Below, in pieces: positions 1 through 41,617 of a DNA stretch of 41,617 bases. The notes beneath the pieces are model-generated. The model searched no databases. It was given only the letters and a program-made list of their open reading frames with translations, and was not told the DNA's origin. The DNA is from Candidatus Heimdallarchaeota archaeon (GTDB lineage Archaea > Asgardarchaeota > Heimdallarchaeia > Heimdallarchaeales > Heimdallarchaeaceae). Position numbers and translations under genes: made by a program. Within the stretch, counting starts at the first letter, position 1. Each line of letters opens with the position of its first letter. Where the stretch lies: assembly GCA_030611665.1 (NCBI GenBank), contig JAUWPI010000004.1, positions 1-41,617 of the forward strand. Direction: 5' to 3'.

Positions 1-184
1 CTTTGGCAATTTTAACCAAGTTTCATAACGTGCGTAAGCATCCTTGAAAAGATGTGGACGGGGTAGGAGGGGATGTGACGTCCCCATGATGTGCCCCATG
101 CACTTCTAAAGAATTTGTAAAAAAATTCATGTCATAAACGATTCCTAATATGTAAAAGGATAAAGAGAAAGAGAAAGAGAAATA

Positions 185-2407
185 TTAACTAATTCTTTTT
201 TTTCTCTTGATGAAAATTAAAACACTTAGAGAAGCTACGAGGATTATAGGGAGGAAGGGGTAGGCTATTGAACTAGTAGGAGTAGAAATTTCTCCTTCTA
301 ATTGAAAATGTTCAGATTCAGAAGATCTTACAGTCCTTCCTGCATATTTGAAACTGACTTTGATATAATGTTCTCCATTGTATTCATTCATTAGAAGCAA
401 ATCGCTTTCCCAACTATTAGATGAAGAACTATAAGATATATCGAAAATACCTACAGGTGTATCAGTAACATCATATAGTAAAACATAGGTTTCTACAACT
501 TCTGTAAAGGTTTCCCAGCCACCGAGCTGTGTATATGAAGAGTTTACAAAGACATAAAGTGCAGTATCATTGTATATCGACAAAGTGGGTTCTTCAACTG
601 TTAAGATATGTGCTATATTTATTGAGGATAACTCCAGCTCACCATATTGACTAGAACCAGAAGCAACAATCGAGATAGCATAATCACCTTCAAAGAAATA
701 TATTAAGTTTTCATAGACATTCCATTTATCTGAAGGATCATAACTCAATTCAAGGTTTTCAGTTGTTAAAGATGAACCACTTTTTTCGAATTGAGCATAG
801 ACAGAAATTCCACTTACATCTGTTACTTCAGTGCTGTTCTCATCCTCAATGTAAATATCATATAAGGAGAAATCCCAGCTGTTACTTTGGTAGTTTAACG
901 TTCCAGTTGTGATGGTTAAAGGCTTACCAGGGATATAAATATAATCAAGACTATCTGTATAACCTAAACCAAACTGACTGGTGTCTGCTAGAGGAATTGA
1001 TGGAGTTGTACTTGTAACTATACTAGTTATAATATAGACAGTATCCACCAAAGTTCCATTTATCAGGACACTTATATCAGTATCAAGAATTTTCTGTGAT
1101 ATGGACCAACCATTTATATCATGAACCGCAACAGAGATAGCAAGTGAGTAAGAACCAGGAGGAGTGATTTCTAATAACATAAAATCACCTGGAGATACAA
1201 GTTTAGTAACATACATCCCATAAAAACGATTTAATCGGTCAGTTTTAGTATTAGGAAAAATGGAAATCAGTTCATAATCTATACTTATATCAAGATTTTC
1301 GAAACCATAGAGCCCGTTACCGAATGAGGGATCATCCACCATTAGAGCAGTTACCCAATTAAGATAAAGTTCATTGAAATCTATCGAAAAGCCTAGATCA
1401 TTTAAAGTATTCTCAATACCTAATGGTCCACCAAATGTTTCTGAAACTAAGTTACGAATAGCCTCTGATCCATATTTTTCAGCAAGATAAAAGATGAACA
1501 TATATGCTCCCCCATAGTCAGATCTTACGTTCTCCGAATTCTCATGGTCATTATAATTCCAGTAAAGTAAGGAATCTTCAGGATTGTGTTGGAAATAATC
1601 TCGAGCGAACTCTGTTAGATTTGTAGTTAAAGCATAACCATTCAAATAAGCTGAATATTCTGCACAACCTTCGTCTACCCACCAATATTCGTCAGGGTCA
1701 TAATTATAGTGTATTAAATGTTGAAACTCATGAGCTAATACGCTATAACGGTTATAATCATAATCAACATAAACCATTTCTCGAGTATTGGAGGTTCCAC
1801 CTGATCTTTCATTATTGGGATCAAAATATCCAGCAACACCTGCAGCGTCATCCAAGTCTGCTAGAAGTATGGTAACGTGGGGATCATCGTCTATGTCACC
1901 TAGGTACCCATCAGGATCACCAAAATAAAATAGATTATTTGGATAAATTTTATTTTCAAACTCATCTCTCCATTCTTCAGCTCGAGTTCTTGCATTAGCA
2001 GTTCCCACTGAACTTATAACACTACCAGCAACATAGATGTAAGAATTTGCACCTATTGCCAACAGAGTAGCGCTTATTTGGCTGTAAGTAACTGTGAAGA
2101 AATCAGTAACCATCCAGAAGATTTGCACTTCATCGATAATAACATCACGTTTTATAGTATCTATACTAACTTCAGTATCAGAAGGTGGGTTATTCTCGTT
2201 TTCCAAATTCTCTATTAGTTTTAATACTTGAGTAGGATTAATTGAATCCTCTTTGAGCATCGCTTGTACTCTAGGATCTTTGATAATTTCAGCACGCATA
2301 TTCACATCAGTATCTTGATCAAATGACAGTGCATTTGTAGAAACCAAAGGAATGAATAGCAATGCACACAGTAGGAAGAAAGATACCTTTAGTTTTTTTG
2401 ACATCAA
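185..2407 (-). CDS. Secreted/membrane-anchored zinc metalloprotease (HExxH gluzincin-like, M6/M30-like)
   Basis: N-terminal signal-like hydrophobic segment; HEFQHLIHYN zinc motif followed by WWVDEGCAEYS; C-terminal TM with KRKKR stop-transfer tail. Confidence 0.75.
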   Translation of the reverse strand: MMSKKLKVSFFLLCALLFIPLVSTNALSFDQDTDVNMRAEIIKDPRVQAMLKEDSINPTQVLKLIENLENENNPPSDTEVSIDTIKRDVIIDEVQIFWMVTDFFTVTYSQISATLLAIGANSYIYVAGSVISSVGTANARTRAEEWRDEFENKIYPNNLFYFGDPDGYLGDIDDDPHVTILLADLDDAAGVAGYFDPNNERSGGTSNTREMVYVDYDYNRYSVLAHEFQHLIHYNYDPDEYWWVDEGCAEYSAYLNGYALTTNLTEFARDYFQHNPEDSLLYWNYNDHENSENVRSDYGGAYMFIFYLAEKYGSEAIRNLVSETFGGPLGIENTLNDLGFSIDFNELYLNWVTALMVDDPSFGNGLYGFENLDISIDYELISIFPNTKTDRLNRFYGMYVTKLVSPGDFMLLEITPPGSYSLAISVAVHDINGWSISQKILDTDISVLINGTLVDTVYIITSIVTSTTPSIPLADTSQFGLGYTDSLDYIYIPGKPLTITTGTLNYQSNSWDFSLYDIYIEDENSTEVTDVSGISVYAQFEKSGSSLTTENLELSYDPSDKWNVYENLIYFFEGDYAISIVASGSSQYGELELSSINIAHILTVEEPTLSIYNDTALYVFVNSSYTQLGGWETFTEVVETYVLLYDVTDTPVGIFDISYSSSSNSWESDLLLMNEYNGEHYIKVSFKYAGRTVRSSESEHFQLEGEISTPTSSIAYPFLPIILVASLSVLIFIKRKKRIS

Positions 2408-2481
2408 CTAGACCTCATCTCTTAGAGTATAAAGATTATGTACTAATAAAAATGTTGACAAACTAGCAATTCATGAAACTG

Positions 2482-3249
2482 TTAAAAAGGAACGTCTGTT
2501 ATCAACATAATAATTTGTGTAACTAATGCATTAACTGCTAAAAGGACTATTGCAAGAGTTATAAATTGTAATGAAACAAAGTTTCTTCTTGCATGACTAG
2601 TAGCTGCTTTCATTTCTTTACCCCAATAAGTATCATCTTCTCTCTTGAATTCCCAATATTCAATATAGTCTTCTTCATCAGATTCTGGGTCACATATAAT
2701 ACGTATTTTATCCGAAACGTCTTTACCATTTTTCCTTAATGCTGAAACTTCTATAAGCATTGTAACAGCTTTCTTAGGAGGTGATTTGAAAATTTTAGGG
2801 ACAATGATTTGACTAGTAGTTTCATCAAATTGTCCCTTAATTTCCTTCTCATTTATTACTATGTTTATTGAAGTGGGATCAATATCTGATGGATCGTATT
2901 TAATCCTTATTTGAAAATTAGCAGGAGTTACAGCTTGATCATCTGGTTCTATTATTCTCATCTTCGGTGGGATATTGTATCTACTTAAACCACCCATGCA
3001 ACCGCCTAATATCAAAAACACAGCAGGGATAATTTGCAATATCCATTGGAAGAAAAATGAACCTAAAAATGGTGTAAATAATAATAGAAGAACCCACACT
3101 AGAAAACTTGGAATTAGGATTATTAATCCCCATTTAAGGCAGAAAAAAGTTATTAGTTTAATTTTTTCCTTGTTTGATAAACTGAAATAATCTATTTTCT
3201 TTTTGTCCTTCTTTCTTAGCTTAAGCTTTTCCAACTGCAATTTCATCAT
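2482..3249 (-). CDS. Membrane protein with an extracytoplasmic Ig-like segment between TM helices
   Basis: ORF with two N-terminal hydrophobic segments, a beta-rich 'IIEPDDQAVTPANFQIRI...' segment and a C-terminal TM; its start overlaps the upstream ORF stop (TAATG). Confidence 0.5.
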   Translation of the reverse strand: MMKLQLEKLKLRKKDKKKIDYFSLSNKEKIKLITFFCLKWGLIILIPSFLVWVLLLLFTPFLGSFFFQWILQIIPAVFLILGGCMGGLSRYNIPPKMRIIEPDDQAVTPANFQIRIKYDPSDIDPTSINIVINEKEIKGQFDETTSQIIVPKIFKSPPKKAVTMLIEVSALRKNGKDVSDKIRIICDPESDEEDYIEYWEFKREDDTYWGKEMKAATSHARRNFVSLQFITLAIVLLAVNALVTQIIMLITDVPF

Positions 3250-3548
3250 TAATCACTTACAATATATTTGAAAAGGGCAAAGGAGTAATAAAACATTAAT
3301 AGCGTTATATGAATTCCTAAGAAGGACCACACAGATATTAGCTCTTCCTCAAAACCCAAAATTACAACAGCATTAGGATTTAATGAGTAGACAAGCAATG
3401 TCACTGCCCCAACAAGTAATGCTACACTAAAAGCTAGCGCTGCCATCATTTTTAAAATGATAAAACTGAATAATGAATCAGGTTTTTGCTTGGATTCAGG
3501 AGGTTTCTCTATTTCTGGAGGTCTTACGCCTACAATTGGTCTTTTCAC
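3249..3548 (-). CDS. Small two-TM membrane protein
   Basis: 99-aa ORF with two hydrophobic segments; 1-nt overlap with the downstream ORF. Confidence 0.5.
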   Translation of the reverse strand: MKRPIVGVRPPEIEKPPESKQKPDSLFSFIILKMMAALAFSVALLVGAVTLLVYSLNPNAVVILGFEEELISVWSFLGIHITLLMFYYSFALFKYIVSD

Positions 3549-3612
3549 TTCAATCTAAACTCTTTATTTTCAATCTTGTTGTTATATATTTCGATTTCTA
3601 TAATTGTAAGGG

Positions 3613-4494
3613 TTAATCTTTCTTCATTTTTTTGTTAGAAACAGAATCACCATTTTGTGATAGAATTATCCTTCCATCCTCTTCAGAGATAGCAATTTTC
3701 TGTTGGACTTCTAATTTTTCAAGTATATGTCTTGGTAACTGGAGTCCCCCATATCTGTCAAGGTATACTTGATGTATGTCACTAATAGTTTTTAGATCTG
3801 CAGTAGGAGAATATCCGGATATCCTTCCATCGACAATTTGGATCAATCTATCCGTCGCCTTAGCTACATCAAAATCATGCGTAACCATTATGGCCGTGAT
3901 TCCTCGAGTATCATTAAGGTGCTTAAAGTAGCGAAGTAACTCTCCTGCTGTTTTTGAGTCTAATTCACCTGTTGGCTCATCAGCTAGAAGTAGTAAAGGT
4001 TTGTGTGCTAACGCACAAGCAAGGCCCACTCTTTGGACTTCACCACCGGAAAGCTGTTTGGGTTTATGATTCATTCTATGATCCATGCCAACTTCTGCAA
4101 GCATTTCCTTAGCTTCCTTTCTTCTCTGTTCTCTAGGAATTCCTAGAAGACGCAATGGAATTTCAACATTCTCAAGAGCAGAAATTTCCCAAATTAAGTT
4201 TCTGTTAGGGATTTGCCACAAAGTACCAACGCTGAAACGTCTGTAAATACTTCTGTCTGTCTCTGTATATTGATCTAATCTAAAATCACCTACTCTTAAG
4301 TATCCAGCAGAAGGTTCAGTCATACCTGCTAGCAGTAGCAGAAGCGTTGTTTTTCCGCTTCCTGATGGTCCAATTATTGAGATAAATTCACCTTGCTCAA
4401 TATTAAGTTCTACTCCTCTTAAAGCTGGGACTCTCAAATTTGATTCTTTGGGATGGTAAATTTTGATTAAGTCTCGTATTTCTATGAACGACAT
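3613..4494 (-). CDS. ABC transporter ATP-binding protein (LolD/MacB type)
   Basis: Walker A GPSGSGKTT, signature LSGGEVQRV, Walker B LLLADEPTG, H-loop VTHD. Confidence 0.93.
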   Translation of the reverse strand: MSFIEIRDLIKIYHPKESNLRVPALRGVELNIEQGEFISIIGPSGSGKTTLLLLLAGMTEPSAGYLRVGDFRLDQYTETDRSIYRRFSVGTLWQIPNRNLIWEISALENVEIPLRLLGIPREQRRKEAKEMLAEVGMDHRMNHKPKQLSGGEVQRVGLACALAHKPLLLLADEPTGELDSKTAGELLRYFKHLNDTRGITAIMVTHDFDVAKATDRLIQIVDGRISGYSPTADLKTISDIHQVYLDRYGGLQLPRHILEKLEVQQKIAISEEDGRIILSQNGDSVSNKKMKKD

Positions 4495-4502
4495 ATTATC
4501 AC

Positions 4503-7500
4503 CTAGGCTGATTGCCTCAACTCCGTTCCAATTTCCTCCTTAGAAGAACTAAATGTTGGAATAGTAGCTCCTATGAATGCAGTAAGTAGTAAGGCACCAG
4601 TTGCTATTAAGAGCTGTACGACTGGGAATGCCATCGAATATGGGGGGATTGTTCGATTAATTGTTAATACTCCCATAAGCATTGTTGATGTTATATAGCC
4701 TACTACTAAACCACAAATTGTAGTAAACAATAAAAGGACAATATAAACAGCTAAGTAGTATTTGAGCAGCTGATTCGTTGAAATACCAATGGCTTTCATT
4801 GTTGCTAACTCTCTAGCTTTGTCTATTAATTGAATAGATGCAAATAATGCAAGAATGATGACATTTATTGCAAATGACATGATTAATGTGGAATTAATTG
4901 CGGAAAAGAGAATAGACGAACGAGGACTATCTGGTCGGACAAATATTTCATCTTCTACATTCGATACAGTTCCACCAGTAAGTGAAAGAACTCTTTCAGT
5001 AACATCAGCAAGTGCATAACTTGAATTACCATTTATGAACAGATAATCAATTACATCAAATGGTGCTAGCTGAATATAATTCATAAACTCGATACTTGCA
5101 ACAAAATGATAGAAGATTGATCTAACATTTCCCAAGTTTAATTCATTAACAAGTACTGGCCAATAATTATAACTGTCGACAACTGAAACAGATATATTTT
5201 CATAGAAAAAGGGAGAGCCAATTATTTCCCTCATACTCTCATTATAAGCTCTATATGTGATACTAATTTCATCTCCAATTTTTTGATTTAACGTATCAAG
5301 CTCATCCTTTTGCACAAGAACTTTAAGAGGATTATCCAATTGAGCAATTAAATCTCCTAAAGGTTTACTAGCGAAGTCTTTTCTAAAAAAAGCCGTCTTT
5401 TCATATTCCGTTGCATTTATCGTTAGGACAGAATACGTTATGGAAAGATCTCCTTGAACATCTCTAAGATTAACAAATCGCACAATAGTTGATGATTCAA
5501 CTTCAGGAAGAGCATCAACCTCACCTTTCAGATATGTATTATCAATAGGAAAACCACGAATAACTATATCTGCTCCTAAATCGTAGTATGCACCTTCTGT
5601 ATTATAGTTTTGATAAGTTGATGGGATAACTATGGAACTAACTACCAAGGAGAAAGATAGAGTCAAGATAATTGATGATCTAACAAAACTTTTCTGGTAT
5701 CTTGAGATTTCTCTTACACTTAGAGAGATGATATCGGCTTTAAAAAAAGTACTTATTTTCACAATAATCTTAGAGAATAATGGAAGTAATCGTTGCATGA
5801 AGAGTATTGAGCCAAACAGTACTAGAATTGTTGCTGGAATGCCTACATATTTTGCTGTCAAATCTTGAAAGTCTGTTAAATTTGGCAACTTGTAAATAAT
5901 CCATATTACGACACCAAATACAATCAATATTATATCAACAAAATATTTGTAGTATTTCGGAAGAGATTTCTCAACTCGTCCATAATCATCTATACTTCTC
6001 TTTTTTAGAAGTGTAATCGTGTTTAATATTTGAATTAATAGAATCACCCCTATACTACCTATCAAAGCTACATAAACAGAAGATAAATCAATTTGAAGTG
6101 GAATAGTTGTATTTGAAAATGTTAAAAATCCTGAACTTTTTGTAAGGATAGCTGAAATGGGAACTCCCACTAGAACGCCAAATACTAAGGATATTCCACC
6201 AATTATCACTGATTCCAATGCTAAATATGAACCTATTTCGCTTCGTTTCGCTCCCCTTTCTGTAAGAATTGTAAGTTGTTGATCACGTTTCTTCCTTACT
6301 AAATTAGCTGCATATAAAGTAAGAATGATAGTTAAAGCAATAATTGGTGATAAGAAGGAATACATAAATGTTTGATACAGATTATATTCACTCTGGAAAT
6401 TTTCTAATAAATCAACTAAATAAGAATTAATTCTAACCATTGTGTAGGATCCAAGTAGTAAATACCATTCTTTCAACTCCACACCAATTAATTTGATCGT
6501 ATTAATTTCATCATCTAAATGAAATGCATCAATTGCTGTAACGTCATAAAACAAGTCCTCGTTAATGGTAGCTAGACCATAAGTCATTACAATTGATTGA
6601 AGAATTTCAGCTCCCTCTATCCACCATGTTACCGCTGCTGCTCGCACATCTAGTTCTAAAATGTATTCCAGAGGGATCCCTACATTAGATCCCAGAACAT
6701 TATAATCAGTTATTTCATCTAAGAAAACTATGCCTGATACATTTACTGTAGTATAAGCATCAGGAACATGCAGAGAAGCATCTTTTGTAAGTGAAATTGG
6801 GATGTATAAATTCATTGAACTATTTACACGAATAGAAGAATGATTATAATAATCGTAAGAAACAACTGCTAATATTTCATAAGGATTTTCAGGAGCTCTG
6901 CCTATAGCAATATTATTTGAGAGATAAGTTCTTAATTTGCCTTCCGTACCTATCAAAGGTATATTTGGTAAAATTGTTTCATTCGTAATTGGATCAAACG
7001 TTCGCGTGAACATACCTCTCTTGAAGAACAAATCTCTCTGTAAAACTCGGTCTGACATATTTATGTAATTTAGAGCAATATCAGCAATTCTATCAAAATT
7101 ATTGTATTGATGGAAACTTTGTTGTATGAATGTTGACTCTACTTGAACTTGAATGTATGTCCTTGGTTCGTCAGCGAGAAATAAGTTGAAAGCTTGAAAT
7201 TGATAAGAATAAACAAAGAACACATATTGTGTGATGACAGCAACTGCTAAAGTGATACCAATCGCTGAAATTAACCCGTATTTCCAACCCGCTTTAAACA
7301 AAGGCTTGAATAGATGCAAACCAGGAAGGAAAATCAATAGAATGAGGTCAAAGATTGGGAGAAGGAATATTGCTATTGGGACAACAATTAAGCTTAGAAT
7401 TTTCCAGAAAATATTGAATGGATCTTCTTCTGCCTTCTTTGAGAAAGAAGTAATAAAACTGAAATATGTCCGCGTTATAATGAAAAGATTTTGAACTACA

Positions 7501-7538
7501 GGATTACGGGAAACACTTTTCTGTGAACTGTTATTCAT
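4503..7538 (-). CDS. ABC transporter permease, large FtsX/MacB-like protein
   Basis: Adjacent to the ABC ATPase; clusters of TM helices flanking long extracytoplasmic regions; C-terminal FtsX-like region 'ELATMKAIGISTNQLLKYYL'. The ORF track extends to 7670, but MNNSSQKS (about 7538) is a more plausible start. Confidence 0.85.
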   Translation of the reverse strand: MNNSSQKSVSRNPVVQNLFIITRTYFSFITSFSKKAEEDPFNIFWKILSLIVVPIAIFLLPIFDLILLIFLPGLHLFKPLFKAGWKYGLISAIGITLAVAVITQYVFFVYSYQFQAFNLFLADEPRTYIQVQVESTFIQQSFHQYNNFDRIADIALNYINMSDRVLQRDLFFKRGMFTRTFDPITNETILPNIPLIGTEGKLRTYLSNNIAIGRAPENPYEILAVVSYDYYNHSSIRVNSSMNLYIPISLTKDASLHVPDAYTTVNVSGIVFLDEITDYNVLGSNVGIPLEYILELDVRAAAVTWWIEGAEILQSIVMTYGLATINEDLFYDVTAIDAFHLDDEINTIKLIGVELKEWYLLLGSYTMVRINSYLVDLLENFQSEYNLYQTFMYSFLSPIIALTIILTLYAANLVRKKRDQQLTILTERGAKRSEIGSYLALESVIIGGISLVFGVLVGVPISAILTKSSGFLTFSNTTIPLQIDLSSVYVALIGSIGVILLIQILNTITLLKKRSIDDYGRVEKSLPKYYKYFVDIILIVFGVVIWIIYKLPNLTDFQDLTAKYVGIPATILVLFGSILFMQRLLPLFSKIIVKISTFFKADIISLSVREISRYQKSFVRSSIILTLSFSLVVSSIVIPSTYQNYNTEGAYYDLGADIVIRGFPIDNTYLKGEVDALPEVESSTIVRFVNLRDVQGDLSITYSVLTINATEYEKTAFFRKDFASKPLGDLIAQLDNPLKVLVQKDELDTLNQKIGDEISITYRAYNESMREIIGSPFFYENISVSVVDSYNYWPVLVNELNLGNVRSIFYHFVASIEFMNYIQLAPFDVIDYLFINGNSSYALADVTERVLSLTGGTVSNVEDEIFVRPDSPRSSILFSAINSTLIMSFAINVIILALFASIQLIDKARELATMKAIGISTNQLLKYYLAVYIVLLLFTTICGLVVGYITSTMLMGVLTINRTIPPYSMAFPVVQLLIATGALLLTAFIGATIPTFSSSKEEIGTELRQSA

Positions 7539-7742
7539 TATCCGAAGGAACTTACAGACATCTATAAGCCTTTTTCTTTGTCCAGATGAATTGTCCTTAA
7601 CTTGTGCATTTTTATTCTCATTTAAAGGTGCTAAAAATACAAAAATGAAATATTTTCTTTTTGCCGACAATTCGAATAATTCGAATGATACGAAAAGTTC
7701 AAATATTCGAATAGTTCAGATGTTGTCTGGATAATATTTGTT

Positions 7743-8975
7743 GTGGTGAATATGGACAAATTTGAAAGACTGGCACGTGAGGCAATCAAGGAAAGTGACA
7801 GCATTTCGTATACACCTCAAGATCCGTTTGTTTCTTTCGGATTTGAAATAAATCCGTTCTTAGAGATATCCCTAGCAGATCTGGAATCTGAAGTATTCAT
7901 TGAACCACGTTTCAAGCAAGTAATTCGCTACATCAACAAAGTCCATAATAGTTTCACACAGAGTTTAGAAAAAAATCGCAACAACAATGATGGGGTAATA
8001 ATGGATGGTGTTTTATTTGGTTCTAGTCAATCGGGCATTAGTACTTTGATATCTCTTGTTCATCAGTACATTGTTAAGACCTCCAAAAAGCTCCGAAACA
8101 CAGTTTTTATTGATGCTAAAGACCTAGTTGAATTTACCGATCAACAATATTCTATTGCTAAATCCATTCAAAATTTTAGAAACATACTTGGTGAATCTGA
8201 TTCAGGGGGGGAATCTCTATCACTCATTATTATTGACCACGCAGATTTCCTGGTTGAATTTTTTGAAGATTTCCGGTATGCAATGGAAAGAGATTTTCAA
8301 AACACGCCAATCGTTTTTATTTTCTCACATTCAGGATGGACTCGATTAAAGAATAGTTTGGCGTATTCTAATTATGATTTAATTAACCACATAGTTCCTA
8401 GTGAAAGAATTAATTCATTGACTGAAGAAGAGATCCTTGAAATTCTTGTTTTAAAGCTATCAAAGAACAAACAGGTGCAACGGCCATTCTCTTTTGAGAT
8501 TCTTATTGATATAGCTAACAAATCTAGTGGAAGTTTAATAAATGCCATTAAAATCTGTTCTAGAGTATGTGAAGATTGTTATTATAATGGTATAGACATT
8601 GCTTCAAAATCGCTTGTTAATGATGTTAGTTCATTTTTAGGTATAAATTTGAACAAAGATTTTTACGACCTTGTTACGCTTAATGATAATACTCAAACAT
8701 TCATTTTAGCTCTCATATCCATGAAATCTATTGCCTATGACCACGGTATTACTTATGATGACATTATTAATAACTTAGGTATTCAAAAAACATCTGCATC
8801 TCATCATCTTAAACAGTTGCAGGAGAAGCGTTATCTACTTAAAAAGACCGTTAGCAGAAAAGCTCACTATCGTTTAAGAGAAGAGCTAAAAACAGCCGCA
8901 GATGCACATTTGATTACTCGTTTTGAACAGAAAGAGGTTCATGTTAGTCTTGAAAACATTGTTGATTTAATTTAG
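7743..8975 (+). CDS. AAA/STAND-like ATPase-fold protein with degenerate P-loop and C-terminal winged HTH
   Basis: GSSQSGIST in the Walker A position, LSLIIIDHADF in the Walker B position, C-terminal 'IQKTSASHHLKQLQEKRYLLKK' ArsR-like wHTH; ATG at 7752 possible. Confidence 0.65.
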   Translation: MVNMDKFERLAREAIKESDSISYTPQDPFVSFGFEINPFLEISLADLESEVFIEPRFKQVIRYINKVHNSFTQSLEKNRNNNDGVIMDGVLFGSSQSGISTLISLVHQYIVKTSKKLRNTVFIDAKDLVEFTDQQYSIAKSIQNFRNILGESDSGGESLSLIIIDHADFLVEFFEDFRYAMERDFQNTPIVFIFSHSGWTRLKNSLAYSNYDLINHIVPSERINSLTEEEILEILVLKLSKNKQVQRPFSFEILIDIANKSSGSLINAIKICSRVCEDCYYNGIDIASKSLVNDVSSFLGINLNKDFYDLVTLNDNTQTFILALISMKSIAYDHGITYDDIINNLGIQKTSASHHLKQLQEKRYLLKKTVSRKAHYRLREELKTAADAHLITRFEQKEVHVSLENIVDLI

Positions 8976-9502
8976 TAATTAATCATAAAAGAGTGGTCAG
9001 CAATTTTCTTAACAGAGGTACTCATCCCGGGCTCAAATCCAACTATTGCGGTTTCTTTCCCTTTTTCTTTTATTTTCAATAGAATCGGTGCTGCTCGTGC
9101 ATGTCTAGATGCGATTATAACGGTATCTATCTTTCTACTTTCCATTAATATATCCATTACTTCAATTGACATAGATAAATAAATGTCATGAGGAGATACA
9201 ATAGGTTCATATCCGCTATTGGCTATAGCTTTGATCAGTTTTTCCCCAGCATACTCATTGAGTATTACTTTCTTAACAATAGGTTTTCCCAATTCTCTGA
9301 CTATCTCATCAATTTCTTCAAGTTTAATTTGTCTGTCCTTAATTTTTCTGAGAAAATTCGGTCCATCTACAATAATTGCAGTGTTTTTCTCTCCAGAAAT
9401 TCTTTCCTTGAACGCTTGAAGATAAGGACTACTTTGAATCCTATCAATAATTTTTTCTATTAATTTCCTTTCTTCTTGAGTTTCCGTATCAGAATCTTTC
9501 AT
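8972..9502 (-). CDS. NYN-domain protein of the archaeal TIGR00288/LabA-like type
   Basis: AIIVDGPNFLRK N-terminal motif; 'KGKETAIVGFEPGMSTSVKKIAD' C-terminal pattern. Confidence 0.7.
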   Translation of the reverse strand: MKDSDTETQEERKLIEKIIDRIQSSPYLQAFKERISGEKNTAIIVDGPNFLRKIKDRQIKLEEIDEIVRELGKPIVKKVILNEYAGEKLIKAIANSGYEPIVSPHDIYLSMSIEVMDILMESRKIDTVIIASRHARAAPILLKIKEKGKETAIVGFEPGMSTSVKKIADHSFMINY

Positions 9503-9550
9503 TAGGATCGGATCCCATATAAAATAAATGAAAAAAGAAGGTATATAATT

Positions 9551-11191
9551 TTATTCTTTTGTAGCTTCTTCTTTTTCTGTAGGTTCTTCAAGAGTCAATG
9601 GAGGAGTTAATAATGCTGTAGATTCTATCAATTTTTTACCGTCAACAATATTTTGCTTGATATATCCAAAATAATCAAGTTCGTAAATATATTTTGATGC
9701 AACTTCATGACTTATGTTCAAGATTTTTGATAATTCTTCCTGAATCAAAGGTCTTTGAAAGTCATTTAGAATATAGAGGACACGATATTTTGGATCGGTA
9801 TTCAGAAATGCTTCTACAGATTTTAGAATCTTTTTGGTTTGATCTATTTTCTTCTGTAGTTTCTGAACATTAAGCTCATATTGATACTTTTCTTCAGAGG
9901 ACATCGTACCTTGTTTTTCCATAATTTCTAGGGTGTTCTTGGTAGCATTTAGCTCTTTGTTTGCTTCATCAAACTTCGCTCGTAAATCTTGTATTATTTC
10001 ATCATTATCAAGCAACGATTGTTCTAAACTCTCCTTTTCAATAGTTGCCTTTTCAGCCATTTCACGAATATCTTTCATTTCTGATTCTTTCTCTGCAAAT
10101 TGCATCATAAGTTCATCTGATTGTGTCTTAAGGGTGTGAGCTTCCTGTTCTTTTGAGCTAATTTCTTGTTGTATCTCAACCATCGTTTCAGCAAGTCTTT
10201 CCATATCTGTGTCTTTTTCGTGTAACTGTTTCCTTAAGGTTTCAATTTGAGCGCTATCCTCTTGCTTTTCATCAGCTTGTTCTTGAATAGAAGTCATCTG
10301 TTGTTTTAGAGCGCTAATCTGTGTGGATTTTTGCTGGATGTCTATTTTCTGATTTCTTACAGTATCCTCATGTTCAGCTATCTGATTTCTAAGGTTAAAA
10401 TTAGTTTGACGCGATTTATCCAATTGCTTCTGTAGATCATCGAATAGTTTATCTTCTTTTGTCACTGCTTCGGAAGACATGGAGCGTAATTTAGTTTCCA
10501 TTTCTTCAACATGTTTAGCCATTACATCTCTTTCAATTTTAATCCTGTTAAACTCAGATTGAAGATTATTTTTCTCTAAACTTAATTGATGAACCAACCT
10601 GTCTTTTTCTACAATCACTTGATCTCTTCCTTCAATGATTGTTTGATCCACACCAACGGTGGTTGCACGTTTAGATAACTCCTCTATCTGCTGGTCTTTG
10701 CTAATTAAAACAGTTTGAAGATCAGTGATTTCATTCTGTATAGTAATGGTTTCAGCTTTGTAATTACCTAAAGCATCACTCATTTCATCAATTTTCACAG
10801 AATCGTCTTGGATTCTTGATTCTAGTCTAGGTATTTTGCTTGCTTCTTTTTTGAATTTATCTAGCTCATCTAACATTTCTTTTGTTATCATACCTGCATC
10901 TACAAAGCCTTGCTCAATACCTTGTCTGATCTTTGATGTACTTTCAGTTACAACGGTAAGATGTATATCTCGAAAGAGGCTTACATAACTACTTTTGAAA
11001 TTGCGTATAATATTGTCCACTTCAGAAACAGAGTATTGTGCTTTACCGGGAGCGAGAGAATTACTCTTTATTTCCTCTGCTCTAGCCTTGGTTTGCTCCT
11101 CTGAGGAATTTCGAACGATTCTCATATCTCCTAGAAATTTCTTAATTAGTGACCGCACTATACTGAATGGACTATCAGATTCTACTGCCAT
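9551..11191 (-). CDS. Long coiled-coil protein with C-terminal winged-helix-like domain
   Basis: About 350 aa of heptad-like Glu/Gln/Lys-rich sequence, then 'YRVLYILNDFQRPLIQEELSKILNISHEVASKYIYELDYFGYIKQ'. Confidence 0.65.
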   Translation of the reverse strand: MAVESDSPFSIVRSLIKKFLGDMRIVRNSSEEQTKARAEEIKSNSLAPGKAQYSVSEVDNIIRNFKSSYVSLFRDIHLTVVTESTSKIRQGIEQGFVDAGMITKEMLDELDKFKKEASKIPRLESRIQDDSVKIDEMSDALGNYKAETITIQNEITDLQTVLISKDQQIEELSKRATTVGVDQTIIEGRDQVIVEKDRLVHQLSLEKNNLQSEFNRIKIERDVMAKHVEEMETKLRSMSSEAVTKEDKLFDDLQKQLDKSRQTNFNLRNQIAEHEDTVRNQKIDIQQKSTQISALKQQMTSIQEQADEKQEDSAQIETLRKQLHEKDTDMERLAETMVEIQQEISSKEQEAHTLKTQSDELMMQFAEKESEMKDIREMAEKATIEKESLEQSLLDNDEIIQDLRAKFDEANKELNATKNTLEIMEKQGTMSSEEKYQYELNVQKLQKKIDQTKKILKSVEAFLNTDPKYRVLYILNDFQRPLIQEELSKILNISHEVASKYIYELDYFGYIKQNIVDGKKLIESTALLTPPLTLEEPTEKEEATKE

Positions 11192-11296
11192 TTGCTCCAG
11201 CTCTATCCTTTATGTTATATAAGACAAAAGATATTTGAATATAAATGAATTTCGTCAGTCCGACTCACAAATCATCTTCATTTATTGAAAAAAATT

Positions 11297-11980
11297 TCAT
11301 TCAATTATTAATGAAAGATTGAACATCGCATCTCTATATTCATCTATTTCTTGCAAGAAGCCTGATAGATGATTATAAGATACAATTGGAATTTCAGAGT
11401 AGAATTGAAGATTGTATTCCCTCCATGAAATAATCATAGGAAAGAGGAATATTTTTCTTTTTATTGGCAATGTTAGATTTGACATTAAATCCTCCGATAT
11501 TATAGGGAATTGTTCAAATAAAATTTCAACTCTTTCTTTCTGTTTCTCAGCTGAATTCTTCAGAAAGCTAGAAGATCCTGTATTGTGATGTTTACAATCA
11601 ATTGCAAACAAATATGGGAATTTGAATGCTAATAGATCAATTTCGTATTTTGTAAACTCATCTTTGAATCTAAAATTTGTCAGAACAGAATAGTTGTTCT
11701 CATCAAAGATTGTACTCATTATATGTTCAAAACCCTTCCAATCCAGTTTTTCCAGAATTAGCGAAGCATTTTTTCCTTGTTTTAATAATGTATAAATTAT
11801 CCTTCCTTTCTCATTTTCACTAAACTCTGTTTTATTAAAAAACTCATCTGAAGAATAATTTATTGATTGAAGTATCATCTGGCATTTAAATATCTCACTT
11901 TGTGATAATTTTGGCATATTGAAATTATTTTTTTGTAAAACGCGATTTAAAATTACTCGAGTTACAGTATCAAGCTTCAA
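11297..11980 (-). CDS. PD-(D/E)XK nuclease-like protein
   Basis: 'GFEHIMSTIF...YEIDLLAFKFPYLFAIDCKHH' fits the E...D...(D/E)xK restriction-endonuclease-like core. Confidence 0.55.
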   Translation of the reverse strand: MKLDTVTRVILNRVLQKNNFNMPKLSQSEIFKCQMILQSINYSSDEFFNKTEFSENEKGRIIYTLLKQGKNASLILEKLDWKGFEHIMSTIFDENNYSVLTNFRFKDEFTKYEIDLLAFKFPYLFAIDCKHHNTGSSSFLKNSAEKQKERVEILFEQFPIISEDLMSNLTLPIKRKIFLFPMIISWREYNLQFYSEIPIVSYNHLSGFLQEIDEYRDAMFNLSLIIE

Positions 11981-12011
11981 ATTAAACCCTCAAAGAAGTA
12001 AAGAAGAATTA

Positions 12012-12791
12012 TTATGGTTTAGCAGATTTCACTCTTTGGATAATAATTTCCCTTGTTAATTGTTCTATTGGTTGTGCAACTTTTTGAACACTTAAAGGTC
12101 TTGCACCTCTCTGCAATCTCCCATATTCATCCAGTTTGGATTTGATATCTGGGCTACGGAGTAATGTCATAAGCTCGTTCCTAGCTTGGAGACAGGAGGT
12201 TTCAATTACCCTCATGTAAGCATCACCTTTATTTGAAGCTAATTTTTTCTCCACTAACATATCAAGGAACCTATCTGTAGGAGTTCTATTTTCTGCTGGC
12301 ATATCTATTTTATTTAATACTATTATGAATGGTAATGATTTACCTAAAGCATCTCCTTTCAAAGAAATTAGTTCGGCTAGACTTTCGACATTATCATCCC
12401 ACATATTTAAGCTTGGATCAAACATAAAAATTAAGCCATCTGCTCCTTCAAGAACAACCTTTCTTTGTATATAGTGCCTTTTCTGTCCAGCAACTGTCCA
12501 CACTTGATAACGAAGTTTCGGAACGCTAACTCCTTGGCCTTTAGGTAACTCAAAAGTGCTTTGATCATAAAATATAGTTCTCCCACTGGGGTCATCAATT
12601 TTCTTTAATGATGAATAAATAGTTTCAGGATCTTCAACTTTTCTTAGTACGTTATATACAGTAAGCATACTTGTTTTTCCAGCTAAAGAAGGTCCGTATA
12701 TTACCAGTTTAAGGTAAGGAACTCCAGAACCATCAACCTTGAAGATATCTTTGATAGTTAATTTTCCTGACATCGTTTTTCTTGCCACCAA
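12012..12791 (-). CDS. MglA-like small Ras-superfamily GTPase
   Basis: G1 GPSLAGKTS, G3 WTVAGQ (Thr instead of Asp as in MglA TVPGQ), G4 NKID. Confidence 0.75.
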   Translation of the reverse strand: MVARKTMSGKLTIKDIFKVDGSGVPYLKLVIYGPSLAGKTSMLTVYNVLRKVEDPETIYSSLKKIDDPSGRTIFYDQSTFELPKGQGVSVPKLRYQVWTVAGQKRHYIQRKVVLEGADGLIFMFDPSLNMWDDNVESLAELISLKGDALGKSLPFIIVLNKIDMPAENRTPTDRFLDMLVEKKLASNKGDAYMRVIETSCLQARNELMTLLRSPDIKSKLDEYGRLQRGARPLSVQKVAQPIEQLTREIIIQRVKSAKP

Positions 12792-12810
12792 TAGTTTGTT
12801 TTTTCGAATT

Positions 12811-12833
12811 AAGATTTTAATTTATAAAATCTT
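12811..12833. promoter_or_regulatory. 9-bp perfect inverted repeat overlapping a TATA-like sequence upstream of the GTPase gene
   Basis: AAGATTTTA-ATTTA-TAAAATCTT. Confidence 0.4.
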
Positions 12834-12946
12834 TTCGAGTGTGAAGTCTAATTCTTTATGTTTTGGAAATCTATTAAATCTTACTATGGTCTCAACCATA
12901 TTTTTATAAAAAAAAGGACGAAAATACGATTTTTTTGAATAACTGA

Positions 12947-13642
12947 TTACACGCCTTGATTGTGGAGCTCAGACAAGCTTTTTTCATCTCTGTGCAGAGA
13001 TACAGCAAGCTCAGCAATAATACCATCAAGAAAAGCTAAAGCAGCTTGCTCAAAAGCAGTTCCTTCAGGAGCTAAAGTGCTGTCTAATCCTTTACTTCTT
13101 CGATTTAAATCGGATTTTGTTCTTCCCTTTAATTTCACTGTAACGTCCCCTAATCTTCCAATCAAGCTTTGTGGATAACTAGTTAAGACAATTACAAATG
13201 GGTTATAAATCAAATAGGTTTCCAACATTGCTTTAACAATAGGTGTGGTTCCAGAACCACTTACTACAATTATACTATCTTCCTCTTTTAATCTTGGAAC
13301 AGATCTAGTATTTGTAATAAAACGACATTCTACACCAAAATGTTCGAGCCTTGTTTGAAACATTTGACCAACCATTGCGCTTCGACCACTTGCAAGGATA
13401 TAGATCCTTTTCTTGTTTTGAATATCGGATAATAGTCTATCTCTAACTTGTTGAACATATTCATAATGTTCCATCATATGTTGAATATTAGTTTGAAGAT
13501 TCTCAACCATGAGCTGCATAGCTAAGATAATTGCAGAATGTTCAGTTTGCTGATTTGCTAAATTCTTGATGCGTTCATCATAAGCTAGAGAGCGAACGGA
13601 CTTATTTTTCCCAGAATTATTCTCTTTTTCTTTTTTGTTCAT
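12947..13642 (-). CDS. SIS-domain protein, 6-phospho-3-hexuloisomerase-like
   Basis: 'IYILASGRSAMVGQMFQTRLEHFG', 'VVSGSGTTP', 'APEGTAFEQAALAFLDGIIAEL' pattern of the PHI/HxlB family. Confidence 0.8.
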   Translation of the reverse strand: MNKKEKENNSGKNKSVRSLAYDERIKNLANQQTEHSAIILAMQLMVENLQTNIQHMMEHYEYVQQVRDRLLSDIQNKKRIYILASGRSAMVGQMFQTRLEHFGVECRFITNTRSVPRLKEEDSIIVVSGSGTTPIVKAMLETYLIYNPFVIVLTSYPQSLIGRLGDVTVKLKGRTKSDLNRRSKGLDSTLAPEGTAFEQAALAFLDGIIAELAVSLHRDEKSLSELHNQGV

Positions 13643-13818
13643 TTTTACCCCACAGATCAGATGTAATTTTTATTAAAATTTACTATGAATTGAAGCTAAT
13701 TTATCATGTTAAGATGTCTATGTGCTGAAGCTTTTAGTTGCTTAAAAATTTCTCGGTAAGCAGCGAAATACCATAAATAAAATTATAAACAATAAATCAA
13801 GAATTAAAGTGGATTAAT

Positions 13819-16752
13819 TTGAAACTTTTAGACAAGCTAAAGAAAAACTACAGAATAGTATCAATCTGTATACTAATTTTTTGGATTCTAATAGTTTCAA
13901 TAAATATGAATAAGATTCTTAATTTGAACGATTTTATTGCAGATGAAAGTTCTAGTTTAATATCATCTGGAGATATTCAAGAAGCAGACCAAGGTGCAGA
14001 CATCTTGGGTCGATTTAGTGAGGATAATAGTAGTTTCCAGATAATTATTCACAATCCAAATGGTACAATTTTAACAGATGAAATGAGAACAACTATTACG
14101 AGCATTATTAACAATATAACTAGTAATCCAAAGATTGGTCCTTATCTTTCCTCTAAATTACCATATTCATCGCTTTTTGATGATGCAGATAATATGTTAA
14201 GAACAATTTTCAGTTTGCAATGGTTTGCAACACAACTTTCGTTTTCTTCAGTTCATTATATTTGGGGAGGTATTGATTATTTTTCCACTCTCTGGCTAGA
14301 ACGTTTCAACATCTCTTCAGACGTCAGTATAGCAACAGATACAACTGTTTTTCTAACAAAAGATTATCTAAATACTTTGTTGGATTCATATAATGAATCT
14401 AGATATTTACAAAATGCTTATGATTTCTTTGATTTATTAGCAGAAAGTTTCAAAGTATCCGCAAATATCACACTTCCAATAACCTCACAAGATGTACTAA
14501 ATCTATGTAAGGCCATCATAGTCACTAATGATACACTTTTTAGATCCTACGTAGAGGATCCAAGATATCTGCAGTTATTGCTATTTGTTTCTGAAGATTT
14601 TAATGAGACGAGATGGGATGAAAGTGAATATACTTACCAGCAAATTACAAAATTCCTGTTTAACACTACAGATAGTTTTAATGTTAATTTCGTAAAAGAA
14701 GTGTATGCTGATGGTGATATTGAGGGTTTTGTGAATGCAAAAAATAAATATCTAATGGATGTTCTCAAGAGAGAAGTGGAGCTACCTCCTATACCATTAG
14801 GAATAGTTGAAACATTCTTGAAACAATATACTAACTACAAAAATGAATCATCTCTAGTTGACACAACATTGATTACATTTAGAATGTCGTTAAGTCATAG
14901 AAACGAAATAGGAAAAGAAGCTTATATTGAACTTCTTGATTTTATGGAAGATTTGCAAGCGAATTATGATGACTTAAAACTATATGTAACAGGAATTAAT
15001 CTATTCATAGTAGAGCTTTCACTAGATTATATGGAACAACTTCAAAAAACCGATATAATCATAATTGTCACGATAATTATAATTCTAGTTTTAGTTTACA
15101 GATCACCTATTTTACCAATAATCCAGGTGTTCGTATTGGGAATAGCATTCAGTATCTCAAGGTTGTTATTCATTTTAATTGGCAATATGGTCGGAGGTCT
15201 ATCGAGTACAAGTTTACTTCTATTAAGTGTCAGCGTACTTGGAGCTACAACTGATTATTGCGTATTCCTCATGGGAGATTATTTGATCCACATTAAACAA
15301 GGAAAAAGCAGAATAGATGCTTTGAAGAAGACTTTAAGGAGAACATCTAAAAGCATCATTATATCGGCTATTTCTCTGACTGTAGGGTTTGGAGCTTTCA
15401 TTTTAAGTCGATATTCAATTATGACTGGAATGGGTTTTGGTGGTGCTATTGGCTTTTTTACAAGCATGGTTGTTTCCCTAACAGTTGTTCCAGCGATTCT
15501 TCTTCTAATAAATCCAAAGTATCTCACTAAATGGAAATTATCTCTAAAGAGAATAAAGAAACCAAAGTTTTCAGTAATTAATGGTGTGAAAAAAGCAGTC
15601 AATAATCCAAGAAAGGTATTAGCTGTTGCATTTGGTTTAGCTATAATAGGAACTGGGGTTTTTCTTTTAGTTCCTACTGATTATGCACAGATTTCAACCG
15701 CACCACAGTCTTATCAGAGTAGACAAGGTATAGATGCTTTGAACCATTATATGGGACCTGAATTTACTAGTCAAATAGTAATATTGTTCCACACTCCAGA
15801 AGGAGAAGGTTTCATTCGAGATAATCAGAGTTTAAATTATGAATCTATTAATGTTGTTCTTGAATTAGTAGAAATGGTATTAGCAGAAATTAATTTTTCA
15901 CGGGTTATAGGATTAAGTCATCCTATTGGTGATCCATACACAACGAGTAATGAGAACAGCTCTTATTTCTTAGCAGAGGAAATCCAAATTCTGATGAAGA
16001 ACTTTGTACTTCCCGATGTAACATATGGAACACTTATCCTTGGTTCTAGTTTTGAAGAAGGAGATAGAAGGTTAGATATACAGATAGAGAGAGCTAGAGA
16101 GATAATAATCGAACAAAAGCAAGAGAGAGATATCGAAGATTGGGATATTTATTTAACTGGTTTTGCACCTATTCTTTACGATTCAAAAGTGGGCATAACG
16201 GATGATTTTCTCCTCATTATTGTGATAGCGTCACTAACCATTATTATCCTTCTCTATATCTTTATGAAAAACATTCTTATGGCACTTAGAGTGTTAGTAA
16301 CAATATTAATTTCACTAGGAATTAGTCTAGGTTTCTTAGGGGGAGTTGGTTATTTCTTCTTGGGAGGATCCATATATTGGATTGTTCCTCTACTTCTATA
16401 TACAGTATTAATCGCTCTAGGGTTAGACTTTGATGTTTTATTCTTAGGAATTTTCAATGATCTCAATAGAGAGGATAAAAACGTGAGTAAGAACATAGTT
16501 GATGCGGTGGATCAAACAATGAGTAGTATTTCCGTTGCAGGTATAATCATGGCTGCAACTTACCTTACATTGGTTTTTACATCATCAATTCATATGAAAC
16601 AAATAGGATTAGGACTAGGTATTGGAATTCTCGTAGATGTATTTGTATCAAGATTATTTATTGTACCATCTGCAATTGTTATTACAGTTAAAACAACAAT
16701 ATTCAGTAGAAGGAAGAAAAATAAAAAGGAGAGTAGTATAGATGAAAAATAA
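13819..16752 (+). CDS. MMPL/RND-superfamily membrane transporter
   Basis: 977 aa; two 5-6 TM clusters with large extracytoplasmic loops; 'SVSVLGATTDYCVFLMGDY' and 'LIALGLDFDVLFLGIFND' match RND TM4/TM10 motifs; TTG start. Confidence 0.85.
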   Translation: MKLLDKLKKNYRIVSICILIFWILIVSINMNKILNLNDFIADESSSLISSGDIQEADQGADILGRFSEDNSSFQIIIHNPNGTILTDEMRTTITSIINNITSNPKIGPYLSSKLPYSSLFDDADNMLRTIFSLQWFATQLSFSSVHYIWGGIDYFSTLWLERFNISSDVSIATDTTVFLTKDYLNTLLDSYNESRYLQNAYDFFDLLAESFKVSANITLPITSQDVLNLCKAIIVTNDTLFRSYVEDPRYLQLLLFVSEDFNETRWDESEYTYQQITKFLFNTTDSFNVNFVKEVYADGDIEGFVNAKNKYLMDVLKREVELPPIPLGIVETFLKQYTNYKNESSLVDTTLITFRMSLSHRNEIGKEAYIELLDFMEDLQANYDDLKLYVTGINLFIVELSLDYMEQLQKTDIIIIVTIIIILVLVYRSPILPIIQVFVLGIAFSISRLLFILIGNMVGGLSSTSLLLLSVSVLGATTDYCVFLMGDYLIHIKQGKSRIDALKKTLRRTSKSIIISAISLTVGFGAFILSRYSIMTGMGFGGAIGFFTSMVVSLTVVPAILLLINPKYLTKWKLSLKRIKKPKFSVINGVKKAVNNPRKVLAVAFGLAIIGTGVFLLVPTDYAQISTAPQSYQSRQGIDALNHYMGPEFTSQIVILFHTPEGEGFIRDNQSLNYESINVVLELVEMVLAEINFSRVIGLSHPIGDPYTTSNENSSYFLAEEIQILMKNFVLPDVTYGTLILGSSFEEGDRRLDIQIERAREIIIEQKQERDIEDWDIYLTGFAPILYDSKVGITDDFLLIIVIASLTIIILLYIFMKNILMALRVLVTILISLGISLGFLGGVGYFFLGGSIYWIVPLLLYTVLIALGLDFDVLFLGIFNDLNREDKNVSKNIVDAVDQTMSSISVAGIIMAATYLTLVFTSSIHMKQIGLGLGIGILVDVFVSRLFIVPSAIVITVKTTIFSRRKKNKKESSIDEK

Positions 16753-18358
16753 GATATTAACTTGGATCACTATTTTATTCATTATTTTGCCTACTGCTCC
16801 AAAGGTATTAGCTGAAGCAAGAGATGATTTTCGAAGTATAAGTTTTGATGGGAAAGGTTACTTATTTAGGTATGATATTGTTCAGGGTGACAATTTAGAT
16901 AACGTTTTTTCAGATATGGGTTTTAACATTAAGGGAGAACTCTCAAATGCTGAATTACATGTTATATTGAAGGATAGAAAAACTGTAATTCAAGATGTTT
17001 ATCTCATTGAAAAGGATAAATTTGTACCAATGTATGTAACACTATTTGCGGTAGAAACTCATGTCCTCCTTAAAGAGTCAATTGAGATAATAGTTGACTC
17101 AACAAGTGGTATTATCTTAGATTTAATTGATTTTAACTTCCAACCGGTCGGGGAAGAAATCATTAATGTTGTACTCCCAGCAGGAACAAGTATAGTGGTC
17201 CCCAAAATATTTACTAACATAACTAGACCAAATTTCGGTAGTATGGTAAAGAATCTAGACATATTTGATTTCTTACCAATTGTTTTGGACTACGATTATA
17301 CAAGGTTTGAAGCGGAATTTACAGCTTTGGTTTTAGATCAGACATTTTCAGTAAATGTATTTAATCAAGGTTATGATGATTTTACAGTGTCTCTAGAAGC
17401 AAATATCGAACCAGCAGTTTCGATGAAAGCTTCTTGGAATAAAGAGAGTGGGATACTAGAATCATTTTCCTCGCATATTACTTTTGGGAATGAATCAACC
17501 ACATTAATTCTCACATTAAAGGATTATGAAGAGATTAGTTCACCAATAGATATTCCAGTTATTGGGTTTTTCATAAATAACAGTCAAGCTGATTTTGAAT
17601 TATATAGAAATCAAAGCATAACAGAAGACCTATTAAGAGATTGGGCAATTTGGGTCAAGCAGCTAAATCAAACCGTAGGGATACAATATGCTCTATACGA
17701 ATCAGGTTTAGATTTTGATTGGAACATGCGAATCTACGATTCAATAAATCATATGTACACGACGAACACACCTATTCATAAATCTTGGACAGCACTTATG
17801 CCTCCGATTCTTCTACCTTTGTGGGAAAGATTTGAAGGTAATATTATTCTGGTTCAAGAAGTCTTCACTCAGCTTGAAGATAAGTTAAACGGATATCAAT
17901 TTGAACTAAAGGGGGTCACTGATACACTGTATACAATTGAGAAAGCTAAACTTGATATTGAATATCAGCTTTTAGAGAATGTACATAATGTAATTTGGGA
18001 TTTATCAATCAAATACCAAGGAAATAACACACAAACAGTTATTCCACGTGTTTATGTTAATGAAGTTTATTTGAATACAACTGGATGGTTAGCTTATTCT
18101 GATGAAGGACTATTGAAAGGTTTTTCACATTCTTATCAAGAGCATTTTCATTCTTATTATGACCCTGAGGAGACAGATAAGGGAAACAACTATTTCTTTG
18201 AATATTTAATAGAATCTAATGTTCTTAATTTAACAATTCCTTCTTTTCAACCAGATCTGAATAATACCAGTTTCTCCAATATTGTGCAGATAGTTTTTTA
18301 TGTTCTTTTAGTCTATTTTATTTGGAGAAAAAGGCGTCAAAAAAGTGAATTCATGTGA
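16742..18358 (+). CDS. Secreted, C-terminally membrane-anchored protein of unknown function
   Basis: Signal-like N-terminus, single C-terminal TM 'FSNIVQIVFYVLLVYFIWRKRRQK'; overlaps the MMPL gene by 11 nt. Confidence 0.6.
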   Translation: MKNKILTWITILFIILPTAPKVLAEARDDFRSISFDGKGYLFRYDIVQGDNLDNVFSDMGFNIKGELSNAELHVILKDRKTVIQDVYLIEKDKFVPMYVTLFAVETHVLLKESIEIIVDSTSGIILDLIDFNFQPVGEEIINVVLPAGTSIVVPKIFTNITRPNFGSMVKNLDIFDFLPIVLDYDYTRFEAEFTALVLDQTFSVNVFNQGYDDFTVSLEANIEPAVSMKASWNKESGILESFSSHITFGNESTTLILTLKDYEEISSPIDIPVIGFFINNSQADFELYRNQSITEDLLRDWAIWVKQLNQTVGIQYALYESGLDFDWNMRIYDSINHMYTTNTPIHKSWTALMPPILLPLWERFEGNIILVQEVFTQLEDKLNGYQFELKGVTDTLYTIEKAKLDIEYQLLENVHNVIWDLSIKYQGNNTQTVIPRVYVNEVYLNTTGWLAYSDEGLLKGFSHSYQEHFHSYYDPEETDKGNNYFFEYLIESNVLNLTIPSFQPDLNNTSFSNIVQIVFYVLLVYFIWRKRRQKSEFM

Positions 18359-20142
18359 GTTCCCCACAAAGTTCTGTTAAAAGGTATATCGTAGATACAA
18401 ACTTCTTCATTAGTGGTTTTGAGAAAAATCCCTCTGATTTTAACCTGTTTCTAAAAATAATGACAGACATGAAAATTGAGCTCTATGTAACTAACTTAAT
18501 TCTTCAAGAAATCAGGTGGTACTTAAGAAGGAGGATAAAACCTCCAGTTAAAATCGAAAAAGTATTAATCAAAGATATACGCAAATATAAAGAAAATTTA
18601 GGTAATAATTCGGTAAAATCACCTCAGATGAACGATTTATCTAACATCCTTGCAGCAAAAAAATTAATTGGAACAGTAGTAACAAGTGATTTAAAACTAG
18701 TTAAATTCTGTGAACTTGAAAACATACCAGTTCTTATTAGTTCATCTTTTGTTTTTCTTCTGAAAACTACATGCAAAGATCCTGACAACGAAAAGCTACT
18801 CAATAAGATTTATGACACTATTCTTTCAGATGAAATTCGTCACTCAGTAGAGACGAGACAAACATATGACCCAGTAACAAGAATAAAAAAAATCCAAGAG
18901 CATGCAATAAATGTTTTGCAAAATATTAGTGAAACAAAAAAAGTTCCATCGGAGAAACCCTCATCCGATTATCATCTTTTAGAAGAAGAAAACAGTCTAA
19001 TTGATCTCATGAATGAGATTGAATTTGAATTTCCAAATTATCTAGAACAATTAGAAAAAGGTAGTTTAGAAGGACTTTACTATGAATTGGAAGAAGCTTA
19101 CACAGCTTTATCTGATTTATCACTTGAGCTTAGAATTGCTCTGGTTGATAAAAAAAGTTATACTGAGGAACTAGCCATACGTTTGAAGGCTAGAATATTA
19201 TTTCTCCTTAGTATTGTAGAATTTACTTTACTTGATTTTGATAAATTGGAAAGTCATTTGAATACAATAACAGAGATTTCAACTATCTTTCCTTCACTAG
19301 TTGCTGATATCTTTATGGATTTACATTTTCTTCGAATGGTTTACTTCTTGCTTTCTAATAATCATGAAAGATTAAAAAGCTACTATTCTGAGAAATTTCT
19401 CTTATTATGCGAAAAACAAAATCGTATAGATTTATTTGGTTTAACAAGAGCAGTGATTCTAGCTTCAACTATTATGGAAAGTGGACTAATCGATAAGAAA
19501 GCTTCTATTGATGGAAAAGAAGAGATTTCTTTACTAATTCAGATAGGGTATATATTACTTCAAAGAGAGGAGTTCGAGCACGCTCTTCTAATTCTTTTGC
19601 AATCACATTATCTAGCTATCAATCTTAAAGAGGTTGTACTAGCGAAAGACACTCTAGAACTCCTTGTAATTTTGCACCATTCAATTAAGGAAACATGTAC
19701 TGAAGAGATTTATCAAGGTATTGAAGATTTGAAGGAGATGGGAATTTATGATTTACCAGTTATTACACCCTCAAATATGAACGAATTGAGAAGATTAACA
19801 ACTCAAGAGTTTGTATCCGTAGATCAACTTTCAGTTATTTTACAGGATTGGTTTTACATTTACAGTAGTGGGACAATTGTTAAACAAAGTCAAGTTCAAA
19901 CATATTTACTTCTGAAAAACCCATATTTTTCACCCAGAATTGCTATACTTTTAGGAAATCCTCTATCGAGTTACGATGTGTTTCCAGGAAGACAAATAAA
20001 GATATTTGAGGGTAAAATAAAATCAATTATCCCAAAAGAATCTACGATAAATGGCTATGCAATTGATTTATTATTAGAAGTAGAAGAAAAAGATGTAAAA
20101 TTCATCTTTAGAGGATCATTTGGAATGAAAATTATTCTTTAA
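18355..20142 (+). CDS. PIN-domain protein fused to an alpha-helical (TPR-like) region
   Basis: 'RYIVDTNFFISG', 'LQEIRWYL', 'MNDLSNILAAKKLIGTVVTSDLKLVKFCELENIPVL' PIN motifs; long helical middle; GTG start overlapping the preceding stop. Confidence 0.7.
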   Translation: MSSPQSSVKRYIVDTNFFISGFEKNPSDFNLFLKIMTDMKIELYVTNLILQEIRWYLRRRIKPPVKIEKVLIKDIRKYKENLGNNSVKSPQMNDLSNILAAKKLIGTVVTSDLKLVKFCELENIPVLISSSFVFLLKTTCKDPDNEKLLNKIYDTILSDEIRHSVETRQTYDPVTRIKKIQEHAINVLQNISETKKVPSEKPSSDYHLLEEENSLIDLMNEIEFEFPNYLEQLEKGSLEGLYYELEEAYTALSDLSLELRIALVDKKSYTEELAIRLKARILFLLSIVEFTLLDFDKLESHLNTITEISTIFPSLVADIFMDLHFLRMVYFLLSNNHERLKSYYSEKFLLLCEKQNRIDLFGLTRAVILASTIMESGLIDKKASIDGKEEISLLIQIGYILLQREEFEHALLILLQSHYLAINLKEVVLAKDTLELLVILHHSIKETCTEEIYQGIEDLKEMGIYDLPVITPSNMNELRRLTTQEFVSVDQLSVILQDWFYIYSSGTIVKQSQVQTYLLLKNPYFSPRIAILLGNPLSSYDVFPGRQIKIFEGKIKSIIPKESTINGYAIDLLLEVEEKDVKFIFRGSFGMKIIL

Positions 20143-21106
20143 TTGCAGATTTCCATTTTTGAATAATTTCCACCAGTTCTTGTGTTTCTATTGGATATTT
20201 TTTAATTTTATCGACATGTTGACTCATTTCATGAGTTACGAGTGTCGAGAGAGCACCCATTTCCATTAATGCGTCCCTTGCTTTAGCAAATGCGTCAAGT
20301 AATTCTTCCCTACTTCCCCCTACATAAACAACAGAAAGAAGATTCTCATAGATTTGTTCGGGAGCAAGACTTCCCCAATTTTGAGTAATATCTGTCATTT
20401 CTGCAAAATCAGAGGAGATGATTACATACCCTTGACCAACTTTCTTTATATTTTCTTGCTGAACTAATCTAAACAAAGATCTATTTATTGTAGGGACTTC
20501 TGGATTTAATTGTTGCATTATATGTTCTTCACTCAATGGCATTTTAGATTTGAGAAGCACGCCCAATATTTGTTGTTCAATGGTTCCTTGGGAACTACTA
20601 TGTTTGACTAAGTCTTGAAGCGAACGAACAAAAACATCATTTGTAGGTTTCCTATAGTATGCCATGATCTTTTCCACAAACTCATTCACTTTGTTTCCTA
20701 CAACTGAGGTTGAGACTTCCTGAGCTGGAAAAGATGATTCTTGAGGTATAGGAGCTTCCTTCAATTTCTTTATCTCAAGCTCTTTTTGTTGAAGTAATTT
20801 AGTGAGTTCGTGTTCACGATCTTTTCTAGATTTTTTATCTTCTTCATGGTAATAACGCTGCTCTTCTAAACGCTTAGAATATTCTTCGAGTTCAGAATCT
20901 TTCTGATTAATAATCTCCTTAATCTCAAGAATTTGAGCTTCGAGTTCTTCTATTTTAGCACTTTGATTAGCGATATTTTGTTGCAACTGTGTTATGAACT
21001 GTTGTTGTGCCTGATCACGTAATTTTGCTTTTCTTGGATCATCAGTTGAGTTTTCATCATCAAATGGGTTATGAACCATCATTATACACCTTATACAAAT
21101 AATCAT
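20132..21106 (-). CDS. Coiled-coil protein with C-terminal winged-helix-like domain
   Basis: Gln/Glu-rich coiled coil, then 'SSQGTIEQQILGVLLKSKMPLSEEHIMQQLNPEVPTINRSLFRLVQQENIKKVGQGYVI'. Confidence 0.6.
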   Translation of the reverse strand: MIICIRCIMMVHNPFDDENSTDDPRKAKLRDQAQQQFITQLQQNIANQSAKIEELEAQILEIKEIINQKDSELEEYSKRLEEQRYYHEEDKKSRKDREHELTKLLQQKELEIKKLKEAPIPQESSFPAQEVSTSVVGNKVNEFVEKIMAYYRKPTNDVFVRSLQDLVKHSSSQGTIEQQILGVLLKSKMPLSEEHIMQQLNPEVPTINRSLFRLVQQENIKKVGQGYVIISSDFAEMTDITQNWGSLAPEQIYENLLSVVYVGGSREELLDAFAKARDALMEMGALSTLVTHEMSQHVDKIKKYPIETQELVEIIQKWKSAIKE

Positions 21107-21176
21107 AAAGTAACAAATAAAGGTATTTATTCATAAATGAAATTTTGAAAATAATTATTCAAGAGATAGAAAATCT

Positions 21177-21791
21177 TTAGTCTTTTAATCCAAGAATTTC
21201 TTTCAAAATAATCTCAAAAGCTTCAGTATTCTTCTGAATAGTAACATAAGGCCAGAGTTCATTTTCGGTACTCATCATATAATCAGCCAAAGCCATTACA
21301 TCTCCTACACCATACCCCAGCTCTTTCTTGTTTCTTGCAAGGAAATTGTCAAAGTTTCTCAGAAGAACATCTTCCTTTGCTTTTGCTCCTGTTGTTTCTG
21401 CAATCCTATCAGCGTTATTTAGACGGTTATACCTTGTTTTCATAGATGTGTGAAAAGATATTACGAAAACGTTATCATCTCCATAATGTTTCTTAAGGAC
21501 TTCAATTTCAGAAACTGCACGTATGCCAGATAAAAATACACCAGGTATGTCATCAGTTAAAGCATCAACTTTCTCAATTAATTTTTCAGTGAAGTAACTA
21601 TTAGAAATTTTTTTACATTCATCTGTTACTTTCTTTATATTTTCAGGTGAAAATTCTAAACCTCTTCCTGTAACCTCTTCCAATACTTCTGCTCCTGTTT
21701 CGTACAAAGGCATTTTGTATTTAGGTCCTAGTTTTTTTGCATATGTTGTTTTTCCGCTTAAGGGGAGACCTGATAGCACAATTATCTTCAT
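21177..21791 (-). CDS. UPF0200-type P-loop nucleotide kinase-like NTPase
   Basis: MKIIVLSGLPLSGKTT Walker A; 'GVFLSGIRAVSEIEVLKKHYGDDNVFVISFHTSMKTRYNRL' resembles the UPF0200 family. ORF track start 21800 (GTG); ATG at 21791 preferred. Confidence 0.75.
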   Translation of the reverse strand: MKIIVLSGLPLSGKTTYAKKLGPKYKMPLYETGAEVLEEVTGRGLEFSPENIKKVTDECKKISNSYFTEKLIEKVDALTDDIPGVFLSGIRAVSEIEVLKKHYGDDNVFVISFHTSMKTRYNRLNNADRIAETTGAKAKEDVLLRNFDNFLARNKKELGYGVGDVMALADYMMSTENELWPYVTIQKNTEAFEIILKEILGLKD

Positions 21792-21807
21792 TTTTACCAC
21801 TTATTAT

Positions 21808-21885
21808 TTTTGGCCAGAGAGCACACTCTCTTCACCGCTAGCCATAGCATTGCTCTGAGAGGTCTATGATAAGCTCTGGCCAAAA
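21808..21885 (-). ncRNA. Candidate structured 5'-UTR element or small RNA
   Basis: Perfect 12-bp closing inverted repeat TTTTGGCCAGAG...CTCTGGCCAAAA, internal CATAG/CTATG, competing AGAGAG-(TGTG)-CTCTCT hairpin (minus strand); ends just upstream of the UPF0200 gene. Confidence 0.5.
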
Positions 21886-21928
21886 GGATATTTATTTAAT
21901 GATATAAAAATCTTATTTAAGTAGAAAA

Positions 21929-22249
21929 TTAGAGGAGTCGTTTTTCTCCTTCAAGTTCACGAATTTTAGTTATTTCCTGAGTAACTTCCAGAACTCCTTG
22001 ATATTCCCCTTTGGAATCCCTCATCGGGAAATAGCGGATGTATATCTTTCTTCCTTCCATTTCTAACCAGAATTCAGCTTTATCTAAAGTGTTATTTTTG
22101 AAGCTTTCAATAATTTCAAGAAATGTCTTGAACTCTTTCCTAACTTCGTCTGGATTCACACCATCTTGTAGTTTCTTTATTAATTTCTTAATTGTCTCTT
22201 TATTTTCTTCTGTAGATTTTCCTACTTTCTCGTTCAAATTCATCACCAT
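21929..22249 (-). CDS. Stand-alone PAS domain protein resembling the C-terminal part of DUF438 proteins
   Basis: 'KAEFWLEMEGRKIYIRYFPMRDSKGEYQGVLEVTQEITKIRELEGEKRLL'. Confidence 0.75.
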   Translation of the reverse strand: MVMNLNEKVGKSTEENKETIKKLIKKLQDGVNPDEVRKEFKTFLEIIESFKNNTLDKAEFWLEMEGRKIYIRYFPMRDSKGEYQGVLEVTQEITKIRELEGEKRLL

Positions 22250-22410
22250 TTAATTGCGATTCTCAATACTAAAATCAAGGGTATTGGATACCTACACCCA
22301 CTAATTGCCTCCATTTATCTTGTATACGTAAAGGTGTAGTTTTTTCCATGTTAAACATTATTGATTATGTGTTAAAATAGTCTTCATTAAAAAGTGGTCG
22401 AATGGAAGAT

Positions 22411-22450
22411 TTTAAATGTCAGTAAGCTTGTGAAAAAATCGACATTTAAA
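22411..22450. promoter_or_regulatory. 10-bp perfect inverted repeat upstream of grpE
   Basis: TTTAAATGTC-(20 nt)-GACATTTAAA, ending 15 nt before ATG 22466. Confidence 0.5.
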
Positions 22451-22465
22451 GGTGAGGGCTCTCTC

Positions 22466-23152
22466 ATGAGCGAAAACGAAAAAAATAATGCTAAGTCTAC
22501 AGATGATTTAATTGAAGTCGATGTAGAGGATATTGAAGATATCACAGAAGATGAAACTAAGGAACCTGAAAAGATTGATCCTGAAGAATTAGAAATGGAC
22601 AATATTAGAGAAGAATTTCGTGAGTTAATTGCGAAGAAAAAGTATGATAAAGCTGTCAAAAAATATATGAATCTTTTCAAAGAGCTTAAACAATCAAACA
22701 AGGAAAAAAACGATTACTTGAATACTGCACAAATGATTCAAGCTAATTTTGAGAATTACAAAAAAAGATCTCATAAAGATCAAGAATGGTCAAGTTTTCA
22801 AAGTAAAATGAAAATTGTTGAAAGGTTCTTATCATTCTATGATGACTTAGATAGATCAGTTACAGCATTCAATGATGATCCTGATGTCGAAAGCTTGAAA
22901 GAGGCTCTTAATCTAGTATTTAGTAATTTAAAATCAACATTTGAATCACTAAATGTTAAGACTATTGATCCTGAAAAGGAAATTTTCAACCCACAATATC
23001 ACGAAGCAATTCATGTTGTTGAGAATGAAGAAGTTGAGTCTAATACAATAGTAGATGTTGTCTCAATAGGGTTCATTCTTGATGATGTTGTTATTAAACC
23101 TGCTAAAGTCGTAATTACTAAAAAATCCATTAACAATTCTGAAGGTAAATAG
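22466..23152 (+). CDS. grpE: GrpE nucleotide exchange factor
   Basis: 'QANFENYKKRSHKDQEWSSFQSKMKIVERFLSFYDDLDRSV' and 'FNPQYHEAIHVVENEEVESNTIVDVVSIGFILDDVVIKPAKVVI'; the track ORF begins at 22394 but MSENEKNN at 22466 is more plausible. Confidence 0.9.
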   Translation: MSENEKNNAKSTDDLIEVDVEDIEDITEDETKEPEKIDPEELEMDNIREEFRELIAKKKYDKAVKKYMNLFKELKQSNKEKNDYLNTAQMIQANFENYKKRSHKDQEWSSFQSKMKIVERFLSFYDDLDRSVTAFNDDPDVESLKEALNLVFSNLKSTFESLNVKTIDPEKEIFNPQYHEAIHVVENEEVESNTIVDVVSIGFILDDVVIKPAKVVITKKSINNSEGK

Positions 23153-23284
23153 AAATATCCTATTTCCACTTTCATATTGTTTGGCAAAATTTTAATTAGA
23201 TGTAAGATTTACTTTGTCTAATAATAGAAACCATTCTAATATTATCACTATTACATCTATCACTCAAGAAACAAAGGTAAAATC

Positions 23285-24325
23285 ATGAATAAAGTTGGTA
23301 TTGTTTCATTTGGCTCTTATATTCCACGTTATAGAATAAAAATAGAGGAGATTGCAAAAGTATGGGATGAAGATCCCATCGAAATAAAAGCTCAATCACA
23401 GATAAATAGCAAATCTGTTCCAGGACCAGATGAAGATGTAGCTACAATGGCTGTAGAATCTGCTAGAAATGCAATTAGCAGATGGAAAGGTAAAGAAAAA
23501 GATTTAGGGGCAATTTATGTAGGAAGCGAATCTCATCCCTATGTAGTTAAACCTACAGCAACCATTGTTGCAGCAGCTTTAGATGTAGAAAAATCTCTAA
23601 CAGCTGCTGATTTAGAGTTCGCATGCAAAGCTGGAACTGCAGGAATGCAGATGTGCTTTGGTTTAGTGAAATCAAAAATGATTTCGCTAGGGCTGGCAAT
23701 AGGAGCTGATAGTAGTCAAGGAAGACCAAGGGATCCATTGGAATATACGGTAGGAGCAGGAAGTGCAGCTTTTCTTATAGGTTCAGAGAACATTATAGCG
23801 GAACTGGAAGGAACCTATTCAGTAACTACTGATATGCCCGATTTTTGGAGAAGAGAAGGAGCAGTTTATCCTTCACATGGAGTTAGATTTACAGGACAAC
23901 CTGCTTATTTCAAACATACAATTGATTCTTCAAAAGGCTTAATGGAAGAATTAGGGACAAAAACCTCTGATTACCAACATGTTATTTTCCATCAACCTAA
24001 CGCTAAATTTCCTCAAGCTGTTGCTAGAATGTTAGGCTTTTCGAAAGAACAAGTTGAATTGGGTTTAATTTGCAAACAGATGGGGAATGCTTATTCAGCC
24101 TCTTCAATCTTAGGATTTGCTAATGTTCTTAACCACGCTAATCCTGGAGATCAAATACTTCTAACATCTTATGGAAGTGGAGCAGGAAGCGATTCATTTT
24201 CTTTTACAATTACAGAAGCAATAGACAATATTCGTCCATATAAATATGACACCCAATATTATCTAAACCAGTGTGAGTATATAGAATATGGAAAATATGT
24301 AAGGTTTAAGGGGATTCTGAGGTGA
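23285..24325 (+). CDS. Archaeal hydroxymethylglutaryl-CoA synthase
   Basis: 'GSESHPYVVKPTA', 'DLEFACKAGTAGMQ' (Cys), 'FHQPNAKFPQAVARMLGF' (His), 'YGSGAGSDSFSF'. Confidence 0.95.
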   Translation: MNKVGIVSFGSYIPRYRIKIEEIAKVWDEDPIEIKAQSQINSKSVPGPDEDVATMAVESARNAISRWKGKEKDLGAIYVGSESHPYVVKPTATIVAAALDVEKSLTAADLEFACKAGTAGMQMCFGLVKSKMISLGLAIGADSSQGRPRDPLEYTVGAGSAAFLIGSENIIAELEGTYSVTTDMPDFWRREGAVYPSHGVRFTGQPAYFKHTIDSSKGLMEELGTKTSDYQHVIFHQPNAKFPQAVARMLGFSKEQVELGLICKQMGNAYSASSILGFANVLNHANPGDQILLTSYGSGAGSDSFSFTITEAIDNIRPYKYDTQYYLNQCEYIEYGKYVRFKGILR

Positions 24326-24329
24326 TCAA

Positions 24330-25511
24330 ATGGTAAAACGTAATGTGTTTATAATTGGTACAGGAATAACAGGTTTCGGAGAAAATTATGAGATTAGTGC
24401 AGGTAAACTTGCTTCAAAAGCACTAACACGTGCAATTGAGAACACTAAAATCACGAAAGAATCAGTACAAAGTACATTTATTGGATCATTGGTTTCTGGC
24501 TCAAATTCACAACCATCCATCGGAGCCAATTGTTTGAGAGAAAGTCACATAAAAACCCCTCATGTTCGAATTGAAGCAGGAAACGCTAGTGGAGCGGCAG
24601 CATTTCATCAAGCATATCTTGGAATATTGAGCGGAGTCTTTGATTGTATTGCAGTTGTAGGTGTTGAAAAACTGAGTGATTTTGTTAATGCGGGGATAGT
24701 AGAAAGAATCCTAAGTTCAACCATTGATTATCAATGGGAATTTGAGATGGGTGCAACATTAACAAGCCTTTATGCAATATTAACCAAAGCTCATATGAAG
24801 GAATTTCAAACTACTAAAGAACAACTCGCAGCAGTTCCAGTAAAAAATCACAAGAATGGAGTTAACAACCCCAATGCTCAATTCAGAAAGGAGATATCAA
24901 TTGAGAGATTTCTTAATGCAAAAAGAATAGCTGAGCCCATAGGAAAATTTGATCCAGCCACTTATTGTGACGGCAGTGCTTCTGTTATTTTAGCTTCAGA
25001 AAAGTTCATACTTCAAAATAAAGATATCAGCAGCAAGGTTCCAATTTTAGGATCTAGCTACGCTTCAGACAGTTTAGCGCTACATCATCGTAAATTGTTA
25101 ACTGAACTAAACGCTTCAAAAACAGCTGCGGCTACAGCTTACAAAATGGCAGATATTAAGCCAGTAGATATCAATGTTGCTGAAGTTCATGACTCATACC
25201 CTATCGGTGAAATCCTAGCTATTGAAGATCTTGGTTTCTTTAAGAAAGGTGAGGGAGGAAAAGCTGTCGAAGAAGGTTTAACTGAGCAAAATGGAAAAGT
25301 GAGTATAAATACAAGTGGTGGATTAAAAGCGAGAGGAGACCCATTTGGTGCTACTGGTATCGCTCAGATTATTGAGATAGTAGAACAAATGCGTAGAGAA
25401 GCTGGTAAACGTCAAGTTGATTCTGTAAACTATGGATTAACACAAAATGTAATGGGTACAGGAGCCCTAACTTATGTAAATATTCTGGGAGAAGAAGAGG
25501 TGAAAAAATAG
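24330..25511 (+). CDS. Thiolase family protein (archaeal SCP-x type) with substituted catalytic motifs
   Basis: 'GTTKEQLAAVPVKNHKNGVNNPNAQFRKEIS'-type family pattern ('TTKEQLAAVPVKNHKNGVNNPNAQFRKEIS' in the ORF), 'INTSGGLKARGDPFGATGIAQI', located between HMGS and DUF35. Confidence 0.9.
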   Translation: MVKRNVFIIGTGITGFGENYEISAGKLASKALTRAIENTKITKESVQSTFIGSLVSGSNSQPSIGANCLRESHIKTPHVRIEAGNASGAAAFHQAYLGILSGVFDCIAVVGVEKLSDFVNAGIVERILSSTIDYQWEFEMGATLTSLYAILTKAHMKEFQTTKEQLAAVPVKNHKNGVNNPNAQFRKEISIERFLNAKRIAEPIGKFDPATYCDGSASVILASEKFILQNKDISSKVPILGSSYASDSLALHHRKLLTELNASKTAAATAYKMADIKPVDINVAEVHDSYPIGEILAIEDLGFFKKGEGGKAVEEGLTEQNGKVSINTSGGLKARGDPFGATGIAQIIEIVEQMRREAGKRQVDSVNYGLTQNVMGTGALTYVNILGEEEVKK

Positions 25512-25900
25512 TGGAACCACCCAAAATTTGGAGAGAAAAACGAGGCAAATACTTAGCAATGGGAGTTGAATGCTCAGACTGTATGATCAAACAGTTTCCT
25601 TTTACAGAGAAATGTTCAGCGTGTGGCAGCGAAAATGTGAAAGAGTACAAACTTGCTACAACAGGAAAAGTTCTACATTTCTCAACTGTTACTCAAACTA
25701 CAGATGAAATGATGGGCAGCACCCCTTACTTAATTGCTATAATAGAGCTGGATGATGGTATTAAAGTTACAGGACAAATTGTTGACTGCAATCTTAACGA
25801 AGCAAAGGAAGGCATGGATGTAAGGATGGTTTTCCGAGTTCTAGCTAGAAATGGTTCGGAAGGTTTAATCCGTTATGGATACAAGTTTGCACCAATTTAG
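25511..25900 (+). CDS. DUF35 Zn-ribbon/OB-fold protein (HMGS/thiolase partner)
   Basis: 'CSDCMIKQFPFTEKCSACGSENVKEYKLATTGKVLHFSTV'; immediately downstream of the thiolase gene; GTG start. Confidence 0.92.
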   Translation: MEPPKIWREKRGKYLAMGVECSDCMIKQFPFTEKCSACGSENVKEYKLATTGKVLHFSTVTQTTDEMMGSTPYLIAIIELDDGIKVTGQIVDCNLNEAKEGMDVRMVFRVLARNGSEGLIRYGYKFAPI

Positions 25901-25903
25901 ATT

Positions 25904-27274
25904 TTAAGTGGAAATATGTTGAAACGATTGAACTTCTAACCCAATATCTTTTATTTTCTGTTTTGCATTGTCGACTTCGTGAGCATATTGTTGCTCGTCT
26001 CCAGTAAAGATTCCATGGACACCACCGTGATATACATCCTTAACGACTATAAAACCTATACCACACCCTAGTTTTTTGTTGTCACAGTAAGTAGCGTAGA
26101 AATTTTCTTTGTTCAAATCTACGTCCAAGTTAAGTTTAGATGCAACTTTGTTTGGAAGTTGATGACTAACTATTGAATTTGAGCAAAGTGGGCATTTTGT
26201 TGAAAAGAATTTCTTCATACGTTTTTTAGCTTCTCCGAAAATAGATGAGAACCAATAACCTGACGACACTCGTAGAAGTGCATTTACTTCCATGCTCGGA
26301 ATTGTACTTAACAGGTGAAGAGATGCTATTTCCACAGGTTTAGCTACTTGAAGAAGTTGCTTAAAACCTTTAATTGTTGTCTTAATCACTACAGGATTAT
26401 CAAAATTTTTCTCTACAAATTCATTATCCTTTGGTAAATAAGGTTGAAGAAAACTTTTTTTCGGTTCTTTTGTTATAATGTTGAAAAACATTGCATTTGC
26501 AGTTGATGGAAACTTCTTAGTTTTCGTTCCAAAATAGTAAACAGCAAAATCCATTAATTTTGGATGTAGAGTTTCATCTGGCTCATCGACCATGAAAATC
26601 ATCATTTGATTGTTGTTTGTTAAAGTTAAAACCAATGGGGGAAGAGTGGGTTTGGAAAGATATACTGATTTTATTACACCAATTCGTCTAGATGCAAAAA
26701 CCTCTTCAAGTTCCATAACAGCTGTTTTAATATTTTCTGAACCCTCATGTTCTATGGGTTTAGAAACGTCATGCCCTTGAGATTTGAGAGATTCTTCAAA
26801 GTCCATATTCCAAAATTCTTTAATCCAATCCCAGGGTAAGTAAACCACATTTTTCTTCTTGTACCATTCTTTTGATTCTCTAGCATCTCCATCGAAGAAG
26901 TAATATAATGGATGAGTTCGAGATGATTTTTCCATTATGATAATCGGAATAGCAGTCATGCCTTCAAATTTCTCGCAATAAATGGGATCTATTCCAGAAT
27001 TAAAAGAGAGCACACAACTCAATAGTTTAAGAGCAGGTTCTTGAAGTTTCAATTCTATTTGATCTTCTGATCCTCTGAAAGGGTCACTAATTTCTCCACT
27101 ACGTGCTCTGATACATAATAGGAGATCATCTTTGTAAGCACAAATTATGATTCTTTTGTAACTTTGATAGAAATCAACACCTCGCGTATAGATATTGCAA
27201 AGTTCAACTGTGAACCCTTGATCTTGTAGGAACGATTCTACTAGTTTCATGAAATTGGTCTTAAACAAACTCAT
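25904..27274 (-). CDS. Uncharacterised protein with C-terminal cysteine (zinc-binding-like) segment
   Basis: 456-aa ORF; 'KCPLCSNSIVSHQ...YATYCDNKKLGCGIGF'. Confidence 0.5.
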   Translation of the reverse strand: MSLFKTNFMKLVESFLQDQGFTVELCNIYTRGVDFYQSYKRIIICAYKDDLLLCIRARSGEISDPFRGSEDQIELKLQEPALKLLSCVLSFNSGIDPIYCEKFEGMTAIPIIIMEKSSRTHPLYYFFDGDARESKEWYKKKNVVYLPWDWIKEFWNMDFEESLKSQGHDVSKPIEHEGSENIKTAVMELEEVFASRRIGVIKSVYLSKPTLPPLVLTLTNNNQMMIFMVDEPDETLHPKLMDFAVYYFGTKTKKFPSTANAMFFNIITKEPKKSFLQPYLPKDNEFVEKNFDNPVVIKTTIKGFKQLLQVAKPVEIASLHLLSTIPSMEVNALLRVSSGYWFSSIFGEAKKRMKKFFSTKCPLCSNSIVSHQLPNKVASKLNLDVDLNKENFYATYCDNKKLGCGIGFIVVKDVYHGGVHGIFTGDEQQYAHEVDNAKQKIKDIGLEVQSFQHIST

Positions 27275-27401
27275 TATCCAACATCCAATTTAATTAATGA
27301 TAAATTTTCTTATCGTAAAGATATACTTCCAGCATAAATTATTTTCAATATATAATTTATAAATTCAGTTGAAAGATCGAAGAATTTTCAAACAACCATT
27401 A

Positions 27402-27950
27402 TCACTCCAAGGATAACAAAGAAATAAGGTTTTGAACAATTTCAGTGGTATTCGACTCTTCTTCCTTTACATCAACGTCAACAAACTTGCAAACTGTATC
27501 CGGGTGAATTATTGCTATGAATCCTTCATCTGATTTTCTGACTGCAAAAGGATACAATTGGCATGCTAGAGGTTTGAATGAATGAATTTTACATAATAGA
27601 TTTTCATCTAGAAATGCGCATTCCTTTACAAAGGGTTTTTTCTTAAGGATATATGCCTTGACAAAACCTCCTTTGACATTAGTACTAGGAATTAGTACTG
27701 GACTTAAAGATTCTAAAGATTGATCTACCTCAATTTCATTATCCAACAACCTTTGAACATCTTTCTCGGTTACTGGGATATTATTCAAACGACAACAGTC
27801 TGCACATCCTGTGCATATGAAATGGATGTGTTTGATAATAGTGATCTCACCAGCTTCATTTACTTTTGCTATTGGCATACTACTGTAATCCATTTGATTC
27901 AAGCAAAGAAAAAAAATTGGTAATAAAAAGATTGTCAATTGATATTCCAT
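27402..27950 (-). CDS. YkgJ-family cysteine-cluster protein
   Basis: 'CTGCADCCRLNNIPVTEKDVQRL' and 'CAFLDENLLCKIHSFKPLACQLYPF'. Confidence 0.85.
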   Translation of the reverse strand: MEYQLTIFLLPIFFLCLNQMDYSSMPIAKVNEAGEITIIKHIHFICTGCADCCRLNNIPVTEKDVQRLLDNEIEVDQSLESLSPVLIPSTNVKGGFVKAYILKKKPFVKECAFLDENLLCKIHSFKPLACQLYPFAVRKSDEGFIAIIHPDTVCKFVDVDVKEEESNTTEIVQNLISLLSLE

Positions 27951-28075
27951 TAAAGAATTAATCTTTTCACTGTTATTTGGTTTACAAGAGTTTTCAAAGA
28001 GACTTGTGATTTTTTGTCATTACCTATGGTTAATATAACTTTATTCACTAAGTATTGATTAGTTTAGTTTTAACA

Positions 28076-28104
28076 TTGAAACCAAAATAGGTTTCAAATT
28101 TTTT
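28076..28104 (+). terminator. Hairpin plus T6 tract in the leader of the following ORF
   Basis: TTGAAACC-AAAATA-GGTTTCAA followed by ATTTTTT, ending 2 nt before the GTG start at 28107. Confidence 0.45.
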
Positions 28105-28106
28105 AA

Positions 28107-28526
28107 GTGATAGAAATGGACGAAATGGATGATATTATTAAAATGCTCGCAGACGCACCTGAAGAGCAAAGAAAAAGCATGTTGACTCAAAGACTTAAAA
28201 TGATAGCAGGTCAACCTGATGAACAAAGAGTGAAATCTGTTGCAGGTTTAGTATCTTCAATCTCGAAATTGAAAGATAAAAAGATGAAGGGTTTTATCAA
28301 AGCTAGAACTAATTTACTCAACTCTTTTCCCGATGAAGAAGGAAATGCAATAATGGTTGCTAGAATTAAAGCTTCTAAACTACTAGATGAAAAAGTTAAC
28401 AAAGCAGATTTGATGGCTACAATTGAAGCGACAAAAGAATGGCCTGGAGATAAACAGAAAATGTTCATGGAGAACCTTAAGCAAATCTTTGCAAAGTTAG
28501 GTATGCAAATGCCTGAGTTCAAATAG
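28107..28526 (+). CDS. Small helical protein of unknown function
   Basis: 139 aa, helical, charged; GTG start with alternative ATG at 28116. Confidence 0.6.
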   Translation: MIEMDEMDDIIKMLADAPEEQRKSMLTQRLKMIAGQPDEQRVKSVAGLVSSISKLKDKKMKGFIKARTNLLNSFPDEEGNAIMVARIKASKLLDEKVNKADLMATIEATKEWPGDKQKMFMENLKQIFAKLGMQMPEFK

Positions 28527-28560
28527 GAAACAAATTCTGTTTCTTATTTCTTTTATGTTT
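28527..28560 (+). terminator. Hairpin plus T-rich tract after the small helical ORF
   Basis: GAAACA-AATTC-TGTTTC followed by TTATTTCTTTTATGTTTT. Confidence 0.5.
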
Positions 28561-28608
28561 TAAATTTAGTAAATCTTAAAAATAAATAATTAAGGGAAGT
28601 ATATTATA

Positions 28609-30102
28609 GTGATGGATAATTTAATTAAACGGTATAAAGAAATCTTATTCTTTGGTTCTTTTCTAGTTCTAACATCATTAGGATTAGGCATATACCGCAC
28701 AATAAATGAAGCAACGATACAGTTAACTGTAACAGAGATAGTTTTATCTCGATTTCTAGAGATTATACCTCTATTAGGACTTGGTTTCCTTAAATTGGGA
28801 ATCGGTTTTGCAATTGCTAGTATTGTTAAAAGATTGAAAGATACAAGAAAACAAGCATCAGAAAGTTTTGAAAAGGCAGGTATTATAGGAGAAGAAATTA
28901 AACAGCCCTTCTATGCCCGATATTTTGTACACTTTCTTGTAACTGGTATTTTGATAGAATTATTAGCAATTTTAGTTATGATTGCATGGATTGTTGTTGG
29001 TATTTATGGCAATGAAGTTGCAAGTGAAATACTTCATATTTTAGCTGTTCCTCTCGAAGGAGTAGGAGTAGCGCTATTAATTGGTGGAATTGCCTTTGGT
29101 CTAGCAACCATTGTGCTAAATCTTGGTACTCAAGTAACACTCCTACCTAAACGTTTGAGAAAACTTGTTAAGAAAAATAAGGAAGTAGAGGAGCTTAAAT
29201 TGCGAGAAATGTTACCTAGATGGAACATTGGATTGACAATGCTTGGAATAATTTTCTCTGCATCAGGATTTTTCCCATTCGCCATTATAAGAGCTAGTTA
29301 CTATGGTTCTATGGGAATTGCTGAACCTGTTCCTTTTGCATTAATATGGGACACAATAATCTTTGTTGGTATAGCAATAATGTTATTCTCGATTACTTTT
29401 TGGCTATTGAAAATCATAGTATGGTTAAGAGCACAAAGAAGTGATTTGGGAAAAACAGTTAGTGAACTAACAGGAAAGAAAGTTGATCCTATTGAAAATG
29501 AATTGAAGATTACCAAGATGGTGCCTCGTTTTGCTTACATAGGCCTTATTTGGATGCTGATTTTCTTCTTTGTATTGGCTTTGATAAATTCACAGATTCC
29601 TTCAGTTATGGGTCAGTTAATAAAACCTGGAAGAACGATAAGCTTAGCAATATTATTCACTGGTATTGGTTTAGCATTGCTGACAATTGTAATCAATCTC
29701 AAGCTTACTGCTTTTATGTTACCTGAATCTTTTTCTAAAATTGTTACTGTTATCAAAGGAGAGAAAATTGAAGAGAATGTAACTTCTATGTCAATAAGTA
29801 AACCACTACAATTAGCCCCATTAAAACTGTTTTGGGGCATTCTAATTGGAGGTTTAATCACCTTATCTGGAACCTTACCATTTGCCATTTTAAGAATGAT
29901 TAATACCACACAAGGCAATATTCAGATGGCAGATACTTTTGAGCATATCATAGAACCTTGGGTTTCTACAGGTATTGGTGTGATTTTCTTGATGATAGGA
30001 TTATTTTTCAGTACTGTAGTTGGATTCGTTAATGCAAGAAAAGCTATAATTACAGAGGGTGTGGAATCCTGTGTATATTACGCCATAGAGGAGAAAAAAT
30101 AA
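28609..30102 (+). CDS. Polytopic membrane protein with tandem internal 2-TM repeats
   Basis: 497 aa, about 10 hydrophobic segments; recurring 'FAIIR...'/'FAILR...' modules. Confidence 0.65.
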   Translation: MMDNLIKRYKEILFFGSFLVLTSLGLGIYRTINEATIQLTVTEIVLSRFLEIIPLLGLGFLKLGIGFAIASIVKRLKDTRKQASESFEKAGIIGEEIKQPFYARYFVHFLVTGILIELLAILVMIAWIVVGIYGNEVASEILHILAVPLEGVGVALLIGGIAFGLATIVLNLGTQVTLLPKRLRKLVKKNKEVEELKLREMLPRWNIGLTMLGIIFSASGFFPFAIIRASYYGSMGIAEPVPFALIWDTIIFVGIAIMLFSITFWLLKIIVWLRAQRSDLGKTVSELTGKKVDPIENELKITKMVPRFAYIGLIWMLIFFFVLALINSQIPSVMGQLIKPGRTISLAILFTGIGLALLTIVINLKLTAFMLPESFSKIVTVIKGEKIEENVTSMSISKPLQLAPLKLFWGILIGGLITLSGTLPFAILRMINTTQGNIQMADTFEHIIEPWVSTGIGVIFLMIGLFFSTVVGFVNARKAIITEGVESCVYYAIEEKK

Positions 30103-30118
30103 TCTCCTATTTTTTGTT
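30089..30118 (+). terminator. Hairpin plus T-rich tract overlapping the stop codon
   Basis: AGGAGA...TCTCCT followed by ATTTTTTGTTTTTTTG. Confidence 0.55.
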
Positions 30119-30172
30119 TTTTTGTTTATTTGTTTTCAACAAATTTATATTACTATCATATTCAGTTAGAGC

Positions 30173-30835
30173 ATGGATGAAGAAGATAGGAACTTTACTT
30201 TTGCATCTTTCTGGAAAACAAATCTTCCAACTAGAAATATCTTCTTGATAATTATGGTTGTTTACATCATCCTATCAGTTTTAAATTTAGTCTTCACTCC
30301 TATAAATAATTTAACAGATCTATTCACAATTCCCACTTGGCTTCTTTCTTTAGTTGGACAAGATAACGGGAGAGTTTATGCTGGGCACGTTTACTTGATC
30401 ATCACTTCGGTTTTTGTCCATACAAGTATTTTGCATTTTCTCTCAAATAGTCTTTTTCTTTTCATATATGGATTAAGGGCTGAGGAACGATTTTTTTCGT
30501 GGCAATATTATTTAATTTTCTTAGGTTCAGGAATTCTAGGCGGAATTATAACTTTAGCTCTTGGCGAAAATGTGATTAGTGCAGGTGCTAGTGGTGGAAT
30601 ATTTGGTTTGTTAGGAGCAAACTTAGTTCTAGCGTACCAAGAAGAAAAGAAGAAAGCCCTTTGGGTGTATTTGGGTATGGGAGCCATATTTCTAGTATTT
30701 TCAGTAGGAATTAATGTAAATATGATAGCTCATACAATTGGTCTCATAACTGGAATATTATTTCCATTTATTTTTAAGAAAAGAAAACCCTTACTCCATG
30801 TAAGTGAAGAAAATCTTGAAAATGGATTTGAATAA
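30173..30835 (+). CDS. Rhomboid family intramembrane serine protease
   Basis: 'HFLSNSLFLFIYG', 'SAGASGGIFGLLGA' (GxSG), 'NMIAHTIGLITG' (catalytic His). Confidence 0.9.
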   Translation: MDEEDRNFTFASFWKTNLPTRNIFLIIMVVYIILSVLNLVFTPINNLTDLFTIPTWLLSLVGQDNGRVYAGHVYLIITSVFVHTSILHFLSNSLFLFIYGLRAEERFFSWQYYLIFLGSGILGGIITLALGENVISAGASGGIFGLLGANLVLAYQEEKKKALWVYLGMGAIFLVFSVGINVNMIAHTIGLITGILFPFIFKKRKPLLHVSEENLENGFE

Positions 30836-30841
30836 ACTATT

Positions 30842-31525
30842 TCATTTACTAAAATAGTCAATTAATTTCGAGTTGGCAAATTCTTTTTTTAATTTCTTTG
30901 CGGTTTCCCACGATTCTCTTACAAATGGAGGAAATTTCTTGTGTTGTGAATAATATTTTGTCAGAAAACTCTTTGTTTTTGGGTCTGCTGGATATCCAGA
31001 ACCTATATCTTCACTCATTTTTAAGTTCAAAGATTCAATTTCACGATCCCTCTCTACCTTAGCGATTATTGAAGCTGCTGAGACTACTGGAAAAAATTCA
31101 TCTGCTTTATGTTTTGAGACAATTTTTGCCTTAGGGAACTCTTTTTCAAAAACGAGTCCGAATCTTTTCTCATTAACATCCGCAGCATCAATATAAACCG
31201 CTTCAAGTTCTTGTTTTACTTCTTTGGTAAGTTTGAGCATAATTTGTTGTTCAATAATGTTCAAAGAGAAACTTTTCCGTAATTCATCGATTTCTGCAGG
31301 AGATAAGTGTTTAATTTTAATATCAGCTGCGATCTTCTTTAATTTAGGATAGAGAGTTTCTCTCTGATTTTTAGATAATAATTTGGAATCTTTAGCTCCC
31401 ATTTTCTTTAAATTTTGTTGTTTTTCATATTCTATCACATAAACACAAATCACAAGTGGTCCAATAACAGGACCTCTTCCAGCTTCATCTATTCCAACAA
31501 TATATCTCTTTGAATCTTTTGAAAT
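30842..31525 (-). CDS. rnhB: Ribonuclease HII, apparent ATT start
   Basis: Reading upstream of the track ORF gives ISKDSKRYIVGIDEAGRGPVIGPLVICVYV; also 'YIDAADVN' and 'SAASIIAKVERDREI'. Confidence 0.92.
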   Translation of the reverse strand: MSKDSKRYIVGIDEAGRGPVIGPLVICVYVIEYEKQQNLKKMGAKDSKLLSKNQRETLYPKLKKIAADIKIKHLSPAEIDELRKSFSLNIIEQQIMLKLTKEVKQELEAVYIDAADVNEKRFGLVFEKEFPKAKIVSKHKADEFFPVVSAASIIAKVERDREIESLNLKMSEDIGSGYPADPKTKSFLTKYYSQHKKFPPFVRESWETAKKLKKEFANSKLIDYFSK

Positions 31526-31544
31526 CTAAATCACCTTTTTACAT

Positions 31545-32726
31545 CTAATATTGCTTTATTACATTTACTATTTCATCGTATGATGCATCTGTTTTTAGTC
31601 CTTGAGGATCAAATATAGTTCTAGAAACTAGAAATCCCTTAGATCTTAATGAATCAATGATTTGGTTTAATGATATCCCTTCTTTCTTACAGAAACGGAG
31701 AATAAACGGAATATAGTAAAAGAAAGGAGGGGATTCAATTTCATCCAAGATTAAACTTAATACTTTCTCAATCTTCTTCTCAAGATGTAATGTAAACTGT
31801 CCAATATCCTTTTTCATTTGTTTAATAAACTCAACTTCATAGAGATTCCCTAGCCATAACGGTCCTGCTTTTTCTAACTTTTCTGAACAGTTAGTGCATG
31901 AAGTGTCCACTAAATCTTTGGATAATTCTACTGTTTCTAGAAAGGAACATTTCTTACAGAAATATACAAAACCCAGTTTTTTGTGCTGCTGGTTAGCAAC
32001 TTCCTTACTGTCTTTTACCTTAACTTTAACTCTTAGAAAATGTTCATGATTGTAACAAAGAATAGGTTCCACTGCCAAACCTAATCTCCCAGCACTAATT
32101 ATAATATTATAAATCAAAATTCGTAATGCTACTTCGTGGCAAAGAAAATGTCGAGTTGGTATGGCATTGTAGATTCTAATACATGATTCTGGGAATTTAC
32201 CACATAATACCTGTAAATCTGTTGCTGTTGCAAAAAGATATCCTTCATTTATTCGTAAAGCTCTAAGTGATTCTTCTATATACTCAATTGGTGATCCAAA
32301 AGGATCCAAATCAATAATATGAGTAGTATCTTTCTTCTTTGGCAAGGAATCAAGAATATTGATTGCATTCGAGTGTTTAATTTCCATTTTTTCATCAAAT
32401 TTCAAGTTATTTGAGTTCCGTGTAATAATATTTACAGCTATAGGATTAATATCTCCAGCAACAACTTTTTCAACAGAATCTTGAGGTAATTCATTTATGA
32501 TTCGGTAGCTTCGAATACCTGTTCCTGCAAAGGGATCTAGGAAACAAATTCTTTTCATTTCTCTTTTAATGATTGAAGATAGAGACAGCAGTGTGAGATC
32601 TCTATTGAGAACCATTTTTGGATTATAGAAAACTGAAGCGTCATAGATTCGATTTGCATCTTTGTATATTGAAAAAGTAGTACTACCCTCTGTTACTTCT
32701 TCCCACATATCTTCAGAAATTTCCAT
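31545..32726 (-). CDS. trm1: tRNA (guanine26-N2)-dimethyltransferase Trm1
   Basis: 'VTEGSTTFSI', 'DPFAGTGIRSYRI', 'IIDLDPFGSPIEYIEESLRAL', CxxC-type Zn motif. Confidence 0.93.
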   Translation of the reverse strand: MEISEDMWEEVTEGSTTFSIYKDANRIYDASVFYNPKMVLNRDLTLLSLSSIIKREMKRICFLDPFAGTGIRSYRIINELPQDSVEKVVAGDINPIAVNIITRNSNNLKFDEKMEIKHSNAINILDSLPKKKDTTHIIDLDPFGSPIEYIEESLRALRINEGYLFATATDLQVLCGKFPESCIRIYNAIPTRHFLCHEVALRILIYNIIISAGRLGLAVEPILCYNHEHFLRVKVKVKDSKEVANQQHKKLGFVYFCKKCSFLETVELSKDLVDTSCTNCSEKLEKAGPLWLGNLYEVEFIKQMKKDIGQFTLHLEKKIEKVLSLILDEIESPPFFYYIPFILRFCKKEGISLNQIIDSLRSKGFLVSRTIFDPQGLKTDASYDEIVNVIKQY

Positions 32727-32737
32727 ATTGACTTCTC

Positions 32738-33349
32738 CTAATTCGTAGTTTCTTTAGAGGAATCTTTACTTATACTATATTTTAATCCTATTACATAGAT
32801 TTCTGCGCTTTTCTTTCTAGACGCTGCTGGCTTATACAATTTTGTTGTCTCAAAATGCTTCTTCATCTCCTTTATGAAATCTTGTAATTCAGTTCCTTGA
32901 AACAGTTTACAAATGAAAAAACCATTGTCTTTGATTAATTCTTGAGTTAGTGCTAAAGCTCTTCTCGCTAATGATATCTGAATAGCATGATCTCTGCTAA
33001 AATCGCCAGTTATGTTAGGTGAACAATCTGATATTAATCCATCAGTCTTTCCATAAGTTTCCAAAACAATAATGGGAAGATTCCGATTTAGAATATCTTT
33101 ATTCAAAATTTCAACGTTTTTTTCTTTGAATGGTGAAATATATGACTTATCAATCGCAATCACCTTACCATTCCCACCAACAAGATGAGAGGCAACCTGT
33201 GACCACCCACCAGGTGAAGCACCTAAATCTATTATGATTTGACCCTTACGAAAAACACTGAACTTATTGTTAATTTGTAGTAATTTGAAAGAAGCTCTTG
33301 ACCTATAGCCTTTAATTCTTGCTTGTTGGTAATAGAAATCTTCTCTCAC
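32738..33349 (-). CDS. rlmE: RlmE/FtsJ-type 2'-O-ribose methyltransferase
   Basis: 'GYRSRASFKLLQINNKF', 'VIDLGASPGGWSQVA'-type motif (IIDLGASPGGWSQVA), 'SDCSPNITGD', 'FICKLFQG'. Confidence 0.92.
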   Translation of the reverse strand: MREDFYYQQARIKGYRSRASFKLLQINNKFSVFRKGQIIIDLGASPGGWSQVASHLVGGNGKVIAIDKSYISPFKEKNVEILNKDILNRNLPIIVLETYGKTDGLISDCSPNITGDFSRDHAIQISLARRALALTQELIKDNGFFICKLFQGTELQDFIKEMKKHFETTKLYKPAASRKKSAEIYVIGLKYSISKDSSKETTN

Positions 33350-33419
33350 AATATCACGTTATTCAATTTTAAGAACAATAAAAAATGATATTGATAAGAT
33401 TTGCTTATCAAGAAAAAAA

Positions 33420-33884
33420 TTATTTCATTGGAACACGTATTTTTTCATCTTCATCTAAAATATCAAATTCCACGAATTTAAATGGTCTAATTTTGTCTGT
33501 TCCATCTTCTTCCATAAACCATTCGTTGAATGATTTACACGAAACAGGATTAACTGGATTATTTATTCCACATTCTTCAATTCTGTCACAAGTAAAACAT
33601 GAACATGTCAACGTTAACCAGCCAGTTTCTTCCTTCTTTGGAATTGTTAATACATAGTCCTTGACATTTCCAATTTTTATTGGAATTTTTAGTATCTTAT
33701 TTGAATATAGTAATTCATCAATCTTATGTTTGATTGATTCATGTTGACCTAATAGATCAAGCACTTCTCTAAATAGTAACTGCTTGTTCGATGTACGATC
33801 TATCAGTTCTATAATTTCATCCCCCAATGCACTGCTATAGTTCCTTACAATCTTTATCCTCTGTGTCGGGATCATTTTCATCAC
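33420..33884 (-). CDS. RPC34/TFE-beta-like transcription factor with C-terminal FeS-type Cys motif
   Basis: 'CFTCDRIEECGINNPVNPVSCKSFNEWF' matches the RPC34/RPC39/TFE-beta C-terminal CxxC-C-NPxxC-W pattern; preceding wHTH-like sequence. Confidence 0.65.
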   Translation of the reverse strand: MMKMIPTQRIKIVRNYSSALGDEIIELIDRTSNKQLLFREVLDLLGQHESIKHKIDELLYSNKILKIPIKIGNVKDYVLTIPKKEETGWLTLTCSCFTCDRIEECGINNPVNPVSCKSFNEWFMEEDGTDKIRPFKFVEFDILDEDEKIRVPMK

Positions 33885-34095
33885 ACCATATTACAAATAT
33901 CGAATCTTTTCTCTCATGTTTTCTAAACATAATAGCCCAAATTCAAACTGTAAATCTTCAAATAATACATTCCCTTTTACCCTATTTAAGTGTTGATACG
34001 GTTTGAAAAAAATTTTAATCGAGATTGAATAATAACAATAAAAAAATGTTAAAAATCTACCCGACATAAACCACAGAATATATGTTTAAAGAAAG

Positions 34096-34410
34096 TTATT
34101 TTTGTGATTTATTGTAAGATCTTGACGAGCTTTTTCTTTTTTTTCGCCTTACATCTGATCTTCTTTTGTCTATAACATATAGCATTGTGTCAGATGTAAC
34201 TCTTTCGTCCCACTCTTTCTTCACCTTTACACTTACATATGGTTCCGTTACAGGACCAAAAATATCAATAACAATACCTACATGTTCCATGTTTTCATTA
34301 ACAACATCTGATCCAATTTTTGGTAATTTTGGTGGATCTTTAAGTATAGCATAACCTAAATCACTTCTATGTAAAACGCTTCCAAGTTTCTTTATTCTTG
34401 ACTGGTCCAT
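34096..34410 (-). CDS. gar1: H/ACA RNP protein Gar1
   Basis: 'LGSVLHRSDLGYAILKDPPKLPKIGSDVVNENMEHVGIVIDIFGPVTEPYVSVKVK'. Confidence 0.9.
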   Translation of the reverse strand: MDQSRIKKLGSVLHRSDLGYAILKDPPKLPKIGSDVVNENMEHVGIVIDIFGPVTEPYVSVKVKKEWDERVTSDTMLYVIDKRRSDVRRKKRKSSSRSYNKSQK

Positions 34411-34445
34411 AATTTACAACTCCAAAATTCAATTAATGAAAATAA

Positions 34446-34793
34446 TTACTTTTTAAGTTGTTTTGGTTTGCTCTTTGTCTTTTTCTGTGTAGGTTTTCCA
34501 ACCTTCTTTAATTTTCTGGCGACATTGGTAACTCTTCTGATTAACTCAGTTTTATTAGTAATGCCTTCAGGCTTAACTATTATCCTTCCATCGCTCTTCA
34601 ACCAATTCTTGGAATATCGTTTGTCTTTCTCAATTGTGTAATCCAATTCAAGATATTTGCATGCATAAGCTATTTTGGATAAATTGCACTCTTCAACTGC
34701 TTTACTTCTAGATACTTTTCTGCCCTCTTTTTTTGATAACTTCTTATCAAAGTATTCTGGATAAAGAATAAATGAGCGAGTTTTCCGCAACAT
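34446..34793 (-). CDS. srp19: Signal recognition particle protein SRP19
   Basis: 'FILYPEYFDKKLSKKEGRKVSRSKAVEECNLSKIAYACKYLELDYTIEKDKRYSKNW'. Confidence 0.9.
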   Translation of the reverse strand: MLRKTRSFILYPEYFDKKLSKKEGRKVSRSKAVEECNLSKIAYACKYLELDYTIEKDKRYSKNWLKSDGRIIVKPEGITNKTELIRRVTNVARKLKKVGKPTQKKTKSKPKQLKK

Positions 34794-34837
34794 AATATAG
34801 CCTTTGCAAATTAATTATTAAAAATATTTGGAAGAGA

Positions 34838-35239
34838 TTATTCCTCTACTTCTTTCTTCTCTACTAAAACACCGCTAATAATTCCATGTTGACCGGGTCT
34901 GCTTGTGACACGTACTTTTCCAAGTTCGGTGTCCAACACACATCCTTTTGTAATAATACGCCTTCTTGCATATTCACGGTTAGCTTTGTTTTCTAAAACA
35001 TTGAGAATTTTTGATTTTTGTGAAATACCAGTCGACTGATCTAGAACATTAGCAAACTCATCAGTTAAAACGCGGTATTTGTTATTTCCACCTCTTGTTC
35101 TGATATTTTTGAGTTTTCTTGTACCGATATGAGTTTCTGCTGGATAGCGTCCCATATCTCTTTTTTTCTTTGATGCTGCTTGTCTAATCAAACCACCAGA
35201 TAGTTTCTTTCGGGACCTTTTCAACCATTGAGAGGGCAT
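34838..35239 (-). CDS. rps8e: Small ribosomal subunit protein S8e
   Basis: 'KKLSGGLIRQAASKKKRDMGRYPAETHIG' and 'RVTSRPGQHGIISGVLV'. Confidence 0.95.
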   Translation of the reverse strand: MPSQWLKRSRKKLSGGLIRQAASKKKRDMGRYPAETHIGTRKLKNIRTRGGNNKYRVLTDEFANVLDQSTGISQKSKILNVLENKANREYARRRIITKGCVLDTELGKVRVTSRPGQHGIISGVLVEKKEVEE

Positions 35240-35403
35240 TGTTATTTCACCTTGGAAGTCATCGAAATTTTTGAAATATAAGAGTTTCCATTAGAAAGAT
35301 AATTAAAAGCACTGTATCTGGAATCTAATCCACTCAACAAAAATGAGCAATTTTACAATAATACTAGAGAAAAATCTAAAAGCAATAAGCTTCTTTTTAA
35401 TTT

Positions 35404-38319
35404 ATGGACAAAAAGCCATTATTCCTCGCAATTTTTGTTTTGTTACTATTTCCGTTTAGTACATTAAACTCTGTACTAGCACAAAATACTAGCAACATGC
35501 AAGATACACCAAGTTATTTTGAAGATTTGTCAAACTTGCTAAGTTCGAACTTAGATAAAGGTAAAGCAACAAACATGCTAAAGGAAAGATGGAAGGAACC
35601 TATGAGTTCTACATCTGTTAAAGCAAAATTGATGGATTTCAACAACAGAGCGTTTATTTCATTTTTTAGTTTTGATGAAAGGAATAGTTTTCAAGATTAT
35701 GCAGCAAGTAATGGTTTACTTATCGAAGAGGTTAACAAAGTTATTCCAGCAATAACAGTCATTTACAATTTGAATCAAATTTCAAAGCTAAATTTCGATG
35801 ATTTTAGAATAAAGTACGTTTATCCAATTGGAACAAATTCATTTTCAGTTCCTCAAAATATTGATATTGAACTATCAGGTCAAACAGATCTTTCAGAAAT
35901 CAGACAAGCGCTTGAAATCGATAAAATTCATGATGAGGGGTACTTTGGGCATGGGATTACAATTGCGGTTTTAGATAGTGGAGTGAACAGCACTATTGCA
36001 CCTGCGCTACAATCGCTTCTTAATTATGATGAAGAAAAGATTGTAACAGCTTGGGTATCATCAAATATGTCTGAAGATATAAACGATTTAAGTGGTCATG
36101 GAACACATATCGTATCTGTGCTCGCAGGTAATGGTAGATATACTTCAGGACAAGGAGTTGTTCAAACCTACAATTATGGAATTGCACCTGATGCGAGCAT
36201 TGTCAATATTAAGGTCTTAGATAAGAATGGCTTTGGTGAAGATGCTTGGTTAATTGATGGTTTTTCATACGCTATATTTCGAGATGTAGATATTATCTCA
36301 GCAAGCTTAACCTCTGTGAATTTTGCTACGATTGGAGATCCAATTGAGGAATTAATGTATGAAGCTGGGAAAAGAGGAATACCTGTAATTGCTTCTGCAG
36401 GTAATTATGGGCCATCTGGGAACTCAGCTGGAGCACCAGCTTTGTGGGATTATGTAATATCTGTTGGCGCTGCAAGTGATTTGAACAATCTTGCTGTGTA
36501 CACTTCTAGAGGTCTAAACATGAATTTCTCTGCAGGTGTAGATATTATTGCTCCTGGCAATTCTATTGGTGGCAGTGATGCTTCCAATGGAGGTATAAGG
36601 TATGTTTCTGGAACTTCAGTTTCAGCCCCAATTGTTGCTGGAGTTATTGCGTTATTAATGGAAGCATTCCCTGATTCAAATTCACATGTTTATGAAACAG
36701 CACTCTTCGAAACCGCTAATGATATCTATGTTCCTATAATTGCTCAAGGTAATGGTATCATTAGTCCATATGAAGCATATCAATACATAATTGAGAAGCA
36801 AGGAGTAGATGTTTTTTCAATTAATCCTAGAAGAATCTCACCTGAAAATACCTACTTTTATGAATGTGTGGAGGGAACGACGACAGAATTTAAGATTAAA
36901 CTTATCTCATCAATTGACCAAACGATATACGTTGATGTCCCTAGGTATTCCAGTAATATACAAATAGCAGATTATTTTGATGTTACTGCTGGATGGAACC
37001 ACATTTCATTTAACATTAGTTTACCATTGACGCAAAGAATAACTAACATTATCTCATCAATTGAATTTTCTAATGATGATGATGTAACTAGTAAAATGAA
37101 TATTCAAATTCAAACAAGAATCTATGGTGGTAAGGTATTATTTGATATCTCTCATGAGAATTCAACAGATAACAAATGGTTTGATGCATCTACACCTATT
37201 GGAGCTCATAGTTTTACATCCAGAGTTCTAAAAGATAGAGGATTTCACGTTTCATATCAGAAAGAAGGTTCGCTTAATCTAAATACTACTGATATATTAG
37301 TAATATCTGACCCTGAACTAAATTATACTACAGACGAGTTGAACACGATATATGACTTCATTTCATCAGGAGGATCTTTACTATTTCTAGTTAATGGTCA
37401 TAGATTTATTGAGGTTGATAATGTTGAAGATGATCCAATATTATCAAGCAACTATTATGCTTGCAATCAGATTTTAGAATTATTTAACGCAAGTGTAGGA
37501 TTTAGAGTATCAATTGATTATGTTCCTTATTATGCTAATATTCAAAGTGACATTGATTTCATTTCAACTGATTCATTTCTATTTTGGGGATGGCCTCTAA
37601 GATTTACTTCAGATGAAAACCCTGCGAACAACGTAGTTGCCACCTTCAATGCAGAGATTGAGGGGACAGAAATATCATTCAATGCAGCATTATCTACAAG
37701 CATTGGTCAAGGAAAAGCAATAATGTTTGGATCAGGATATCCATTTACAGATTTTGGATTAATTGTAGATAATATTGAGCTCAATCCTCTTCGTGTGGGT
37801 TTAGCTAAAAATTATAGATACGTGTTGGCACAAGATTCTAACAACCTTCAACTTGTTAATGATACATTTAACTGGTTAATCTCTACACATCGACCTACAA
37901 TCAATTTACAGTCTCACGCCAATGTGGTTCTAATCCGAGAACAGTTTAGGATAAGCATCGATATAAAAGATAAAGATGGATCAGTAGTCCTTTTACCTGA
38001 TAATCGAGTATCTGCAACCATACTACATCCAGACAACTCATTTAATCACATTATTTTACTGTTCAATGGACAGAATCTCAAATACGAAACAACAGTAACT
38101 CTTGAACAATATGGCATGCATACGTTTTATGTCCCATTAGAACTTGTAAACCACACTATAACAGATGGACGAAATGAAATCTTTTGTAATGTTTTGTTGT
38201 GGGAACAACTTCCATTAATTCAACAGATAACCTCAGGAATTATTTTGTTCATCTTCGTTACCATTATTCTTGTCCCAGTGTTAAGAATCAGATTTTCCAA
38301 GGTTCACCATAAGCAATAA
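35404..38319 (+). CDS. Secreted/membrane-anchored subtilisin-like (S8) protease
   Basis: 'ITIAVLDSGVN' (Asp), 'SGHGTHIVSVLAG' (His), 'GTSVSAPIVAGVIALLMEAFP' (Ser); signal peptide and C-terminal TM. Confidence 0.93.
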   Translation: MDKKPLFLAIFVLLLFPFSTLNSVLAQNTSNMQDTPSYFEDLSNLLSSNLDKGKATNMLKERWKEPMSSTSVKAKLMDFNNRAFISFFSFDERNSFQDYAASNGLLIEEVNKVIPAITVIYNLNQISKLNFDDFRIKYVYPIGTNSFSVPQNIDIELSGQTDLSEIRQALEIDKIHDEGYFGHGITIAVLDSGVNSTIAPALQSLLNYDEEKIVTAWVSSNMSEDINDLSGHGTHIVSVLAGNGRYTSGQGVVQTYNYGIAPDASIVNIKVLDKNGFGEDAWLIDGFSYAIFRDVDIISASLTSVNFATIGDPIEELMYEAGKRGIPVIASAGNYGPSGNSAGAPALWDYVISVGAASDLNNLAVYTSRGLNMNFSAGVDIIAPGNSIGGSDASNGGIRYVSGTSVSAPIVAGVIALLMEAFPDSNSHVYETALFETANDIYVPIIAQGNGIISPYEAYQYIIEKQGVDVFSINPRRISPENTYFYECVEGTTTEFKIKLISSIDQTIYVDVPRYSSNIQIADYFDVTAGWNHISFNISLPLTQRITNIISSIEFSNDDDVTSKMNIQIQTRIYGGKVLFDISHENSTDNKWFDASTPIGAHSFTSRVLKDRGFHVSYQKEGSLNLNTTDILVISDPELNYTTDELNTIYDFISSGGSLLFLVNGHRFIEVDNVEDDPILSSNYYACNQILELFNASVGFRVSIDYVPYYANIQSDIDFISTDSFLFWGWPLRFTSDENPANNVVATFNAEIEGTEISFNAALSTSIGQGKAIMFGSGYPFTDFGLIVDNIELNPLRVGLAKNYRYVLAQDSNNLQLVNDTFNWLISTHRPTINLQSHANVVLIREQFRISIDIKDKDGSVVLLPDNRVSATILHPDNSFNHIILLFNGQNLKYETTVTLEQYGMHTFYVPLELVNHTITDGRNEIFCNVLLWEQLPLIQQITSGIILFIFVTIILVPVLRIRFSKVHHKQ

Positions 38320-38364
38320 ATTAAAATAAAGTCCTTCTTTTTTGTAAATTTTGCGGTTTAACGG

Positions 38365-38384
38365 CTGTGCATCAGCATGCACAG
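38365..38384. promoter_or_regulatory. 8-bp perfect inverted repeat upstream of the wHTH gene
   Basis: CTGTGCAT-CAGC-ATGCACAG, directly followed by AAAAAGCTTATTAAAG (BRE/TATA-like). Confidence 0.45.
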
Positions 38385-38460
38385 AAAAAGCTTATTAAAG
38401 TGTGCGTCCTTGTTACACATAGAGTGCAATAATAACACACATACAAAGAAAGTGAAAAAA

Positions 38461-38739
38461 ATGCAAAGAGAAAGACTACCAAAAGGATCACTTGAAGTGA
38501 TTAAATTGTTGAAAGACAAAGGAGCACTAACTCAAAAAGAAATTATTGAAAGCTTGAATGAAAAGAAACCCCGAGCTATTCGTTACACTGTAAGACAATT
38601 ATTAGACAGAACAGTTTTAGTTAATAGAGCTAACTTTGAGGATATGAGATCAGCTTTAATTGGCATTAATCCTGAAATGGATACATCTTTAGAGAATCTA
38701 ATAACTAAAACAAAAACAAATCAACTTATTACTGTTTAA
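38461..38739 (+). CDS. Winged-helix DNA-binding protein
   Basis: 'PKGSLEVIKLLKDKGALTQKEIIESLNEKKPRAIRYTVRQLLDRTVLV'; ATG at 38461 is more plausible than 38377. Confidence 0.7.
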   Translation: MQRERLPKGSLEVIKLLKDKGALTQKEIIESLNEKKPRAIRYTVRQLLDRTVLVNRANFEDMRSALIGINPEMDTSLENLITKTKTNQLITV

Positions 38740-38810
38740 GACTACATCTAAATTTACATTGCCATCAAAATCTTTTTTATCTCCTTTTTTCCCTTAGTTT
38801 CAGAAGAAAG

Positions 38811-40103
38811 ATGTCTATCAAAGTTTACGCTAATGTTGCTGGTTTCTTCGTTTATGATTCAAATGATATGTTAAAGACATTTATAGCATACCCTAAAAAA
38901 GCAGAAGAAATAGCTGCTAGAGTTCATAATTTGTCAATTTACACCATTTCAGAAGAACTAGAAATGATACTAAAGGAAATTGATGAAGAGATTATAGAAA
39001 CCAACAGTGCTGATATAGTTAATTATGCTCGGAGTAAAGGTAAAAAATCAGAGTTGAATGTTAATTCAGAGTTTTACCAAAAATTTCTTACAAATCTTTT
39101 TCACAACTTGATCCAACAGGACTATATTTCAGATGAGAAAGAGTATCAGGAGTTAGTTAGAGAGGTTGGAATTAATCTTTCTAAAAAACGTGTTGCACAT
39201 AGTTCTCAGAGAGTGGATAAAAACGTTGTTCATGCTATTCTTTCAATGGACGATATTGATAAGACCACTAATTTGTTTTCTGCTCGAATTAGTGAGTGGT
39301 ATGGAGTGCATTTCCCTGAAATAATGAGAGAAGTTCAAAATCATCTTACTTTATGTAAGATAATAACCGCAATAGGTACAAAAGACAATTTCACAGAAGA
39401 AAATGTAAAATCATTTGGTTTTTCAAATGAAAAAAGTAAGCGTATTGTAAACCTTTCTAGAAAATCTATGGGAGCAGATTTCACAGAAAATGACTTGCGC
39501 CCACTCCAAGATTTATCTCTTCGCATGATAGATTTATATGAAGAACGAGATAAACTAGAAGCTTGGATAGACAGGGAAATTTCACGAATTGCACCAAATA
39601 TGAAGGCAATAGTAGGTGGTCCAATAGCTGCTAGGTTAATAGCACTTGCGGGGGGTCTTCGAGAATTAGCAATGAAACCTGCATCAACAATACAATTACT
39701 AGGAGCAGAAAAAGCTCTATTCAGAGCATTAAAAACTGGTGCTAAACCACCAAAACATGGTATTATCTTTCAAATACCTGTGCTTAATAGTTGCCCTTGG
39801 TGGCAGAAAGGAAATATTTCTAGAGCTATAGCAGGACGGTTAACAATTGCTGGTAGAGTTGATTTCTTTCAAGGAGAATTCATTGGTGATCAGCTGAAAT
39901 TGGAAATAGATAGAAAAATTGAGGAAATTAAAGAAAAATACAAAGAAGCTCCAGAAGGGAAGAAACCACCTGTTGATAGATCTTTCCAACCTCGGCAAAG
40001 AGGTCCTCAAATCAAACCACAATATCGAAATCAAGGGAAAGGTAAGAAGCCATACTATCCTAGAAAGAAAGGAGGAAAAAGTTCTTACCCACGGAGAAGG
40101 TGA
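38811..40103 (+). CDS. nop5: C/D box RNP scaffold protein Nop5 (Nop56/58 family)
   Basis: 'IAPNMKAIVGGPIAARLIALAGGLRELAMKPASTIQLLGAEKALFRALKTGAKPPKHGIIFQIP', Lys/Arg-rich tail. Confidence 0.96.
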   Translation: MSIKVYANVAGFFVYDSNDMLKTFIAYPKKAEEIAARVHNLSIYTISEELEMILKEIDEEIIETNSADIVNYARSKGKKSELNVNSEFYQKFLTNLFHNLIQQDYISDEKEYQELVREVGINLSKKRVAHSSQRVDKNVVHAILSMDDIDKTTNLFSARISEWYGVHFPEIMREVQNHLTLCKIITAIGTKDNFTEENVKSFGFSNEKSKRIVNLSRKSMGADFTENDLRPLQDLSLRMIDLYEERDKLEAWIDREISRIAPNMKAIVGGPIAARLIALAGGLRELAMKPASTIQLLGAEKALFRALKTGAKPPKHGIIFQIPVLNSCPWWQKGNISRAIAGRLTIAGRVDFFQGEFIGDQLKLEIDRKIEEIKEKYKEAPEGKKPPVDRSFQPRQRGPQIKPQYRNQGKGKKPYYPRKKGGKSSYPRRR

Positions 40104-40108
40104 TAATT

Positions 40109-40798
40109 ATGCCAGAAGTACACAAACACTCACATCCAAATCTGTTCTGGTTAAAAACAAAAGATGGAAGTACTCGTTTAGCAACTGTTAATGCTGAACC
40201 AGGCAAAAAAGTTTACACAGAACGTTTAGTTTTCAAGGAAGGTATTGAATACAGAACATTTAATCCACATAAAAGTAAATTAGGTGCAGCAATTATGAAG
40301 GAATTACAGAATTTTCCATTTACAGAAGGTTCAAAAATCCTTTATCTTGGTGCTGCATCAGGAACAACAGTCTCACATATTTCAGATATGATTGGTGTAG
40401 ATGGATCAATCTTCGCGGTGGAATTCTCAGCACGCTCTCTCAGAGACTTAGTAGCAGTTGCAGAAAGACGACAAAACATCATCCCTATACTTGCCGACGC
40501 TAGGTTTCCTGAAGAATATAGTTTTACCGTACCCTTAGTTGATGTTGTTTATGAGGATGTTGCTCAACCAAGACAAGCTGAAATCCTAAAAGATAATGTT
40601 CAAACCTATCTCAAAAAAGATGGTTTCTTTTTCTTTGCTGTTAAAGCAAGGAGTATAGATGTGACCAAAGACCCCAAAGTCATCTACGATGAAATTACGA
40701 AAGATCTAGAATCTTCCGGTTTAACAATTCTCGAGAAAATTGATATCGAACCTTATGAAAAGGATCATATTGTAATTATTGGTCAAAAGAAGGTTTAA
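40109..40798 (+). CDS. flpA: Fibrillarin-like rRNA/tRNA 2'-O-methyltransferase
   Basis: 'EYRTFNPHKSKLGAAI', 'ILYLGAASGTTVSHISDMIG', 'VYEDVAQPRQAEIL'; ATG at 40109. Confidence 0.96.
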   Translation: MPEVHKHSHPNLFWLKTKDGSTRLATVNAEPGKKVYTERLVFKEGIEYRTFNPHKSKLGAAIMKELQNFPFTEGSKILYLGAASGTTVSHISDMIGVDGSIFAVEFSARSLRDLVAVAERRQNIIPILADARFPEEYSFTVPLVDVVYEDVAQPRQAEILKDNVQTYLKKDGFFFFAVKARSIDVTKDPKVIYDEITKDLESSGLTILEKIDIEPYEKDHIVIIGQKKV

Positions 40799-40829
40799 GT
40801 CTCGATTTAAGTCTTCAAAATTTTTCATT

Positions 40830-41617
40830 TTATTTTAAGTCAGAATATTTCTTTACCCATCGTTTCACTAACTCAAAAGCTTTCTTCATCTGCTGAAGCT
40901 CATCAACGGTAAAAGTTGGAATAACCTGAGTAAGAGGGGTTTCTTTATCATCTTCAACAATCATTATTGCCCTTCGTTTTGTGAGAGAAGCAATGTTATG
41001 AGTCAGCACAGCACGATTGATAACATGTTTGTTCTGTGCATCATCTACACAAACAAGAACATTGAGACCACTATGTACATCTTGACTTTTATGTTCACCG
41101 AATGCATCAAAAGGAGACATCTTTGTCCAGAATTGACTAAGAAAACCTAAATCTTGTAGAATCTGAGATACATCTTCCTTCATCGAAGAAAGGCTGTCAA
41201 TAGAATAATTTAGTCTTTCTTCTTTCTCTATTTCGAGATCAAATATCCTTATCCCTTCAGCTAATGGAGTTTCTAAAATATCTTCTAGTATAGCTGCAGT
41301 TTCAGGGGGAGGATTGATGGAGTGTTCATATTCATAAATAGTTCTCCGAGATACAGAAATATCCTTTTTTTGCATACCAACTTTTTGAGCTAAATCTGCA
41401 TAACTTAGATTTTTTTCTAATCTAGATTGTCGAAGAATTCTTCTGTTAATCTGAACAAAGTATCTACCACGACTACAGTACACAATCGGAGGCATTCCAT
41501 GACCAATAAGGTTTGTAAAAGTTTCAAGTCCAACCACAGGTATTCCATACCGTAATAGAACTAATCCATCTTCAAGTTCAGTAAAACGTTTTCCTCTTTC
41601 ACCTATTATTAAGGGAG
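40830..41617 (-). CDS. Archaeal HTH (Cro/CI-type) regulator of the COG1395 type, truncated by the window edge
   Basis: 'NRRILRQSRLEKNLSYADLAQKVGMQKKDISVSRRTIYEYE'; the frame stays open to 41617 with PLIIGERGKRFTELEDGLVLLRYGIPVVGLETF. Confidence 0.8.
   Translation of the reverse strand, partial: PLIIGERGKRFTELEDGLVLLRYGIPVVGLETFTNLIGHGMPPIVYCSRGRYFVQINRRILRQSRLEKNLSYADLAQKVGMQKKDISVSRRTIYEYEHSINPPPETAAILEDILETPLAEGIRIFDLEIEKEERLNYSIDSLSSMKEDVSQILQDLGFLSQFWTKMSPFDAFGEHKSQDVHSGLNVLVCVDDAQNKHVINRAVLTHNIASLTKRRAIMIVEDDKETPLTQVIPTFTVDELQQMKKAFELVKRWVKKYSDLK

Follow-up and report, generated by a model that had tools for sequence, protein, structure and literature searches.

Channelling between HMG-CoA synthase (HMGS) and a thiolase opens the archaeal mevalonate pathway, with HMGS pulling the unfavourable thiolase step forward. 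A locus in the genome of a Candidatus Heimdallarchaeota archaeon raises the question of what such a thiolase does once the residues that define its chemistry are missing. The window analysed here is a stretch of 41,617 nt, contig C119 of a 2.74-Mb assembly (G000) that is 84% complete. Three genes lie head to tail on its forward strand: HMGS (23285–24325), a 393-aa thiolase-like protein (24330–25511) and a DUF35/OB-fold zinc-ribbon protein (25511–25900; Pfam PF01796, 51 bits). A gap of 4 bases separates the first two, and the DUF35 start overlaps the thiolase stop by 1 base. HMGS scores well above the NCBIfam cut-offs (PRK04262, 515.5 bits against 244; TIGR00748, 483.8 against 353). For comparison we used incomplete metagenome-assembled genomes (MAGs), comprising the 23 genomes of the window's own family (f1; 21 of genus g1 plus G021 and G022), further families within its order (f2–f4) and class (f5–f7), and other Asgard archaea. 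The closest named relatives, MAGs likewise labelled Candidatus Heimdallarchaeota, carry a thiolase-like protein 95% identical to that of the window.

The fold of the central protein is that of an SCP-x-type thiolase (Pfam PF22691, 143 bits; PF00108, 71 bits). Among NCBIfam models it lies near the archaeal acetyl-CoA acetyltransferases but under their cut-offs (AcCoTHIOL_METTL, 358.5 against 600; PRK06064, 412.6 against 420). Its best sequence matches in the PDB are 7YVY and 6ESQ, and these, together with its motifs, place it with the SCP-x/archaeal acetoacetyl-CoA thiolases. An AlphaFold model (pLDDT 79, pTM 0.86; weak loops at residues 124–141, 175–187 and 336–338) likewise has the 6ESQ thiolase as its top Foldseek match (TM 0.87–0.88, 35–36% identity). 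The 6ESQ enzyme belongs to the thiolase/HMGS/DUF35 complex of Methanothermococcus thermolithotrophicus (6ESQ, 6ET9), with which the window protein shares its fold, its gene partners and the histidine of the HD motif.

What the two proteins do not share is the rest of the active site. Alignment with 6ESQ and 7YVY reveals that the nucleophile motif ACASG has become GNASG and the GH(A/P) motif GDP, such that the nucleophilic Cys85 and the GHP-equivalent histidine of the M. thermolithotrophicus enzyme correspond to Asn85 (codon AAC, 24582–24584) and Asp337 (GAC, 25338–25340) in the window protein, and no alternative cysteine or histidine aligns at either position. The original prediction that this thiolase lacks both its catalytic cysteine and its catalytic histidine is thus borne out, and the loss extends across the family: among the 21 f1 members carrying the gene, position 85 is Asn in 19 and Thr in two, and Asp337 is invariant. 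The prediction had also held that the neighbouring proteins remain intact, and indeed the HMGS motifs EFACKAG, FHQPN and GSESHP, which contribute Cys, His and Glu, are conserved throughout f1, as are both CxxC motifs of the DUF35 protein. His287 of the EVHD motif (CAT, 25188–25190) is kept in 21 of 21. The cysteine of the HDCF motif has also been replaced (Ser289), a change seen in several Asgard homologues that retain the nucleophile; a Gln/His372 change considered as an additional lesion was dismissed, as Gln occurs in intact homologues. The missing catalytic residues and their conservation are firm observations, and from established thiolase chemistry it is very likely that thiolase activity has been lost: the former acetoacetyl-CoA thiolase would no longer be able to form the acyl-cysteine intermediate.

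A working thiolase that employs another nucleophile is very improbable. The protein has three cysteines, at positions 68, 106 and 213, and Cys213 (24966–24968) is the obvious candidate, being fixed in all 21 f1 members and replaced by Ser in the intact homologues of family f6. However, in the alignment this residue falls on a strand, away from the nucleophile motif, and 7YVY has a cysteine there too with its catalytic cysteine intact; Cys213 is not conserved in families f3 and f4; and the GHP histidine and HDCF cysteine are gone as well.

Conservation of the locus argues that the altered protein is retained. The intact HMGS–thiolase–DUF35 triplet occurs in 21 of 23 f1 genomes, and in the two that lack the thiolase-like gene (G009 and G019) HMGS is likewise missing from the assembly. 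The f1 proteins are 62–95% identical to that of the window (n = 21), and the gene is under purifying selection, with pairwise omega values of about 0.09–0.15; the protein is therefore needed. The ratio of thiolase to HMGS divergence is 1.42 in f1 versus 0.98 in f6, where the ACASG and GHPVG motifs are intact, which fits a loss of catalytic constraint with retention of structural constraint. The window derives from a metagenome assembly, and an artefact of sequencing or assembly might be suspected, but the same residues recur within intact reading frames in 21 independent species-level assemblies; this conservation excludes chance or read error, and the explanation, of vanishingly small probability, is already refuted.

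Loss of the cysteine is not confined to this family. In f3, f4 and f7, too, the HMGS-linked thiolase is without it, with E, G or D in its place, and in f3 and f4 the GHP histidine is mostly gone (A or Y). In f10, f14, f19 and one copy from f18 the cysteine is missing and GHP is retained. The cysteine persists in f9, f16 and f17, and the HMGS-linked thiolase of f6 retains both residues. The Cys-less Heimdall group of f1, f3 and f4 is recovered with support of 96/91, joined weakly by f7, and the Cys state requires at least four changes on the Asgard tree; Asgard archaea have lost the nucleophilic cysteine at least four times. A literature search found no published description of this catalytic-residue loss. 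Two further variants were seen in the course of this survey. The f10 proteins (L213, L214) have a more degraded active site, with GESSG at the nucleophile motif and the HD-motif histidine also lost (EIFD) beside a retained GHP, and in G108 of f24 (L253) HMGS is followed by a highly divergent relative of thiolases (213 bits) with DCGTN and KGRGDV motifs.

The original prediction listed different chemistry among the consequences. Might the fold have acquired a new reaction, such as aldol cleavage, decarboxylation or acyl-CoA hydrolysis, using Asn85, His287 and Asp337? The near fixation of Asn/Thr85 and Asp337 in 21 species would be in keeping with this, and thiolase-fold proteins without the nucleophilic cysteine do perform other chemistry: the steroid aldolases Ltp2 and Sal, which pair with the DUF35 proteins ChsH2 and Shy, respectively, and TbSLP, which shows very weak malonyl-CoA decarboxylation (PMC12329534). 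Unlike the window protein, these carry YDHF, YDCY or YDCF motifs, act on other substrates and have no HMGS partner; the aldolase motif YDHF/YDCY is absent here, residues 287–290 reading HDSY. Sister families moreover differ in their replacements (N/T, E, G, D), so that they share no new active site. The strict linkage to HMGS, whose substrate the old reaction made, has also persisted, and we consider a new reaction unlikely. A further archaeal relative with a non-cysteine nucleophile position (SGSG), ST0096 of Sulfolobus tokodaii (4YZO; 32% identity in the fold alignment), differs in having kept GHP.

The original prediction offered a structural role as one way to account for a dead thiolase, and this is the option best supported by the synteny, the purifying selection, the varied replacements and the intact HMGS. 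In the characterised archaeal complex, CoA binds where all three proteins meet, and the acetoacetyl chain passes between the site of the thiolase and that of HMGS (PMC12329534, PMC6392133). Because CoA sits at this three-protein interface, a dead thiolase can still be needed by HMGS. By analogy, the thiolase-like subunit may have been kept as a non-catalytic member of the HMGS–thiolase–DUF35 complex that holds the assembly together, and it probably still helps to bind CoA or acetoacetyl-CoA for HMGS. There is precedent for such an arrangement in the Friedel-Crafts acylase PhlACB (5M3K), which likewise assembles subunits resembling HMGS, thiolase and DUF35 into a single complex, including one catalytically dead partner that a functional complex requires: its HMGS-like subunit, PhlA, has lost Cys and Glu, and only the complete operon is active (PMC6392133). 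PhlACB is nevertheless a mirror image of the window's complex, in that its HMGS-like subunit is dead and its thiolase is active; the equivalents of the PhlC-type residues Cys88 and His347 are Asn and Asp in the window protein. A structural role is probable, and we regard the locus as encoding a conserved pseudo-thiolase within a known type of complex. Against this stands the observation that Asn/Thr85 and Asp337 are more conserved within f1 than residues of a freely drifting dead site need be.

If the HMGS-linked protein is inactive, acetoacetyl-CoA might be supplied by an active thiolase encoded elsewhere, as the original prediction also suggested. This holds for sister lineages, as unlinked thiolases with both Cys and His are present in f3, f4, f10, f14 and f19, and for G022 within f1, the last of which also counts against the combined reading favoured below; none was found in g1. 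There, a whole-protein search recovered no copy other than the HMGS-linked one in G000 and 20 further genomes, most of the latter 78–92% complete, and a search with PF00108 gave no second strong hit among the matches listed. A few genomes have lower-ranking second PF00108 matches, of which the one read, in G000, is a KS domain. The other PF00108 matches in G000 are this KS domain, HMGS itself, a match inside a 1988-aa frame, and a 33-aa scrap. A 393-aa reading frame in the window (31545–32726) was also considered and rejected, as an NCBIfam search identifies it as Trm1. The KS-domain match was rejected because it is part of a PfaA-like synthase; the reading frame in question (contig C50, L176 681–6497) encodes a type I polyketide/fatty-acid synthase of more than 1410 aa with FabK-like, KS and AT domains, follows an acyl-CoA carboxylase carboxyltransferase gene and is open at the contig end. 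In G022, a reading frame resembling a type II topoisomerase B subunit (L190 14108–17917) bears, as judged by eye, an apparent intein-like insertion.

That an intact thiolase supplies acetoacetyl-CoA in g1 too, and was either unassembled or missed, would be compatible with the 84% completeness of the window's genome, with the intact copies in G022 and the sister families, and with the scrap itself, which resembles the N-terminus of a type I/II thiolase and lies at the end of contig C154 (L177 4853–4954) of the window's own assembly. This scrap, however, meets a stop after 33 codons and runs antisense to, and overlaps, a truncated NamA-like flavoenzyme reading frame, so that it is probably a chimera or contaminant, and the lack of a second hit in 20 further g1 genomes makes a missed thiolase improbable.

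The gene inventories point to a different source. Every f1 genome (23/23) encodes exactly one crotonase, 22 of 23 encode one acyl-CoA dehydrogenase, and nearly all encode a full-length 3-hydroxybutyryl-CoA dehydrogenase (Hbd), G021 having weak hits only. All three proteins best match short-chain types, and in those f1 members that were read their catalytic motifs are as expected; their genes are not adjacent to HMGS. In f6, with its active-type HMGS-linked thiolase, all three enzymes are absent, bar weak partial hits. This complementary pattern is our main argument that supply has moved from condensation to oxidation; as a correlation, it covers few families, and these are related by descent. 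HMGR is present in g1 (in the window's own genome as two contig-end pieces). In G023 of family f2, whose assembly lacks HMGS and thiolase, the Hbd and crotonase genes adjoin (L208 2262–3910) and there is a single acyl-CoA dehydrogenase.

Other routes were considered and set aside: an NphT7-like synthase, as g1 yields no second KAS III-like hit; acetoacetate activation by a type I CoA-transferase, of which f1 has none; and a decarboxylating glutaryl-CoA dehydrogenase as a specific source of crotonyl-CoA, the single acyl-CoA dehydrogenase being about equally similar to short-chain enzymes and to the Desulfococcus-type model GlutCoADH_Des. Truncated beta-oxidation is the most likely source of acetoacetyl-CoA in g1, and a testable one: a cascade from acyl-CoA dehydrogenase through crotonase to Hbd, fed by butyryl-CoA or another short acyl-CoA, would yield acetoacetyl-CoA that HMGS could use directly. 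The weak Hbd hits of G021, the distance of the three genes from HMGS and the incompleteness of the MAGs weigh against this account. On balance we favour a combined explanation in which the pseudo-thiolase serves the HMGS complex as a structural subunit that binds CoA, and acetoacetyl-CoA comes from truncated beta-oxidation. A stronger version is plausible but more tentative, namely that g1 makes its isoprenoid precursors without any thiolase, obtaining acetoacetyl-CoA only by short-chain acyl-CoA oxidation, with the former thiolase as a non-catalytic acetoacetyl-CoA docking subunit of HMGS, a switch that would parallel the repeated cysteine losses among Asgard archaea.

If this is correct, maintenance of the complex without thiolase chemistry would mean that the assembly serves for more than channelling, and that the mevalonate pathway can be rewired at its entry, in a host lineage close to eukaryotes. 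Annotation pipelines would call the thiolase step present in these genomes even though the residues are gone. The repeated losses of the cysteine would in turn provide natural replicates for testing what the thiolase-like subunit contributes to HMGS.
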